Below are positions 1 through 64,000 of a stretch of 64,000 nucleotides of DNA, piece after piece. Source of the stretch: Rhodobiaceae bacterium (lineage in GTDB: Bacteria; Pseudomonadota; Alphaproteobacteria; RS24); NCBI GenBank assembly GCA_002721725.1, contig PBLK01000016.1, positions 47,704-111,703 of the forward strand, read 5' to 3'. The translations under genes were made by a program, and so were the position numbers. The notes under the pieces were generated by a model. It was not told the origin of the DNA and made no database searches. It was given only the letters and a program-made list of their open reading frames with translations. Each line of letters begins with the position of its first letter. Positions within the stretch are counted from its first letter, which is position 1.

Positions 1-12
1 GGGCACTTCGGT

Positions 13-89
13 GCAGCCTTAGCTCAGTCGGTTAGAGCGCTAGATTGTGGATCTAGAGGTCCCCCGTTCAATTCGGGGAGGCTGTACCA
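13..89 (+). tRNA. tRNA-His (GTG), A73 and G1:U72 type
   Basis: The sequence folds as a complete cloverleaf. The acceptor stem is GCAGCCT with AGGCTGT, the D stem GCTC/GAGC, the anticodon stem CTAGA/TCTAG around loop TTGTGGA (anticodon GTG), and the T stem CCCCG/CGGGG, with CCA encoded at the 3' end. Position 73 is A, the first pair is G1:U72, and the base before G1 is T. The universal G-1 identity nucleotide is therefore not encoded opposite a C73. This form is known from a subset of Alphaproteobacteria whose histidyl-tRNA synthetase does not need G-1. Confidence 0.95.
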
Positions 90-169
90 TTTTCTCTCGC
101 AACAGAATCACTTTGATTTAGTTAGTTAGGGCTTGGCCGGTTCTAGCTCCTCCGACACCCTCAAAGACG

Positions 170-198
170 TTGAGTTTCTGCCAATTTTCTCGTGTAAT
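170..198 (+). promoter_or_regulatory. Candidate sigma70-type promoter of the porin gene
   Basis: TTGAGT and TGTAAT are separated by exactly 17 bases. This would start transcription near base 205 and give a porin leader of about 165 nt. The leader contains a GGGTCT/AGACCC hairpin at 299-318 and ends in AGAGGAG ahead of the porin ATG. No gene is visible in the 90-371 stretch. Confidence 0.45.
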
Positions 199-371
199 AG
201 AAGGCTAATATGAATTTAACAGAAATGAAATAAATGGCTGACAAAAATGGTACCGCTAAAGCAAGGCTGGACCTTCAACTATTGCAATCAAGCGCATTGG
301 GTCTGCCAAAAAAGACCCGTTTCACAGGCGGGAGGTGTTCTTGTCTGTTTGGATCCTAGAGGAGTTTAACT

Positions 372-1367
372 ATGAATAAGTTGCTTATTGGAACGGCCGC
401 GGCCGCTCTGTTTGTATCGCCAGCAGTTGCCGGCCCTTTGGCTGTCACTGTCGGTGGTTATTACAATTCCGTTATATATAGCCAAGATGTCGATGGGACG
501 GACACTCGTGACATTGGTATTCACAATGACGCTGAAATTATCTTCAAAGGTAAAGGTAAAGCGAAAAACGGCATGGAAATCGGTTTTCAGGTCCAGCTTG
601 AAGCTGAGGGTTCCGGCGAAAGTGACCAAATTGATGAAAATTACATCTATGTGAAGGGTGATTTTGGCAAGGTTGAAATAGGCGCTGAAAACAATGCGGC
701 TTATAAGCAGCAAGTTATGGCTCCAAAATTCTTAGGTTGGAAAACTTATGATAACAACTTTAAAACCTGGGCCGAAGTTTCTGATTTCGATAAACCTCAC
801 CTCGATGGCGTAGAAGGTGATGCTCTTAAAATCAATTACTATTCGCCAAAAATTAATGGTTTCCAATTCAGCTATTCACTGACCCCAGATGCCTCCAAAA
901 CTAGCGGTGACACGGCTCTCTATGACGATTCTGGAAAGGGTAGCTCTACTGCGATCGGTGTAAAGTACTCTGGAAAAATCGGCGGTATGAAAGTTAAGGC
1001 ATCTTATGGCATCAATGAACTGGACGAAGACGCTGGGGTAGCCCCACGCGAAGATTCTGCGTTTGGCCTATCCGTAAGCTCAGGCGACGTCACTGTCGGT
1101 GGCACGAGCTTTACCAAAGATGCTAACGGGACAGAAACAAATGTTCTGCACTATGGTATCGCTTACAAGCTGTCCAAAGGCCACACAGTCGGCCTGGGCA
1201 TGCACACTCAAGATAAGGATGGTGGAGCTGACGTCGATATCGTGGCATTGGGTGGAAACATTAAGCTGGGAGCCGGTACTAAACTTACCTACTCCTATGA
1301 AACGGTTGAAGACAGCGTAGATGGCGACAGTACTTTTATGGGCGTTGGTCTCCTCCTTAAATTCTAA
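372..1367 (+). CDS. Outer-membrane general porin
   Basis: Predicted trimeric beta-barrel porin (Gram-negative porin family) for passive diffusion of small solutes, 331 aa. Residues 1-20 form a signal peptide (MNKLLIG...SPAVA) followed by an amphipathic first strand (PLAVTVGGYYNS). Typical porin segments follow, such as KGKGKAKNGMEIGFQVQLEAE and the loop-rich glycine and aspartate stretches. The chain ends LLLKF, and the terminal Phe is the classical BAM assembly signal. The start is fixed by AGAGGAG 8 bases upstream. The gene is monocistronic: it has its own promoter candidate and a strong terminator. Its long leader makes it a plausible sRNA target, which is inference. Substrate specificity cannot be read from the sequence. 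Confidence 0.9.
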   Translation: MNKLLIGTAAAALFVSPAVAGPLAVTVGGYYNSVIYSQDVDGTDTRDIGIHNDAEIIFKGKGKAKNGMEIGFQVQLEAEGSGESDQIDENYIYVKGDFGKVEIGAENNAAYKQQVMAPKFLGWKTYDNNFKTWAEVSDFDKPHLDGVEGDALKINYYSPKINGFQFSYSLTPDASKTSGDTALYDDSGKGSSTAIGVKYSGKIGGMKVKASYGINELDEDAGVAPREDSAFGLSVSSGDVTVGGTSFTKDANGTETNVLHYGIAYKLSKGHTVGLGMHTQDKDGGADVDIVALGGNIKLGAGTKLTYSYETVEDSVDGDSTFMGVGLLLKF

Positions 1368-1391
1368 ACTCCTCGGAGCTAAGACTTCGCG

Positions 1392-1420
1392 ATGGCGGGG
1401 CTTAGGCCCCGCCATTTTTT
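1392..1420 (+). terminator. Rho-independent terminator of the porin gene
   Basis: A 10-bp perfect stem ATGGCGGGGC/GCCCCGCCAT with a TTAG loop is followed by a T run, 24 bases after the porin stop codon. Confidence 0.9.
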
Positions 1421-1469
1421 GCTACACCGTAGCCAAAATGGCATGGCCTGATTTACGAGTAATTAAAGA

Positions 1470-2771
1470 TCAAAGCGCTGATGTCGCTTCAGCAATCTTC
1501 AAATCTTCTCTCAGATTTCGACCCGCCCAGAAATAATGAAAACAGCCCCACAGATTTAGGGAGACCACGGCAATTAGGGCATAGCGCAAGCCGTCTAGGC
1601 CATAATCGGCAGAGAAATAATCGGATAAAATGCCGACCAATTGCGGCCCGAATCCGAGGCCGACAATATTGATGCAGAATAATAAGAGCGCCGAGCCGAG
1701 GGCGCGCCGCGCCGGTGGCAATAGGCTTTGATTGAGGGCAAAGCTGACCGACAGATAAAAGCCGCCAAAGAAAGATGTAATGCTGGTCAAGATAATCGCC
1801 GTCAGCAAATCGGTGGTCAGATAATACCAAATGGCAATCGGCAATATCGCTAATTTGACACCGGCAGTGAGCCAGACATACATGCGCTTGTCGCGCTGCG
1901 CTAAACGGTCGGCCAGCCAGCCTCCCGATAATGTGCCGATACCGCCAATCGCGCCGCCAATCAGCGCCAATAAAGTTCCGGTTTCACCGGCTGATAGGCC
2001 GAGAATGCGACGGAAGTAAACGCCGTTCCAATAAAGCGCACCATAGCCGACAAACACCACCAAAGTGGTGCCGATAACGATATGGCGCAGGCTCGGTATC
2101 GCCATCATGATTTTGAACGTGTCCCATACTTCCGCGAATATGTTTTCCGGCATAGGTTTGGGCGCTTGCATGCGAGCTGGTTCTTTGACGGTGAAAAACA
2201 TTAAGAGGCCGAGAATAACGCCCGGCAGGCCAACAACAAAAAACGCGATGCGCCAGCCATACCATTCGTCAATCCAGCCGCCGACCAGAAAGCCCAATAG
2301 CACACCGATATTGATCCCTGCTGCGTATATGCCCATAGCGGTGGCCCGCTTCTCCGGCGGGTAAAGGTCGGAAATCATCGAATGGCTGGGCGGGCTGGAA
2401 CCGGCCTCGCCGATACCGACGCCGATACGCGCCAATGCCAACTGCAGATAAGACCCGGCCAAACCGCAGAGCGCTGTCATGCCTGACCAGACAATCACCG
2501 ATATGGCGATGATATTGCGTCGCGAATAGCGGTCAGCCAAAATGGCGATTGGAATCCCCAGAGTGGCGTAAAAAATGGCGAAGCTTAGTCCAATGAGAAA
2601 ACCCAATTGGGTATCCGACAACATCAGCTCCAATTTAATGCTTTCGGCTAAAATTGACACAATTTGCCGATCAACATGGCTTGAGGCATAAATCGCTACC
2701 AGCATGGCCAGCGTATAATTACGAGTTTTATTCGAAATAACCGGACTACTGTCTGCTTGTGCGCTCATCAT
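1470..2771 (-). CDS. MFS transporter, Spns-like
   Basis: Major facilitator superfamily inner-membrane transporter, 433 aa, with about 12 hydrophobic helices. The MFS loop 2-3 signature appears as ILADRYSRR near residue 78, and ARIGVGIGEAGSSPPSHSMISD in helix 4 is typical of the spinster-like branch common in Alphaproteobacteria. It is the last gene of a four-gene minus-strand run behind the RND/LolA-like/barrel genes, separated from the barrel gene by 48 bases, so it may be co-transcribed. The start has GGGGGA upstream; a second ATG one codon in is equally possible. Bacterial members are often annotated as sugar or lipid exporters, but the substrate here is unknown. Confidence 0.85.
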   Translation of the reverse strand: MMSAQADSSPVISNKTRNYTLAMLVAIYASSHVDRQIVSILAESIKLELMLSDTQLGFLIGLSFAIFYATLGIPIAILADRYSRRNIIAISVIVWSGMTALCGLAGSYLQLALARIGVGIGEAGSSPPSHSMISDLYPPEKRATAMGIYAAGINIGVLLGFLVGGWIDEWYGWRIAFFVVGLPGVILGLLMFFTVKEPARMQAPKPMPENIFAEVWDTFKIMMAIPSLRHIVIGTTLVVFVGYGALYWNGVYFRRILGLSAGETGTLLALIGGAIGGIGTLSGGWLADRLAQRDKRMYVWLTAGVKLAILPIAIWYYLTTDLLTAIILTSITSFFGGFYLSVSFALNQSLLPPARRALGSALLLFCINIVGLGFGPQLVGILSDYFSADYGLDGLRYALIAVVSLNLWGCFHYFWAGRNLREDLKIAEATSAL

Positions 2772-2819
2772 GTTTCCCCCATTGGCAAAACAATATGTCA
2801 GAAGAGCGGCTTTTGCGAG

Positions 2820-4118
2820 TTAGAAATAATAGGCGAGGCGCAAACGGACTGAGTCTTCATCGGCCAAAGCGGCGGCAAAAGCGTCTTTCACGCCATCAGC
2901 AGTCGCACCAACCTTGTCTTGAAAGCGGGCTTCCAATATAGCTTTGAAACTGCGACCAAGGCGGCGTTCGGCCTCTAATGAGAGCGATGCGCTGTCCGTG
3001 TCGAGGTCAATCAGCCCACCAAACAAAATGGCGGTAGATTGCGGGTCATTGGCCGTCCAGCGTAGGCCGATGCCGATATCATTGCCGAAGGGATGCGGCG
3101 CATCGTTCTTGCGCTCGTCATACATATATTCGGCAACGAGCCCCAAATCTGTGCCACTATCGAACAAGTTGTAGAATGTATATTCGATGCCACCTGTGGC
3201 GCGGCTCACATCAACCTCTTGCAGCGCCATGCGCAAGCTCGGCTGATTGTTGAATTGCGGGTCGGGTAAATAACGGTTCTCGGTCGCTTGCGTCGCTTCC
3301 AATTTCAAAAGCCAAGGCCCTAAAGTGGCCTGCACATCAAGACCGGCCTGCTGTAAAAAGGCGTAATGCGCTTGCAGCATGGGCAATCCATTGGCCAATC
3401 CGCTAACTTCGGGTGGAAAAGGCACAACCAATTGCGGTTCTCGCGAAGTCCCGTCAAACCAAGACAGGCCGATATCAAACGGGCCAAGATTATTTTGATA
3501 GCGCAGCGCATAATCATTCGTGCGCCGTCCCTCGCCGCTTTCAAAATGACTGGTATTGTCATCAACAATAAACCCGGCGTTTGGGCGCCCAGCGACGGGG
3601 TCATAGTATTGACGAATGCGGAAAAATGGCAGGAAGTATGAAGTCAGAGTTCCATAATTGCTGGCATAAGAAAACTTGACCATTGGCTGACCGAGTTTTT
3701 GCTCGCCGTCAACGCTTTCGACATTGTCGGTTTGGTTGATAATGTCCACCAAATGAAGAAATTCCGTAACACCCCAAAATTCTTTATCGACGCCAACAGT
3801 GGCTTCGAAGGAGCCATTTACATAGCGATATTTGGCTTCGCGCAAATCGCCATGACTACGCTCATGGTCATATCGGTCAAAACGTGCAAAAGGTGCGATG
3901 ATAACGGCGTGGCGCCCTGATGGTGAAAAAAAGCCAAGCTCAAATTCACCAGCTAAGGCGGGGAAAGTGTCCTCCATATCTTTGTGACGTGCTTCTTTGG
4001 GGAAATGGCGCAGTTCCAATTCCATACTGCCTTCGAAATCAATATCGAGCGCGGCGACAGATCCGCCATACAATACCAAGCATGCGGTTAGACTTCCGAT
4101 GAATGGCCGTCCCGCCAT
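2820..4118 (-). CDS. Predicted outer-membrane beta-barrel protein of the RND/LolA-like operon
   Basis: A 432-aa protein with a signal peptide (ending near SVAALD). Alternating polar/hydrophobic strands run throughout, and the C-terminus RLRLAYYF ends in Phe as barrel proteins do. I do not recognise the exact family. The position resembles DUF1302-type barrels that accompany MMPL/RND permeases and DUF1329- or LolA-like periplasmic proteins. The start follows the stop of the LolA-like gene by two bases, so translation is probably coupled. A role as the outer-membrane end of a lipid or hydrophobic-compound transport path is inferred from context only. Confidence 0.7.
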   Translation of the reverse strand: MAGRPFIGSLTACLVLYGGSVAALDIDFEGSMELELRHFPKEARHKDMEDTFPALAGEFELGFFSPSGRHAVIIAPFARFDRYDHERSHGDLREAKYRYVNGSFEATVGVDKEFWGVTEFLHLVDIINQTDNVESVDGEQKLGQPMVKFSYASNYGTLTSYFLPFFRIRQYYDPVAGRPNAGFIVDDNTSHFESGEGRRTNDYALRYQNNLGPFDIGLSWFDGTSREPQLVVPFPPEVSGLANGLPMLQAHYAFLQQAGLDVQATLGPWLLKLEATQATENRYLPDPQFNNQPSLRMALQEVDVSRATGGIEYTFYNLFDSGTDLGLVAEYMYDERKNDAPHPFGNDIGIGLRWTANDPQSTAILFGGLIDLDTDSASLSLEAERRLGRSFKAILEARFQDKVGATADGVKDAFAAALADEDSVRLRLAYYF

Positions 4119-4120
4119 AT

Positions 4121-4945
4121 TTAACGTGCTCGTTTCAAGCTGTTCTGAGTAAAATCTTTTGCCGACAGACCGGTGCGGAAAGCAAAACCTTCCCAGCGCA
4201 GAAGTGTGGTTTTCTTAGTCACGTGATTTTGCATGAACAATTCATGGGCGCGCCAATACTTATCCAAATATTGTTGGTAGTCGCCAAACGTCAACGTTTT
4301 CAGTAGCGCATCTTTGCGGTCATAATATACAACTTTGCGGCTCTGATAATGGGTTGTATCGGTCCATGCCACGGTGCGCGTATAGCCTGAATGTTTATAA
4401 AGAGGGCGGCGTTCAACAACATGACAAGTCAAATCACCGCAAGGTTCATCGCGCAGCCATTTATAACTAAACTTGCCGACTTCTTGAGACGAGAAATCCT
4501 CGAATGCAAATTCAGACCCCATAAAAGGGCCCGATTTATTGACCGAGCTGATGCGTTTGACGCGTTTCAGCGCGGGAAGATACATCCATTGTTCATCCGG
4601 GTCGAGAATATGCGCATAGGTTAGCATGGCGGTACCTGAAATATCCGCCGGTTCGTCAAAAATCATCATCGACCAATCACCATCTGTTACATCTTTATTT
4701 TCCAACGTATTGAAACGCAAACGCCGTTCGCTCTCATCGCCATTGGCATTTGTCAAAATCATTTCCATTTCGCTGGTGGTATCGCCAAAGCCGAGATTGG
4801 TGGCATCAGTTATTTCGGCAATCGCCTTGCCGCGTGCCTCAGGTTCGTTTGTGCCGGGCAGGTCTGCCCTTTCGGCCAAAGCGGACTGCGGTAATAGTAA
4901 CGCGGCTAGGGTGGCAAAGTGGATCAAATTCCCGTTCAAAGACAT
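4121..4945 (-). CDS. LolA-like outer-membrane lipoprotein-sorting protein (PF17131-type)
   Basis: Periplasmic protein of 274 aa with a cleavable signal peptide (MSLNGNLIHFATLAALLLPQSALA). The body resembles the outer-membrane lipoprotein-sorting family: residues SEMEMILTNANGDESERRLRF and DEQWMYLPALKRVKRI form the half-barrel strands expected of a LolA/LppX-type fold that binds acyl chains. The ORF track starts nine codons earlier in an ATGA overlap with the permease gene. I chose this ATG because AAAAAGGAG lies 7 bases ahead of it. The gene is sandwiched between an RND permease and a barrel, which fits a periplasmic shuttle for a lipid. The cargo is unknown, and the protein is not the housekeeping LolA. 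Confidence 0.8.
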   Translation of the reverse strand: MSLNGNLIHFATLAALLLPQSALAERADLPGTNEPEARGKAIAEITDATNLGFGDTTSEMEMILTNANGDESERRLRFNTLENKDVTDGDWSMMIFDEPADISGTAMLTYAHILDPDEQWMYLPALKRVKRISSVNKSGPFMGSEFAFEDFSSQEVGKFSYKWLRDEPCGDLTCHVVERRPLYKHSGYTRTVAWTDTTHYQSRKVVYYDRKDALLKTLTFGDYQQYLDKYWRAHELFMQNHVTKKTTLLRWEGFAFRTGLSAKDFTQNSLKRAR

Positions 4946-4968
4946 GTTTGGTCTCCTTTTTAAATCAA

Positions 4969-7329
4969 TCATTCAGCCGCTTGCCCAAGCGGCTCTTGGG
5001 TCGGCTCATTGGGGCGCATTGGGGCATTGGGGTCACCGCGCCCGTCAATCCACATCAATAAGGCGGGGAGCAAAAGAAAATCCAATATCAATGCCGTTAA
5101 AATGGTCAATGCAACAACCCGACCCAGCATGGCATTAATCAGGAAGGGCGATAGGGTCAGTACCATAAAGCCGGCAATCAGCACAAAGCTGCAAACCCAC
5201 AGCGCCGTGCCAACCATCATAAAGCTATAGCGCACGCTTTCGACCGATGAGTAATTCAGGTCAAAACGGGCATGGCGATATTTCGACAACATATGCACGG
5301 TGGCATCGACAATCAGCCCAATGGCCGTGGCCCCGACAAAGGCCGTCCAAAAGCCGACTTCATATGTGTAAAGCGAGAAAAAGCCCATAGCAACGGCCGG
5401 CGGGGCAATATTCGGTATCAGGCTGATAAGACCCAAACGCAAGCTTCTGAGCGCCAGCATGAGACAGCCTGAGATGAGGACAAAAGCAATCAATGTGCCG
5501 ACCGTCATGGCTCTGAAATTGCGTTCACCAATATAAGAGAACATGACGGCTTGGCCGGAAGGCTCGACATGCATACGTTCGGGCGTATTGGCGCTCAGCC
5601 ATTCAAGGGCCCTTGCGCGCAAGGCCTTTACCTCGGCGGTTGATGCATCATCCAATGTCACGACCATACGCGAAGCTGACTTATCGACATTGAGTTGGTC
5701 GTTTAAATCCAACCCATATGGCAATGACATTTCATAAAGCAGGACATATTGCGCTGCCAATTCACGGTTTTCTGGTACCGCGTAGAAAGCCTCGCGGTCA
5801 CCGTTGAAAGAGCGATTGATGCGTTTAACGACATCGGAGAAAGAGGCCACGTGCACCACTTCCGGTTGCGCACGCAGCCATGTGGCGAAAGCATTTAAAT
5901 CGGCCAAATATTCGGGATCGGAAATGCCACCAATACCGGGGCTTTCTAGCGAGTAATTGACGATATAAATGCCAGTCAGATTGTCAGCTGCCCAATCAGA
6001 GGCTTTGCGGAAATCTACCCGTTCATCAAAATATTCGACAAAGCGGTCATTAAAGGTCAAGCGCGGCAGCATTGCGGTGCCGATAAAGGTGATTGCCAGC
6101 ATGGCCAACATAAGCGGGCGCCTTTTAGCAATCACCATATTAGCCATCCATTCCATCGAGCGGCTTTGCCGATCAACTGCAGGGCTAGGTCGCATCGGCA
6201 AAATCGTCAAAAGAGCTGGAAATAATGACATTGATAAAATCCAAGCATAAATGGCCCCAATACCGGCAAAAGTGCCTAGGTCGCGATAGGGAGGTGCATC
6301 AGAGAAATTAAGCGAGAATAGTCCGATGGCTGTAGTCACCGAGGTCAAGAACACCGCTTGCGCGTTAATGTCGAGGCTCTCAATAATTGCATCTCTTTTG
6401 GATTGCCCGCGCCCCTGCGCGACCAAAGCGGTTATAAGTATATGTACACAATCAGCCACCGCGACTGTAAGGATAATGGTCGGTGCGCCGGAGGCCGGTG
6501 GTGACAAGGGCATACCTAACCAGCCGCCGGTGCCCATGGCCATGCCGGCCGATAGGGTCACGACAATCATTGCTGCCAAAGTGGCAAATAGTTTGCGCGT
6601 GGTCGCAATCAATACCAGCGCGATGATAACAAACATGGTCGGGGTCAGGGTCGTCAAATCGCTTTGCGCAGCCTCCGAGAACGCATTGGATAGCAACTGC
6701 GAACCGGTTAACTCAATTCTGATATCGGGGTACTTGGCCCGCATTTCTTCATGAATGGCACGTGCCTTGCTGACGATTTCATTAGTAGCCACTGTGTCGT
6801 CAATTGGAGGACGAAGCGAGACCAGAACCGCCGCAGTTTTCTTATCGAGCGATAGTAACCGCCCGGCTAAGAGCGGCTCTTTTAAAATTGTTTCCTCAAT
6901 ATAGGCAATGCGCTGGTCATTAATATCGGTTGGGTCTGGCACTAGCGCGCGGACTTCCAAATCATCCTCACCAATGGCACGGGTATTTTGGAAATTGGTC
7001 AGACTATCAACACGGGTTGAAAACGGCACTTGCCAGCCTGCTTCAGTCAGTTCATAGGCCAAATTGAGCGCTTCACGGCTCGTTGCATCGCTGCCATTTT
7101 GGGGCTGATAAACAAATATAATCGTATCGGGGCTTGAATAGGTGCGTTCCAACTCTTCAAATGCCGTCAGATACGGATTTTCATCGGTAAAGAAATAACG
7201 ATAATCATTGGTGAAACGCAGGTTCTGTCCACCTGCAAGTGCAACAACAGCCAAAAGAAGAGATAAAACTATAACGATAAATGGATGGCGGGTAACAAAA
7301 ACGCCATATTGATGCATTGTGAACGGCAT
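4969..7329 (-). CDS. RND superfamily permease, MMPL/HpnN-like
   Basis: Inner-membrane RND-type exporter of 786 aa. The layout is one N-terminal helix (about residues 15-35), a large periplasmic domain, five helices (about 225-400), a second helix and periplasmic domain, and five final helices (about 615-765). This is the two-fold repeat of the MMPL/Patched-like branch, and no membrane-fusion partner is encoded nearby. The ORF track extends to 7395, but the ATG at 7329 has AAAAGGA upstream and begins MPFTMHQYG. The stop overlaps the track start of the LolA-like gene. Members of this branch move lipids such as hopanoids. The perfect palindrome at 7413-7435 upstream is a likely operator. Confidence 0.85.
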   Translation of the reverse strand: MPFTMHQYGVFVTRHPFIVIVLSLLLAVVALAGGQNLRFTNDYRYFFTDENPYLTAFEELERTYSSPDTIIFVYQPQNGSDATSREALNLAYELTEAGWQVPFSTRVDSLTNFQNTRAIGEDDLEVRALVPDPTDINDQRIAYIEETILKEPLLAGRLLSLDKKTAAVLVSLRPPIDDTVATNEIVSKARAIHEEMRAKYPDIRIELTGSQLLSNAFSEAAQSDLTTLTPTMFVIIALVLIATTRKLFATLAAMIVVTLSAGMAMGTGGWLGMPLSPPASGAPTIILTVAVADCVHILITALVAQGRGQSKRDAIIESLDINAQAVFLTSVTTAIGLFSLNFSDAPPYRDLGTFAGIGAIYAWILSMSLFPALLTILPMRPSPAVDRQSRSMEWMANMVIAKRRPLMLAMLAITFIGTAMLPRLTFNDRFVEYFDERVDFRKASDWAADNLTGIYIVNYSLESPGIGGISDPEYLADLNAFATWLRAQPEVVHVASFSDVVKRINRSFNGDREAFYAVPENRELAAQYVLLYEMSLPYGLDLNDQLNVDKSASRMVVTLDDASTAEVKALRARALEWLSANTPERMHVEPSGQAVMFSYIGERNFRAMTVGTLIAFVLISGCLMLALRSLRLGLISLIPNIAPPAVAMGFFSLYTYEVGFWTAFVGATAIGLIVDATVHMLSKYRHARFDLNYSSVESVRYSFMMVGTALWVCSFVLIAGFMVLTLSPFLINAMLGRVVALTILTALILDFLLLPALLMWIDGRGDPNAPMRPNEPTQEPLGQAAE

Positions 7330-7412
7330 GGGAGTCCTTTTCTTTTCGACGAGATATAGGGCATCCCCACCTTCTCTCAACCTCATTGACCTCAAAAAAG
7401 TAGGCGGGTGGT

Positions 7413-7435
7413 GTATCGTTAAATTTTAACGATAC
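7413..7435. promoter_or_regulatory. Perfect 23-bp palindrome upstream of the RND operon (candidate operator)
   Basis: GTATCGTTAAA-T-TTTAACGATAC is an 11-bp inverted repeat with one central base. On the minus strand it covers the spacer and -10 of a possible weak promoter (TTGAGG, 17 bases, GATACA) for the permease operon, about 85 bases before its start codon. The size and symmetry suit a TetR-type dimer or dimer pair. The regulator is unknown; the neighbouring GntR is only a candidate. Confidence 0.55.
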
Positions 7436-7548
7436 CTCAAATTGCGTTGCGTTGACATATCTCAAAACTTTTCAAAGCATTTCCATGCTAGGGCCAAAGA
7501 ATTTCGGAATCGGTATGAATTTTTAAATCCATTAAACTAAACGGCGCG

Positions 7549-7554
7549 TATATT
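7549..7554 (+). promoter_or_regulatory. Candidate -10 element of the sRNA
   Basis: TATATT lies seven bases before the first base of the three-hairpin RNA. No good -35 hexamer is visible, so this may be an activated promoter or one read by an alternative sigma factor. Confidence 0.3.
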
Positions 7555-7560
7555 AGTTAT

Positions 7561-7643
7561 TATCACACCGAATGTGATCAAGTGCTCTCCTCCCCCCTCA
7601 TTGGAGACACTTTAGCCCCGTCGCTTAGCGACGGGGCTTTCTT
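7561..7643 (+). ncRNA. Candidate trans-acting sRNA with anti-Shine-Dalgarno loop
   Basis: Three hairpins follow each other. The first is ATCACA/TGTGAT with loop CCGAA. The second is AAGTGcTCTCC/GGAGACACTT with the 12-base loop TCCCCCCTCATT. The third is a GC-rich terminator AGCCCCGTCGC/GCGACGGGGCT with a TTA loop and a short T-rich tail. The stretch CTCTCCTCCCCCC can pair with ribosome binding sites, as in the alphaproteobacterial ar14 (NfeR1) and ar15 (AbcR) families and the CCUCCUCCC-motif RNAs. The terminator has its T tail only on the plus strand, so it does not serve the convergent GntR gene. Membership in a named family is inference. Confidence 0.6.
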
Positions 7644-8277
7644 ATGTCGTTAAAAGAGCTTGCAAAGCAGCCTGCCGAGCTGCAGCTCTGTCCTTTTGAG
7701 CGATCGCTGCAGTCAAGCGTCGATAAGCTTCTAGCGGCGGCTGGCCGCCGCGCTGCTTTACGCCAAAATCAGCCAGAGGCAGGGCGGCAATGGCGAAATC
7801 ATTGGCGGCAGCGTGGTAAAACGCGGTCAAAAAGTTCATCTCAGACGGGAAATCTGAGGTTTGCTGCAAAGTGCGAAGAGCTTCTTGCAAGGCGTTATTG
7901 GCATTGTCATTGGCGCGGGCGGCAGCTAAAGCTGCCAAAGTTGGCTCCAGGGCAAGCCGTATATCAAAGGCATCATTTAATAAATCATACTTATTATTTG
8001 TATTTTCTACTTCGTTCAGCCATTTGAGTACATCTTTATCCCAGATTGCCCAATTTTGGCGCGCTGCAACATGGGTTCCTCGTCTGGGGGCAGCTTCAAT
8101 CAGACCTTTGCCGCCTAAAAGGCGCAAGGATTCGCGAATGACTGTGCGCGATACTTCAAACTCGGCGCACAATTTGATATCGCTTGGAAATTTATGGTTT
8201 TCCGGCCATTCACCACTAAATATGCGGGCCGCCAAGGCGGCAGCAACCCGTTCGGTATGGCGTAAAGCAGAAACCAT
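7642..8277 (-). CDS. GntR-family regulator, FadR subfamily with degenerate FCD domain
   Basis: A 211-aa transcription factor. Residues about 8-75 form the GntR winged helix (KFPSDIKLCAEFEVSRTVIRESLRLL, then a GLIEAAPRRGTHVA wing). Residues about 95-205 are an FCD ligand-binding domain. The FCD is short: the metal-binding histidines usual in the second half are absent (AYRRLTAAIAQKD where EHRALLDAI is usual), and the only candidate ligand left is in FYHAAAND. FCD proteins normally respond to organic acids through a bound metal, so ligand sensing here may differ. The gene is convergent with the sRNA candidate. No strong Shine-Dalgarno is visible, so the start is uncertain by a few codons. Confidence 0.85.
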   Translation of the reverse strand: MVSALRHTERVAAALAARIFSGEWPENHKFPSDIKLCAEFEVSRTVIRESLRLLGGKGLIEAAPRRGTHVAARQNWAIWDKDVLKWLNEVENTNNKYDLLNDAFDIRLALEPTLAALAAARANDNANNALQEALRTLQQTSDFPSEMNFLTAFYHAAANDFAIAALPLADFGVKQRGGQPPLEAYRRLTAAIAQKDRAAARQAALQALLTT

Positions 8278-8324
8278 TCGACAGGTTTGACTTATTTCAT
8301 ATAAAAAGTCAACAAATAGTAGTA

Positions 8325-9110
8325 TTAAATAATATTAGTTCCGCGTTCGGTAAGGAGATATTTGAGAAATTCGCGATAACGGTCGAGGCGGTCGCTATCC
8401 GTCACGGCGTTTTCAAAGTATTTTTGCTGTATTTGCTTCAAATCATCTTCGAATTTCAGTATTTTGATTTCCATTTCGTCGCGCAGCAGAGTGTTTTGGC
8501 TTTCTAATTGCTGCAAATGTTCAGAAATGGCTACTTTGCGTTCTGCTGTTTCCTGGTTCAACTGCTCCACTTGCTCGCGCATGGCGGCTACCACCGAGTC
8601 GCGCGCTGCCGTCATTTGGGCCAGCATTTCCTGATTGTTTGCCCCATGAATAATATTGCCGGTGCGAATTTCGGCCAGAGTGTCTTGCATACGCAAAGTT
8701 AAATCGGCCAATTGGCTGTCGGCGCGAACCTCACGGCCAATTTCATTATTGATCGGGGCCGAGGTCCCGAAATCAATATCTGGCGCTGGCCCGAAAGGCT
8801 CTTCCTCGACTTCCCCGCTATCTTGCCCCAACTCAGCCGCAATGGCGGCATCCAAATCATCTGTTAAATCATCGGGTAACAAATTTTCTTCGGGCGTATC
8901 TGTTGTTGAGTTCATCGTTGTATTTTTTGTTGTCGCTTCTGCTGCGACTTCTGCCGCGCTTACAGGAAGCGCGGCGCCATCATCACGAGCCTCTTGTTTG
9001 ATTTTAGCGCCTTGCGCTGGTGTATCACCAACCGGATCGGCATCCAAAATCGCATTGATGGCATCGGCAATTTCGGCCATGCGCCGAATCTCGCTTTCTT
9101 CATCCGCCAT
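8325..9110 (-). CDS. Hypothetical protein, acidic N-terminus and coiled coil
   Basis: A 261-aa protein I do not recognise. Residues 1-130 are low in complexity, rich in Asp, Glu, Ala and Thr, and probably disordered. Residues about 140-225 form a long coiled coil (MREQVEQLNQETAERKVAISEHL and onwards). The C-terminus is RLDRYREFLKYLLTERGTNII. There is no signal peptide or membrane helix, so it should be cytoplasmic. I took the ATG at 9110 because GGAG lies 8 bases upstream; the track start is a TTG just before. It is divergent from the GAF/HlyD-like gene with about 150 bases between, so the two may share a control region. Confidence 0.6.
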   Translation of the reverse strand: MADEESEIRRMAEIADAINAILDADPVGDTPAQGAKIKQEARDDGAALPVSAAEVAAEATTKNTTMNSTTDTPEENLLPDDLTDDLDAAIAAELGQDSGEVEEEPFGPAPDIDFGTSAPINNEIGREVRADSQLADLTLRMQDTLAEIRTGNIIHGANNQEMLAQMTAARDSVVAAMREQVEQLNQETAERKVAISEHLQQLESQNTLLRDEMEIKILKFEDDLKQIQQKYFENAVTDSDRLDRYREFLKYLLTERGTNII

Positions 9111-9258
9111 CAATTCGTCTCCTATTATTTTTAGAACAACCCAAATGGCATGGGGGCAAAATGCATTTGTCCTATACCGAATCTCAATATCACTTTACAA
9201 TAATGGCAGGAAATGACCATGACCGCTGCAAAAAATTTTGGAAAAGCGTGACATTTTT

Positions 9259-10290
9259 ATGTCGCAAGATGACCCACAAGACCAACCGGCCGAGGAACAC
9301 CCCGGCATAAATGCGGCTTATGAGCGGTCGCAAAAGCATGAAAACGTAGGCATGCGCGCTTTGGCCGGTTTGTTTCTGTTGGAGCATGAATTTCGCCGCG
9401 TGCCCGGACAACCGCATTTGGCGCGCCTCGTTGTCAACCGCTTGAACCGTTTCGCGCCCTTCGACTGCGCGGTTTTCTGGACCAGCAGCCGGCGCGGCAA
9501 GGTGTATGATGTCACCATTTCCGGCGTCATTAAAAGCAAAGATACCAAGCCTATTCTAAGCTGGGGTCGCAATTTGGGCACATGGCTCAACAAGACCGGC
9601 TATGGCAATACGCAAATCACGCCGGTCATGGTCGATTCGGAAAACAGCATGGCCAATTGGCCAGAAAACCTGCCGAAATCAGGACTATATGTGCCGCTGC
9701 GCGGGCAAGACGGCAAGTTGCGCGGCGGTTTGGTTTTGCTGCGTGCCATGCCCTGGGCGCAACCTATTCGCATCATGCTGGACCAATTGGCCGAAGCGGC
9801 GGCCTATACGGTCGACGCGCTGGAGGCGGGCGTGCACGGGCGCAACGCCAAGCGCGGCGGGCTTGGAAAACATCTCACGGGTTTTGCTGCCATTACTCTT
9901 TTAGCTTTGAGTTTTTTTATACCGGTACCGGTCAATGTGGAAGTGCCGGCCAGGCTGGCCGTCTCGGCCAGCCAAGCCAATGTGCCGCGCGGGCCCGCAC
10001 AAATTGATATGCGCGTACCACCGCAAGGGGCAATGGCTTTGCGGCCCGGCTCGCGCCTCACGACCAAATTTCAGAACACCGAATATGAGTTGGAGGTCGA
10101 GCACATCACGCCGTGGTTAGCCGGTCTTTTTGCCGACCGGCAATTACGCGCCCGCTTCATCGCTGCGCCTGACGGTTTGGCCCCACCGGCTTTGACCAGC
10201 ATCACCATCGAAAACGCTTCCATGCCCCTGCCGCTCTATTTATTGCGTGGGCCGATCGCTGTGATGCGCGGACTTATGGGGCTGGAGTAA
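9259..10290 (+). CDS. GAF-like, single-helix, HlyD-like membrane protein
   Basis: A 343-aa protein of unknown function. Residues about 30-185 resemble a GAF-type sensor fold (LARLVVNRLNRFAPFDCAVFW and SGLYVPLRGQDGKLRGGLVLLRAM). One membrane helix follows (ITLLALSFFIPVPVNVEVPARLAV), then a short periplasmic segment opening like a membrane-fusion protein (VPARLAVSASQANVPRGPAQIDMRVPPQGA). The HlyD part is too short for a full adaptor. Cytosolic sensing joined to a periplasmic stub suggests signalling or modulation of an envelope machine, which is inference. The track begins at a TTG 21 bases earlier; the ATG at 9259 is the first ATG in frame, but its Shine-Dalgarno is weak. Confidence 0.55.
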   Translation: MSQDDPQDQPAEEHPGINAAYERSQKHENVGMRALAGLFLLEHEFRRVPGQPHLARLVVNRLNRFAPFDCAVFWTSSRRGKVYDVTISGVIKSKDTKPILSWGRNLGTWLNKTGYGNTQITPVMVDSENSMANWPENLPKSGLYVPLRGQDGKLRGGLVLLRAMPWAQPIRIMLDQLAEAAAYTVDALEAGVHGRNAKRGGLGKHLTGFAAITLLALSFFIPVPVNVEVPARLAVSASQANVPRGPAQIDMRVPPQGAMALRPGSRLTTKFQNTEYELEVEHITPWLAGLFADRQLRARFIAAPDGLAPPALTSITIENASMPLPLYLLRGPIAVMRGLMGLE

Positions 10291-11095
10291 GCTGCTCGAC
10301 CAGTGCTTTCACGGCGCGCGGCGTTGACGCACCAGCGCAGACCAAAAGGTTATTTTCGATAAACAAACGTTGGTCGGCTGCATAATATTGCGCCAGGGCC
10401 GGATGGGTGAGGAACTCCATGCCGCGGCTGTCGGGGCGGTGCGGCATTTCATTCAATAAAATAAAATCGGCCTGAGCGACTAGCGCATTTTCCAAAGACA
10501 CTCGACGCATGGTGCCAGCCGTCTCATTGCGTCCCAAATTAATTCCGCCAGCACGGTTGATAATATCGTCGAGATTATGGCCAAACCCGGCTGTCAAATT
10601 TCGCCTTTGGAGCGGTAAAATACGCGGTGCGGTTTTCGGTTTTTCAATTGCTGCAATATCGGCATCGAGTTGGGCCAGATAGGCACGCGCTTCATCGACG
10701 CGGCCTATGGCTTGGCCCAAATCAACTATTTCTGCACGGGCGGCTGCGAAATTTTTCGCCGAATCGAGAGCCACAATGCGAAAACCCAGCCGTTCAATCA
10801 GCGCATTGCGAAGCGGGTCAGACCAGCTGGAAACAATAACAACATCGGGCTGCAGATCAACCAATGACTCAATCTGCCCGTCACTGACGGGAAATTGATG
10901 TGCCGCCTCTGCATGCGCCGACAAATCGGGGTCGCGTGATAAATGGGTGAGGGCGGCGATTTGGCTTTTGGCCGCAAAAGCCATCAGATAAGGGTCGGCG
11001 CATAAATTGAGGCTGACAAGGCGAGGCAAACCAGAGGCGGAAAAAGCCGCAGGTGAGAGGCTGAAGCAGACAAGAAAGCTGAGCAAAAGGCGCAT
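10274..11095 (-). CDS. ABC transporter substrate-binding protein, BtuF-like
   Basis: Periplasmic binding protein of the cobalamin/iron-chelate class, 273 aa. A signal peptide (MRLLLSFLVCFSLSPAAFSA) is followed by PRLVSLNLCADPYLMAF, the typical opening of BtuF-like proteins, then LVDLQPDVVIVSSW in lobe one, a bridging helix, and lobe two. It is divergent from the BtuC-like permease with an 88-base gap. The locus also holds a cobalamin riboswitch and receptor, so vitamin B12 delivery is the likely role. The 3' end overlaps the convergent GAF/HlyD-like gene by 17 bases. Confidence 0.8.
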   Translation of the reverse strand: MRLLLSFLVCFSLSPAAFSASGLPRLVSLNLCADPYLMAFAAKSQIAALTHLSRDPDLSAHAEAAHQFPVSDGQIESLVDLQPDVVIVSSWSDPLRNALIERLGFRIVALDSAKNFAAARAEIVDLGQAIGRVDEARAYLAQLDADIAAIEKPKTAPRILPLQRRNLTAGFGHNLDDIINRAGGINLGRNETAGTMRRVSLENALVAQADFILLNEMPHRPDSRGMEFLTHPALAQYYAADQRLFIENNLLVCAGASTPRAVKALVEQLTPAP

Positions 11096-11183
11096 AGCGC
11101 AGCTTTACCCGTTTTACCCGCTTTGTCCATATTGCCATCATTCGTCTGTTGCGCCGCATGGGCGTCGGGGCTAGCTTGGCGGC

Positions 11184-12191
11184 ATGAAAAAGCGCCATCT
11201 TTACCCGCTGCTGTTTGCGACCCTTTTTATCAGCGCCGCCATGTCGCTTATGGTCGGTGATGTCACCGTCAATATTTCTGCCATGCTTGACTGGCTTGGC
11301 GGAAGTGCCACCGAAGAAGAGGCTTTTTATAAAATCCTATTTGAGCAAATCCGCGGCCCACGCATTGTTTTGGCCGCCATGACGGGCTTTGTATTGGGCC
11401 TGGCCGGTGCAGCGGTACAAGGACTGTTTCGCAATCCATTGGCCGAGCCCGGCTTATTGGGGGCATCGAATGGCGCAGCATTGGGCGCGGTTATGGTGAT
11501 TTATTCCGGCCTCGCCACCACATTATCATTTGCTGTGCCCTTGGCGGCGGCATTGATGGCACTGTTATCGGTCTTAATTTTGCTGGCTTTGGCCGGAAAA
11601 GGCGCGTCAAGCTTGCGGCTCATTTTGGCCGGCTTCGCGGTATCGGCTTTTGCCGGCGCCGCCATTGCGCTTGCGCTTAATCTCAGTCCCAATTATTTCG
11701 CCGCGCTGGAAATTGCCTTTTGGTTATTGGGCGCGGTGGAAAACCGCAGCTGGCTGCATGTCGCACTGGCAGCGCCCGGCGCGGTGCTTGGTTGTCTCTT
11801 AATGTGGCGCGCCGCACGACCGCTTGACGGGCTGTCATTGGGCGAAGAAGTGGCGCGCTCGCTCGGCATAAATATGGTGCGGCTGCGCTTGCAAATTTCC
11901 ATTGGCTTGGCGCTGGCTGTCGGCGCGGTGGTGTCGGTCACCGGTGTTATCGGTTTTGTCGGCCTCTTGGCACCGCATTTGGTGCGCCCGCTGACCGGCG
12001 CCTTGCCGTCCAAAACGCTTTTGCCCGCCGCGCTTTTGGGCGCGATATTATTGGTGCTGGCTGACAGCTTTATTCGCGCCGTTCCAACCCCCACTGAGTT
12101 AAAGCTGGGCGTGGTCACCGCCTTTTTGGGCGTGCCGCTGCTTTTGGCGCTGCTGACGCGCCCCGGCGCAAGTCTGTTGAACGAACAGTAA
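11184..12191 (+). CDS. FecCD-family ABC permease, BtuC-like
   Basis: Inner-membrane permease of 335 aa with about 10 helices and the FecCD signatures RGPRIVLAAMTGFVLGLAGAAVQGLFRNPLAEPGLLG near residue 55 and GFVGLLAPHLVRPLTG near residue 255. It would form the channel for cobalamin across the inner membrane with the BtuF-like and BtuD-like proteins. It lies immediately upstream of the cobalamin riboswitch, which it precedes rather than follows, so any control by that element must act on btuB and later genes. The start MKKRHLYP is the natural ATG with a short basic N-terminus. Confidence 0.85.
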   Translation: MKKRHLYPLLFATLFISAAMSLMVGDVTVNISAMLDWLGGSATEEEAFYKILFEQIRGPRIVLAAMTGFVLGLAGAAVQGLFRNPLAEPGLLGASNGAALGAVMVIYSGLATTLSFAVPLAAALMALLSVLILLALAGKGASSLRLILAGFAVSAFAGAAIALALNLSPNYFAALEIAFWLLGAVENRSWLHVALAAPGAVLGCLLMWRAARPLDGLSLGEEVARSLGINMVRLRLQISIGLALAVGAVVSVTGVIGFVGLLAPHLVRPLTGALPSKTLLPAALLGAILLVLADSFIRAVPTPTELKLGVVTAFLGVPLLLALLTRPGASLLNEQ

Positions 12192-12217
12192 AATCACGCT
12201 ACATATTTTTCGCGGAC

Positions 12218-12397
12218 AAGGTGCCCCGTAACAGGGGGTAAAAGGGAATGTCGTGCGGTGTGTCTGTTTAGACAGGTTACACACCAAATCGACAGCTGCT
12301 CCCGCAACTGTCAGCGGATAGGAAACGGCCAATTTGCCACTCTTTTTAAGGGGAAGGCGGCCCGACTCCGATGACCCGCAAGCCAGGAAACCTGCCT
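12218..12397 (+). promoter_or_regulatory. Cobalamin (AdoCbl) riboswitch
   Basis: The conserved elements are present in order: AAGGTGCCCC and AAAGGGAAT (P2/P3 side), then GACAGCTGCTCCCGCAACTGT, GCCACT, GGGGAAGGC, and ATGACCCGCAAGCC leading into the B12 box AGCCAGGAAACCTGCC. It lies between the BtuC-like and BtuB-like genes, about 125 bases before the btuB start. Downstream, CCTCC at 12448-12452 can pair with the btuB Shine-Dalgarno GGAGG at 12513-12517, which points to translational control. A short GACCGGTC plus T6 stretch just after the aptamer is a weaker terminator alternative. Confidence 0.95.
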
Positions 12398-12522
12398 TGA
12401 CCGGTCGTTTTTTCGCATGGGGCGGGATGTACCCGAGCGAAGCGGAACCTCCGTTAAAGACGACAGATGGAACCCGCTGCGGGCCGGTTTGGCGCGCGGC
12501 AAAACTCTGTGTGGAGGCAAAA

Positions 12523-14355
12523 ATGAAGAAGCAACTTACTATCGGCCTATTGGCCGCTTTAACCCTAACATCGCCCGTATGGGCCGAGGAGGTCGACGAG
12601 ATTGTCGTCTCGGCCACCGGCATTCCGACGCCTATTTCGCAAATTGGCGCATCGGTCGATGTCATTTCGGCGGAAGACTTAGAGAAGCAGCAAATCACAT
12701 ATTTGCAGGATGCGCTGAAACTGAAAGGAATTAACGTGCCGCAAAACGGTGGGCCGGGCACTCTCTCAAATTTATTCTTGAGAGGACTGCCCGGGAAGTA
12801 CTCAGCTTTAATAGTAGATGGAATTTCCATGTTCGATTCAGGTTCCAACCAAGTGCTATGGAACGATGTTATCGCAGACGGCGTAGCACAAGTGGAAATT
12901 TTGCGAGGATCACAGGGCGTTCTTTATGGCTCCAACAGTATTGCAGGCGTGATTTCACAATTCAGTGCTATTGGCGGTGACACAACAAATAAAGTGCGCC
13001 TGGAAGCTGGTGGGATGGGGACGCAACGCCTGACATTAGCAGGCAAAGGAGCAAATCGCGTTCTAGATTACGGTTACGCACTTTCAAGTTTCTCGGCAGA
13101 TAGTATTTCAGCCTCAAGTAATCCATTAGAAGGAGCTACTTCCTTAGAAAAGGACGCTTACAAAAACAGAACTATCAATGCCAAGGCTAGTGTCACGATA
13201 AATGAATCCAGCGCTGTTTCTTTTGTTTTCCGGCAAGCCGCAGGTGAGTTGGACAAAGATGGCTTTTCCTCTGATGCTCAAGGCATATCTGAGGATTTCA
13301 AGCGTTCTACATTGGGAATCGCTATTGACACTGAAGTCGGTGCTTGGCAGCACCATCTTGGGTTAAGCGACTATGATGCCAACGTAGATGATTTTTCTGC
13401 TGGAAATAAAACAGGAGAACGATTGGCTGGCCGGAAAAGTATTGATTATCGCGGGGTCTTAGCGCTTGCTGAGGGTGTGGATATTATTGTTGGCGCAGAA
13501 AATACAACCGATGAGTTTGAAAACACAGACTCGGGTTTTTCCAGTTTTGCCAAGGCTGAGGTTGATGTTTCGGGTATTTATACCCTCGTCCAATGGGAAC
13601 CGGTCAGTCCGCTGAATTTAACAATCGCTCTTCGTCAAGATGATCACGAATTATTTGGGTCTCAAGATACTTATCGCGCAACAGTTTCTTACGATGCAGG
13701 AAACTCGTTGGCTTTACGAGCTGCGCATGGTTCAGGATATCGGGCGCCTAGTTTAAGTGAATTATACCTGGCGTTTTATGGCAACGCGGATTTACAGCCG
13801 GAAACGAGTATCAGCTCGGAGGTGGGATTTGATTGGTTGATTTCGAATCGGGCTTTTGTGTCGGCTACTGCATTCAACATCGAGGTGGATGATATTATTG
13901 GTTATGACCCTGCCACTTATAAAAATATCCAGATCTCCGGAGTTTCTGAAATATCTGGTTTAGAAATCGGGGCGCAGTATTCGCCCTCTGGGAAAGTTAT
14001 CTTAACACTTGATGCTGCCTATACTGATAGTAAAAAACCAAATGCCGCGGGTGGCGGCAGTTTACAGCGTGAAGTACGTGTGCCTCGCCATCAAATTGGT
14101 TTGACAGGAGAGTACTCAGTCAACAAACGCCTGAGTTTAGGAGCCAGCCTGCGCGCTGTTCGCGATACTCTGGATTTTGGTAATATAGAACTTGATGATT
14201 ATACACTTGTTAATTTTCGTGCGAATTATGAGGTAAATAAATATACGTCGGCTTATTTTCGAATAGAGAATGCTACTAACGAAGATTATGAAATTGTCGA
14301 TGGCTATTCGACCCCTGACCGCGAATTTTACTTTGGAATCACGCGGAAGTTTTGA
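12523..14355 (+). CDS. btuB: TonB-dependent cobalamin receptor, BtuB-like
   Basis: Outer-membrane receptor of 610 aa. A signal peptide (MKKQLTIGLLAALTLTSPVWA) is followed by the TonB box DEIVVSAT, a plug domain (residues about 35-150: DALKLKGINVPQNGGPGTLSNLFLRG, VEILRGSQGVLYGSNSIAG), and a 22-strand barrel ending ITRKF. The track extends 63 codons into the riboswitch. The real ATG has GGAGG 6 bases upstream and follows the aptamer. The first 80 codons look like the host, but from about 12760 onward codon choice shifts (AGA, GGA, TTA, CTA) and the DNA becomes more AT-rich, suggesting barrel replacement by recombination. The symbol rests on riboswitch and ABC context. Confidence 0.85.
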   Translation: MKKQLTIGLLAALTLTSPVWAEEVDEIVVSATGIPTPISQIGASVDVISAEDLEKQQITYLQDALKLKGINVPQNGGPGTLSNLFLRGLPGKYSALIVDGISMFDSGSNQVLWNDVIADGVAQVEILRGSQGVLYGSNSIAGVISQFSAIGGDTTNKVRLEAGGMGTQRLTLAGKGANRVLDYGYALSSFSADSISASSNPLEGATSLEKDAYKNRTINAKASVTINESSAVSFVFRQAAGELDKDGFSSDAQGISEDFKRSTLGIAIDTEVGAWQHHLGLSDYDANVDDFSAGNKTGERLAGRKSIDYRGVLALAEGVDIIVGAENTTDEFENTDSGFSSFAKAEVDVSGIYTLVQWEPVSPLNLTIALRQDDHELFGSQDTYRATVSYDAGNSLALRAAHGSGYRAPSLSELYLAFYGNADLQPETSISSEVGFDWLISNRAFVSATAFNIEVDDIIGYDPATYKNIQISGVSEISGLEIGAQYSPSGKVILTLDAAYTDSKKPNAAGGGSLQREVRVPRHQIGLTGEYSVNKRLSLGASLRAVRDTLDFGNIELDDYTLVNFRANYEVNKYTSAYFRIENATNEDYEIVDGYSTPDREFYFGITRKF

Positions 14356-14559
14356 GTAGTAAAAAAGTGTCCATGAGATCCGTTCCTTCAAAAACTCGTG
14401 CCTTGAACTTGCTTACGTTTCGAAACTTTGGGTTCCAATTCGTCATTAGGCCGTTCGGAGGAGACTGGGTTGCTAAGTGTCAGAGATTCTTTGCACTTGG
14501 GGCCTAATAAATGTTTTTATCCACTGAGGAAGTTCACATTAGCCGGTATTGGTCACATC

Positions 14560-15321
14560 ATGCTTTGTCTTGCTGATATTCAATTAATGGTTGGTGAAAA
14601 GCGCGTTTTGCAAAATGTGTCCGCGCATTTTCCTGCCGGCCAAGTAACGGGCGTTATTGGGCCGAATGGGGCGGGCAAAACCTCACTCTTACGTGTCGCT
14701 GCCGGCCTGGCGCAAGTGGAGGCAGGCAGTGTTATAACGCGGGGCGATTTTTCAGATGCCCATTGGCGCGCCAAAAACATTGGCTATATGCCGCAATTTC
14801 AGTCTGTCGCATGGCCGCTTGCAGTGCGCGATGTTGTGGCATTGGGCTTGCTGCCGCTCAATTTTGGTTTGGCGGAAATCGAAAAGCGCGTCGATGCAGC
14901 ACTTGAGCGTTGCGGTATGGCGCGGTTTGCGACACGGCGTATAGATACGCTTTCGGGTGGCGAAAAAGCACGGGTTTATCTGGCGCGGCTTTTGGCGACC
15001 GGTGCACCGATTATGCTGCTCGATGAGCCGGTGCAATCGCTGGATGCGGCCGGCGCGCTTTCCATCATGCAGCTATTGCGGGCCGAAGCGCAGGCCGGAA
15101 AAGCGGTGATTGTGGTCATGCATGAGCTTAATTTGGCGCAGCAATTTTGCGAGGCGCTGGTCGTCATGCAAAACGGCACGGTAGCATTTGAGGGTCACGC
15201 ACAACACATCTTGTCGCCCGACCGCCTTCGGCCTATCTTCGGCGTTGAGTTCAAGCAGCTTGCCGGCGGCCATTTGGTGACGCAAGATGTACTCAATGAT
15301 AAAACCCTTAAGGAGGCCTGA
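14560..15321 (+). CDS. ABC transporter ATPase, BtuD-like
   Basis: ATP-binding subunit of 253 aa. All motifs are intact: Walker A GPNGAGKT, Q-loop MPQFQSV, signature LSGGEKAR, Walker B with catalytic Glu MLLDEP, and H-loop VMHEL. It should drive the BtuC-like permease. I chose the ATG at 14560; the longer track start adds 44 residues unlike any ABC protein. About 200 bases without an evident gene separate it from btuB. The stop overlaps the next ATPase start as TGATG, so the two ATPases are translationally coupled. GC and codon use return to the local norm here. Confidence 0.8.
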   Translation: MLCLADIQLMVGEKRVLQNVSAHFPAGQVTGVIGPNGAGKTSLLRVAAGLAQVEAGSVITRGDFSDAHWRAKNIGYMPQFQSVAWPLAVRDVVALGLLPLNFGLAEIEKRVDAALERCGMARFATRRIDTLSGGEKARVYLARLLATGAPIMLLDEPVQSLDAAGALSIMQLLRAEAQAGKAVIVVMHELNLAQQFCEALVVMQNGTVAFEGHAQHILSPDRLRPIFGVEFKQLAGGHLVTQDVLNDKTLKEA

Positions 15322-16082
15322 TGGCGCGTCTGGCGGTTGAAAATCTGGTCAAACGCTTCGGCGCATTGGAAGCAGTTAAAGGCGTGAACCTGTCTTTGGC
15401 GGCGGGACGCTCTTTGGCCCTCATCGGCCCAACGGCAGCGGGTAAATCGGTTTTCCTGAAATGCTTAGCTGGGCTTTATGCTCCGGAACAGGGTCGCATT
15501 CTCGTTGATCGCGCTGTTGTGGGGATTACTGATGAACGCCCCGCTGAATTAAATGACCGTATCGGCATGTTGTTTCAGCAAAATGCCCTGTTTGACAGCC
15601 TGCCGGTATGGGAAAACATCGCCTTTCGATTGATTGCCAATGGTATGGCGCGCGATGAAGCGCGGGTTAAAGCGGAAGCGTTATTGCCGCGCGTCGGCCT
15701 GCCGGCGGCTAATGCCGATTTGTTTCCCGCTGATTTATCAGGTGGTATGCAAAAACGCGTCGGCTTTGCCCGTGCCATCGCCACCGAGCCGGATATTTTA
15801 CTGCTTGATAATCCGACCGCCGGTCTCGACCCGATATTGGCGGCGCGCGTTGATGGTATGATTTCCGATTTGGCGCGCGAAAGTGGTGCTTGCGTGATTT
15901 CCGTGACTGGTAATATGGTCGGCATAACCGACGCTTATGACGAGATTGCCGTTATGCATGATGGCGTGCTGCGCTGGCACGGCGACGCCAAAGCGGCGGA
16001 AAGCGATGACAATGCCTGGCTGCGGCAATTGCTTGACGGCAGTCGCCAAGGACCAATATCAACCATGACTTCTGCTGCTTAA
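15321..16082 (+). CDS. MlaF-like ABC ATPase lacking catalytic Glu and switch His
   Basis: A 253-aa ABC ATPase closest to the MlaF/Ttg2A lipid-transport branch ([44 protein letters not shown]). Walker A (GPTAAGKS), Q-loop and signature are intact. The residue after the Walker B Asp is Asn164 where Glu is nearly always found (LLLDNPT). The H-loop reads VISVTGNM with Gly197 where His is expected. Both changes were checked in the DNA (GAT AAT CCG; ACT GGT AAT). No MlaE or MlaD gene is nearby. It may bind but barely hydrolyse ATP, or it may pair with another ATPase; this is inference. It is coupled to the btuD-like gene by TGATG. Confidence 0.8.
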
Positions 16083-16102
16083 ACATCAAGAGGAGATGCG
16101 TC

Positions 16103-16747
16103 ATGTTTGGATTGAAAAAAGCTGAAATGGTGGACCGGGAAGCGGCGCTGCCCGGGCGCGACATGCACATGCCGGTGCCAGAAAAGCATTTCGTGTTGGG
16201 CACGCTAATGGTTCCGCCTTGGCCTGACACCATGCAGACGGTGATTGTCGGCATGGGGTGTTTTTGGGGGGCGGAACGCAAATTTTGGCAAGCCGAAGGC
16301 GTGTTTTCAACGCAAGTCGGCTATGCGGCAGGCTTTACGCCCAATCCGAGTTATGAAGAAGTGTGCAGCGGCCAGACCGGCCATAATGAAGTGGTGCAAG
16401 TGGTGTTTGACCCGCAACTTATTTCCTTTGATGAAATTCTCCAAATTTTTTGGGAAAACCACGACCCGACGCAAGGCATGAGACAAGGCAATGATGTCGG
16501 CACGCAATATCGCTCCGGTATTTATTGTGTGAACGCGGCGCAAAAAGTGGCGGCCGAAAAAAGCCGCGATATGTTTCAAGACAAATTGCGAGCCGCCGGA
16601 TATGGTGACATCACGACCGAGATTGTCGATGCGCCGGCGTTTTATTATGCCGAGGATTACCACCAACAATACTTGGGCAAAAACCCCAATGGCTATTGTG
16701 GTATGGGCGGCACAGGCGTCAGCTGCCCGATAGGCTCGGAGGCTTAA
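16103..16747 (+). CDS. msrA: Peptide methionine sulfoxide reductase MsrA
   Basis: A 214-aa MsrA that reduces methionine-S-sulfoxide. The catalytic motif GCFWG has its Cys at residue 53, followed by [32 protein letters not shown] and the [12 protein letters not shown] substrate loop. Possible resolving cysteines lie at the C-terminus ([12 protein letters not shown]). A 40-residue extension before the core is common in longer MsrA forms and shows no clear signal peptide, so a cytoplasmic location is likely. It starts 20 bases after the MlaF-like gene behind AGAGGAGA, so it probably belongs to that transcript. It is convergent with the next receptor gene, six bases apart. Confidence 0.93.
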
Positions 16748-16753
16748 CGCCCC

Positions 16754-18829
16754 TTAAAAATCATGAGAAAGCCGAGCCATGAAGCGCTGCCCCTCGCCGG
16801 GGAAATAGCGGTCATTACCGAACCATTTATCGGCTCGCTTGGCATATTCCTCATCAAACAGATTGTCGATGCGCAGGCTGAGGCGTGATTGCCCGGACAA
16901 AATAAGATCGGCGCTGATGGCGAAAATATTATGGCCGTCATATTCGGTGCTGTTTGAGGCATCCATGAAATAGCTGCCGACATGCTCCCAATCGACATTA
17001 ATATGGGTGCGCTCATTATATTTAAATCTTAGGCGAGTATTGGCCAGAGTTTCAGGGGCTCCGTCGACTGTATTGCCATCGGTTATCGTTTCTGCCGAGT
17101 TTGCGCCGGTCACATTGTTGTCAAAAGCATACTCATGCTGAGCATAAGTCAGTTGCGAAGCGATTGACCAGTCGCGAGCCAGCATCCAGTCCACGCTCAG
17201 TTCAATTCCCATATGATCGGTTTCGCCGTTAGCGACATAATTGTCACCAGCATCGCGGAAATGATAATTTTCCTTTTGCATCATAAATGCGGTCGCCTCA
17301 TATGATAGGCCTGGGTACACGGCGCGATAGCCGATTTCGAGACTGTCGAGCGTTTCTGAATCAATCGCACTGACATTTGGCGCGACGCCGTCTGTTCGAT
17401 TGCTGTCTCGCAGGCGATAGAGATCCGTGACTTGCGGTGCACGCGCGGCGCTTGCCCAATTGGCAAAAATACGACGATTATCGGCCAAGCGATGAACGAC
17501 CCCGAGCTTTGGAGAAATATCGGAAAAGTCGTCAGAGCGATCTGCTGGACGAAATAAGAAATCTCCCAAAACGCCCTGAGCCACAGTATTACTATTGGTC
17601 GCGTTATTTGTGTATTCGTAATCTGTAATTTCCCAGCGAAGACCAGTGGTGATATCAGTGGTCTCTGACAGAGACCAAACAGCGTGCACATAGGGTGCAA
17701 TCACTTGCGCTTCAACATCAAAATCATAGTGAGTGCCTGTAGGATATTTGGTTCCAAATACATTTGGGCTTGTCTGAACTTCGCTCAATTCGCCTTCGGT
17801 AAATTCAACATCAAGACCTGCGATATAGGACACCCACTCGGCATTGCGCGCATAGCTAGTTTGAACGCCGTAACTGTCATGACCATTTTGTTCCAGTGGG
17901 TCGCCGGGCAAAAAATGCATGCGGAAATCCATATCATTGCTCCGCAAATAAGGCGTCAAGGTCAGGGTTGCGCCGTCGGTTAGATCCGAAGTAATACGAA
18001 CATATAGTCGCGTTGCTGACGCGTCGCGGAATGCATTTGGATCTGAATTAGCGCGTGCGACGTCTTCGTCTTCATAGGATTGCGCATAGCCCGCGGTTTC
18101 TTGATTCAAATTCATATGCGCGACCGATAAACGGTAACCAGTACTGCCGTCTTGCCAAGCCGCTTCAAAGCGCGCCTTTTGCTGACCGAAACTTTGTGAA
18201 GCTCGATAACCCTCAGTTTCGCCATTTAAATCAAGCGCAAGGCGCGTCATATATTGGCCATGATCTTGCGCCGATTTTAACGACACGGCATGGCGACCGT
18301 AGGAGCCATAGGCAAAATCAGCGCTGGTGCCCGCTTCATCAAGCGGCGCGGAAATGAAGTTGACCAACCCGTGCACGGCATTGGAGCCATATAGGGCTGA
18401 GCCGGGCCCGCGCACCACCTCCACCGAACCTTCGGCTTGTGGCATGGCATCCATCAAGGCATTGACATTTGCAAAGCCGGGTGCGCGCATGGGAATACCG
18501 TCTTCCAAATAAAGAAACGAACCGGCACCGGCACCGCCGACCAGCACCGGCGAGCGAATGGCGGTCAAATGTTCTTGCCCGCTACCGCGATGAATATGCA
18601 CACCGGGCGCACGGTTGAGCATTTCGACGGGAAACAGATTGACGGTTTCAGACGGGTCAATAGTGGCAATATTGCCGGCATTGTCGATACGCAGGCTGTC
18701 CGACCGTGTGGTCGTGACAATCACTTCATCAACCACTGCGGTTTGCGCCACAGCGACCGGGCTGAGAGCCACAATGCCCAATAGTGTCGCGGTCCATAAA
18801 TATTTCGAAGAATTACTTTGCGAAATCAT
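16754..18829 (-). CDS. TonB-dependent outer-membrane receptor
   Basis: Active-transport receptor of 691 aa. A signal peptide ends near SPVAVAQ, the TonB box is VDEVIVTTTR, the plug domain spans about residues 50-165 (VEVVRGPGSALYGSNAVHG), and the barrel ends ARLSHDF. The substrate is not evident; iron chelates or cobalamin are typical. The gene starts 18 bases after kdsD behind GGGAGG, an odd neighbour for a receptor, and no Fur-like site has room in that gap, so it likely relies on read-through or an internal promoter. The barrel section is somewhat more AT-rich than the plug. Confidence 0.88.
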   Translation of the reverse strand: MISQSNSSKYLWTATLLGIVALSPVAVAQTAVVDEVIVTTTRSDSLRIDNAGNIATIDPSETVNLFPVEMLNRAPGVHIHRGSGQEHLTAIRSPVLVGGAGAGSFLYLEDGIPMRAPGFANVNALMDAMPQAEGSVEVVRGPGSALYGSNAVHGLVNFISAPLDEAGTSADFAYGSYGRHAVSLKSAQDHGQYMTRLALDLNGETEGYRASQSFGQQKARFEAAWQDGSTGYRLSVAHMNLNQETAGYAQSYEDEDVARANSDPNAFRDASATRLYVRITSDLTDGATLTLTPYLRSNDMDFRMHFLPGDPLEQNGHDSYGVQTSYARNAEWVSYIAGLDVEFTEGELSEVQTSPNVFGTKYPTGTHYDFDVEAQVIAPYVHAVWSLSETTDITTGLRWEITDYEYTNNATNSNTVAQGVLGDFLFRPADRSDDFSDISPKLGVVHRLADNRRIFANWASAARAPQVTDLYRLRDSNRTDGVAPNVSAIDSETLDSLEIGYRAVYPGLSYEATAFMMQKENYHFRDAGDNYVANGETDHMGIELSVDWMLARDWSIASQLTYAQHEYAFDNNVTGANSAETITDGNTVDGAPETLANTRLRFKYNERTHINVDWEHVGSYFMDASNSTEYDGHNIFAISADLILSGQSRLSLRIDNLFDEEYAKRADKWFGNDRYFPGEGQRFMARLSHDF

Positions 18830-18847
18830 ATCTGCCTCCCAAAAGGG

Positions 18848-19804
18848 CTAGGCAGTACCTAGCCGCAATAAATCTAAGACCCTTACCAAACCAATCGGTA
18901 ACCCGTTCTCACAAACAAAAACGCATTGGATCTTGTTTTCCTGCATCAAGCTTAAGGCTTCAGCGGTTAATTTGTCACCGCCAATTGTTTGGGGTTTGGT
19001 GGTCATAATGTCGCTGGTGGTTTTGGTTAAAAGATCATCGGCCATATGGCGGCGCAAATCGCCATCGGTGACAATGCCGATCAGTTTGCCATTATCGTCC
19101 GTAATGCCGAGGCAACCGAAGCCTTTTTCGGTCATCACGACAATCGCCTCATCCATTTTCATCGCCCCGTCAATCAAAGGCAGGGCCTCGCCCTGATGCA
19201 TGACATCGGCAATGCGGCTGAGGCTTGCGCCGAGCTTGCCGCCGGGATGGAAGTTTTTGAAATCGGTGGCAGAAAAATTGCGCCGTTCCAATAGGGCGAC
19301 AGCCAGCGCGTCACCCAAGGCCAATTGCATGGTGGTTGAGGTTGTCGGCGCCAGCCCATTGGGGCAGGCTTCTTCGGCTTTCGGCAAGGTTAGGCAAATC
19401 GTGGCGGCTTTGCCGAGCAGGCTGTCAGCCCCCGAGGTAATGGCAATGAGCGGAATTTTGAAGCGCGTGGTGTAATTCAACAGGCTCGCCAGTTCTTGCG
19501 TGCCGCCCGACCAGCTTAAAGCCAGCACCACATCATCTTGGGTAATCATGCCCAAATCGCCATGGCTGGCTTCTGCCGGATGGACGAAAGAGGCGGGTGT
19601 GCCGGTCGAGGCCATTGTCGCGGCAATTTTATTGCCGATATGGCCGCTTTTGCCCATGCCCGAGACAATCACGCGGCCCTGCGCTGCCGCCAAAACATCA
19701 ACCGCTTGGACAAAATTATCGCCCAATGCGTCGGCCAGTTGCGTTAGCCCCGCCGCTTCAGCGGTCAGCGTATTGCGGGCAGAAGTGAGTGCGTCATGCG
19801 CCAT
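18848..19804 (-). CDS. kdsD: Arabinose-5-phosphate isomerase KdsD (KpsF/GutQ family)
   Basis: A 318-aa enzyme that converts ribulose 5-phosphate to arabinose 5-phosphate, the first step to Kdo for LPS. An N-terminal SIS domain (residues about 35-170: GRVIVSGMGKSGHIGNKIAATMASTGTPASFVHP and SGGTQELASLLN) is followed by two CBS domains (about 205-315). The ATG at 19804 has GGAG 6 bases upstream; the track TTG is one codon earlier. It lies downstream of galU in the same direction and upstream of a TonB receptor, giving a small envelope-precursor cluster. Confidence 0.93.
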   Translation of the reverse strand: MAHDALTSARNTLTAEAAGLTQLADALGDNFVQAVDVLAAAQGRVIVSGMGKSGHIGNKIAATMASTGTPASFVHPAEASHGDLGMITQDDVVLALSWSGGTQELASLLNYTTRFKIPLIAITSGADSLLGKAATICLTLPKAEEACPNGLAPTTSTTMQLALGDALAVALLERRNFSATDFKNFHPGGKLGASLSRIADVMHQGEALPLIDGAMKMDEAIVVMTEKGFGCLGITDDNGKLIGIVTDGDLRRHMADDLLTKTTSDIMTTKPQTIGGDKLTAEALSLMQENKIQCVFVCENGLPIGLVRVLDLLRLGTA

Positions 19805-19853
19805 CAAAAACTCCGAAAAATAAATGTCGGCTATATATGCCCGAATTTGCCGA

Positions 19854-20720
19854 TTAGTCCAATAATTGACGCAATCGTTGTTTTAGCTCGTCGCCGCCCT
19901 GGGCCAGCGCAAAGGCTAAATTGGCCTCCAAAAAGCCGTCGCGATTGCCGCAATCATAGCGCGTGCCTGCAAAACGGAAGCCATGCATCGGGACATGACC
20001 GATAAGCTCGGCCATTGCGTCGGTGATTTGAATTTCTCCACCCGCCCCTTTTTTGAAGGCCGATAGCGTATCCATGATTTTCGCGTCGAGAATATAACGC
20101 CCGATAATAGCCAATGTTGAGGGCGCGTCTTCGGGCGCGGGTTTTTCAACCAGCCCTTTCACTTCGACCAAATCGTCAGTCTCCGCCCCCGGGTTGAGTA
20201 CGCCATAGCGATATGTCTCTTCCGACGGAACATTTTCAACCGCCACCAAATTGCCGCCAACGGTCTCATAGTGCGCCGCCATCTGTGCCAAACAGCCGGT
20301 TTGGTGCTGCACCATATCATCGGGCAAAATCACGGCGAAAGGCTTATCGCCGGTCGCCTCGCGGGCGCACCAAATGGCATGACCAAGCCCCAAAGGGGCG
20401 TCTTGATAGGTTTCGAAAATTTCTGCATTTTTTGGCAGACCGGCTTTCAACAGCGCCAATTCGCGGGTTTTGCCCCGCGCCTCAAGCATTTCTTGATAAT
20501 GCGGCGCATCGCCGAAATGGCTCATAATGGCGCCTTTTTCAGGCGAGGTAACAAACACAAAGCGGGTGCACCCGGCCGCTGCCGCTTCTTCAACCGCCCA
20601 TTGGATGAGCGGTTTGTCGACGACAGGCAACATTTCCTTCGGCACCGCTTTGGTGGCCGGTAAAAACCGTGTGCCCATGCCGGCAACGGGGAATACAACA
20701 GTGTCAATTTTTTGTGACAT
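19854..20720 (-). CDS. galU: UTP-glucose-1-phosphate uridylyltransferase GalU
   Basis: A 288-aa nucleotidyltransferase producing UDP-glucose for surface polysaccharides. The N-terminal motif VFPVAGMGTRFLPATKAVPKEMLPVVDKPLIQ is diagnostic, followed by VFVTSPEKGAI, PLGLGHAIWCAR and the PDDM metal site, with VEVKGLVEKP later. The start has AGAGG 6 bases upstream. It stands divergent from the lytic transglycosylase with about 105 bases between. Its product feeds the GalE and Ugd enzymes of the polysaccharide locus at the right end of this window. Confidence 0.95.
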   Translation of the reverse strand: MSQKIDTVVFPVAGMGTRFLPATKAVPKEMLPVVDKPLIQWAVEEAAAAGCTRFVFVTSPEKGAIMSHFGDAPHYQEMLEARGKTRELALLKAGLPKNAEIFETYQDAPLGLGHAIWCAREATGDKPFAVILPDDMVQHQTGCLAQMAAHYETVGGNLVAVENVPSEETYRYGVLNPGAETDDLVEVKGLVEKPAPEDAPSTLAIIGRYILDAKIMDTLSAFKKGAGGEIQITDAMAELIGHVPMHGFRFAGTRYDCGNRDGFLEANLAFALAQGGDELKQRLRQLLD

Positions 20721-20826
20721 ATTAAGCCTCTTTGGGAGCAGATGCTTGCGGCGCTATGAATCGTCGATAGAGTGACCAATGCAAGACTTTTGGTCAAGTG
20801 ACGCATAGGGGATTTTAACGGAGAAT

Positions 20827-22014
20827 ATGGTGCTGCGCGCTTTTGCCCTATCTATTTTGCTGTTTTTGTCAGCTCTGCCTGAATCGGCTGTGGCCAATGA
20901 GCGTGCCTTTAAGGCCTTTATCAAGGAGATAAAGCAAGAAGCAGAAAAAGACGGTATTGCGCGCAAACATTTAGAGGCGTTGGATAGGCTGACCCCCGAC
21001 CCTGAAGTGCAGCGCTTGGCGGCGCGCCAGCCGGAATATGTCAAACCTATATGGGCTTATCTTACTCATATGGTCACCGAGGAACGACTGCGTTTGGGAC
21101 GCAGGGAATTGCAAACCCGCGAAGCGTTTCTGAGCGGCTTGGAAGAAAAATATGGTGTACCGCGCGGCATTCTCATCGCAATTTGGGGGGTTGAGACCAA
21201 TTATGGCGGTAATAAGGGCAGTTTTTCCGTGCTGCGCTCGCTCGCCACTTTGGGTTATGATGGCAAACGCGCGGATTTTGGTCGCCAGCAATTGCTCTAT
21301 GCGCTGCGCATTTTGCAATCGGGCGATGTCGCATTGGCTGACTTCAAGGGCAGTTGGGCCGGCGCAATGGGGCATACGCAATTTATTCCGACCACTTATG
21401 CCGATTATGCGGCTGACGGCACGGGCGACGGCAAAAAAAATATTTGGACTGAGCCTCGCGATGCGCTGGCTTCCAGCGCCTATTATTTAAAGCGCATGGG
21501 CTGGCAAAAAGGGCTGGCATGGGGTTTTGAGGTCAGCGTCCCAAGCAATTTCAATTTCGCCGAAGCGCGCATCAAAAATACTAAAAGTCCTGCCTACTGG
21601 CGGGATAAGGGCGTCACTGCATTGGGCCGCGACATCAGCGATGATTTAGGCAATGTCTCGATTTTCGCCCCTGCGGGTCTGCGCGGTCCGGTGTTTATGC
21701 TGACCAAAAACTTTCGCGTACTGTTGCGCTACAATACGGCACCCGCCTATGCGCTGGCGGTCGGGCATTTGAGCCAGCGTTTTTTTGGCGCGGCACCGTT
21801 TGAACGCGACTGGCCTCAAGCCGACCGCCCGCTTCTGCCTCAGGAAATTGCCGAATTGCAACGCCGCTTGCGCAAGTCCGGATATGATACGGGCGATGTT
21901 GATGGCGTATTAGGGCGGCAAACTATTGCCGCCGTGCGCGACTATCAAAAAGACCGCGGGCTGGCCGCAGACGGTTTTGCCACCCCCGGCCTGTTGGAGC
22001 TGTTAGCGCGATAA
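20827..22014 (+). CDS. Lytic murein transglycosylase, MltB family, with peptidoglycan-binding domain
   Basis: Periplasmic 395-aa enzyme that cleaves glycan strands to 1,6-anhydro-muropeptides. A signal peptide (MVLRAFALSILLFLSALPESAVA) is followed by the SLT/MltB catalytic domain with catalytic Glu in GVETNYGGNKG near residue 125, GAMGHTQFIPTTYADYA, and PRDALASSAYYLKRMGW. Residues about 335-390 form a peptidoglycan-binding domain (IAELQRRLRKSGYDTGDVDGVLG and VRDYQKDRGLAADG). It lacks a lipobox, so it should be soluble. It is 52 bases ahead of the MoxR gene. Confidence 0.92.
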   Translation: MVLRAFALSILLFLSALPESAVANERAFKAFIKEIKQEAEKDGIARKHLEALDRLTPDPEVQRLAARQPEYVKPIWAYLTHMVTEERLRLGRRELQTREAFLSGLEEKYGVPRGILIAIWGVETNYGGNKGSFSVLRSLATLGYDGKRADFGRQQLLYALRILQSGDVALADFKGSWAGAMGHTQFIPTTYADYAADGTGDGKKNIWTEPRDALASSAYYLKRMGWQKGLAWGFEVSVPSNFNFAEARIKNTKSPAYWRDKGVTALGRDISDDLGNVSIFAPAGLRGPVFMLTKNFRVLLRYNTAPAYALAVGHLSQRFFGAAPFERDWPQADRPLLPQEIAELQRRLRKSGYDTGDVDGVLGRQTIAAVRDYQKDRGLAADGFATPGLLELLAR

Positions 22015-22066
22015 AACTCGCTTTGGCTCGTTTTTGTGTTACATAAAATCGCAAAGAGGCACAAAT

Positions 22067-23020
22067 ATGAGTAAGCAGAAAACGGCGCGAGGCGCGATTG
22101 AAGCTTTAATGGCGGGCTATGAAAAGCTTGGCTATGTCAGCGATGACCAGATTGCTACCGCGCTTTTTTTAGCCCAGAAGCTTGAAAAACCGCTTTTGGT
22201 CGAAGGCCCACCCGGGGTCGGCAAAACCGAATTGGCGAAGGCTACGGCAGAATATCTTGGTCTCAATATGATACGCCTGCAATGCTATGAGGGGCTCGAT
22301 GAGGGCAAGGCGCTTTATGAATGGCAATATGGCAAGCAATTGCTTTACACGCAGGTGTTGAAAGAGAAACTCGGCGATGTAATGCAGGGCGCTGAAACGC
22401 TGGACGAGTCGATGACACGGCTGGGCGGTTTTGAAGATGTGTTTTTCTCTGAGCAGTTTTTGCAAACGCGGCCTTTACTGGAAGCTTTGCGTGCCGATAA
22501 CGGTATTGTGCTGCTGATTGATGAGATTGATAAATCTGATGATGAGTTTGAGGCGTTTTTGCTGGAAATCCTCTCGGATTATCAGATCTCCATTCCTGAA
22601 TTGGGCACGGTGAAAGCGAAAAAGCCACCGCTTGTATTTCTGACCTCAAACAATACACGCGAGATTGGCGATGCGCTGAAGCGGCGTTGTTTGCATCTCT
22701 ACATTCCGTTTCCCGATGCGGCGCGCGAAAACACGATTTTGCAAGCGCGTGTGCCCGAGCTTGATGACGGCTTGCGCGCCAATGTGGTGAATTTCGTGCA
22801 AGCGGTGCGTGATTTGGATTTGAAAAAGCCGCCCGCCGTCAGCGAGACCATTGATTGGGCCCGCACGGTTGTTCTTTTGAACATGAATGTGCTGGAAGCC
22901 GATTTTGTCAAAAACACGCTCAATGTGCTGCTTAAATTCAAATCCGATATTGAAAATGTCGAAAGCGAATTGCCGCGCCTAATTCGCGAAAGCCAATCTC
23001 CTGAGGCGGCAGCCGAATAG
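22067..23020 (+). CDS. MoxR-family AAA+ ATPase
   Basis: A 317-aa AAA+ chaperone-like ATPase with Walker A GPPGVGKTE near residue 47, Walker B VLLIDEIDKSDDEFEAFLLE near residue 145, and sensor segment PLVFLTSNNTREIGDALKRRC. I chose the ATG at 22067 (AGAGG upstream) rather than the track start 11 codons earlier. MoxR proteins work with a partner carrying a von Willebrand A domain to insert metals or mature complexes. The partner follows directly (8-base gap). The client is not indicated; no CO dehydrogenase or chelatase genes lie nearby. Confidence 0.9.
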   Translation: MSKQKTARGAIEALMAGYEKLGYVSDDQIATALFLAQKLEKPLLVEGPPGVGKTELAKATAEYLGLNMIRLQCYEGLDEGKALYEWQYGKQLLYTQVLKEKLGDVMQGAETLDESMTRLGGFEDVFFSEQFLQTRPLLEALRADNGIVLLIDEIDKSDDEFEAFLLEILSDYQISIPELGTVKAKKPPLVFLTSNNTREIGDALKRRCLHLYIPFPDAARENTILQARVPELDDGLRANVVNFVQAVRDLDLKKPPAVSETIDWARTVVLLNMNVLEADFVKNTLNVLLKFKSDIENVESELPRLIRESQSPEAAAE

Positions 23021-23028
23021 GTGCGGCG

Positions 23029-24441
23029 ATGATTGCCGATTTCGTCAGAATTTTACGCGCCGCCGATATTCGTGTGTCACCGGCCGAAACGCTGGATGCG
23101 GCGGAGATTTTCGACACAATCGGCTTTGATGATCGCAATATTCTGAAACATGCGCTGGGCCAGACTTTGGCCAAAACCGAAATGGAAAAGCTGGCTTTTA
23201 ACGAAGCCTTTGAAAGCTATTTCTGCCTACCCGAAGAAGCACCGCCGCCAATGGCGGCGTCGCAAGAAGAGGGCGAGACCGATGATAAGTCAGCGGAACA
23301 AAATTCCGGCGAGGGGCAACCTCAAGAAGGGGCGCAAGAGGGCAATCCAGACAGCGGGGAAGAGGGCGGTACGCCGAGCGACAGCGCCAATCACAGCCTG
23401 ACCGAAATGCTGGAAAATAATGATACAGCGGCCTTGCAAGCGGCGATGCAGCAAGCGGCGACAGAGGCTGGTCTGGCCAATGCCAAGCTGTTCACCCAGC
23501 AGGGTATGTTTTCGCGCCGCATTATGGAGGCAATGGGGCTGGCCGAATTGGAAGCGCGCATCCGACAAATGAATGAGGGTGGCGAAACGGAAGAGGCCGA
23601 TAAATTGCGCGAGGGCCGCGCCCGCCTGTTTGACGCGGTGCAGGATTTTGTCGAACGACAAATCGCCATGCGCACCAAAAATGCCGGTCGGCTGTTGCGC
23701 GAAGATGCGCTGTCGCGCATTCGCCTGTCCAATCTCGATAAATCGGATATGAAGATTATGCGCGAGCTTATCCGCAAACTGGCCAAGCGCTTGGCTTCAC
23801 GCCATTCGCGGCGGCGCAAAAAGGCGCAGCGTGGCATGTTGGATATTCGCCGCACCATGCGCGCTAATGTCGCTTATGACGGCAAGCTGTTCAATCTCGC
23901 TTGGCGGCGCGTCAAGGTCGAGCGCCCCAAGCTGATTGTGCTATGCGATGTGTCGGGTTCGGTGGCGGCCGTGTCACGCTTTTTCCTGATGTTTCTTTAT
24001 AGCCTTGATGAGGTGATGCCAAAAACGCGTAGCTTTGTGTTTTCCAATCGCGCCGGTGAAATAACCGATATGCTGCAAGAGGGCGATTTGGAAGAGGCGA
24101 TGGAAAATGCGCTTCGCCAATATGGCGGTGGCTCGACCGATTATGGTATGTCGATGATGGATTTGGCCGAAGCAACGCTCGACAGCGTCGATAAGAAAAC
24201 CACTTTGATGGTGCTGGGCGATGCGCGCTCCAATTATGGCGATCCCGGCCATCTGGTGTTGAAAGAATTTTACGAGCGGGCCGGTCGGGTGATTTTCCTC
24301 AACCCTGAACCCGAGACCGTGTGGGATACGGGCGATAGCGAGATGAAAAAACTCGGCGCCTATTGCACCCATAAGCAGACCTGCAATTCAGTGAAGCATG
24401 TAGAGCGCGTTTTGGATGACCTTTTAAGGTTGAGCAGTTAG
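23029..24441 (+). CDS. VWA domain protein, CoxE/YehP-like partner of MoxR
   Basis: A 470-aa cytoplasmic protein with no signal peptide. The N-terminal part (1-60) is helical. Residues about 75-120 are an acidic, low-complexity linker (EEGETDDKSAEQNSGEGQ), followed by a helical CoxE-type region with a basic patch (KRLASRHSRRRKKAQRG) and a von Willebrand A domain from about 300. The MIDAS motif is LCDVSGSVA near residue 306, with conserved GGGSTDYG further on. It is coupled to the MoxR gene and followed by the convergent gltD terminator. Confidence 0.88.
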   Translation: MIADFVRILRAADIRVSPAETLDAAEIFDTIGFDDRNILKHALGQTLAKTEMEKLAFNEAFESYFCLPEEAPPPMAASQEEGETDDKSAEQNSGEGQPQEGAQEGNPDSGEEGGTPSDSANHSLTEMLENNDTAALQAAMQQAATEAGLANAKLFTQQGMFSRRIMEAMGLAELEARIRQMNEGGETEEADKLREGRARLFDAVQDFVERQIAMRTKNAGRLLREDALSRIRLSNLDKSDMKIMRELIRKLAKRLASRHSRRRKKAQRGMLDIRRTMRANVAYDGKLFNLAWRRVKVERPKLIVLCDVSGSVAAVSRFFLMFLYSLDEVMPKTRSFVFSNRAGEITDMLQEGDLEEAMENALRQYGGGSTDYGMSMMDLAEATLDSVDKKTTLMVLGDARSNYGDPGHLVLKEFYERAGRVIFLNPEPETVWDTGDSEMKKLGAYCTHKQTCNSVKHVERVLDDLLRLSS

Positions 24442-24468
24442 AAAAAGCCCGACCAAAAGACCGAGCTT
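24442..24468 (-). terminator. Terminator of the gltBD operon
   Basis: Read on the minus strand, AAGCTCG and CGGGCTT pair (with one U:G) around GTCTTTTGGTC and run straight into TTTTTC. It lies just beyond gltD and abuts the stop of the convergent VWA gene. Confidence 0.6.
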
Positions 24469-24491
24469 AATTTTCTGATATTATTAAATAC

Positions 24492-25910
24492 CTATCTGGG
24501 TAAAACAGTTTCACCCATCAAGAACAAGTCCACCTCACGGGCGGCTTGGCGGCCTTCGCGAATGGCCCAGACGACCAGCGATTGGCCGCGGCGCATATCA
24601 CCACAAGCAAAGGTTTTCGCCCGTGAGGTTTCATAGGTCGCCGTGTCGGCTGCGACATTGCCGCGCCCGTCTTTTTCCAGCGCCAATTCTTCCACCAGCC
24701 CGTCATGCACGGGGTGGATAAAGCCCATCGCCAAAAGCACGAGGTCGGCCTGTAATTCAAATTCGGAACCAGCAATCGGCGCCATATTCTCATCGACTTT
24801 GGTGCATTTAATTGCCGAGACTTTGCCGTCTTCCCCGACTACTTCGGTCGTCATAACGGAGAAGTCGCGTATCGCGCCTTCTTCTTGGCTGGTCGAGGTG
24901 CGCATTTTCAGCGGCCAATCGGGCCAAGTCAGGCCTTTATTTTCCTTTTCCGGCGGCATGGGCATGATTTCCAATTGCGTGACCGACAGCGCACCCTGAC
25001 GGAAGCTAGTGCCGATGCAGTCCGAGCCGGTATCGCCACCACCGATAACGATGACATGTTTGTCTTCAGCCAATATCGGTTCCATCGTGCCAATCGGCTC
25101 TTGCCCCACGCGGCGGTTTTGTTGCGGCAGGAAATCCATCGCATAGTGCACGCCGTCCAGGTCACGGCCTGGCACAGGCAGGTCGCGCGGTACTTCAGAG
25201 CCGCCCGACAAAATTAGAGCGTCATGCTTGGCTTCCAATTCAGCCGCCGTGACGGTGACGCCGACATGTGTGTCATAATGGAAGGTGACGCCTTCGGCTT
25301 GCATTTGCGCAACGCGACGGTCAATGCCGTGTTTTTCCATTTTGAAATCGGGAATGCCGTAGCGCAGGAGGCCACCGGCTTTGGCGTGTTTTTCATAAAG
25401 ATGTACATCATGACCGGCGCGCGCCAATTGCTGGGCTGCCGCCATGCCGGCTGGACCGGCACCGATAATGCCCACGCTTTTGCCGGTTTTATGGGTTGGC
25501 ACCTGCGGAACAATCCAGCCTTCTTCCCAGCCTTTATCAACAATCGCGCATTCGACCGATTTAATCGTCACGGGATTATCGTCAATATTCAGCGTGCATG
25601 AGGCCTCGCACGGAGCCGGACAAATGCGGCCGGTAAATTCTGGGAAATTATTGGTCGAGTGCAAATTGGTCAGCGCCGCTTGCCAGTCGCCCGTATAGAC
25701 AAGGTCGTTCCAATCGGGGATCTGATTGTTGACCGGGCAGCCATTATGGCAGTAGGGCACGCCACAATCCATGCAGCGCGAGGCCTGTGCTTTCAAATCC
25801 GGCTCATCCAGCGGCACGATGAATTCGCGAAAGTTCTGCACCCGCTCTTCCTTCGGCAAATAGCTTCGATCTTGGCGGTCCAGTTCCAGAAATCCGGTCG
25901 GTTTTCCCAT
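24492..25910 (-). CDS. gltD: Glutamate synthase small subunit GltD
   Basis: A 472-aa NADPH-oxidising subunit of glutamate synthase. Residues about 40-110 carry the cysteine clusters for 4Fe-4S centres ([22 protein letters not shown] and CPAPCEASC). An FAD-binding Rossmann motif follows ([22 protein letters not shown], near 148), then an NADPH fold ([16 protein letters not shown], near 290). I placed the start at [13 protein letters not shown] (25910), preceded by GGAGAG within the end of gltB. The track start 17 codons earlier lies inside gltB. The gltB stop and the gltD ATG are one base apart, so translation is coupled. Confidence 0.95.
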
Positions 25911-25911
25911 T

Positions 25912-28900
25912 TTACTCTCCTGCGGCAGGCTGGTCGACGGTTTCCGCATCAGCCAATTCATTGAGGGCGCGACGAAACTCTGTCGGCATGACTTTTAGGA
26001 ATTTCGGCAGATAGGCATCCCAATCGGCCAAAATATCCTGAGCGCGCTTTGAGTTTGTGTAGCGCGCATGGTTTTCCAAAAGACGCTTCAGGCGCGCTGC
26101 ATCATCTTTGCGCATATCGCCTTTCAAACTGTCCAAAGCCGCATCGGCATTGCCGGTCACCGGCTCCAAATCAACCATCGCCATATTGCAACGGCTTTCA
26201 AAGCTGCCATCATCATCCAGCACATAGGCAATGCCGCCCGACATGCCGGCGGCAAAATTGCGGCCGGTTTTACCGAGCACGACAACACAACCCCCGGTCA
26301 TATATTCGCAGGCATGGTCACCAGCACCCTCGACAACGGCAATGGCGCCCGAATTGCGCACGGCGAAACGCTCACCGGCGACGCCGCGGAAATAGCACTC
26401 GCCGTCAATCGCGCCATAGAGCACCGTATTGCCGACAATAATGCTTTCCTCCGGCACAATGGCGCTTTCTTTCGGCGGGTAAATGGCAATGCGCCCGCCT
26501 GACAAGCCTTTGCCGACATAGTCATTGGCTTCACCTTCCAGCTCGAAAGAAACGCCGCGCGCCAAAAACGTGCCGAAACTTTGTCCCGCCGTGCCGCGCA
26601 ATTTTACCGAGATGGTGTCATCGGCAAGACCGGCATGGCCATAGCGCAGCGCCAATTCGCCCGACAGCATAGTGCCGGCCGAACGGTCAATATTGCTGAT
26701 CGCAGTTTCTATCTGCACCGGTGTTTTATTGTCCAAAGCGGGCATGGCTTCGGCAATCAGCTTGCGGTCTAGAATATCGTCAATCGGATGGTTCTGGCTT
26801 TGCGAATGATAGACTTCCTTATCCGTTTCAATTTTGGTGAACAAGCGGGTGAAGTCGAGGCCTTGCGCTTTCCAATGGCTTATTGCGTCGCGCGTATCCA
26901 GCAAATCGGTTTGCCCGATGATCTCGTTCAATGAGGTGAAGCCCATTTCGGCCAGCATTTCGCGCACTTCTTCGGCAATGAAGAAGAAATAATTAATCAC
27001 ATGCTCGGGCGTGCCGGTGAAGCGCTTGCGCAAAGCTTCATTTTGAGTCGCAATACCAACGGGGCAGGTGTTCAAATGGCATTTGCGCATCATAATGCAA
27101 CCCGCCGCAATCAATGGCGCGGTCGAGAAGCCGAACTCATCAGCTCCCAAAAGCGCGCCGACAATAACGTCGCGGCCGGTGCGTAAGCCGCCATCAACCT
27201 GCACGGCAATGCGCGTGCGCAAATCATTCAAAACCAAAGTCTGATGGGTTTCGGCCAGACCGATTTCCCAGGGGGAACCGGCATGTTTGATGGAAGTGAG
27301 TGGGCTGGCGCCGGTGCCGCCTTCAAAGCCTGAAATGGTCACATGGTCAGCGCGCGCTTTGGAAACGCCTGCCGCCACAGTGCCAACGCCGACTTCCGAG
27401 ACCAGTTTCACCGAAATATCGGCCCGCGGATTGGCGTTTTTCAAGTCATAAATCAGCTGCGCTAAATCTTCGATGGAATAAATATCATGGTGCGGCGGAG
27501 GCGAGATAAGGCCGACCCCCGGGGTTGAGTGACGCACGGCGGCAATGCGTTGGTCAACCTTGTGGCCCGGCAATTGGCCGCCCTCACCGGGCTTGGCCCC
27601 TTGCGCCATTTTAATCTGAATCATGTCAGAATTGGCGAGATATTCCGTGGTCACGCCAAAGCGGCCCGAGGCCACTTGTTTAATAGCTGAGCGTTTACTG
27701 TCGCCATTTTCTTCCGGTGTGAAGCGATGAGTTTCCTCACCGCCTTCGCCAGTATTGGACTTGCCGCCCAAGCGGTTCATGGCGACGGCCAGCGTCTCAT
27801 GTGCCTCAGGGCTGATAGAGCCCAGCGACATGGCACCGGTGGCAAATCGTTTGACGATTTCCTCAACCGGCTCGACATTATCAAGCGCGACCGGCTTGCG
27901 CCCGCTGTCTTCAGCCTTTCGGATTTTGAACAAGCCGCGCAGCGTCAGCAAATGCTCGTCTTGCGCATTTACCTGTCGGGCATAGTCGCGATACTGGTCA
28001 CGGCTATTGCCGCGCACGGCGTGCTGCAAGGCGCCGACCGTACCGGCATTCCATACATGGTCTTCACCGCGCACGCGCACGGCATATTCGCCGCCGACAT
28101 CTAACGCGTCTTTCAAAACTGCATCCTCGCCAAAAGCCCCTTGATGACGCATCAGCGTTTCTTGTGCCACTTCCGCAAGGCCAATGCCTTCAATCGTGGT
28201 GGAGGTGCCGGTGAAGTAATGATCGACAAAATTCTGCGCCAGTCCGACAGCATCAAAAATTTGCGCGCCGCAATAGGATTGATAGGTTGAAATGCCCATT
28301 TTCGACATGACCTTGCGCATGCCTTTACCGGAGGCTTTGACAAAATGGGCGTGGCCTTCTTCACGGCTCAGTTCCAATTGCAGCTTATCGCGCAGTTGAT
28401 CGACCGTATCAAAAGCCAGATAAGGGTTAATCGCTTCCGCGCCATAGCCGGCCAAAGTGCAGAAATGATGAATTTCGCGCGCTTCACCGGTTTCGACCAC
28501 CAGACCGGCTGAGGTGCGCAGGCCCTTGCGGATAAGATGATGATGCACGGCAGAAGTCGCCAAGAGCGCCGGAATGGCGACGCGGTCGGCACGCATGGCG
28601 CGGTCAGACAAAATTAGGATGTTTTCATTGCGCTGTGCAATGGCTGTTTCGGCCTCGGCGCATAGTTCATCGAGGCGGGCCTGCAAGCCGTCTGCGCCGC
28701 TTGCCGCATCCCATGTCATATCCAAAGTCAGCGCGTGAAACTCATTATCTTCAATGTCGGAAATGCGCCGGATTTTTTCCAAATCTTCATTAGACAAAAT
28801 TGGTTGTGCCACTTCCAAACGCTTAATGCCCGATGTGCCTTCAAGATCGAGCAGATTGGGCCGCGGGCCAATGAAGGAGACCAAAGACATGACCAATTCC

Positions 28901-30546
28901 TCGCGAATTGGGTCAATCGGCGGATTGGTGACTTGCGCGAAAAGCTGTTTGAAATAAGTGAAAAGTGGCTTTGATTTATCCGATAAAGCCGACGGCGGCG
29001 TGTCCGTGCCCATTGAGCCCGTGCCTTCTTCGCCTTTTTCTAACATGGGGGCTATCAGAAACTTCAAGTCTTCTTGGCTGTAGCCAAAGGCTTGTTGCTG
29101 CGTCAAAAGCGGCAAATCATTGTGCACATGAGCGTCACCCGTCGGCACAGGTAATTCTTCCAGCTTAATCTGGCCGCGTGCCAGCCATTCGGTATAGGGA
29201 TGCGAGCCGGATAGTTCCGCCTTTAATTCATCGTCGGAGATAATGCGCCCTTCTTCAAGGTCGATAAGAAGCATTTTGCCTGGTTGCAAACGCCATTTCT
29301 CAATGATTTTTTCTTCTGCGGCGGGCAGCACGCCCATTTCAGACGCCATCACGACCCGGTCGTCCGAGGTCACATAATAGCGCGCCGGGCGCAGGCCGTT
29401 GCGGTCCAGCGTAGCACCGATTTGTCGCCCATTGGTAAATGCGACAGCGGCCGGGCCGTCCCACGGCTCCATCAAAGCGGCATTATATTCGTAAAAGGCG
29501 CGGCGCTGCTCATCCATCAGCGGATTCCCGGCCCAAGCTTCGGGTATCAGCATCATCATAGCATGGGCCAGTGAATAGCCGCCCATCACCAAAAGTTCCA
29601 ACGCATTGTCAAAACATGCTGTATCCGATTGGCCTTCTTCAATTAGCGGCCATAATTTTTCGAGGTCATCGCCGAACAGGTCAGAGGCCAAAGTTTCATG
29701 GCGCGCTGCCATCCAATTAACATTGCCGCGCACCGTGTTGATTTCGCCATTATGGCAAATCATGCGGAAGGGCTGCGATAGTGACCAAGTGGGAAACGTA
29801 TTGGTGGAAAAACGCTGATGCACCAGTGCCATAGCCGACACCGTGTCAGGGTCGCGCAAATCATCATAATATGGGCCTAGCTGGCTCGACAAAAGCAAGC
29901 CTTTATAAAGCACCGTATAAGACGACATGGACGGGATGTAGAAAAAGTCTTTTGCTTCCGCCAAGTTCTCGGCTTTGACGGCCAACTCAATCAAACGGCG
30001 AATAATGAACAAGTCGCGTTCAAACCCTTGCTGGTCGACGCCTTTACTATTGTCGATAAATATTTGCTTGATGACCGGCTCGGTCGGCACAATCGAATAG
30101 CCGAGATCAGAATTATCGACCGGCACATCGCGCCAGCCCAAAACACCATACCCTTCGGCGGTGATTTTTTCAGTGATGATGTTTTCAATGGACGTGCGCG
30201 CCGTATCACCGAGCGGCAAAAAAACCATGCCGACACCATAAGCGCCTTCTTCGGGCAAGTCGAAAGCAAGCTCTGATGTAACCTTCCGGAAAAACGCATC
30301 AGGCATTTGAATGAGCATGCCAACACCGTCCCCGGCTTTCGGGTCAGCCCCGACGGCACCGCGATGTTCGAGATTTTCCAAAATGGTCAGGCCGTCGCGC
30401 ACGATATCGTGGCTTTTGACGTTTTTGATATTGGCGACAAAGCCGAGACCGCATGCATCATGCTCATGGGCCGGATCATAAAGACCCTGACGCGGCGGCA
30501 AACCGTTGCGGATTTTTCCCGATTTATTTTCCGGCTGCTTGCTCAT
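25912..30546 (-). CDS. gltB: Glutamate synthase large subunit GltB
   Basis: A 1544-aa protein converting glutamine and 2-oxoglutarate to two glutamates. It has the class II glutamine amidotransferase domain with Cys32 in [12 protein letters not shown] as likely nucleophile after propeptide removal, a central domain, the FMN-binding synthase domain ([37 protein letters not shown]), the 3Fe-4S cysteine cluster ([15 protein letters not shown]), and the C-terminal GXGXG helix domain ([32 protein letters not shown]). The length is usual for the family. Promoter and palindrome candidates lie 150-200 bases upstream. Confidence 0.97.
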
Positions 30547-30582
30547 GCTGCCTATCCATCCATTCCGTTTTCAGCGCAAAAT

Positions 30583-30647
30583 TCCTGCACGGATTTCCAC
30601 CCGTACGGACCGACACCGATTTGTTTAAATCATCCCGTTTTCGGGAT
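30583..30647 (-). promoter_or_regulatory. Structured leader of gltB (two hairpins)
   Basis: On the minus strand the predicted leader holds ATCCCG-AAAA-CGGGAT (30647-30632), then GTACGG/CCGTGC extended by TCC/GGA past a bulged A (30609-30583). No T run follows either hairpin, so they are not intrinsic terminators. I see no match to a named riboswitch. Confidence 0.35.
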
Positions 30648-30694
30648 TTTCAGCGGTGCTGCGCCCTTTAAGCTACAATCGCTGAAGCGACCAT

Positions 30695-30724
30695 AATATA
30701 GGCGCAAGCGGGCATTGAATTCAA
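30695..30724 (-). promoter_or_regulatory. Candidate sigma70-type promoter of gltBD
   Basis: On the minus strand TTGAAT and TATATT are 18 bases apart. This would give a leader of about 140 nt before the gltB ATG. Confidence 0.55.
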
Positions 30725-30731
30725 GTAAATT

Positions 30732-30748
30732 GGTCAATGATATTGACC
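30732..30748. promoter_or_regulatory. Palindrome GGTCAAT-GAT-ATTGACC upstream of the gltB promoter
   Basis: A perfect 7-3-7 inverted repeat inside a longer AT-rich imperfect one (AAATT...AATTT). It is centred about 50 bases before the predicted start, directly upstream of the -35, which is an activator position. Glutamate synthase operons are commonly controlled by LysR- or Lrp-type regulators; which protein binds here is unknown. Confidence 0.5.
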
Positions 30749-30832
30749 TAATTTACCGTTTAATGATGGAATAAACGGCAGAAACGCAAGCTTTGCTACC
30801 GCGCCGCATGGTCGCATGTGGCAAAACCCGCC

Positions 30833-31735
30833 TCAAATACCCTTGCGATTGAAAAATCCTGCAATGTCGCGCAGCGCCGTTTTTGCTTCTGGCACAAAGC
30901 GATGGGCAATTTGGTGCACATGCGGCATATCGGGCCAAATCTGCAATTCGGCATCGACATTAGCTTTTTCGGCATTTTCCACTAGGCGCGTGCTATCATC
31001 AAACAATACTTCTTCCGAGCCGACTTGCACAAACATTGGTGGAAACCCTGCCAAATCGGCAAAAACCGGTGATATAAGCGGATTTTTCTTATCCTGATTG
31101 GGGCAATACCAATCAATTGCTTGCGGCATGCGCTCGACATCAATCATCGGGTCACGCTCGGCACGCTCTTTATGTGAACGACCGGAAATTGTCAAATCGG
31201 TCCAAGGCGAGAGAAGCGCGACCGCTTTCGGCTGTGCCTTGCCGTGTTCGCGCAATTTTTGCATCAAAGCAAGGCTAAGTCCGCCGCCCGCACTGTCACC
31301 GGCAAGCAGCATTTTCTCCGGTATTACCCCTTCTTCTATTAAATAATCATAGGCCTGCTCGGCATCTTCAATTGCGCTAGGATAGGGGTGTTCGGGAGCC
31401 AGTCGGTAATCGACAATAAGACCGCGAATGCCAGCAAATTCACACAACCTCGAGACCATCGAGCGATGGGTTTCAATGCTGCCCAGCACATAGCCACCGC
31501 CATGCAGATATAACAATGTTCGATCGGCATTTTCATCGCCGACCCATTCGGCGTCCATTGTGCCAATTTTACAAGCTAACCCCGGCTTGGTTTGCCCCAT
31601 AATCAGGCTGAGTATCCTGCCACGATTTTCGCCGTTGCGCACCATTTCGAGGCCTTTAATACCGTCGGGTAGAAGACCGCTGCGCAAAGCTCGACGCAGC
31701 AAACTACTAAATAATTTTGCTCTTACACTTGCCAT
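30833..31735 (-). CDS. Alpha/beta hydrolase, HSL-type esterase
   Basis: A 300-aa carboxylesterase/lipase of the hormone-sensitive-lipase family. The oxyanion motif is YLHGGGYVLGS near residue 78, the nucleophile elbow GDSAGGG, and the later catalytic acid and His lie in DDSTRLVENAEKA and MPHVHQIAHRFVPE. I moved the start from the track TTG at 31786 to the ATG at 31735, which has GGGAGGG 5 bases upstream. The longer form would overlap the hsp20 terminator. The natural substrate is unknown. There is no signal peptide, so it should be cytoplasmic. Confidence 0.88.
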   Translation of the reverse strand: MASVRAKLFSSLLRRALRSGLLPDGIKGLEMVRNGENRGRILSLIMGQTKPGLACKIGTMDAEWVGDENADRTLLYLHGGGYVLGSIETHRSMVSRLCEFAGIRGLIVDYRLAPEHPYPSAIEDAEQAYDYLIEEGVIPEKMLLAGDSAGGGLSLALMQKLREHGKAQPKAVALLSPWTDLTISGRSHKERAERDPMIDVERMPQAIDWYCPNQDKKNPLISPVFADLAGFPPMFVQVGSEEVLFDDSTRLVENAEKANVDAELQIWPDMPHVHQIAHRFVPEAKTALRDIAGFFNRKGI

Positions 31736-31782
31736 AAGACCCTCCCAAGCCAGAGATGAAAGTAGCCTATAAATCCGAAAAA

Positions 31783-31840
31783 GCAAAACGCCCGACCTGA
31801 TGAGGTGGAGGAGTGCTCCTCATCCAGGCAGGCCGGGCGT
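31783..31840 (-). terminator. Large terminator hairpin of hsp20
   Basis: Read on the minus strand, ACGCCCG...GATGAGG pairs with CCTCATC...CGGGCGT (bulged in the middle) and is followed by TTTTGCTTTTT. It separates hsp20 from the downstream esterase. Confidence 0.8.
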
Positions 31841-31864
31841 CAGACTTGGCTTTAGACGAAAAGT

Positions 31865-32305
31865 CTATGCGGCCAATGTCTTGGCAATATCAATCTTACG
31901 GGGCTTCTCAGCCTCGGGGATTTCGCGCTCAAAGGCGATATGCAGCAAACCCTTATCGAGATGCGCGCCGGTGACGCGCACTTGATCGGCCAGCTGGAAG
32001 CGGCGTTCAAAATTACGCGCCGCAATGCCTTGATATAGAACATTGGCGTTTTGGCCGTCTTCTTCCTCGGCTTGGCGCGTGCCGCGCACGGTCAGGGCAC
32101 CGCCGCGTTGTTCAATATCCAACTCATCTTCGCCAAAACCGGCCACCGCCATTGTTAAGCGATAATTATGCTCATCAATGCGCGCGACATTATAGGGGGG
32201 AAATGCCGAGCTTTTTTCTGCCGACTGCACGGCATCGAAAAGGCTGGCCAAACGGTCAAAACCGATGGTTGAGCGGTAAAGTGGGGTCAAATCAAAACGG
32301 TTCAT
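31865..32305 (-). CDS. Small heat-shock protein Hsp20 (IbpA-type)
   Basis: A 146-aa holdase chaperone with an alpha-crystallin domain at about residues 35-130 (YRLTMAVAGFGEDELDIEQRGGALTVRG) and the closing strand GLLHIAFEREIPEAEKPRKIDI typical of proteobacterial IbpA-like proteins. The ATG at 32305 (MNRFDLTPLYRS) is 6 bases after GGAG; earlier ATGs in the track lie in or upstream of the Shine-Dalgarno. Upstream are an RpoH-like promoter and a ROSE-like leader, so heat control at both transcription and translation is likely. A strong terminator follows. Confidence 0.95.
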   Translation of the reverse strand: MNRFDLTPLYRSTIGFDRLASLFDAVQSAEKSSAFPPYNVARIDEHNYRLTMAVAGFGEDELDIEQRGGALTVRGTRQAEEEDGQNANVLYQGIAARNFERRFQLADQVRVTGAHLDKGLLHIAFEREIPEAEKPRKIDIAKTLAA

Positions 32306-32393
32306 TTTCATCTCCTTCTCAAGAAGCAAGAAATTGTTTTGGCCCTTTGAGGCACCAAAACAGGGTTTGAAAACGGCATGATTGCCGCCCTCA
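32306..32393 (-). ncRNA. ROSE-like RNA thermometer in the hsp20 leader
   Basis: Directly before the ATG the minus strand reads TTGCTTCTTGAGAAGGAG. CTTCTT can fold back on AAGGAG (loop GAG) to hide the Shine-Dalgarno, preceded by the UUGCU that marks ROSE elements of alphaproteobacterial small heat-shock genes. The upstream leader has further pairing potential (CCCTGTTTTGGTGCCTCAAAGGGCCAAAACA). The start of the element is set from the promoter estimate. Confidence 0.7.
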
Positions 32394-32399
32394 TACTCG

Positions 32400-32426
32400 A
32401 AATGGGAAGAAAAAATCCGCTTTCAA
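32400..32426 (-). promoter_or_regulatory. RpoH (sigma32)-like promoter of hsp20
   Basis: On the minus strand TTGAAA, 15 bases, then CCATTT preceded by C (CCCATTT) fits the heat-shock sigma consensus. It gives a leader of about 90 nt. Confidence 0.55.
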
Positions 32427-32461
32427 AGTCTTGAAACTGAAAAAATTTTTCCTAGTTCGAC

Positions 32462-33805
32462 TTACAGTCCGGCCCAGAAAATCCACAAAATACCGAGCGG
32501 TGACAAATAGCGACCGGCAAACAGCCAAGCGGTAAACAATGCGCCATCATGACCGAAGGCTTTTTTCAAAGCCTCCACCGGCATCACCCAAGCGGCAAAC
32601 AGAATAACGCCCAAACCGCCCAGCGGCATAATATAGGCGGTGACCAGATAATCTTTCATATCGAATAAGCTGCGTCCGGCAATTTTGACATCGGCCCAAA
32701 TGTTGAAAGAAAAAACCGTACTGAGGCCGACCAGAAAGGTGGCGCCAAGCATCACATAAATGGCGCGCTTGCGGCTCCAGCCAAAGCGGTTTTCGGCCCA
32801 GCGAAACATCACTTCAGCCAATGACAGGCCGGAGGTCAGAGCGGCGAAATAAACCAGCACGAAAAACACCAAAGCCAATGCACCGCCAAACGGCATTTGT
32901 CCAAAAGCCAACGGCAATGTAGTGAAAATCAGGCCCGGGCCTGCCGACGGGTCAAGCGATTGACCGAAGACAATGGCAAAAATGCCGATACCGGCGAGAA
33001 TGGCAATGGCCGTATCGGCCAGCGCGATGGTAATGGCCGCCTGCCCGAGATTGATGGATTTATCGAGATAAGCGCCATAAGTGATGAGCATTGCAGCGCC
33101 GACCCCGACTGAGAAAAACCCTTGCCCGACCGCCGATTGAATGACGGCAGGTGTGATTTTTGAAAAATCGGGGGTGAATAAATAGGCCAGTGAGGCACCA
33201 ATATCACCGGCAAGAGCCCCATAAACGGCAATCAATACCAGCATAACCACCAAGCTAGGCATGAGAATGAGGTTGGCGCGCTCCAGTCCGGCTGAAAGCT
33301 GGCGAATGAGTATCAGCCCCAAAAACAGCAAGAAAGAAAATTGGTGGATAATCATTTCATTGGGTGAGGCCAGCAAATTGCCGAACATTGCACCGGCGCT
33401 TTCGGCATTAAGCCCGCCAATTTGGCCGGTCAAGGCGCGGAGAATATAAGCCGACACCCAGCCCGCAATCACCGCGTAAAAGGTCAGCAGCACGAAAGAG
33501 CCGAACACGCCAATGCCGCCAATCGCGCCAAGCGCGGCTGGACGGCTATTTTCAACTGCAATATCGCGCACGCTGGACACGGCATCAGAGCGCCCTTTGC
33601 GTCCGACCAGCAATTCGGCCGCCGCCACCGGAATGGCAATGGCGAAAATGGTAATCAGATAGACGAAAACAAAAGCCCCGCCACCTTGCGTGCCTGCCAT
33701 ATAGGGAAATTTCCAAATATTACCGAGGCCAACAGCAGCGCCGACACAGGCTAAAATGAAACCGATATTGGAAGACCAAAAGGATGTGTTTTTGTGCTGC
33801 GCCAT
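32462..33805 (-). CDS. Sodium-dependent neurotransmitter/amino-acid symporter (SNF family)
   Basis: A 447-aa inner-membrane symporter of the LeuT/SNF family with about 11-12 helices. The first helix carries the sodium and substrate site FILACVGAAVGLGNIWKFPYMAGTQGGGAFVFVYL. Later segments include GFFSVGVGAAMLITYGAYL (helix 6) and FFVLVYFAALTSGLSLAEV. It likely imports an amino acid or amine with sodium, consistent with a marine habitat. Two ATGs stand in tandem; I chose 33805 because the GGGGA Shine-Dalgarno lies 6 bases from it. The track start 19 codons further up is unlikely. Confidence 0.9.
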   Translation of the reverse strand: MAQHKNTSFWSSNIGFILACVGAAVGLGNIWKFPYMAGTQGGGAFVFVYLITIFAIAIPVAAAELLVGRKGRSDAVSSVRDIAVENSRPAALGAIGGIGVFGSFVLLTFYAVIAGWVSAYILRALTGQIGGLNAESAGAMFGNLLASPNEMIIHQFSFLLFLGLILIRQLSAGLERANLILMPSLVVMLVLIAVYGALAGDIGASLAYLFTPDFSKITPAVIQSAVGQGFFSVGVGAAMLITYGAYLDKSINLGQAAITIALADTAIAILAGIGIFAIVFGQSLDPSAGPGLIFTTLPLAFGQMPFGGALALVFFVLVYFAALTSGLSLAEVMFRWAENRFGWSRKRAIYVMLGATFLVGLSTVFSFNIWADVKIAGRSLFDMKDYLVTAYIMPLGGLGVILFAAWVMPVEALKKAFGHDGALFTAWLFAGRYLSPLGILWIFWAGL

Positions 33806-33928
33806 CATGATCCCCTTTATAAAAACCGTCCCGACAGTGGCAGATTGGGTTGGTTTTGGCAATCATCGGCTTGCCAAGCGCGGTGTGATTCCGCACATTG
33901 TCAAATATCGGACATCAGGGGATGGTTT

Positions 33929-34894
33929 ATGATGGTAAAAATCAAATGGGACGCGCCCTCGCGTTTCGTAGAGATTGACGGCAATCCGGTACCGCAAGGG
34001 GCTGATGTCGGTATGCATAAAATGCGCGACGGTAAAATGTTGCGCGGCGCGGTGTTTCCGTCGGAGGGAGAAACGCGCGGCACGCTGGTTTTGATGACCG
34101 GCTATTCCGAATTTATTGAAAAATATTTTGAAACCATAGGCGATTTCACACGGCTCGGTTATCTGGTGGTGATGCCCGAATGGCGCGGTCACGGTCTGTC
34201 TGATGGCGATGGGCGCGAGCCGACGCGCCTGCACTTGAAAGATTTCGATATCAATCTGCGCGATTTGGAAGACCGTTGGGAAAAACTAATCGCGCCGCTG
34301 CCTAAGCCGCATGTCGGGCTGGCGCATTCTATGGGTGGGCAAATATCTCTTCGCGCCGTGCAAGCACATCCTGAGTGGTTGGCCGGCTTGGCGCAGTGCG
34401 CGCCCATGCATAGACTGCCCATTCCCGCCCCGCTCATGGCCATTGCCAAAACTGTTAGCCTATTTTACCGCCTGCTCGGCAAGGCCGATAGCTGGAACCC
34501 ACTGCAAGGCCAAGCGGTGCGCCCGGGCGTTGCCGAAACCAATGATGTAACCAATGATTTTGACCGCTTCCGCCGCACCGGCACGCTTTATGTCAGCGAC
34601 CCGCAATTGCAGGTCAATGGCGCCAGTCTGGGCTGGTTTGCCACAGCCGATAAGGCTATGGCCGATACGCGCCGTCCGGCCTTTTTGCAGAGCATTGCCA
34701 CGCCGCTTTTTATCGGCTCGGCTGAAGAAGAAATGCTGGTTGATAATAAAGCTCATACTCATGTGCTGGCTCACGTGCAAAACGGTAGCGGCAAGCTATT
34801 TAAGGCCGGCAAGCACGAATTAATGATGGAAAAAGACGCGGTGCGCGAAGCATTTATCGCAGATGTGGCGGCATTTTTTGATCGGCTCAATTAG
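33929..34894 (+). CDS. Alpha/beta hydrolase, lysophospholipase-like (PldB/Hydrolase_4)
   Basis: A 321-aa serine hydrolase. Lid-region and motif features are GTLVLMTGYSEFIEKYF, PEWRGHGLSDGDG, and nucleophile elbow GLAHSMGGQISLRA near residue 135; the C-terminal His lies in FKAGKHELMMEKDAVREAF. This is the monoacylglycerol-lipase/lysophospholipase L2 pattern. The track ORF opens 45 codons too early; the ATG at 33929 has AGGGGA upstream. It is divergent from the SNF symporter. Its stop overlaps the stop of the convergent phosphatase gene. Confidence 0.87.
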   Translation: MMVKIKWDAPSRFVEIDGNPVPQGADVGMHKMRDGKMLRGAVFPSEGETRGTLVLMTGYSEFIEKYFETIGDFTRLGYLVVMPEWRGHGLSDGDGREPTRLHLKDFDINLRDLEDRWEKLIAPLPKPHVGLAHSMGGQISLRAVQAHPEWLAGLAQCAPMHRLPIPAPLMAIAKTVSLFYRLLGKADSWNPLQGQAVRPGVAETNDVTNDFDRFRRTGTLYVSDPQLQVNGASLGWFATADKAMADTRRPAFLQSIATPLFIGSAEEEMLVDNKAHTHVLAHVQNGSGKLFKAGKHELMMEKDAVREAFIADVAAFFDRLN

Positions 34895-35685
34895 CCGTTC
34901 AGAATATCTAATGCCGCTTGATGCACGGCCTTGTCGCCGGTCGCAATTATTTGCCCACCTTGCATAACATTGCCACCCTGCCAATCGGTAATGATGCCGC
35001 CGGCTTCTTCGACAATTGGGATAAGCGCTTGAATGTCATAAGGCTGCAATACCTGCTCAACCACCAAATCAATATGACCGCTCGCCAAAAGGGCATAATT
35101 ATAACAATCACCGCCATAACGCGTCAGTTGCACGGCATCGCTCAGCCTCTGCCAAACCGCCTCTTCATCTGTTCCGACAAATAATTGCGGCGTGGTGGTG
35201 GCTAATATGGCTTTGTCTAAGCGGTCGCACGCGCGGCAGGTAATTTTTGTGTCTTGCCCGTCATGACGCAAAAACGCGCCGTCTCCGGCGGTGGCGAAAT
35301 AGCGCTCGCCGGAGAAAGGCTGGTCCATTATCCCGAGCGGGACGATTTTGCCATTATTCATAGCGATCAAAGTGCCCCAAGTTGGCATACCGGAAATAAA
35401 AGCGCGCGTGCCATCAATAGGGTCGAGCACCCATTGCCATTCATTGCCGTGTTTGACACCAAATTCCTCGCCATGGATGCCATGTGCCGGATAATGCGTT
35501 TCTATGAGCCCGCGTATGGCTGCCTCGGCATTGCGGTCGGCTTCGGTGACCGGGTCAAAGCCGAGCTCTATTTTATTTTCGACAGAGGGCAAATTTCGGA
35601 ATAAGGGCAGACTAACTCGCGCTGCCGCGTCGGCCAGTTGGTGGGCGAAAGACAGCAGCTCTTTAAGTGTCGGCGCGTCAGTCAT
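34891..35685 (-). CDS. Inositol-monophosphatase family phosphatase, HisN-like
   Basis: A 264-aa magnesium-dependent phosphatase. Motifs are HGEEFG (metal Glu) and WVLDPIDGTRAFISGMPTWGTLIA (DPIDGT metal site), then YGGDCYNYALLASGHIDLVVE and the C-terminal EEAGGIITDWQGG. The RAFISG form after DPIDGT is usual in histidinol-phosphatases of the IMPase type, which complete histidine synthesis in many Alphaproteobacteria, so HisN is likely but not certain. The start was placed at MTDAPTLKELL; the track version runs into the next gene. It lies 28 bases after the amidohydrolase gene and is probably co-transcribed with it. Confidence 0.87.
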   Translation of the reverse strand: MTDAPTLKELLSFAHQLADAAARVSLPLFRNLPSVENKIELGFDPVTEADRNAEAAIRGLIETHYPAHGIHGEEFGVKHGNEWQWVLDPIDGTRAFISGMPTWGTLIAMNNGKIVPLGIMDQPFSGERYFATAGDGAFLRHDGQDTKITCRACDRLDKAILATTTPQLFVGTDEEAVWQRLSDAVQLTRYGGDCYNYALLASGHIDLVVEQVLQPYDIQALIPIVEEAGGIITDWQGGNVMQGGQIIATGDKAVHQAALDILNG

Positions 35686-35713
35686 GGATAAATCTTTGCG
35701 TTCACTGATGGCT

Positions 35714-36619
35714 TTATTCAGCTGCCGAGCGCGTCGGGTCGGGCAATGAAGCATCGAGCCATTGAGGTAGTTGCGCGGCAAGCGAAACCACCAATTCGGT
35801 CAACTCAGTTTGCAGGCGTTCAAAACCGGCATGCTTGGTATAATTATCCTCATCCATATAAATGGAGCGGTTAATTTCAATCTGCACTGCATGTATGCCG
35901 TCAGCAGGCCGGCCATATCGGTCGGTAATATAACCACCGGCATAAGGTTTATTGCGGGCCACCAGCCAGCCGCGCTTGCTCAACTCTCCTTCCAACCAAT
36001 CACAAAGCCGATTGTCGCAAGAGCGGCCATGACGATCGCCCAGCACAAAATCGATGCGTCGGCCTTCTGCCGATAGGCGAGTAGCTTGAGACGGCATAGA
36101 GTGGACGTCTAAAAGCATTGCATAGCCGGCATGTTTTCGCATGTTGCTCAATTCTGCTTCCAGCTTGCTGTGGAACGGTTGATAGATTTTTTTGATTCGA
36201 GCTTCGGCTTCAGAAAAACGCAATCTACCAGCATATATCGGAATATTTTCTGCTACCAGTCTTGGCACTGTGCCAAGGCCGGCCGCGGCTCGTGCGGAAC
36301 GGCGGTCAATGTGCGCGGGAAGCGTGTCTTCAAACAAAGCCTGCTCAAGCTCATAAGGAGCGCGGTTCAAATCGACATAGGCGCGGGGATAATGCGCCGA
36401 CAAAACGCCAATGCCATGCTGCGGTGCGCGAGCAAGCAAAGCGTCAACAAACATGTCTTCCGAAAGCCGGATTTGATGCGCGTCAAGACACGAAGAATCC
36501 ATAAAACTTTGGGGATAATAAGACCCACTATGCGGCGAGGTGAGTAAGAGAGACCCTGCACCACCAGTGCCATTGGCGGCGGGAGTGAAGATAAAAGCCT
36601 GCTCGTCATTTGCACTCAT
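35714..36619 (-). CDS. N-formylglutamate amidohydrolase family protein
   Basis: A 301-aa zinc amidohydrolase of the HutG/FGase fold. Motifs include LLTSPHSGSYYPQSF near the N-terminus, YPRAYVDLNRAPYELEQALF, YQPFHSKLEAEL and the metal site LLDVHSMPS, then DFVLGDRHGRSCD and VQIEINRSIYMDED. It may deformylate N-formylglutamate from histidine degradation or another N-acyl amino acid; no other hut gene is present. The ATG at 36619 (MSANDEQ) follows a TTG two codons earlier that opens the track ORF. Pairing with a HisN-like phosphatase gene is common in Alphaproteobacteria. Confidence 0.88.
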   Translation of the reverse strand: MSANDEQAFIFTPAANGTGGAGSLLLTSPHSGSYYPQSFMDSSCLDAHQIRLSEDMFVDALLARAPQHGIGVLSAHYPRAYVDLNRAPYELEQALFEDTLPAHIDRRSARAAAGLGTVPRLVAENIPIYAGRLRFSEAEARIKKIYQPFHSKLEAELSNMRKHAGYAMLLDVHSMPSQATRLSAEGRRIDFVLGDRHGRSCDNRLCDWLEGELSKRGWLVARNKPYAGGYITDRYGRPADGIHAVQIEINRSIYMDEDNYTKHAGFERLQTELTELVVSLAAQLPQWLDASLPDPTRSAAE

Positions 36620-36796
36620 GACCAAATATTAGCATCTTTGGGTCGGAAAATATATGGCGTATTGGCGCACCCTAAAAGCGCGGGCCGATAGAGGATTTGT
36701 CAAGATTTTGCGTGATAAGACCGGATTATAAGGATCGCGATTATTGTCACGCCTTCAGGCTATGCTAGACTATTGGCAAAATAGGGGGAGAGAAAT

Positions 36797-37942
36797 ATGC
36801 GATCGACAATCTGTGATATGTTCAACTTGGAGTTTCCACTTGTTGCCTTTACACATTGCCGCGATGTGGTGGTGGCCGTCTCAAAGGCCGGCGGCATGGG
36901 TGTGTTTGGCGCGGTGAATTTGTCTCCGAACCGGTTAAAGCAAGAGCTGGAATGGATTGACGCCCATATTGACGGGAAACCATACGGGGTCGATCTGATA
37001 GTGCCGAATAAATTTGAGGGCAAGGGTGAGCGCGTCGAGGCGTCGGCTATGGCTAAGAAAATTCCGCAAACACACCATGATTTTGTAAATAACCTGTTGG
37101 CGGAATACGATATCGAACCCGCAGCCCAAAACGGGGAAGAAGGTTTAAGTAGCAGTACATTCGCGAATAATTTGCAGGAGGAAGGAGCGTTGAGGGCGAT
37201 GGAAGTCGCCTTTGAATATCCGATTGCAATTATTGTCAACGCACTCGGCGTACCCCCACAAAGTATGAAAGATATGGCGGCCCATCATGGTGTGAAGGTC
37301 GGCGCGCTAGTGGGCTCTAAAGAACATGCTATGGCTCAGGTTTCTGCCGGAGTCGATGTGGTGATCGCCGCGGGCGGAGAAGCTGGCGGGCATTGCGGCG
37401 ATGTTTCAACTATGGTTCTAGTGCCCGAGATCTGTCGCGCTTTTGAAAATATGAATGTAAGTGCCCCGGTGTTGGCGGCCGGCGGCATTACTACTGGCAC
37501 GCAAATGGCCGCAGCTATGAGCATGGGAGCAGCGGGCGCTTGGTGCGGCTCGGTCTGGTTGACGACCAGTGAGGCGGAAACCAATCCGGTGGTGAAGGAA
37601 AAAATGCTGGCTGCCTCCTCGAGCGACACGGTGCGCTCGCGCGCGCGAACGGGCAAACACTCACGCCAATTAAGCAGCCCCTGGACCCAAGCTTGGGAAA
37701 GCGAGGGGGCGCCGGAGCCTCTGCCTATGCCCTTGCAAGGCATGGTCAGTGAACCCCCGCTTGGGCGCATCGACAAGTTGTCGCAGAGCGGCCACGAAGG
37801 CGCGCGGCGATTAGCGACTTATTGGGTAGGTCAGGGCGTTGGGTTGATGACTGAATCTCTGTCAGCCGGACAAGTGGTACAGCAATTTAAAGAAGACTTT
37901 GTTAGCGCATATGAAAAGCTTGCCGCGGCTGTAAATCATTGA
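36797..37942 (+). CDS. Nitronate monooxygenase-like FMN enzyme (NPD family)
   Basis: A 381-aa TIM-barrel flavoprotein of the 2-nitropropane dioxygenase/nitronate monooxygenase family. FMN-binding signatures are VVAVSKAGGMGVFGAVNL, VVIAAGGEAGGHCGD and PVLAAGGITTGTQMAAAMSMGAAGAWCGSVWL. An acidic insert near residues 115-135 is not part of the usual core. The SKAGGMGVFG region matches the subgroup that includes acyl-enoyl reductase-like proteins, so nitronate may not be the real substrate. The start has AGGGGGAGAG close upstream. It stands alone before tRNA-Val. Confidence 0.85.
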   Translation: MRSTICDMFNLEFPLVAFTHCRDVVVAVSKAGGMGVFGAVNLSPNRLKQELEWIDAHIDGKPYGVDLIVPNKFEGKGERVEASAMAKKIPQTHHDFVNNLLAEYDIEPAAQNGEEGLSSSTFANNLQEEGALRAMEVAFEYPIAIIVNALGVPPQSMKDMAAHHGVKVGALVGSKEHAMAQVSAGVDVVIAAGGEAGGHCGDVSTMVLVPEICRAFENMNVSAPVLAAGGITTGTQMAAAMSMGAAGAWCGSVWLTTSEAETNPVVKEKMLAASSSDTVRSRARTGKHSRQLSSPWTQAWESEGAPEPLPMPLQGMVSEPPLGRIDKLSQSGHEGARRLATYWVGQGVGLMTESLSAGQVVQQFKEDFVSAYEKLAAAVNH

Positions 37943-38012
37943 CGGGTTTTGCGGCATTGCCCTTGGCAGACCGGTTGTTTTGCGATAAGACAGCGTCCTT
38001 GCCGTTTGGTAG

Positions 38013-38087
38013 GGGCGATTAGCTCAGCGGGAGAGCACTACATTGACATTGTAGGGGTCACTGGTTCAATCCCAGTATCGCCCACCA
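38013..38087 (+). tRNA. tRNA-Val (GAC)
   Basis: Acceptor stem GGGCGAT/ATCGCCC, D stem GCTC/GAGC, anticodon loop TTGACAT (anticodon GAC), T arm CTGG-TTCAATC-CCAG, A73 and encoded CCA. The ORF called across this stretch is spurious. Confidence 0.96.
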
Positions 38088-38167
38088 GCGCATTTCAAGG
38101 ACAACAACTCAAAATCAAAAAATTTTTACCGCCATGTTTTTTGTGGCAGGAGGCGGTCAATATAGCG

Positions 38168-38371
38168 TCAGGTAGCAATTACCAAGTTGACAGCCGAAAA
38201 TTTACCATTGTTTCCTTGCTGCTTCTCGAAAGACACTTTCATGTCTTCTTTGAGGGTCAGGCCGCTTTCTTGAACAGCGGAGATGTGGACAAATACATCA
38301 TCTTGTCCTTCCACAGCAATAAAACCATACCCTTTATCGGCGTTGAACCATTTTACGGTGCCTGTAATCAT
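38168..38371 (-). CDS. Cold-shock protein, CspA family
   Basis: A 67-aa single cold-shock domain that binds single-stranded RNA and DNA. RNP1 is KGYGFI and RNP2 is DVFVHIS, and the start [18 protein letters not shown] is canonical. AAGGAAACGAA precedes the ATG. It lies antisense to a meaningless long plus ORF between tRNA-Val and the accessory genes. The roughly 310 bases from here to the TPR gene hold its likely leader, and I see no other gene there. Confidence 0.96.
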
Positions 38372-38684
38372 TTCGTTTCCTTCAACAGTCTCATTTACGT
38401 CGCTTAAAAAGATATGGAAATTATTATCCGAAATTTAGCTGGCCTAAAGAATGGTTAATTGCGAAGGACAGTTAAGTCTCTTTATCACAGATTTATATTG
38501 TAATCCCGTTTTTAAGTTTGATTTGCTTTGCTTCAGGAAGCCTGAAAACTATTTTCTAGCTGCTCTATCGCCTCCATGAGATCAGCACTCGTGCTTTTTT
38601 GTCTCCACTTGTAACATTTCAACGGGGTACTCTTGCGTCGCTCTAAATTTTCAGTTTAGGGTTAATGAAATAGGGATTTTAATC

Positions 38685-39134
38685 ATGCGAATATATTTCA
38701 TTATAGCGCTTTTATTTTCACCTCCTGCTTGGGCAGCGGGAAACTATGGCTACACGCCAGACGCCGGCAAAATGTTGAACGAAGCGAAACAGCTCATTCA
38801 AAAGGAAAAATACAAACGAGCTATTGGTAAATTGGAAAAGGCTATGCGCGACGAGCCTGATAATGCTGATATTTATAATTATCTGGGCTTCGCCTACCGA
38901 AAGTCGGGCAACTATGAAGCCAGCGGTTCGCATTATCAAAAGGCTTTATTTTTGGACCCTAACCATAAATTGGCGCTCGAATATCAAGGCGAATTGTTTT
39001 TGACACTGAACGATATGGCGTCGGCGGAAGCCAATTTGGAGCGGCTCGCAGATTTATGTCCGAAAGGGTGCGGTGAGCGCGATGATTTGGCAAAAGCCAT
39101 TGAACAACATCGAAATGCCCAAGGGGCTAAATGA
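38685..39134 (+). CDS. Secreted TPR protein
   Basis: A 149-aa protein with a signal peptide (MRIYFIIALLFSPPAWA) and about three TPR units over residues 25-135 (KYKRAIGKLEKAMRDEPDNADIYNYLGFAYRKSGNYEASGSHYQKALFLDPNHKLAL). It should be periplasmic and act as a protein-binding scaffold; the partner is unknown. The stop overlaps the next start in ATGA, so the two are translationally coupled. Confidence 0.85.
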   Translation: MRIYFIIALLFSPPAWAAGNYGYTPDAGKMLNEAKQLIQKEKYKRAIGKLEKAMRDEPDNADIYNYLGFAYRKSGNYEASGSHYQKALFLDPNHKLALEYQGELFLTLNDMASAEANLERLADLCPKGCGERDDLAKAIEQHRNAQGAK

Positions 39135-39628
39135 TGCGCTTTTTAGCTTTGTTTTTCGTGCTGGCCATTATTGTGCCGGAAAGTGCTCGCGCGCAATCGC
39201 TCGGCAATTTGGCCCAATATCCGCCTGTCAAAAAGAAATTGACCATTACCACAGCAGATGACGGCATGCCCATGCTGATCCCCCAACTGCTTTCTTTGCA
39301 AAGTGGGCGCTACTATAGGTTGACTATAAGTTGCCCCGATGTGCGGGACGACCTTAGAGGGTGGCGAGTTGAAATGGCTGGGCTTTTGAACAACGCCCAT
39401 TTGCGCCTTGTTACGGTCGGCGATATTGAAATTCACCTACAAGGGCTGAGCTTCAACGCCATTGAATGCGATGAAATCGGCGCAGCGCATGTCAGTTTTG
39501 TGCCCATTAAGCCGGGCACATATGAGCTTTATGTTGGAAATGTTCCGCTGGCTGTAGGGCGGCCTATAGGTGAGAGCGGGGTGCAGACGGACGGGAAGTT
39601 TGTTTTCGGTCGCGTTGTTGTAGAGTAA
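39131..39628 (+). CDS. Secreted hypothetical protein coupled to the TPR gene
   Basis: A 165-aa protein with a signal peptide (MMRFLALFFVLAIIVPESARAQ). The rest is beta-rich, with GRYYRLTISCPDVRDDLRGWRVEMAGLL and AAHVSFVPIKPGTYELYVGNVP, the second resembling the end strands of a cupredoxin-like fold. No copper ligand set is evident (no terminal Cys-His-Met group). I do not recognise the family. The ATGA overlap with the TPR gene suggests joint function in the periplasm. Confidence 0.7.
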   Translation: MMRFLALFFVLAIIVPESARAQSLGNLAQYPPVKKKLTITTADDGMPMLIPQLLSLQSGRYYRLTISCPDVRDDLRGWRVEMAGLLNNAHLRLVTVGDIEIHLQGLSFNAIECDEIGAAHVSFVPIKPGTYELYVGNVPLAVGRPIGESGVQTDGKFVFGRVVVE

Positions 39629-39762
39629 GTCCTGTGGTTTGAACTGCATGTTGAGCTCCTTGTGAGGCCCTTTTAAAAAAATGCGGCGTTTTAATGCGCT
39701 TCGTCTATTGTGTCAGAGTTGAGGTCCATGTAAACCTGCCTTATCCGCATGAATATTGGGAG

Positions 39763-40170
39763 ATGGTTATAGTGCAGAATTTTGATTTTGTAGGTTGGGC
39801 CGACAGGGTGGCAATATCCACTTCTGGCATATGCGCCTTACACTGTCTTGCATTACCCGTTATCTTGTCGGTTTTTCCAGCCATTGGCGGGGTTTTTATC
39901 GGAGAGGAAGCTTTCCATATTTGGCTGATCTGGGCAGTAGTTCCTTTGAGTTTTTTAAGCCTTTTAGTGGGCTGTCGTAGGCATAAGAGCGCTATGGTGA
40001 TTTATTGCGGTTTATCGGGCGTCGGCATTCTAATTCTATCTGCTTTGTTAGGACACGAAATTATGGGCGAACTAGGTGAACGTTTTTCAACGGTGACTGG
40101 CGCAGCTATTTTAGCCTTTGCTCACATGCAGAACTTTTCATTATGCAGGCAATCTAACTGTGAGAACTAG
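39763..40170 (+). CDS. MerC-like small membrane protein
   Basis: A 135-aa protein with four hydrophobic helices. The N-terminal helix carries WADRVAISTSGICALHCLALPVILSVFP, the pattern of MerC-domain proteins, with a Cys-x3-Cys pair adjoining His. No mer regulator, reductase or other mercury gene is present, so metal resistance is not implied; many such proteins have unknown roles. The start is uncertain: ATG at 39763 or GTG at 39772, the second better spaced from GGGAG. The local DNA is AT-rich relative to its surroundings. Confidence 0.65.
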   Translation: MVIVQNFDFVGWADRVAISTSGICALHCLALPVILSVFPAIGGVFIGEEAFHIWLIWAVVPLSFLSLLVGCRRHKSAMVIYCGLSGVGILILSALLGHEIMGELGERFSTVTGAAILAFAHMQNFSLCRQSNCEN

Positions 40171-40260
40171 AGTGAACCGCATACTGGCTATTAACGCTGG
40201 TCGCGTATTGTCTCTATACTGAAAATCTATTTTCGTTGTTTTTTTATAGTGGAGACGAAA

Positions 40261-40779
40261 TTGATAAGCGGTGAATTCAAAGAAAACCTTCTAAACGTTT
40301 ATCGCGGCGAGCAATTCGGAGAGGCATTTTATGCGACGCTTCTGGCTGAAACGGATGATGAGAATGAAGTAGTCATTCTTGCCGCGTTGCTCCAACTAGA
40401 AACTGAGGGGAAAGCTAGAGTAAGGCCATTTATTGTCAAATATGGCTTGCCAGCATACGACAACCCTAATTCAATTGCTGGCGGCGTTGAGACAGCGAGG
40501 GGTCTTGAGAATGAGAGCTGGCGGAACAAATTCGAAGCCATGGCAGCCATTATTAGAGAACAGGGTTTGCCCCAGTATGAGGGACTTTTAGAAAAAGTAA
40601 TCCCTGAAGAAGAACCTGAGGCTGCTGAGTTGGCTGAGTTTGTCGCTGCACATGAACGTGTCATTCTGGAGGTTTGCGAGAATGTTGTTAATGGGACCCC
40701 AAACCCTACAAGCCCTTTAGACGATTTTTTGCACTTTCCAATTGCTTCGAGAACCCGCCTCTCGAACGAAGAGAACTAA
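40261..40779 (+). CDS. Hypothetical ferritin-like helical protein, TTG start
   Basis: A 172-aa, mostly helical protein. EQFGEAFYATLLAE and LLQLETEGKARVRP resemble the Glu-bearing helices of ferritin/rubrerythrin-like proteins, but a complete di-iron set is not clear. The track begins at GTG 40249, whereas GGAG overlaps that codon and lies 6 bases before a TTG at 40261, so I favour TTG. The stop overlaps the GST-like start as TAATG, coupling the two genes. Confidence 0.6.
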   Translation: MISGEFKENLLNVYRGEQFGEAFYATLLAETDDENEVVILAALLQLETEGKARVRPFIVKYGLPAYDNPNSIAGGVETARGLENESWRNKFEAMAAIIREQGLPQYEGLLEKVIPEEEPEAAELAEFVAAHERVILEVCENVVNGTPNPTSPLDDFLHFPIASRTRLSNEEN

Positions 40780-41561
40780 TGTCCAAAATAAGAATTATTT
40801 CATATTTGCCTAATCCAAGGGTTTACAAAGCGACCATTGTGGCGCGGTTCTCTGGTGCGCAAATTGAAGTACTTGGGGATACGCCGCCTGAAATGGCTAA
40901 TTGGCTATGGGATTATGACGCGTTCAAAATGACTAGTGCGGATAAAGAGGTAAATGCAGCCTCATTGCGCAAAGCTAGTGTGGGCTTTGCAGGCAACGTC
41001 TACAAGACTGATTCATTTTTATTAGCTAATCCCTTCGGAGATATCCCGATGGCCTATGCCAATGCTGGCAGAGATGGTGTTTTTGAAAGTAATTCAATCA
41101 TGCGCTTGGCGGCCCTGACGGGCTCAAATGCGCCAGTTCTTTACGGAAATTCGCCCGAAGAGCAGGCGCGGATTGATGGATTTCTTGATAAAACACTTCT
41201 ATTCGCTGATCTTATTCAGAGATATATTTTAGCTGGCAGCAGCCTTACGGCAGACTTCCATGAAGAAATGGAGCGCGCTTTCAACAAATATTGCAGTGTT
41301 CTCGATAATGTTTTGACAACAAACACCCATTTGGTGGGAAGTAAACTTAGCTTAGCTGATATTGTGATGATTTGCGAGTTTGCATTGATGAGCAATGAAA
41401 GTCGCATGAATGATGAGCTGGAAAAGATCAAACGACAGAGGATCTTGCCGCAGCTAAAAAACTATAGTTCGCTCTACAGTCATATCCAAAGGCTGTTAAA
41501 ATTACCCGAATTCAAAAAAGATTTAGCGCCTTATGCGGGGTTCATGGGTTTCAATCTATAA
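40779..41561 (+). CDS. Glutathione S-transferase-like protein
   Basis: A 260-aa protein with a thioredoxin-like N-terminal half (IRIISYLPNPRVYKATIVARFSGAQIEV) and a helical GST C-terminal half (HLVGSKLSLADIVMICEFALM, the N-capping box region). The middle (FGDIPMAYANAGRDGVFESNSIMRLAAL) matches the cis-Pro and glutathione-binding segment and resembles the elongation-factor-1-gamma branch. The catalytic Ser or Cys is not obvious. It is translationally coupled to the preceding helical protein and followed by a bidirectional terminator. Confidence 0.78.
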   Translation: MSKIRIISYLPNPRVYKATIVARFSGAQIEVLGDTPPEMANWLWDYDAFKMTSADKEVNAASLRKASVGFAGNVYKTDSFLLANPFGDIPMAYANAGRDGVFESNSIMRLAALTGSNAPVLYGNSPEEQARIDGFLDKTLLFADLIQRYILAGSSLTADFHEEMERAFNKYCSVLDNVLTTNTHLVGSKLSLADIVMICEFALMSNESRMNDELEKIKRQRILPQLKNYSSLYSHIQRLLKLPEFKKDLAPYAGFMGFNL

Positions 41562-41647
41562 GTGTGACTGAATTGAATGGTTAACCAGGGCATTAGGAAA
41601 CCAAAATGATACCTTTTGTTCACCAGCTGGTTTGCAATTTTCCAAAT

Positions 41648-41677
41648 AAAAAAGGGGAGCCATAGGCCCCCCTTTTT
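41648..41677. terminator. Bidirectional terminator
   Basis: AAAAAGGGG-A-GCC, ATA loop, GGC-C-CCCCTTTTT. A/T runs on both sides let it end both the GST-like gene and the convergent membrane-protein gene. Confidence 0.75.
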
Positions 41678-41694
41678 CGTTAGAAGCTTCGAGA

Positions 41695-42117
41695 TTATTT
41701 TTTGGGGCCCCAAATGGGATATAAAATCATTGTTAAAATAGCGAGTTCAAGAGCAATAATAATTGGATCGCCGGGAACTAAAGAGAATGATGGTGGTGTA
41801 GTGGTGGCGCCTGTCTGCGTAACGAAGGACGAGGCCATTGACGAAATTTCACCACCAGATGCTTTGAGTTCTGCTAACCGATAGCTTAACGCTGCTTGGT
41901 TGAACGACCAAAATGCATAAGTCATGTTGAAATAGAATAGTGTAGCCAGGCCAAAAACAGTCGCCGCCGTTTTGGCAATAATATTGTCGGCATATTGTTG
42001 TCCTGTCACGTTTGCAGCTCGAAACGCGACCCAAATGGAAAACGCCATTGCAATTTGGTATGCGCCGGTCGAGCTACTATTCATTGATGAAAGAGCAAAG
42101 ATTTCAAATTCTGTCAT
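41695..42117 (-). CDS. Small integral membrane protein, unknown
   Basis: A 140-aa protein with about three membrane helices (YQIAMAFSIWVAFRAANV, AATVFGLATLFYFNMTYAFW, PIIIALELAILTMILYPIW). It has no recognised domain. A near-perfect Shine-Dalgarno AAAGGAGGG sits 4-5 bases before the ATG, hinting at strong translation. It is divergent from the large membrane protein to the right. Confidence 0.65.
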   Translation of the reverse strand: MTEFEIFALSSMNSSSTGAYQIAMAFSIWVAFRAANVTGQQYADNIIAKTAATVFGLATLFYFNMTYAFWSFNQAALSYRLAELKASGGEISSMASSFVTQTGATTTPPSFSLVPGDPIIIALELAILTMILYPIWGPKK

Positions 42118-42265
42118 AATTCCCTCCTTTAAATGACTAAAAAAGCCTAAACTAGTTGTTAACCAATCGCTATCATTTAATAGTATTTGGAATGACCGAG
42201 GGAATCCGCAAGCCTCAGAATAACCTGCGTTCAGCGATTTCGTCCGATTAGTTGAAGAATGAATT

Positions 42266-43768
42266 ATGTCTCACGCTTACTCTTCTGATGTAGCATTTTC
42301 TTGGAAACAGTTTTGGGTCAGCATGGTTTATGAAAACTTGCCGCCCGTTTTTCTCTCGCCGTTGGCTGCCTTGTTGATTGAGCGGTCTCCCAAGAGGGCG
42401 TGGAACGTGTGCCAAAACCGAAATTTACTAATAGTTGTTTCGCACAATAATCCACTTTTCTTTGTTTTGTTTTCTTGGGTCATCACTTATGTCGCCTCAT
42501 GGGTGCTGACGGCTGGCCTTATTATTGCATTAACTCAGGAGGCCGGTTCAAATATTGCGATTGACCCATTGCAGATAGTTTTTGCCTATTCTCTAGTATT
42601 TCTTCGCCGCCTCATAATTTCAGTCAAATATGGTTATTTCAGCAGCGAGGAATATAACGCTTTGGCTGATCCACCTGGTTGGGATTTTGACAAATCCCAA
42701 CGCAAGCTGATTGCACAAGGCTGGAGCCGCCCAACCGAATTTCAAGGTCTCATCAGCTATGAGTTGCAAGAAACCATGCGCACCAGGACCATCGAGCTAA
42801 AGGATATGCATATGGAAAGCGGCAACGGGAAGCGCCATAGCTTATTTGATATTGCTCGTGGAATTATTCATGACGCTTATGGAGATGCGCCGCCCAAATG
42901 GTTTAACCCGCTGATTTTTTTTGCGTCGCTGATAATTTTGGGATCATTGATTTACGTGCGAACGCTTTACGGAAACCCGCTCATCGGATCTGGTTGGAAA
43001 GAAATAACCGTAAATTTGGCAATTTATGCTGGTCTGCTGGCTAGCATGGGTTTGATGGGTTTCGGGCTGTTATGCGGACATGATTTTGCACGTCGCGTGC
43101 GCGCCTCGGAGCTTTATTTCCGCGCTCTTAAGTCACCTGGTCTTGATTTAAAAATGCCAGATGGGCAAAGCGAGCTTATTTTCTTCGACAAACATTCGGC
43201 TAATTGTGTCAACGGCTGGGTGCAATCTCGTGCTGTGGTGCGCGGTTTCGGCGAACGTTTTTACCGACGTGTGCAAAGTTATACCTCATTGCTCATCTCT
43301 TATTCAGTGCTGTGCGTTGCCCTTATGAATTTCATAATGTGGACGCAAATACCGCATCAGGCGGCCACCGCAGTAACTATCGGCGCAACTGTTTTTGTGA
43401 TCAGCTTTATTTGCAGCTATGCCATGTATGCGGCCATTCGTTTGCAACGCAGCAGCTATTTGCAGCGCGCTGCCCTGCAGCAGGAATTGCTGTCATTACA
43501 AGTGGAAATTGGCGTATTGTCGCAACAAGATGCAAAGGCGGGCGAAATGCAGCGGTTGAACACCGCTAAAACTTTGCTGCAGCAGGTCGACGAAAACGTG
43601 AATTATGAGGAATTGGTATTCCGTCCTACTTCCATACTGGGCTATCGCGCCGAAGGTGGTCTTATCGGCTCGGTGCTAGGCATTGTCATTACCGGTGCAA
43701 TTCTAGTCTTGCAAGGTTTTGCCAGCATGGCAATTTCTTACAATGCATCCGGCTGGTTTATCGGCTAA
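42266..43768 (+). CDS. Large multi-spanning membrane protein, unknown
   Basis: A 500-aa protein with about seven membrane helices (for example PLFFVLFSWVITYVASWVLTAG, FNPLIFFASLIILGSLIYV, AVTIGATVFVISFICSYAMYAA). A cytoplasmic coiled-coil stretch follows (LQRAALQQELLSLQVEIGVLSQQDAKAGEMQRL), with a last helix at the C-terminus (GGLIGSVLGIVITGAILVLQGFA). I do not recognise a family or catalytic motif. Neighbouring genes give no functional hint. ATGs overlap near the start and no clear Shine-Dalgarno decides between them. Confidence 0.65.
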   Translation: MSHAYSSDVAFSWKQFWVSMVYENLPPVFLSPLAALLIERSPKRAWNVCQNRNLLIVVSHNNPLFFVLFSWVITYVASWVLTAGLIIALTQEAGSNIAIDPLQIVFAYSLVFLRRLIISVKYGYFSSEEYNALADPPGWDFDKSQRKLIAQGWSRPTEFQGLISYELQETMRTRTIELKDMHMESGNGKRHSLFDIARGIIHDAYGDAPPKWFNPLIFFASLIILGSLIYVRTLYGNPLIGSGWKEITVNLAIYAGLLASMGLMGFGLLCGHDFARRVRASELYFRALKSPGLDLKMPDGQSELIFFDKHSANCVNGWVQSRAVVRGFGERFYRRVQSYTSLLISYSVLCVALMNFIMWTQIPHQAATAVTIGATVFVISFICSYAMYAAIRLQRSSYLQRAALQQELLSLQVEIGVLSQQDAKAGEMQRLNTAKTLLQQVDENVNYEELVFRPTSILGYRAEGGLIGSVLGIVITGAILVLQGFASMAISYNASGWFIG

Positions 43769-43810
43769 TAGCTTCGGCTCGGGTAAGCGACTGACATTGG
43801 CTCAGGTGGC

Positions 43811-44131
43811 TTATTTAGGCCCATTCTTTGCTTCGACTTGCGAGCTATTACTTGCCGCCTCATTGTCGGGTTTTCTGCTGTCATCCTCAACATCATAGAC
43901 CGTAACGATCCCAAGGTTTTTTGGATTTAATTCCAAATAACGTTCGCGCAGTCTTTTCAACCTTTGTTTGTCTTCATAGCGCAGTGCCGAAAAACCAAAC
44001 CCCTTTATTGGGTCACCCATGCCTAATGCGTCCGCCGTAATGTTTGGGTTAATTGCGCCAATAATTTGCGCCTTGGCGGGAGGGGACACGATTAAAGACA
44101 GAAAAAAAACACATTTAAAAATCTTCTGCAT
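43811..44131 (-). CDS. Small secreted hypothetical protein
   Basis: A 106-aa protein with a signal peptide (MQKIFKCVFFLSLIVSPPAKAQ) and a polar body (ALRYEDKQRLKRLRERYLELNPKNLGI). The track starts 49 codons too early; the ATG at 44131 has AAAGGAGGG 6 bases upstream. It is divergent from the AGCS symporter. The family is unknown. Confidence 0.65.
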   Translation of the reverse strand: MQKIFKCVFFLSLIVSPPAKAQIIGAINPNITADALGMGDPIKGFGFSALRYEDKQRLKRLRERYLELNPKNLGIVTVYDVEDDSRKPDNEAASNSSQVEAKNGPK

Positions 44132-44292
44132 TATCGACCCTCCTTTCGTACCTTTAATTATAACTATTTGGGACAGCAACACATGGGGACGCTGAAAACC
44201 AGTGGAAAAGCAGCTCCGCTGGTCGAGCCTCACCGCTTGTAAATCTATGCAGCGCTTGTTAGCTTGATACTCCCTCAATAATAGAGATAAAT

Positions 44293-45792
44293 TTGGTCCG
44301 ACTTTTTATATATCTACTTCCGCTTTTTTCGATTTTTCCTTTTTCGGCCTCCGCGCAATCCATAGATGCAAAAATCAATCAGCTGATGCAGCCGCTGACA
44401 GATGTTTTATCGGCGCTTATTTTCTATGCCGTACCTTGGGCCGGTGCCGATGTGCCATTAATTGTCGTTTGGTTGATTGTCGCTGCTTTCTTTTTTACTT
44501 TTTATCTAGGCTTCATAAATTTGCGCGGCTTTCGCCACGCCATCAAGGTAGTGCGCGGGGCGCTTTACAATGACAAGCATCAAGGCGAAATAAGCCATTT
44601 TCAGGCCTTAACAGCGGCAATGTCGGGAACGATTGGCGTCGGCAACATGGCCGGTGTGGCCATTACTGTTTCGCTAGGAGGCCCGGGAGCCATTTTCTGG
44701 TTGATCGTAGCTGGACTGGTCGGCATGACGACAAAATTCGTCGAATGCACATTGGGCGTCAAATATCGCATTATCAATCAAGATGGCACCGTCTCGGGCG
44801 GGCCGATGTATTATTTGCGCGACGGTCTGGCTGAAAAAGGTCTGCCGCGTCTTGGTAAATATCTGGGTACGTTTTTTGCCGTCAGTATTGTTATTGGCTG
44901 TCTCGGCGCAGGCAATATGTTCCAATCCAATCAGGCATATGTTCAATTGCTTCAAGTCTCGGGCGGCGAAGACAGCCCGTTGGTCGGCTTTGGCTGGCTT
45001 GTCGGCTTGGCCATGGCGATGCTGGTCGGGCTGATTATTGTCGGCGGCATTAAATCGATTGCCAATATCACGGTCCGCCTCGTGCCCTTTATGGTAGTAA
45101 TTTATATGGCGCTGGCCTTTCTGGTTCTGGCAATGAATTTAACCGCCATTCCCTCTGCTTTTGCATTAATTTTCAAATCGGCCTTCACAATGCAAGGTGT
45201 GTCGGGCGGCTTTATAGGTATTATGATTTTGGGCTTTCAGCGCGCCGCCTTTTCCAATGAGGCAGGCCTCGGTTCTGCGGCTATTGCCCATTCCGCCGTG
45301 CAAACCGACGAACCGCTGAGCGAAGGGTTCGTTGCCTTGTTGGAACCATTTATCGATACGGTGGTGATTTGCACATTGACTGGTTTGGTGCTGGTCCTTA
45401 CCTTGCCGACCGAGGCGCTGATGGGCAGCGGCATGTCAGGCATTGAGCTGACCTCGGCGGCTTTTCAGGAGAATATTTCTTGGGCGCCGGTGCCATTATC
45501 TTTTGTCGCGATGATTTTCGCTTTTTCGACCATGCTGGCTTGGGCCTATTACGGCATTAAAGGCTGGACCTATTTATTTGGTGAGAGCAAAGCCAAAGAA
45601 AAAACTTTTGGTATGATTTTTTGCCTGTTCATCGTCATCGGCGCTTCCATAAAATTGGACACCGTGTTGGAATTTGCCGATGCGATGATTTTCATCATGG
45701 CCATTCCCAATCTTATCGGCCTGTATATTCTGGCACCGGACGTCAAAAAAGATTTGCAAACCTATATGACCAAGCTGAAAACTCAAGTCTAG
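44293..45792 (+). CDS. Sodium:alanine symporter family (AGCS) transporter
   Basis: A 499-aa inner-membrane amino-acid carrier. Family motifs are HFQALTAAMSGTIGVGNMAGVAITVSLGGPGAIFW and GLVGMTTKFVECTLGVKYR, then GGPMYYLRDGL and GFQRAAFSNEAGLGSAAIAHSAV. It imports alanine or glycine with sodium. It opens with a signal-like helix ending ASAQ, seen in a subset of the family. The only in-frame start ahead of this is a TTG at 44293 with a poor Shine-Dalgarno, so the exact start is uncertain. Confidence 0.9.
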   Translation: MVRLFIYLLPLFSIFPFSASAQSIDAKINQLMQPLTDVLSALIFYAVPWAGADVPLIVVWLIVAAFFFTFYLGFINLRGFRHAIKVVRGALYNDKHQGEISHFQALTAAMSGTIGVGNMAGVAITVSLGGPGAIFWLIVAGLVGMTTKFVECTLGVKYRIINQDGTVSGGPMYYLRDGLAEKGLPRLGKYLGTFFAVSIVIGCLGAGNMFQSNQAYVQLLQVSGGEDSPLVGFGWLVGLAMAMLVGLIIVGGIKSIANITVRLVPFMVVIYMALAFLVLAMNLTAIPSAFALIFKSAFTMQGVSGGFIGIMILGFQRAAFSNEAGLGSAAIAHSAVQTDEPLSEGFVALLEPFIDTVVICTLTGLVLVLTLPTEALMGSGMSGIELTSAAFQENISWAPVPLSFVAMIFAFSTMLAWAYYGIKGWTYLFGESKAKEKTFGMIFCLFIVIGASIKLDTVLEFADAMIFIMAIPNLIGLYILAPDVKKDLQTYMTKLKTQV

Positions 45793-45844
45793 CCGGGCGG
45801 CAAAATATTTGCTCTGGGCGGCAAATTCCGATACGGCTTGATCT

Positions 45845-46156
45845 ATGAAAAGTGTGTCGGTCTTTTACGGGGTTCTTGTTTTGGCGGTTATGGCTGCGTC
45901 GCTTGATATGGCGGCGCGGGCCGAATGGAAATCAGAGCCGCCGGAAGTGATGGCGGGCGGCGAAATTATAGGCCAGTTTTATCATTTGTTCTCCAATGCC
46001 CAACCTCCGCATCGTGTATGGGTAAAATATCAAGACAAAATCTATTTTTGTCGCGGCCAGAGCAAAAATTTTCAATGCGAAGAAAGCAATGAAAACGACG
46101 CGTCGCCGTCATCTGTTGCAATACCGCCCGATGGCACCGCGTCACCAGCCCCTTAA
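45845..46156 (+). CDS. Small secreted hypothetical protein with Cys pair
   Basis: A 103-aa protein: signal peptide (MKSVSVFYGVLVLAVMAASLDMAARA), then a short body with VWVKYQDKIYFCRGQSKNFQCEES (two Cys that could form a disulfide in the periplasm) and a Ser/Pro-rich tail. The family is unknown. It lies 52 bases after the AGCS symporter in the same direction. Confidence 0.55.
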   Translation: MKSVSVFYGVLVLAVMAASLDMAARAEWKSEPPEVMAGGEIIGQFYHLFSNAQPPHRVWVKYQDKIYFCRGQSKNFQCEESNENDASPSSVAIPPDGTASPAP

Positions 46157-46239
46157 ATCCATTGCGCTGGCCCATGCCTTGCGCCGAAACTCTATTTTCA
46201 CTAGAATTAAATGAAATTATTTCACTTTTGGGGTGGGTC

Positions 46240-46695
46240 ATGAATTTATTTGATAATAAGAATTTGAAATGGCGGCGTTTTGTTGGCGATGACAGTTTTG
46301 ATTACCCGATAGATTATGAAGCGGCCCTGTTGAGCATTCGCGATGACGGTCATGTGGATTTGCTGTATCGCTGGGCTCCTAATAGTTATTGCCATTTTCA
46401 TCGCCATACGGCGGAGACCACATCCGTCGTATTGGCCGGTGAATTGCACGTTATCGATGTTGATGCTGAAACCGGCGAAGAGTTATCGCACAAAATCCGC
46501 CTAGCCGGTGATTACGCCCATAAAGAACCGGGCGATGTGCATATGGAGCGCGGTGGCCCTGAGGGCGCGCTGGTGCTGTTCAAATTAAAAGCCATTGATA
46601 ATTCGCTGGCCGAAAGCTTGGCTCAAGACGGCACGGTTATCGAAGAATCGCGGTTCGACGATATGCTGGCGCGCCGCCGCGCCAAACACGGCTAA
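46240..46695 (+). CDS. Cupin-domain protein
   Basis: A 151-aa single cupin. The metal-binding pattern HFHRHTAETTSVVLAGELHVID supplies two His and a Glu-like residue, and EPGDVHMERGG supplies the second motif His. The fold matches ChrR-like and small regulatory cupins, but no sigma factor gene is adjacent. The ATG at 46240 has GGGGTGGG just upstream; the track start is 26 codons earlier and unlikely. The function is unknown. Confidence 0.75.
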   Translation: MNLFDNKNLKWRRFVGDDSFDYPIDYEAALLSIRDDGHVDLLYRWAPNSYCHFHRHTAETTSVVLAGELHVIDVDAETGEELSHKIRLAGDYAHKEPGDVHMERGGPEGALVLFKLKAIDNSLAESLAQDGTVIEESRFDDMLARRRAKHG

Positions 46696-46770
46696 AGCGG
46701 ACTGCAATGATGTGAAGCCGGAAAAATTTGAACATTTTGCTGCAAGTGGTTTTTCCGTTACTTTGCCGCC

Positions 46771-47271
46771 ATGTCTGATAGTGATTTGAAATTTCCCGAC
46801 TTGCCCGGCATTGATATTACGCCGGTTTTTCAAGACAGCCGCAGCCCGATGGGACAAAATATCGGTCTTGTCTATATGGGCTTTGGTGATAAGCGCATTT
46901 GCACAGGTTTGAAATGGCATGAAAGTTTGGTCGGCAATGCCGAGACCGATGTGCTGCACGGCGGTGTTGTCACCGCAATGATTGACGAAACGGCGGGTGG
47001 GGCATCGGTGCTGGCGACCGAGCATAAATTCTCTGTCGCAACGGTTGATTTGCGGGTCGATTATATGCGCCCTGCCGCGCCACGCCAAAACCTCTATTGC
47101 ATGGCGCATATTTATCGGCTGACCGAGCGTATCGCTTTTTTCAATGCGCAAGCGTTTAACGAGGATCCGGCAAAACCGATTGCTGTCGGTACCGGCACAT
47201 TCATGCTGGGTGCTAATGCCTCGGTGCCCGATATTCTCGGCGGCCCTTTTAAGGTGCAAGAAGATGGGTGA
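46771..47271 (+). CDS. PaaI-type hotdog thioesterase (first of a tandem pair)
   Basis: A 166-aa acyl-CoA thioesterase-like protein. The catalytic loop is TDVLHGGVVTAMIDETAGGASVLA (HGG plus the following Asp/Glu), then KFSVATVDLRVDYMRPAAPRQNLYCMAHIYRL. The 3' end overlaps the next hotdog gene by 8 bases, so the two are coupled. The substrate could be aryl- or acyl-CoA. Confidence 0.85.
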   Translation: MSDSDLKFPDLPGIDITPVFQDSRSPMGQNIGLVYMGFGDKRICTGLKWHESLVGNAETDVLHGGVVTAMIDETAGGASVLATEHKFSVATVDLRVDYMRPAAPRQNLYCMAHIYRLTERIAFFNAQAFNEDPAKPIAVGTGTFMLGANASVPDILGGPFKVQEDG

Positions 47272-47710
47272 TGTGGATTTCATAAAAAATGTGCTGGTCG
47301 CCATGCCCTATGCGGCCAAGCTCGGTGTCACGGCGCAGCTCGACGATGCCGGTCGGCTGTTCTGCAGCATGCCGTTTCATGAAAATCATATCGGCAATGC
47401 GCAATTACCCGCTTTGCACGGCGGCAGCCTCGCTAGCTTTTTGGAAATCACCGCGATTTTGCAATTGGCGCGCGAACAGGCAGCGGTGCAGCAAGTCGAC
47501 AGCATTGAGGCGGGTCGTGCGGCCATACCCTTGCCGGTCAATGTGACGGTGCAATATTTGCGTAGCGCACGTGCTTTGGCGTGCCATGCTGAGGCGCGTG
47601 TGTTGAAAGTCGGTCGCCGCACCAGCACCGTGTTTTGCCAGCTTTGGCAAGATGACGAGGCCAAGCCGGTAACTTCCATGACTGGGGTTTTCATCCAACC
47701 GAAAAGTTAG
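47264..47710 (+). CDS. Hotdog thioesterase (second of a tandem pair)
   Basis: A 148-aa hotdog-fold protein with LPALHGGSLASFLEITAILQLA in the catalytic position and PLPVNVTVQYLRSARALACHAEARVLKVGRRTSTVFCQLW. The start was moved from the track to ATG 47264, which overlaps the first gene's end. The two proteins differ clearly in sequence, so this is an old paralogy or a heteromer rather than a recent duplication. Confidence 0.82.
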   Translation: MGDVDFIKNVLVAMPYAAKLGVTAQLDDAGRLFCSMPFHENHIGNAQLPALHGGSLASFLEITAILQLAREQAAVQQVDSIEAGRAAIPLPVNVTVQYLRSARALACHAEARVLKVGRRTSTVFCQLWQDDEAKPVTSMTGVFIQPKS

Positions 47711-47772
47711 CACCATTTCCGCTTGCCTCGAGGCTTTAAGCTTGTAATCTTTGGTCGAAAGAGGAGACAGCC

Positions 47773-48624
47773 ATGAGCCAAACCGAGTATGTGCCGCCGA
47801 AAATTTGGGAATGGGACGCTGAAAGCGGCGGCCGTTTTGCCAATATTAACCGCCCGATTGCTGGTGCGACGCATGATAAAGAATTGCCGATAGGCGAACA
47901 CCCTTATCAGCTTTACTCATTGGGCACACCTAATGGGGTGAAGGTGACGGTGATGCTGGAAGAACTATTGGCATTGGGCCATGAGGGCGCTGAATATGAT
48001 GCCTGGCTCATTAATATTGGTGAGGGCGACCAGTTCGGTTCGGGCTTTGTTGATATCAATCCGAATTCAAAAATTCCCGCGATGATGGATAGGAGCGACA
48101 AACAGCCGGTGCGGTTGTTTGAAAGCGCCTCTATGTTGGTGCATTTGGCTGAGAAATTTGATGCGTTTTTACCGCATGCTGGCAAGCCGCGCGCCGAGAC
48201 CTTTAGTTGGCTGTTTTGGCAAATGGGCTCAGCCCCTTATTTGGGCGGCGGCTTCGGGCATTTCTACGCTTATGCGCCGTTTAAAATGGAATATCCGATT
48301 AACCGTTTTGCAATGGAAGTGAAGCGGCAAATGGATGTTTTGGACCACCACTTGGCCGATCATGAATATTTAGCCGGCACAGATTACACCATTGCCGATA
48401 TGGCGACTTGGCCGTGGTATGGCGCGCTGGCTTCGGGGCTTTTGTATGATTCAGCCGAGTTTTTGCAGGTGCAGACGTACAAAAACCTCAATCGTTGGGC
48501 CAAACAAATTGCCGCGCGCCCTGCCGTGCAACGCGGGGCCATTGTTAATCGTCCGTGGGGTGATAAGACGGCGCTGGAACGCCATAGCGCGGCGGATATT
48601 GACTCCGTGCTGAAAGCTGAGTAA
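47773..48624 (+). CDS. Glutathione S-transferase, YghU-like
   Basis: A 283-aa enzyme of the YghU/Nu-class GST group, which has disulfide-bond reductase activity with two glutathiones. The long N-terminal arm (WEWDAESGGRFANINRPIAGATHDKELPIGEHPYQLYSLGTPNGVKV) is diagnostic, with ITVM-type glutathione contacts (SKIPAMMD, LFESASMLVHLAEKF). The start has GAGGAGA upstream. It is likely cytoplasmic. Confidence 0.9.
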   Translation: MSQTEYVPPKIWEWDAESGGRFANINRPIAGATHDKELPIGEHPYQLYSLGTPNGVKVTVMLEELLALGHEGAEYDAWLINIGEGDQFGSGFVDINPNSKIPAMMDRSDKQPVRLFESASMLVHLAEKFDAFLPHAGKPRAETFSWLFWQMGSAPYLGGGFGHFYAYAPFKMEYPINRFAMEVKRQMDVLDHHLADHEYLAGTDYTIADMATWPWYGALASGLLYDSAEFLQVQTYKNLNRWAKQIAARPAVQRGAIVNRPWGDKTALERHSAADIDSVLKAE

Positions 48625-48659
48625 CAAAAAACCGAGTTTTGACGCAGCTTTTCAGTTCT

Positions 48660-49325
48660 TTAGAAGCTATAGGTCAGGCCAACTCGCAAAAACGGCCAGA
48701 GTTCAAACTCGTCAAGGTCGTTGTTAACCTCGATTTCTTCAAGCTCGACATCAGCAGCAAGCGCCGCACATTGCAAAACGCTCAATTGGCATTCTTGTGT
48801 CGATAGATTGGCCACCAGCGAGCCATATTGGATAACCCCGGCCGACAGGCTTAAACCCAGACCGCCGCCGACATTTCGGCCAATACCGAATAAAACATAG
48901 GGGGCATTATCGCTCTGAAAGCCTACCTCACCGCGCAAATAACCGATTTGTGCGATGGTGTAGCTTTCATCACCGATTAGAAAGTCACCACTATCATCGG
49001 GGCGCACATCAATACCAATTTCGGGGCTGCCCATAACCATGCCGACTTCCATGTTCAGAAAAGCAAGTGGGAAAAACTGCAAACCGATCCGCGGCGCTTC
49101 AATTGTGGCCGACGCCGCAAAGCTTGTGCCGTCGTATTCTGAAAACGTGTCTTCATAATTTAGGCTGCTAAAACCGAGCACCAAATCGAACCAGCTGTTC
49201 AGGTTTCTTGTGTAGATTCCTTCGACACCTAAAGTGCCGACGCCGACGGTCAGCCCGTTGCGCCCTTCAGCCGAGGCTGAAACGGGGGTCAAAATGACGG
49301 CCAAAGCCAAAAATAAATAACGCAT
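48660..49325 (-). CDS. Small outer-membrane beta-barrel, unknown
   Basis: A 221-aa protein with a signal peptide (MRYLFLALAVILTPVSASA) and glycine-rich amphipathic strands (NGLTVGVGTLGVEGIYTRNLNSW). It ends FLRVGLTYSF, with a terminal Phe. The pattern resembles OmpW/OmpA-like 8-strand barrels. The ATG at 49325 replaces the track start seven codons earlier, with GAGAGGG upstream. An acidic loop carries three Cys (QECQLSVLQCAALAAD region). Confidence 0.7.
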   Translation of the reverse strand: MRYLFLALAVILTPVSASAEGRNGLTVGVGTLGVEGIYTRNLNSWFDLVLGFSSLNYEDTFSEYDGTSFAASATIEAPRIGLQFFPLAFLNMEVGMVMGSPEIGIDVRPDDSGDFLIGDESYTIAQIGYLRGEVGFQSDNAPYVLFGIGRNVGGGLGLSLSAGVIQYGSLVANLSTQECQLSVLQCAALAADVELEEIEVNNDLDEFELWPFLRVGLTYSF

Positions 49326-49461
49326 AAAAAGACCCTCTCGTGTCAAATTAGCAGTTAGCGAAGATTTGGCAAATGGATGAAAAGAAACAATCGGATAGCA
49401 AGATGATTGCCTTAGGCGCGTTCCATCCGTAAGTTGGAAGCAGGTAACAAGGGTTTGCGTT

Positions 49462-49971
49462 ATGCCTGTTCATATTATGGCCGCTCTGGGCGGCGCTCTA
49501 ATTGTTGTTTTACTGCTGATTATATTTCTGCTGCGCCGCCGCGAAGTAGGTACAGATAAGACGGTTTTTGAAAAAGTTGAAAAAGCACATGAAAAAGATC
49601 GCTTAGGTCAGTTGGTCAAACAACGTGAAGATAGTTTTCTGAACATTGTTTACGGCCTGGCCGCCGCCATGGTTGTGGCCGATGGACAGGTTAAGCAGAA
49701 CGAAATAGATAAGGCGGAAAAGCTTGGAGCTCGGCTCATCCCCAATTTTGATAATCAGGCTTTTTTGAAAGTAGTCAGCGGCCATAAGCAATTGCCGCGC
49801 TTCAACGATATGATCGATGCGGTGGCACCGCTTTTGCCGTTGGAGGCGAAAGCAGAAATTTTTGATTATTTGCAAGCCATAGCGACATCGGACGGGCAAA
49901 TCTCGCCCGATGAACGCCACTATATTCATCATGCCGAGGTCAAATTCGGCCTCGATAAATTAAACCGTTGA
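49462..49971 (+). CDS. Membrane-anchored TerB-like domain protein
   Basis: A 169-aa protein: one N-terminal helix (AALGGALIVVLLLIIFLL), a charged linker, then a TerB/DjlA-type helical domain (residues about 55-165) with the acidic repeat motifs VVADGQVKQNEIDKAE and ATSDGQISPDERHYIHHAE that could bind a metal ion. TerB-like domains are found in tellurite-resistance and stress proteins, but no other ter gene lies nearby. It is convergent with the oxidoreductase gene, 4 bases apart. Confidence 0.8.
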   Translation: MPVHIMAALGGALIVVLLLIIFLLRRREVGTDKTVFEKVEKAHEKDRLGQLVKQREDSFLNIVYGLAAAMVVADGQVKQNEIDKAEKLGARLIPNFDNQAFLKVVSGHKQLPRFNDMIDAVAPLLPLEAKAEIFDYLQAIATSDGQISPDERHYIHHAEVKFGLDKLNR

Positions 49972-49975
49972 GAGC

Positions 49976-51100
49976 TTACAGCCCTTTTTGCGGCTTGATG
50001 AGATATTTTTCACCGGTTTTTTTCGGCATATAGCGCGCAATATTTTCAGGATCAATCGCTTCGGCCAAAGTCAGCTCATCGGTGATATGGCTGGCAAAAG
50101 TGGTTTTAATCTCATTGGCCACACGGGCCTGCAATTCGCCCATGCGCTCAAAGCCGATTTTCTGCAAAAACGGAGTCAACAGCCAACCGCCAACTCCCCA
50201 ATGCATGCCATAACTTTGCCCCAGGGTGACCGGGCCTTGCGCCAAGCGACCGTAAATATAGACCTGCTTATGCTGGTCAGAGCCATAAGTGTTAAGGCCC
50301 GACGCATTGCGGCTCAGCGCACGCTCCATGCTCGACAAAAGCGTGTCGGCCATATCGCCCGCACCAATGGCATCAAAGCCTAATGTGGCTTCGGTCTCGG
50401 CCATCGCATCCACCAATTGCGCTTTGAAATCATCATCATTGGAGTTAATGACATATTTGGCTCCCAAATCGGTGAGGATTTTCGCCTGTTTGTCAGAACG
50501 AATAACGCAAATCAAATCAATGCCTTCTTGCAGGCATAATTTCAAAACCATTTGCCCGAGATTGGACGCGGCGGCAGTGTGAACCATTGCCTTATGGCCT
50601 TCCGCTTTCAGCGTTTCGATAAATCCGAGTGCGGTTAACGGATTGACGTAAGAAGAGGCCGCTTCATCTGCCGTGGTTTCATCATGATGGGGCAGACACA
50701 TGAAGGCTGGTGCCTTGACGAATTGCTGATAGCACTGACCAGAAACGAGTGAGACCATTTTGCCTTCCAAATGTTTGGCATTGGCACCTGCAGCGACAAC
50801 GCGGCCCGCCCCCTCATTGCCGACCGGCAGAGTTTGGTCAAGCCGCGCGCGCATGGCATCGACAAATTGCGGCGGTACTGGAGCAACCATTTTTTGCTCA
50901 TTGCCATCGGTCACCAGCTTTCCTTTAGAATAATCGGCAAAGCCCAATAGTGGAAACATGTCCGACGGGTTGATCGGCGCAGATTCTATTTCGACAACCA
51001 CCTCATCATCATTGGGGGCCGGCATGTCATTTTTGACAATTGACAAGACAAGCTCACCTTGTGCGGTGGCGGTTGATACGATTTGGTGGTTTCCACTCAT
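49976..51100 (-). CDS. Zinc-binding-type alcohol dehydrogenase/quinone reductase (MDR family)
   Basis: A 374-aa medium-chain dehydrogenase/reductase. GroES-like N-terminal part (VVVEIESAPINPSDMFPLLG, NEGAGRVVAAG) and a Rossmann part (MVHTAAASNLGQMVLKLCLQEG, LGAKYVINSNDDDFKAQL). Catalytic zinc ligands are not evident, so it is closer to the quinone-oxidoreductase/enoyl-reductase branch. The ATG at 51100 has GGAG 6 bases upstream. It follows the carboxyltransferase gene by 20 bases in the same operon. Confidence 0.85.
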   Translation of the reverse strand: MSGNHQIVSTATAQGELVLSIVKNDMPAPNDDEVVVEIESAPINPSDMFPLLGFADYSKGKLVTDGNEQKMVAPVPPQFVDAMRARLDQTLPVGNEGAGRVVAAGANAKHLEGKMVSLVSGQCYQQFVKAPAFMCLPHHDETTADEAASSYVNPLTALGFIETLKAEGHKAMVHTAAASNLGQMVLKLCLQEGIDLICVIRSDKQAKILTDLGAKYVINSNDDDFKAQLVDAMAETEATLGFDAIGAGDMADTLLSSMERALSRNASGLNTYGSDQHKQVYIYGRLAQGPVTLGQSYGMHWGVGGWLLTPFLQKIGFERMGELQARVANEIKTTFASHITDELTLAEAIDPENIARYMPKKTGEKYLIKPQKGL

Positions 51101-51120
51101 TTTATTCTCCTTCAAGAAAT

Positions 51121-52692
51121 TTAAGGCCGCATTCCAGTCAAATACGGAACGGGGGGCTGGGTTTGCATAGCAGCTATAGCGAGGCGCAGCCAGCTAATAA
51201 GCTTGGGACGCGTTTCGCGCGGGTCGATAATTTCATGCACGGACAGACCTTCGGCGCGCGGAAAGGGCGATTGGCTGGCCGCCAGCATATCTTCCAATTC
51301 TTTTTGCCGCGCTGCCGGGTCTTCAGCCGCTGCAATTTCGCGCGCAAAGGCGACAGCAACGCCACCTTCGACCGGCAGCGCACCGCTGGCTGCGCTGGGC
51401 CAAGACAAGACATAGCCGTCAGGGCCGAAATGCGCTTGCGCGGCAACACCGAAAGCTTTCAGCACTTGCACGCTGGCCCAGGGCACGCGGCTCTGCAATA
51501 CGGCGGAAATGGCCGCCGTGCCGTGACGGATGGTGCCCGCTTGTTCGCTGTCGGGGCCAATCATAAACCCCGGCTCATCGACAAAGCTGATAATCGGCAA
51601 ATGGAAACTGTTGCAGAAATCGGCAAAGCGGCGCAGCTTTTGCGCCGCCTCTGCCGTCATGGCACCGGCATAATACATGCAATCATTACCGATAATGCCG
51701 ACGCTTTCGCCATCAAGACGGGCCAAGCCGGTAATGAGGCTGGGCCCGAATTTGCGCGACATTTCAAAAAAGCTCGAAGCGTCGCCGTCGCGGTCAACCA
51801 CAGCTTCAATGATTTTGCGCATTTGAAAAGGCTGGCGGCGATTGGTCGGAACAATATCGGCGAGGCTGTCTTCGTAACGATCGGCTTTGTCTTTGCAGGG
51901 TAATTTTTCAGGATAGGCCCAGGCATTATCGGGCAGAAAAGATAAGAAGCGGCGAATTTGTGCCATCGCATCGGCTTCATCTTCGGCCAGATTATCTATC
52001 GCACCGGAACTTAAATGCACTTGCGGGCCTCCCAATTCTTCTTTCGTCATATCATGGCCGAGCGCGCGTTTGACCACTTGCGGGCCGGCAATCAGCACGG
52101 CGGCATTTTGCGTCATCACGGTGAAATGCGAAGCGACAAGGCGTGCCGCGGGAAGACCGGCAACCGGCCCCAATGCAGCAGAAGCGACCGGCACGGCAGA
52201 TAAGGTTTCGGCCAAAGGCACAAAGCGCGATTGCGAAAATACCGGCTCGCCCAAAGGGCGTCGGTTTTTCTCCTTATTGGTGCCACCGACCGAACCGCCG
52301 CCGCCCTCATGCAGGCGAATAAGCGGCACTTTATATTGCAGCGCCAATTGTTCGGTATAGACACTTTTGCGCAAGCCTGCCGGATTGGGTGAGCCGCCGC
52401 GCACGGTAAAATCCTCGCCGCCGACAATCACTTTGCGCCCGTCAATTTGCCCGAAGCCGAGGATGAAATTAGCGGGCTGGAAATCTTTGAGCTTGCCGTC
52501 ATCATCATATTCGGGCACGCCTGCGCCTTCGCCGACCTCGTCAAAACTGTTTTTATCGAGTAGCGTTTCGACGCGCTCGCGAATGGTCAGGCGACCCTTT
52601 TCGTGATGCGCCTTGACCGCTTGTTTGCCGCCTTGCTGTTTGGCCAACTTGCGACGCTTTTTAATCTCGTCAATATCGTTATCCCAGCTCAT
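51121..52692 (-). CDS. Acyl-CoA carboxylase carboxyltransferase subunit
   Basis: A 523-aa crotonase-fold carboxyltransferase of the propionyl/methylcrotonyl-CoA carboxylase beta type. The N-terminal biotin-side half (RLTIRERVETLLDKNSFDEVGEGAG, LIRLHEGGGGSVGG) and the C-terminal acyl-CoA half (LPIISFVDEPGFMIGPDSEQAG, SWPSAASGALPVEGG) are both present, so it is full length. The biotinyl protein is encoded 19 bases upstream. The biotin carboxylase subunit needed for activity is not in this window. The acyl-CoA substrate cannot be told by eye. Confidence 0.9.
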   Translation of the reverse strand: MSWDNDIDEIKKRRKLAKQQGGKQAVKAHHEKGRLTIRERVETLLDKNSFDEVGEGAGVPEYDDDGKLKDFQPANFILGFGQIDGRKVIVGGEDFTVRGGSPNPAGLRKSVYTEQLALQYKVPLIRLHEGGGGSVGGTNKEKNRRPLGEPVFSQSRFVPLAETLSAVPVASAALGPVAGLPAARLVASHFTVMTQNAAVLIAGPQVVKRALGHDMTKEELGGPQVHLSSGAIDNLAEDEADAMAQIRRFLSFLPDNAWAYPEKLPCKDKADRYEDSLADIVPTNRRQPFQMRKIIEAVVDRDGDASSFFEMSRKFGPSLITGLARLDGESVGIIGNDCMYYAGAMTAEAAQKLRRFADFCNSFHLPIISFVDEPGFMIGPDSEQAGTIRHGTAAISAVLQSRVPWASVQVLKAFGVAAQAHFGPDGYVLSWPSAASGALPVEGGVAVAFAREIAAAEDPAARQKELEDMLAASQSPFPRAEGLSVHEIIDPRETRPKLISWLRLAIAAMQTQPPVPYLTGMRP

Positions 52693-52711
52693 GTCCTGCG
52701 TCCTCTATGCG

Positions 52712-52921
52712 CTAGTCTAATGTCGCAATCAGCTGGCCTTCGCCAATCATGTCGCCCTCGGCGACATGAATTTCCTTCAGCTTTCCTGCTTTGGGGGCAA
52801 CCACCGGAATTTCCATTTTCATGGATTCCAATATCGCAATGACATCATCGGCAGCCAAATCGGCGCCCGTCTCGGCAATGATTTTCCAAACACTGCCGGC
52901 AATTTCACTTTTTACCTGCAT
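52712..52921 (-). CDS. Biotinyl-carrier domain protein
   Basis: A 69-aa free-standing biotin/lipoyl attachment domain with the biotinyl-Lys site ESMKME near residue 34 and mirrored hairpins typical of the fold (GSVWKIIAETGADLAADD and GKLKEIHVAEGDMIGEGQLIATLD). It carries carboxybiotin for the adjacent carboxyltransferase. Such short carrier proteins accompany some acyl-CoA carboxylases. AGGAAATCC precedes the start. Confidence 0.92.
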   Translation of the reverse strand: MQVKSEIAGSVWKIIAETGADLAADDVIAILESMKMEIPVVAPKAGKLKEIHVAEGDMIGEGQLIATLD

Positions 52922-53029
52922 GGATTTCCTCCGATCCAGAGGCTAGCCAATCGCCATAGGGTTAGGCAAGGGCGCTGGCTTGTAAAAAAACCGCAATCTG
53001 ATTAGGGTTTTGACGTTGGAGGAAACATC

Positions 53030-53218
53030 ATGTCCGAGAATAATTCCGAGCCGAAACCGCTTGACAGCCGAATGGTATTCATCGCCATTGCCATCATCGC
53101 TTTTATTTGGGTTGCCATATTCATAATTTTGCCGGCGGTCACCGGCAAAGCCGGTGTGGCGCAAAAAATGCAGCAAGATCTGCAACAAAGAAGCATTGAT
53201 GAACGCCCTCAAAAATAA
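53030..53218 (+). CDS. Small single-helix membrane protein
   Basis: A 62-aa protein: polar N-terminus, one helix (MVFIAIAIIAFIWVAIFIILPAV), basic polar C-terminus. A good GGAGG precedes the ATG. It overlaps the start of the MipA-like gene by 20 bases. The role is unknown; coupling to MipA is plausible. Confidence 0.6.
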   Translation: MSENNSEPKPLDSRMVFIAIAIIAFIWVAIFIILPAVTGKAGVAQKMQQDLQQRSIDERPQK

Positions 53219-54050
53219 TTTTACCCTATTAATTGCCTTAAGCGCCGGTCTCATTTCTACGGCCATCGCCGAGGAGCTTGACGAGCCGCTCTGGGAAGCG
53301 GGTTTTGTGGCGGCGGCGTTTAGCGGCCCGGCCTATCCGGCGGCAGATGATGAAGCCACTGCCGCTTTCATGAGTCCTTATGTGATTTATCGCGGCGATA
53401 TTTTTTCGGTTGGCGATGAAGGGGCGTTTCGCGCTTTGGCTTTTGCCAATGACCGTGTCGAATTGGACCTCTCGCTGGGCGCATCGCTGCCCGCCAATTC
53501 AGAAGATGATGCCGACCGCCGGGGCATGCCCGATTTGGATTTTCTGTTTGAGATTGGCCCGCAATTGATTTGGCATGCGGCGGGTCATGATTTTGGCCAA
53601 TGGCAGGGTGATTTTGATGTCAAATTGCGCGCCCGCTCGGTCATTTCTCTGGGCGATTTTGACTCGCAAGGTTATTTGTTTGAGCCGACTTTTGTTTATG
53701 AATTGAAATCAAAAACACGCCGCCATTTGAACTGGCAGGCTGATTTGGAACTTTTATACGGCAATGACCGTCTCAATCGCTATTTTTATGAAGTGTCGGA
53801 GGCGCAGGTAACTGAAACGCGCCGCGCCCACAATGCCGAAGCTGGTTTCATGGGGGCGGAAATAGGCCTCGGCCTGTCCTATCCGGTCAATGAGAATTTG
53901 CGCCTGTTTATTGGCGGCAATATTGAGCTTTACGACGCCGCGGCCAATCAGGATAGCCCGCTATTCAAGGAAGATGTCGCCTATAGCGGTGGTATGGTTG
54001 TGGTCTATAGCTTTTATGAAAGCGCAGCGCGCGCGCCGCGTCAGCGCTAA
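53199..54050 (+). CDS. MipA/OmpV-family outer-membrane protein
   Basis: A 283-aa barrel-type protein. A signal peptide (MNALKNNFTLLIALSAGLISTAIA) is followed by the MipA/OmpV pattern GFVAAAFSGPAYPAADDEATAAFMSPYVIYRGDIFSVGDEGAFRALAF and later EAGFMGAEIGLGLSYPVNENLRLFIGGN. MipA-type proteins are linked to murein enzymes or metal and antibiotic response. It ends VVVYSFYESAARAPRQR: the last strand is followed by a 10-residue basic tail in place of the usual terminal Phe or Tyr. The stop overlaps the lptD stop (convergent, 4 bases). Confidence 0.82.
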   Translation: MNALKNNFTLLIALSAGLISTAIAEELDEPLWEAGFVAAAFSGPAYPAADDEATAAFMSPYVIYRGDIFSVGDEGAFRALAFANDRVELDLSLGASLPANSEDDADRRGMPDLDFLFEIGPQLIWHAAGHDFGQWQGDFDVKLRARSVISLGDFDSQGYLFEPTFVYELKSKTRRHLNWQADLELLYGNDRLNRYFYEVSEAQVTETRRAHNAEAGFMGAEIGLGLSYPVNENLRLFIGGNIELYDAAANQDSPLFKEDVAYSGGMVVVYSFYESAARAPRQR

Positions 54051-56152
54051 TTGCCAATGGTTTTCAGGGTGAAGGTAAAGTTAACACTCGTGTCGGGCTC
54101 GATATTGCCGACACGCGAGTAATCGCGATCAAGGCTGACCGTAATCAGCGTGCAGTCATCTTCATAGGTAAAGGCGGCATCCGCTCGCACGCTTTCTTGC
54201 TTTTCAAGGTTTTCTCGCAATCGTGCATCAAGTCGCCAATTTGAGCCCATTTGCCAACCTAAACGCACATTCGCTTCTTCCAATTGCTCGGTCGTATTGG
54301 AAGCAGTTTGACCGATTTCGTAAAAACTATGCTCAAGACCTATGCTAAAAGCCTGAAAGGCCAAAGCCAGTCTGCTGTCGCTACGTAGGAGTATGCGGCC
54401 ATCTTTGCTGAATCGCGTTTTTTGCGTGAGACTTAAGGCGCCGGCATAGAGCGTTGCGTCTGCAATCAAGGCTGAGCGGTCCTCGCCGAACCCTGAACGT
54501 ATTTCAAAAGTCTCGTCGCTTAGATTATAGGATTGGCCGATGAAAAAGCGTGATGTCAGGCGATCTCTATAGATTAGCTCGTGATCGAGACCGAGATTGA
54601 CGCGACTAGCTTCATCTTTTGGCGAGAGTGGCTGGAAAAGCTGGCTTTTGGATAGGTCACGAGTTGTTTGGCCGTTATGCGGAATAACACCATAGTCATC
54701 AGCCGCATCTGCCAAGACGATTTGCAGTTTAGGCGATAGCGTTTGGCGGTCTTTTTTTCCGATGCGTTGCAATGGATATGCCAGTGTAAATGCGGTACTA
54801 TTGGCGCTCAGCACATTATCAATAGCACGGGCATCGTCGCTGGTTTGGTCGCCCTCCTTGATACCAAAATCGTAGGCATCAATGGTCAGACGGTTATTGG
54901 CCGATAATATGAAACCGCCCTTCGTTATTTTCCGCCATGACCAATCAAGCATTGAGGACAATCTTGTCTCATCGACATCAAGGTCTCGCTGACGATGGGT
55001 CAATCGGTTGCGTATCGTCAACGCTCCATTTAACACCGGGTTGGCAAAATCGTAATCGTGGGCCAGTGCAGGCAATATTGTGTCCACAGTCGATGCCTTT
55101 TCCTCGGTTAAAGTTTCTCGAAAACGATAGGCCTCAACGCTGATATAATGTTGGCCAACGCGACGAGCGGCAGACAGATTGCTGGTCAGGCGCGGAGTAT
55201 TGGATATTTTGTAGCGGCGAAAAAACAAGTCGTCGCTGGCATCTTCGAGGGCAAAGCTAAGCGACCAATCGCCGATAGCAAATTGCCCGCTTCCCATTAT
55301 GCCGCCGCGAAGTTCTCTTTGACTATCCATGGCTAGATCATCTTGCGGACGATGAATATAACCAGTCATTTTATAATTGCCCTTAGTCGTCAAATGACGC
55401 CATTCACCGGCAAGGAAAGGCTCCTGTTGGTCACTTATTCGGGGCGTCAGCGTCAGATCATAGTTAGGTGCAAGATTTAAGAAATAGGGCATATCGACAG
55501 CGGTGCCGAAGTCCTTTGATCCGCCAAGGCTAGGCGTGAGAAAACCACTTCGCTTCTCTATCTTCGGACCGGCATGGGCCATATAGGGCAGATAAAAAAC
55601 TGGCAGGCCATAAATCTCAAGTCTTGGATGGCTGTAAATGACGTTTTGGACAGCGCGGTCATAACTAATGCGTGACGCTCTTATTTGCCAAAGTGGGGCA
55701 TCGTTTGGATCGGCACATTCAGGGCAACTGCTGTAGATGGCATCTTCAAGCTCTAGCAAAGCGCCGTCCCGTTGGGCGCTTGCCGCCTTCATGCGTCCGC
55801 TGGATTGAGTCGCCAATCGCACGTCATTGAAACGGCCTTTTTCTAATTCGTTATCGATTATTGCACTGGCGGCGCTTATTTTATCCCCGGTACTCTCGGT
55901 AAGGCTCATGGGACCAGGTACGGTCAATTGCGCCTTTTCGCGGTCATAGGTCAGTCGCTCGGTTGCCATTAAGCGCCCGTCAGTGCGCGCTTCGACATTG
56001 CCGCGGGCCGAAATAAGACCTGTCGTATCATCAACCGAAATCTCTGCCGCATCGAGGGTTGCGATCACGGCTTTTGCAGTTTCGGCCTTTGCAACATGCG
56101 GCAGCGCCAATATAAGCGTCATCGCGCCGATGAAACCAAAGCTCTTTGTCAT
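54047..56152 (-). CDS. lptD: LPS-assembly protein LptD
   Basis: A 701-aa outer-membrane protein that inserts LPS into the outer leaflet. A signal peptide (MTKSFGFIGAMTLILALPHVAKA) is followed by an OstA beta-jellyroll (residues about 30-150: LISARGNVEARTDGRLMATERLTYDREKAQL), the hinge with disulfide cysteines (AIYSSCPECADPNDAPLWQIRASRI), and a barrel domain containing IYGLPVFYLPYMAHAGPKIEKRSGFLTPSLG. The usual neighbours surA and pdxA are not adjacent. The start was kept as in the track; a clear Shine-Dalgarno is lacking. Confidence 0.93.
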   Translation of the reverse strand: MTKSFGFIGAMTLILALPHVAKAETAKAVIATLDAAEISVDDTTGLISARGNVEARTDGRLMATERLTYDREKAQLTVPGPMSLTESTGDKISAASAIIDNELEKGRFNDVRLATQSSGRMKAASAQRDGALLELEDAIYSSCPECADPNDAPLWQIRASRISYDRAVQNVIYSHPRLEIYGLPVFYLPYMAHAGPKIEKRSGFLTPSLGGSKDFGTAVDMPYFLNLAPNYDLTLTPRISDQQEPFLAGEWRHLTTKGNYKMTGYIHRPQDDLAMDSQRELRGGIMGSGQFAIGDWSLSFALEDASDDLFFRRYKISNTPRLTSNLSAARRVGQHYISVEAYRFRETLTEEKASTVDTILPALAHDYDFANPVLNGALTIRNRLTHRQRDLDVDETRLSSMLDWSWRKITKGGFILSANNRLTIDAYDFGIKEGDQTSDDARAIDNVLSANSTAFTLAYPLQRIGKKDRQTLSPKLQIVLADAADDYGVIPHNGQTTRDLSKSQLFQPLSPKDEASRVNLGLDHELIYRDRLTSRFFIGQSYNLSDETFEIRSGFGEDRSALIADATLYAGALSLTQKTRFSKDGRILLRSDSRLALAFQAFSIGLEHSFYEIGQTASNTTEQLEEANVRLGWQMGSNWRLDARLRENLEKQESVRADAAFTYEDDCTLITVSLDRDYSRVGNIEPDTSVNFTFTLKTIGN

Positions 56153-56210
56153 GCCATAATAATAAGGGGGTTTGGGCAGGACTTACCAGCCTGCATGTTG
56201 GGTGGGCGGT

Positions 56211-57266
56211 TTATTTAAGGACGTCAATTAGCACGCCTATGCGTTGCACGGCGAAGTAATAGCTCGGCACGAAAATCACAAAGCCGAAAATACTGGCCAT
56301 TTCGCCAAATTGCTGGGTCAAGCCGTAACCGATCCAAAATGCACCAATAGAAGATAAAATCATGACTAGCAAAGTGCGTCGCTCTGAAAAGCCGGCCTCC
56401 ATAATTTTGTGGTGCATATGCCTTCGGTCGGGTGCCATAGGAGAACGACCTGAAATTAGCCTCCTAATTACGATGCTAGTTATGTCTGTAATCGGAATAG
56501 CGATAGTCCAAAGACACAGCGAAGCGGGTATATTTGGGCTGCCTGCAAACCTTGCTGTTTCTTGGCTGGCTCCTATCAGCGCAGTCCCAATCATTAGGCC
56601 AACAAGCATAGAGCCACTGTCTCCTAAGAAAATTTTGCGACCATTGAAAACCTGCAGATTGAATAACAAAAATCCTGCTAATGCGCCGGAAAATAAAACT
56701 GCGAAGGCAGCATAGTCGGGTGGCGTCGAGCCCAAAATAAGATTGAAACTAAGGTTGGCATGGGTTAATGCCAACAGAGCCATGCTGGCTGCTAAACCAT
56801 CAATCCCGTCAATCATATTGAACGCATTTATTGCCGTAACGATAGCAATTATCGCGAGAGCGGAGTGCAGGGCTGCAAGTTTGGGCGATCCGAATACTTC
56901 CGGAAAGATACCAACGTCAGAAATGGCAAGCCCTTCGCCTACTACTACAATAGAGGCGGCGGAAAGGTGAAAGATTAGCTTAATTTTCGCTCTAATTGGC
57001 TGGCGGTCATCGATCACTCCCAATATGACGAGCATTGTCGCGGCCACTACTGCACTCCAAGGGGGATTGGGAATAAATGCTATGATACCAAACATCACGA
57101 CGAGCCAAATTACGGGCCCACCAAGCAGCGGAATGTCGCCCTTATGTGTCTTCCGATCATCAGGCTTATCGACCAATCGCAATCGGATGGCCAGCGGTCG
57201 CAAAGCAAATACCAGTATGGTTGCCAGTAAAGTGGCAATGATTGATATGTAAACCAGGGCCAGCAT
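56211..57266 (-). CDS. WecA-like undecaprenyl-phosphate sugar-1-phosphate transferase (GT4)
   Basis: A 351-aa membrane enzyme of the MraY/WecA superfamily with about 11 helices. Motifs are DKPDDRKTHKGDIPLLGGPVIW, the DDR catalytic pair (LVILGVIDDRQ), NAFNMIDGIDGLAASMALLAL, and KIFLGDSGSMLVGL, with the RRHMHHKIMEAG basic motif near the C-terminus. It links the first sugar phosphate to undecaprenyl phosphate and so starts a polysaccharide repeat. It lies 3 bases after the Wzz-like gene in the same operon. Confidence 0.9.
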   Translation of the reverse strand: MLALVYISIIATLLATILVFALRPLAIRLRLVDKPDDRKTHKGDIPLLGGPVIWLVVMFGIIAFIPNPPWSAVVAATMLVILGVIDDRQPIRAKIKLIFHLSAASIVVVGEGLAISDVGIFPEVFGSPKLAALHSALAIIAIVTAINAFNMIDGIDGLAASMALLALTHANLSFNLILGSTPPDYAAFAVLFSGALAGFLLFNLQVFNGRKIFLGDSGSMLVGLMIGTALIGASQETARFAGSPNIPASLCLWTIAIPITDITSIVIRRLISGRSPMAPDRRHMHHKIMEAGFSERRTLLVMILSSIGAFWIGYGLTQQFGEMASIFGFVIFVPSYYFAVQRIGVLIDVLK

Positions 57267-57269
57267 GGT

Positions 57270-58418
57270 TTATGCAGCCGAAATAAAGTTCCGTTGCGCC
57301 GCATAATGGCGGAACAGAACGAAAATACTCGCTAGTAGGCCGCTCAGCAGGGCTACCACAATAATAATGAGTGGCTTATTTGAGACAGGTTCGACCAAGA
57401 TGTTTTCCGTATCAAAAATGGCCGGGGTGAAAGTTTCCGGCCGGCTGAGCGGCGATAAGGCAAGTCCAGTTTCAACGCGTTGAAGACGCTTGTCATTTTT
57501 CAGCTTGCGCAATTGCGCCGCTTTTTCAGCATAGCCCGGCGAGAAGATCTTCCAGTCACTTTTTTTGCGTTGCTCCAAAAGACGGGCTTCTTCTTCCAGG
57601 GCTTTATAGCCAAGCGTGAACGAGCTTTCGTTGGCCGGCTGAAAATTTCCTGCGCCGGAAGAGGCGGTGGCATTAATGCTCAAGTTTTGGCTGGGTGTGA
57701 CCAAATTCAATGCGCGCGCAATTTTCGCCTGCTCTTTGAGGATTGTGATTTTGCGGCCTAAATTGTCGAAATATGTCTGCTTGTCATTGTCAATCTCCGC
57801 CTCCAAAGCCTCTATCTCATAAGTCAGGCTGGCTTCGATTGACTTTGACAGATTGGCAATGGCGATAAGGTTTTGTCTCCTTATACTTGCGCGCGCGATT
57901 TCGACAAAGCGTATAAGAATGGAACGGGTCAACAGAATATTCTGCGTTTCGGTAACCAAGAAATCTGAGGTATTTTCTCTCCGTTGAAACGTGAATGCAT
58001 TGGTGGCTTTGGTAAGAGCTTGCGCTTTTTCAGTCGATGTTCCCTCAAAATCTCTGAAAAAAGGATCAAGCTCGAGAAGGGCGGCGCTCAGGCTTGCTTT
58101 GGCCTCAATGTCCGAGCGCACGGCTCGCATTAAATCTTCCGCCAGAATCACGCCGGTCTGCCCGATTAAATTATCATCAGCATAAATGGGAGGTGAGATG
58201 CCCGCCACATTATTAAGGGGTGCATAGCCGCTCATATCTTGCGGCGACAGGCTTCTGATGGATAATGTCATTGAATGGGTTGTCGGCATGATGGTCAAGA
58301 CGACTGCTGCAATGACGCTGATGATGCCGGTGACGCCGCCAATCAGCCATTTGCCCCGAAAGAGGATTTCAATCAATTCAATCAGGTCGATTTCATCATC
58401 GATTTGAGACGAAGACAT
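57270..58418 (-). CDS. Wzz-like polysaccharide chain-length determinant
   Basis: A 382-aa polysaccharide co-polymerase. It shows an N-terminal Wzz domain (DEIDLIELIEILFRGKWLIGGVTGIISVIAAVVLTIM, first helix about 25-45), a long periplasmic coiled-coil part (LEAEIDNDKQTYFDNLGRKITILKEQAK), and a C-terminal helix (PLIIIVVALLSGLLASIFVLFRHY). No cytoplasmic kinase domain is attached. The start has GGGGAGG upstream. It is divergent from the EPS MarR gene, so the intergenic operator may control both sides. Confidence 0.87.
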   Translation of the reverse strand: MSSSQIDDEIDLIELIEILFRGKWLIGGVTGIISVIAAVVLTIMPTTHSMTLSIRSLSPQDMSGYAPLNNVAGISPPIYADDNLIGQTGVILAEDLMRAVRSDIEAKASLSAALLELDPFFRDFEGTSTEKAQALTKATNAFTFQRRENTSDFLVTETQNILLTRSILIRFVEIARASIRRQNLIAIANLSKSIEASLTYEIEALEAEIDNDKQTYFDNLGRKITILKEQAKIARALNLVTPSQNLSINATASSGAGNFQPANESSFTLGYKALEEEARLLEQRKKSDWKIFSPGYAEKAAQLRKLKNDKRLQRVETGLALSPLSRPETFTPAIFDTENILVEPVSNKPLIIIVVALLSGLLASIFVLFRHYAAQRNFISAA

Positions 58419-58521
58419 ATAATCTTACCTCCCCACACCTTTGAGCCCGTGTAGAACAAAAGCCAAGCGATATCAATAAAAAATTGTTGAATCGCAACAG
58501 CTTGACTGCTAGCGTCGACTG

Positions 58522-58538
58522 TGTTCAATGCGTGAACA
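58522..58538. promoter_or_regulatory. TGTTCA-ATGCG-TGAACA palindrome (candidate EPS MarR operator)
   Basis: A perfect 6-5-6 inverted repeat between the divergent wzz-like and marR genes, with a third copy of the half-site (TGTTCA) at 58556-58561. A weak -35 (TTGACT) at 58502-58507 has its matching -10 region inside the palindrome, as expected for an autorepressor site. The binding protein is inferred from position. Confidence 0.45.
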
Positions 58539-58569
58539 TACAACTGGCGAAACGCTGTTCACCCGCCGG

Positions 58570-58581
58570 TGCGGTAGCGTG
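58570..58581 (+). promoter_or_regulatory. ops-like element in the leader of the marR/rfaH-like/EPS operon
   Basis: TGCGGTAGCGTG differs from the enterobacterial ops sequence GGCGGTAGCGTG only at the first base. The gene for an RfaH-type protein is the second gene of the very operon whose leader holds this site. ops elements pause RNA polymerase and recruit RfaH. Confidence 0.6.
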
Positions 58582-58596
58582 GACGGATTAAATTGC

Positions 58597-58977
58597 ATGA
58601 CTGAAAAACAAACTAAGAGCGGCAGCAAAGTGAACACGGAAGTGACGCTGCAAGTTATGGCGCATTTGCAAGAAAATCCAAAAGATACGCAGCGCCAAAT
58701 TGCCGGTAAATTGGGTGTCAGCTTGGGGAGCATCAATTATTGCATTAAAGCATTAATAAGTAAGGGATTTTTAAAGGTTGAGAATTTTCGCAAAAGTTCG
58801 AACAAGCTGGGCTACACCTATTTGCTGACGCCATCCGGCATTCATGAAAAAACCAATCTCACTGTCTCATTTTTGAAGCGCAAGCAGCGCGAATATGTTG
58901 AATTGGAGGCAGAAATTTCGGCCCTGCGGGCAGAAGTTGCCAAGATGGAAGAGCAGGAGAGGCGGGAGCCTGAATGA
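58597..58977 (+). CDS. EPS-associated MarR-type regulator
   Basis: A 126-aa winged-helix protein that matches the MarR family found at exopolysaccharide loci. It has residues VNTEVTLQVMAHLQENPKDTQRQIAGKLGVSLGSINYCIKALISKGFLKVENF and GYTYLLTPSGIHEKTNLTVSFLKRK, then a coiled coil (YVELEAEISALRAEVAKMEEQ). The track start at 58528 would run through the operator and ops-like site; I use the ATG at 58597. No strong Shine-Dalgarno is seen. The stop overlaps the rfaH-like start (ATGATGA region), so both are made together. Confidence 0.85.
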   Translation: MTEKQTKSGSKVNTEVTLQVMAHLQENPKDTQRQIAGKLGVSLGSINYCIKALISKGFLKVENFRKSSNKLGYTYLLTPSGIHEKTNLTVSFLKRKQREYVELEAEISALRAEVAKMEEQERREPE

Positions 58978-59489
58978 TGGCGGAGAGCGAGAAGGCGCGA
59001 TGGTATGTTGCGCAAATCAAGCAGAACGGTTTTGATCGTGCCATGTCCAATTTGACACGGCAGGGTTATCAGACATTCATGCCCATGAAAAAAAAGACCG
59101 TGCGCCACGCGCGGCAGTTGAAAAATGTTCTGCGGCCTGTCTTTCCGGGCTATTTATTTGTGCAGTTTGGCGCCGATCGTGGCGATTGGCGCAAAATCAA
59201 TTCGACTTTCGGTGTCGCGCGCTTGGTCAGTTTTAACAAATCAGCGCCTGCACCGGTGCCGGATAGATTGGTTGCAGGATTGCAAGCGCGCTGCGACGCG
59301 CAAGACTGTTTGCAGAGCCCCGATGATTTCAAAATTGGTGAAAAGGTTAGAATGGTGGCGGGCGCATTTGCGGGGTTTGTCGGTGATGTCGAAAATCTCA
59401 TTGGCGAGGAGCGCATTCGCTTGCTCTATGAGTTTATGGGCCAAAAAAGCCGCATAGATATCGGAAAAGGCGATTTGGAAAAACTATGA
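58974..59489 (+). CDS. RfaH/NusG-family specialised elongation factor
   Basis: A 171-aa NusG paralog. The NGN domain (residues about 8-110) opens RWYVAQIKQNGFDRAMSNLTRQGYQTFMPMKKKTVRHARQLKNVLRPVFPGYLFVQF, the RfaH-like pattern with the FPGYLFV hallmark. A KOW-type domain follows (FKIGEKVRMVAGAFAGFVGDVENLIGEERIRLL). It is shorter and more divergent than housekeeping NusG and sits at the head of a sugar-precursor operon, so processive antitermination over that operon is likely. ATG at 58974 or 58977 are both possible. Confidence 0.88.
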   Translation: MMAESEKARWYVAQIKQNGFDRAMSNLTRQGYQTFMPMKKKTVRHARQLKNVLRPVFPGYLFVQFGADRGDWRKINSTFGVARLVSFNKSAPAPVPDRLVAGLQARCDAQDCLQSPDDFKIGEKVRMVAGAFAGFVGDVENLIGEERIRLLYEFMGQKSRIDIGKGDLEKL

Positions 59490-59534
59490 TGTCGCCAACT
59501 GCCCTTATGAGACTTGAGATAACAAGCGACATCA
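59487..59534 (+). repeat. Inverted repeat TGATGTCGC/GCGACATCA between rfaH-like and galE
   Basis: A perfect 9-bp inverted repeat with a 30-base loop fills most of the 64-base gap and begins in the rfaH-like stop codon. It has no T tail, so it is not an intrinsic terminator. An RNA structure or protein site is possible. Confidence 0.4.
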
Positions 59535-59553
59535 CAGAGGTGAGTGCCGCCTA

Positions 59554-60561
59554 ATGCGTGTGCTTGTAACCGGCGGTGCTGGCTATATTGGCAGTCACAC
59601 ATTGGTGGAGCTCCTAACAGAGGGTCACGAAGCCTTTGTCATTGATAATCTCTCAAATGGGCATGAAAAGGCTCTGTCTCGCGTCAAACAGCTCGCCAAT
59701 AAGGATTTGGGCTTTGTTAAGGGTGATATTCGCGATCGTGACGCGCTTGATCAGGCGTTTTCCGAGTTTAACCCCGAAGCCATTATCCATTTTGCTGGTC
59801 TTAAAGCCGTTGGCGAGAGCGTTGAGCAGCCGCTCATCTATTATGAGACTAATGTCGCCGGTTCAGTTGAGCTCCTAAAAGCCATGGATGCACATGATTG
59901 CAAGAAAATTGTCTTTTCTTCGTCAGCCACGGTCTATGGAACGCCGCAATATTTGCCACTTGATGAGGAACACCCCGTTTCGCCAGTTAACCCTTACGGT
60001 CAAACAAAGCTCATGGTCGAAAATATTCTGAAAGACTGGGCCCATGATGGGCGCAGCGCCACGGCGCTTCGTTATTTCAATCCGGTGGGCGCGCATGTTT
60101 CCGGTCGTATTGGTGAAGACCCGCATGATATTCCAAATAATCTCATGCCTTACATTGCCCAAGTCGCCATCGGCAAACGAGAGGTTCTCCAAATATTTGG
60201 CGATGATTATGAGACGCGCGATGGCACAGGCGAGCGCGACTATATTCACGTAACGGATCTGGCTAAGGCCCATATCGCAGCGCTTGGGGTTATGAATGAG
60301 GCAGCTGGCTTTGCCGTTTACAATGTCGGTACCGGCCAGGGAACGACTGTGAAAGAATTGCTGGCTGCTTACGGCAAGACTATTGGCCGAGAATTGCCCT
60401 TTGAGACCGTTCAACGCCGATCCGGCGATGTCGCAAGCTCCGTTGCCAGCCCCCAAAAAGCGAATGAGACGCTTAATTGGTCTGCAACATTATCAGTTCA
60501 TGATGCGACATCGTCCTCCTGGAATTGGCAATCGCAAAACCCTGACGGATATGGGCAATGA
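59554..60561 (+). CDS. galE: UDP-glucose 4-epimerase GalE
   Basis: A 335-aa SDR epimerase converting UDP-glucose to UDP-galactose for the surface polysaccharide. Motifs are [10 protein letters not shown] at the N-terminus for NAD, the catalytic Ser region [15 protein letters not shown], the YxxxK motif [11 protein letters not shown], and the C-terminal [12 protein letters not shown] end typical of the family, so it is complete. The stop overlaps the ugd start by 4 bases. It uses the product of GalU, encoded about 39 kb away. Confidence 0.94.
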
Positions 60562-61736
60562 CCCGCAAATATAAAATAACTGTTGTCGGTACCGGCTATG
60601 TCGGCATGTCCATGGCGGTGCTCTTGGCGCAGCATAATGACGTCACGGCATTGGATATTGATGCCAGCCGCGTGGAGCTTATCAATCACCGTATGTCGAC
60701 GGTGGTGGATGCCGAGATTGAGCACTATCTCGCTGACAAAGAGCTTTCGCTGGCAGCCACTTTGGATAAAGCCATAGCCTATAAAGACCCGGTTTTTGTA
60801 GTCGTCGCGACGCCGACAGATTATGACCCTGAGACCAATTACTTCGACACAAGCTCTGTCGAGGCGGTGATCAGCGATGTGCTCGAACACAATAATACGG
60901 CGATGATAATCATTAAGTCGACCGTGCCGGTTGGCTTCACGCGCTCAATGAAAGATAAGTTTAAAACGGATCGGATTATTTTCTCGCCGGAGTTTTTGCG
61001 CGAGGGACAGGCACTCAAAGACAATCTTCATCCGTCACGCATCATTATGGGCAGTGACCTCGAGCAGGCGCACATCTTTGCCGGCCTGTTAGGCGACGCG
61101 GCCGAGAAAGCCGATATTGAGACGCTCTTTATGCGTTCAACCGAGGCAGAGGCAGTGAAACTATTCGCTAATACTTACTTGGCTATGCGTGTGTCGTTCT
61201 TTAATGAATTGGACAGCTATGCGTTGGGCGAAGATTTGGATACGCGCTCCATTATTCACGGCGTTTCGCTCGACCCGCGCATTGGTGACCATTATAATAA
61301 CCCGAGCTTCGGCTATGGCGGATACTGCCTGCCAAAAGACACTAAGCAATTGCTGGCCAATTATGACAGCGTGCCGCAAAACCTTATTCAGGCGATAGTG
61401 AACTCAAACACCACACGCAAAGATTTTGTTGCTGAACAAATTATTGCCAAGAAACCAAGAACTGTGGGCATTTACCGTCTGGCGATGAAGGCTGGCTCGG
61501 ATAATTTCCGGTCATCCGCCGTGCAGGGTATTATGAAGCGGATTAAAGCCAAGGGCGTTGAAGTTGTCGTTTATGAGCCGTTGCTTGATGAAGCGCATTT
61601 TTTCAATTCAGAAGTCACCCACGATCCTGATGGCTTTAAGTCACGCTGCGACGTCATAATTGCCAATCGGATGGTCGACGAATTAAATGATGTGGCTGAC
61701 AAGGTGTTCACGCGGGATTTGTTCGGCAGTGACTAA
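60558..61736 (+). CDS. ugd: UDP-glucose 6-dehydrogenase Ugd
   Basis: A 392-aa NAD-dependent enzyme that oxidises UDP-glucose to UDP-glucuronate. It has the N-terminal Rossmann motif [28 protein letters not shown], the central helix [20 protein letters not shown], and catalytic Cys in [12 protein letters not shown] near residue 257. The length is near the short E. coli form. It overlaps galE and manC at both ends, so the operon is tightly coupled. UDP-glucuronate implies an acidic polysaccharide. Confidence 0.94.
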
Positions 61737-63168
61737 AATCATCCCTATTATTCTGTCAGGCGGGGCGGGCGCGCGGCTCTGGCCGGTTTCGCGGCGCATG
61801 CACCCGAAACCTTTCATGGAAGTAGCCGGAAAACCGCTTTTGGCGCATGCCCTAGAGCGTGCAGCGCTTATTGCTGATGAGGCGCTGATTGTTACCAATC
61901 AAGATCATTATTTCCTCACCGAAAAATTGCTGACGGAAACGCCAGAGGCGCCGAAGGTATCTTACTTGTTGGAGCCGAAAGGGCGCAATTCGGGGCCAGC
62001 CATAGCCTTAGCGGTGCGCTATATACAAAAGGTGTATGGCGATGACATCATTTGTTTGGTGTTGGCGGCGGATCACTTAATTTCTGATGACGCGGCTTTT
62101 CAAAAAGCCGTGGCGCAGGCAAGTGAGCAGGCGCAAGCCAGCAATCTGGTGGTGTTTGGCATTCGCCCAACTGGCCCTGAAACGGGTTATGGTTATTTGG
62201 AAGTCGCTGAAACAGGTGATGGCCCGCAACCACTCACAAGCTTCGTCGAGAAACCTGATCGCGCCACTGCCGAGACTTATCTTGCCGAAGGCCGATATTA
62301 TTGGAACTCTGGCATGTTTTGTTTCACCGCCGGCGTGATGGCCGAAAATATGGCTGCGTATGCGGGCGATGTTTGGGTGGCCTCCGAGGCCGCTTTTGCC
62401 GAGGCGCAAGACGAGGCAGGCGTTACCCGTTTTGAAGAAGCCAGTTTCATCGCCCAGCCCGATATTTCCATTGACTATGCCGTGATGGAGAAGGCTAACA
62501 AAATCGCCATGGTGCCGGTCGGTTTCGGATGGTCGGATGTCGGCAGTTGGGACTCGGTGGCCAGCGCGCATATAGCTGACCAGGAAGGAAATAGTGCAGC
62601 TGGAATAGACAAAGTGCACTTCATCGCCTCGAGAGACACGCATGTGGATAGCAACAGCCACACCGAAAAAGTGATTGCCGCCATTGGCGTTGAGAATTTG
62701 GTCATTATTGACGCGCCGGACGCTCTGCTGGTGGCTGACCGCGCCAAGTCGCAAGATGTGAAGCTGGTTGTGGAAGCATTAAAGACGAGTGCTGATGCTG
62801 AACTGACGGAATTACCGGCCACCGTGCACCGCCCATGGGGCACTTATGCCAAGCTGAAACAAGAGGATGGCTATCAAGTCAAACGCATCACTGTGGCGCC
62901 GGGGCAGGAGCTTAGCCTGCAATATCACCACAAGCGCGCCGAGCATTGGGTGGTGACGCAAGGCAAAGCCATTGTGCAGGTGGGTGACGAGGAGTTTGAA
63001 ACTGGTCCGGGTGAATATCGGTATATTCCAATGGGCGAAAAGCACAGACTAACGAATATCGGAGATGGCGAACTGGTTCTGGTGGAGGTCCAGGTCGGTT
63101 CTTATCTTGGCGAGGATGATATTGTCCGGGTTGAGGATATTTATGGGCGGCATTCAAAGGGTCAATGA
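61729..63168 (+). CDS. manC: Mannose-1-phosphate guanylyltransferase/mannose-6-phosphate isomerase
   Basis: A 479-aa bifunctional-type enzyme supplying GDP-mannose. The N-terminal transferase has [23 protein letters not shown] and [19 protein letters not shown], then [14 protein letters not shown]. The C-terminal cupin domain has [45 protein letters not shown]. The true start is a GTG at 61729 ([12 protein letters not shown]); the track version begins 14 codons earlier inside ugd. It overlaps ugd by 8 bases and the next gene by 4. Confidence 0.94.
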
Positions 63169-64000
63169 ATAAGTTAAAAAAAGTTGTTCTTTCGAATTTT
63201 TGGCCTGATCAAAATGCGGGAGACTTCGCAATATTTATGGCTCAAATTGAGATATTAAATAAGGAAGGGGTTTTGGATGAAAATATACATATATTGAGCT
63301 GCTATAAGGGAGAAAGCTCGATATCTGTAAACAATTTTAATCATTTTACAGCGAGGGGAATGAAAATCCTACCTGGGCTATTTCCATCATTAAATAAATA
63401 CGGCGAACTCATCTCAAAAGTTGAAAAGGTGCTTCAACTATTAAAAATTTTAAAATTTTCAATTCTTTGCCTGTTTCGTTCTTCAAAGCTTCTTTTTATG
63501 TTTTCAAAGGGGAAAACATTGAGAACCCTAGAAGCAATTGAAGAAAGTGATGCTGTAATTCTAAAAGGGGGCGCATTTATTATTGGCTTCCCAGGTATCA
63601 GAGGTTCTGTGTTTCTTCTAAGAAATATAGTATTGGTTTGGATATCAAAAACCTTGGGAACCAAAGTAATAATAATGCCTCACTCCTTTGGTCCGTTTGC
63701 CAACCGGTTCCAAAAATTTATGATTCGACATATTTTTAATGGCGTATCAATCTTTTCTCGAGAAGAACTTTCATATCAAACTCTCGAAGAGTTAAATCTT
63801 CACTCAACTATTGTTCCTGATCTTGCTTTTTCATGGTCTGCTTTAGAGCAAACAGCGATTAAGAAGAAAAATAAAATCGCATTTACAATAAGACCTCTCT
63901 CCTCCTTTAAATCAGAAGCGGAACACCGCAAATATTATAGTATATTTGCTAGCTCTATCGAAAAATTACTCGAGGATGGCTTCGAGATCTCGTTAGTGCC
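63165..64000 (+). CDS. Polysaccharide pyruvyl transferase family protein (partial, runs off the window)
   Basis: An open frame of 278 codons without stop, absent from the ORF track because it is cut. It begins [25 protein letters not shown] and includes SDAVILKGGAFIIGFPGI, IIMPHSFGPFANRFQ, IFSREELSYQTLEEL, VPDLAFSWS and IAFTIRPLSSFK, the pattern of the WcaK/CsaB-like family that adds pyruvate ketals to sugars. It overlaps the manC stop in ATGA. The DNA is strikingly AT-rich compared with manC, a sign of transfer into the variable part of the polysaccharide locus. Confidence 0.8.
   Translation, partial: MNKLKKVVLSNFWPDQNAGDFAIFMAQIEILNKEGVLDENIHILSCYKGESSISVNNFNHFTARGMKILPGLFPSLNKYGELISKVEKVLQLLKILKFSILCLFRSSKLLFMFSKGKTLRTLEAIEESDAVILKGGAFIIGFPGIRGSVFLLRNIVLVWISKTLGTKVIIMPHSFGPFANRFQKFMIRHIFNGVSIFSREELSYQTLEELNLHSTIVPDLAFSWSALEQTAIKKKNKIAFTIRPLSSFKSEAEHRKYYSIFASSIEKLLEDGFEISLV

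Follow-up and report, generated by a model that had tools for sequence, protein, structure and literature searches.

Does the short stretch at 7561-7643, which lies among minus-strand genes, specify an RNA of its own, and if so, which sigma factor would transcribe it and what would it act on? The window, the whole 64-kb stretch of DNA analysed here, comes from a host in the PS1 clade of marine Alphaproteobacteria, an abundant, uncultivated-type lineage of the light-exposed surface ocean. On either side of the element lies a minus-strand gene, one for an MMPL-family exporter and the other for a GntR/FCD regulator. A cobalamin riboswitch is also present in the window (12202-12413, 116 bits), adjoining a FecCD-type transporter gene.

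Folding of 7561-7643 yields a minimum free energy of -38.5 kcal/mol, compared with -17.0 +/- 3.1 kcal/mol in shuffled sequences (z = -7.0), with 0/200 shuffles folding as well. The two hairpins and terminator of the original prediction are all located within this span (Table 1). The T tail lies on the plus strand, opposite to both neighbouring genes, supporting the predicted independent plus-strand sRNA gene. The element is most likely a stand-alone sRNA gene of about 85 nt, spanning about 7558-7643 on the plus strand, with the transcript predicted from these features. Hairpin 2 carries the C-rich loop that had been described as an exposed anti-Shine-Dalgarno motif, and CTCCTCCCCCC, starting at 7587, occurs once in the 64-kb window. 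The description holds for UCCCCCCUCAUU, the only unpaired part; the preceding CUCC pairs with GGAG in every homologue, so the motif as first drawn is partly stem.

Table 1. Coordinates of the predicted sRNA, its putative promoters and the adjoining gene in the window
Feature	Position	Strand	Remarks
-35 element AAATCC, RpoE (ECF11)-type	7525..7530	+	relatives have T/A-A/G-ATCC, with the perfect TGATCC in both G018 and G024
-10 element CGTA	7547..7550	+	exactly 16 bases after the -35
Decayed ECF-type promoter TGATAA-N16-CGTTTA	7538..7565	-	TGACAG-N16/17-CGTTA in relatives; overlaps the sRNA promoter and hairpin 1
Hairpin 1	7562..7578	+	6 bp; least conserved part; sequence diverged in the second genus
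Hairpin 2 with C-rich loop	7580..7612	+	compensatory changes in the stem
Unpaired loop UCCCCCCUCAUU	7591..7602	+	unpaired probability 1.0; presumed seed for G-rich ribosome-binding sites
Intrinsic terminator	7614..7643	+	11-bp stem (7614-7638) and T-rich tail; T tail longer in relatives
GntR/FCD-family regulator gene	7642..8277	-	convergent; syntenic anchor of the locus; PF00392, PF07729

A DNA search of 97 relatives locates the element in G000 (the window genome), G002, G006, G007, G009 (two copies) and G011, all of one genus. These amount to seven copies in six genomes, the window's included, with the GntR gene always adjoining. The two versions of the element in G009, a MAG with 6% contamination, may reflect a mixture of two strains. 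The hairpin-2 loop is invariant throughout the genus, the sole exception being one extra C in G011. Lack of conservation of this loop in related genomes would have refuted the original prediction, and the loop is kept. Conservation in hairpin 2, the loop and the promoter is higher than in the adjacent DNA.

A covariance model trained on the seven same-genus sequences identifies the RNA at the same locus in a second genus, in two genomes outside the training set (G018, 42.3 bits, E 6e-8; G024, 33.7 bits, E 1e-5), whose stems differ from those of the first genus by paired changes. Over nine sequences, in an alignment (A7) that was fitted to the model and is biased toward pairing, pairing cells reach 95.7%, two-sided changes affect 8/24 pairs (3.0 when shuffled; 1/500) and covariation is 0.215, compared with 0.094 when shuffled (0/500). 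In g3, a third genus, six genomes encode a three-hairpin RNA at the same place and with the same promoter element (L048, L049, L085-L088), carrying other loops (UUAAACCCUC in hairpin 2); this putative RNA may be a diverged orthologue with a changed seed. A separate conserved intergenic stretch, found in three genomes of g3 (L066, L067 at 1501-1625, and L070), places UUACCCUCCCU ahead of a strong terminator and is a possible further C-rich sRNA, with no Rfam family above threshold.

Eight relatives possess the GntR gene and have no RNA at the locus. A class-wide sample of 385 genomes, searched under strict filters by which distant homologues could be missed, contained no convincing homologue. 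Weak secondary matches to the model (L073-L081 within the family; L200 and L201 from the class sample) were rejected by eye as ordinary terminators with neither promoter nor loop. As judged from comparative sequence, the element is real and conserved, and constitutes a new predicted sRNA family limited to its lineage.

ECF11 sigma factors are the RpoE/ChrR sigma factors, which mediate the response to singlet oxygen and peroxides. Upstream of the RNA, ATCC-N16-CGTA is present at 15/15 RNA-bearing loci, always with a spacer of 16, and at 0/8 RNA-less loci, the 15 being related by descent and thus not independent observations. The ECF11 consensus is TGATCC-N16-CGTA (PMC5507510 table; PMC4336711, starts mapped; PMC5036791), and the putative promoter upstream of the RNA matches it in sequence and spacing. 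The match is closest in the second genus; AAATCC in the window has two differences from TGATCC, and the -35 of G011, ACATCC, is weaker. A position weight matrix based solely on RpoE sites published for Pseudomonas and Shewanella was tried at spacers of 12 to 20 and gave a mean best score over the 15 loci of 14.2 at spacer 16 and <=2.3 at all others. Scores on the other strand were near zero, and 0/300 permuted matrices performed as well. With a matrix built from the family's own chrR promoters, 7525-7550 is the top site on both strands of the 64 kb (15.7 vs 10.9). A genome-wide pattern search of the window's own assembly revealed seven RATCC-N16-CGTA sites, compared with two for the reversed control, and the seven include those of chrR, the sRNA and a short-chain dehydrogenase gene.

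The window genome encodes both partners of the RpoE/ChrR system. Its RpoE orthologue finds R. sphaeroides RpoE as best PDB match (2q1z, 165.6 bits; next 84.7), and its ChrR scores 163.7 bits against TIGR02451 (cut-off 124.5), with 2z2s as PDB match. The same promoter motif precedes chrR by ~100 nt in 18/22 family genomes checked and is absent before chrR in the second genus. Two marks of an RpoE/ChrR regulon member, the promoter TGATCC-N16-CGTA (apart from the two -35 differences in the window) and a genome encoding RpoE and ChrR, are both found. The genes rpoE and chrR usually form one operon; in the window genome they are non-adjacent, on different contigs (L055 and L091; contigs C7 and C11). 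Taken together, the conserved RNA and its RpoE-type promoter make it probable that the element belongs to the RpoE regulon as a trans-acting sRNA, which would block G-rich ribosome-binding sites.

Transcription by the housekeeping sigma factor, with a real sRNA and a coincidental RpoE-like element, is an unlikely alternative that draws on TATATT, which lies 7 bases ahead of hairpin 1 (7549-7554), as originally noted, and is well placed in the window. A consensus scanner detected no sigma-70 site, although weak -35 boxes could escape it. TATATT itself is not kept, being replaced in relatives by TATAGT, TATCTA, GTAATA, GTAACA or GTAAAT, whereas CGTA and ATCC are kept at their exact spacing. The conserved element is AAATCC-N16-CGTA (7525-7550), of ECF11/RpoE type, and not the sigma-70 -10 box for which TATATT had been taken.

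In most relatives, the RNA has on its left an operon that begins with an ECF sigma-factor gene and continues with a small gene for a putative anti-sigma factor and one for a Metal_resist protein; the RNA is divergent from this operon and the promoters overlap. This arrangement could place the RNA in the regulon of the adjacent ECF sigma factor instead of RpoE's, an assignment that we regard as quite improbable. The operon's own promoter, TGACAG-N16/17-CGTTA, presumed to be its autopromoter, has a different -35, and the RNA-less relatives keep this ECF promoter while CGTA is absent. In the window genome, the ECF operon has been lost (best match elsewhere 33%, no ECF ortholog) and its place is occupied by an MMPL/LolA-like operon, yet the RNA and its plus-strand RpoE-type promoter are kept, which argues that the RNA is independent of the neighbouring operon. 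A further and rather doubtful proposal is that the RpoE-type sRNA promoter and the divergent autopromoter of the second ECF factor interlock, with the -10 of one inside the other's spacer, which would make the two stress sigma factors mutually exclusive; the C-loop RNA made by RpoE would then shut down G-rich leaders such as that of cytochrome c1, limiting respiratory oxidant production.

The GntR stop codon at 7642 lies directly against the terminator, which would fit an element that merely terminates this convergent gene, or serves as an mRNA leader, and has no separate function. This explanation is very improbable: a GntR terminator would need its T tail on the opposite strand, the plus strand has no gene downstream of the element, and the conservation of hairpin 2, loop and promoter exceeds that of neighbouring DNA. 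That the element encodes a small peptide, as a coding sRNA like Pos19, is scarcely credible, since the 13-codon GTG frame crossing the loop in the window genome is missing in 7/7 other homologues tested, which refutes it as a family-wide explanation.

With the element read as an RpoE-controlled, trans-acting sRNA, singlet oxygen or peroxides would free RpoE from ChrR, and free RpoE would transcribe the sRNA. In selected mRNAs, the loop UCCCCCCUCAUU would pair with Shine-Dalgarno stretches rich in G (GAGGGGG), blocking ribosome binding to the paired leaders and lowering their translation. The RpoE promoter signature, combined with a C-rich loop able to block ribosome-binding sites, suggests that this is probably a previously undescribed stress-response sRNA. 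The C-rich loop is conserved, stays unpaired and complements G-rich leaders, as in the anti-Shine-Dalgarno class. Carrier genomes contain 13-23 occurrences each of GAGGGGG-N2-12-ATG, compared with 1-5 for the reversed control.

Candidate targets from the scan of G-rich leaders are cytochrome c1, a 4HBT thioesterase and a 139-aa membrane protein. The porin, whose leader the original prediction had suggested including in target prediction, fell outside the best predicted targets in a search within the window. Among the carriers scanned, four share the G-rich leader of cytochrome c1, which is an attractive target because singlet-oxygen sRNAs of R. sphaeroides reduce aerobic electron transport (PMC7074977); by this analogy, its choice would be a guess. 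The leader of the 139-aa membrane protein gives the best predicted pairing (-32.6 kcal/mol in G000) and contains CCAUUGAGGGGGGAGAG, with long complementarity to the sRNA loop in three genomes only (L171, L172, L173). It was rejected as a conserved target, the G-tract leader and strong pairing being confined to G000, G007 and G003. The protein has no Pfam match and occurs at >=66% identity only where the genome has the C-rich sRNA or the locus could not be found. Target activation instead of repression, by analogy with GsrN acting on katG (PMC5869019), would be equally likely.

If this reading is true, the element would be the second independent stand-alone sRNA directly under RpoE/ChrR, after Pos19, and a case of an anti-Shine-Dalgarno sRNA brought under a defined stress sigma factor independently of ar14, GsrN and CcsR. 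It would also provide a concrete link from singlet-oxygen stress to translation control.

An Rfam search of the element returned no family above its gathering threshold. The kinship with ar14 and ar15 originally proposed is not borne out, the ar14 covariance model (RF02344) scoring 24.7 bits where its gathering threshold is 58.8, and ar15/AbcR giving no Rfam match at E<=10. Two further families resemble the element in having a GC-rich terminator after a C-rich segment, and membership was rejected for both mmgR/suhB (RF00519, 27.0 bits, below the gathering score of 41) and anti-hemB (RF02837, 26.2 bits, below 49.5); the latter score looks generic because anti-hemB also weakly matches the g3 RNA. 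The cuckoo RNA motif is named for CCUCCUCCC. In ar14/NfeR1, three hairpins each carry CCUCCUCCC and the promoter is of sigma-70 type, CTTAGAC-N17-CTATAT (PMC10746234). The element is likewise alphaproteobacterial, with three hairpins and a C-rich anti-Shine-Dalgarno loop, but has this loop in hairpin 2 only and an ECF11-type promoter with no sigma-70 site.

GsrN of Caulobacter, driven by sigma-T of the general stress response, activates katG through a G-rich leader by means of a 5' C-rich loop (PMC5869019). By description, not by sequence, it resembles the element as a stress sRNA under an ECF-type sigma factor with a C-rich loop directed at a G-rich leader, and differs in its sigma-T promoter, as opposed to an RpoE-type one, and in the 5' position of its loop. 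CcsR1-4, the cuckoo RNAs of R. sphaeroides, are sRNAs of oxidative stress, within the response that RpoE initiates; an RpoHI/RpoHII promoter drives them together with a gene for a DUF1127 protein, and RNase E carries out their processing (PMC10253847, PMC7074977). In contrast to these tandem RNAs, the element is a single RNA with a direct RpoE-type promoter and no DUF1127 neighbour, its neighbours being MMPL and GntR genes in the window and the ECF operon and GntR in relatives. Pos19 (RSs0019) of R. sphaeroides, with the promoter TGATCC(N15)GCGTA, is controlled by RpoE/ChrR, measures 219 nt, encodes a peptide and is not found outside its species (PMC5036791). It shares with the element its stand-alone character and a promoter identical in motif and spacing; unlike Pos19, for which no C-rich anti-Shine-Dalgarno loop has been described, the element has such a loop within about 85 nt, and no homology between the two is claimed. 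Outside every Rfam family tested, the predicted sRNA would work like NfeR1, GsrN or CcsR and be controlled like Pos19.
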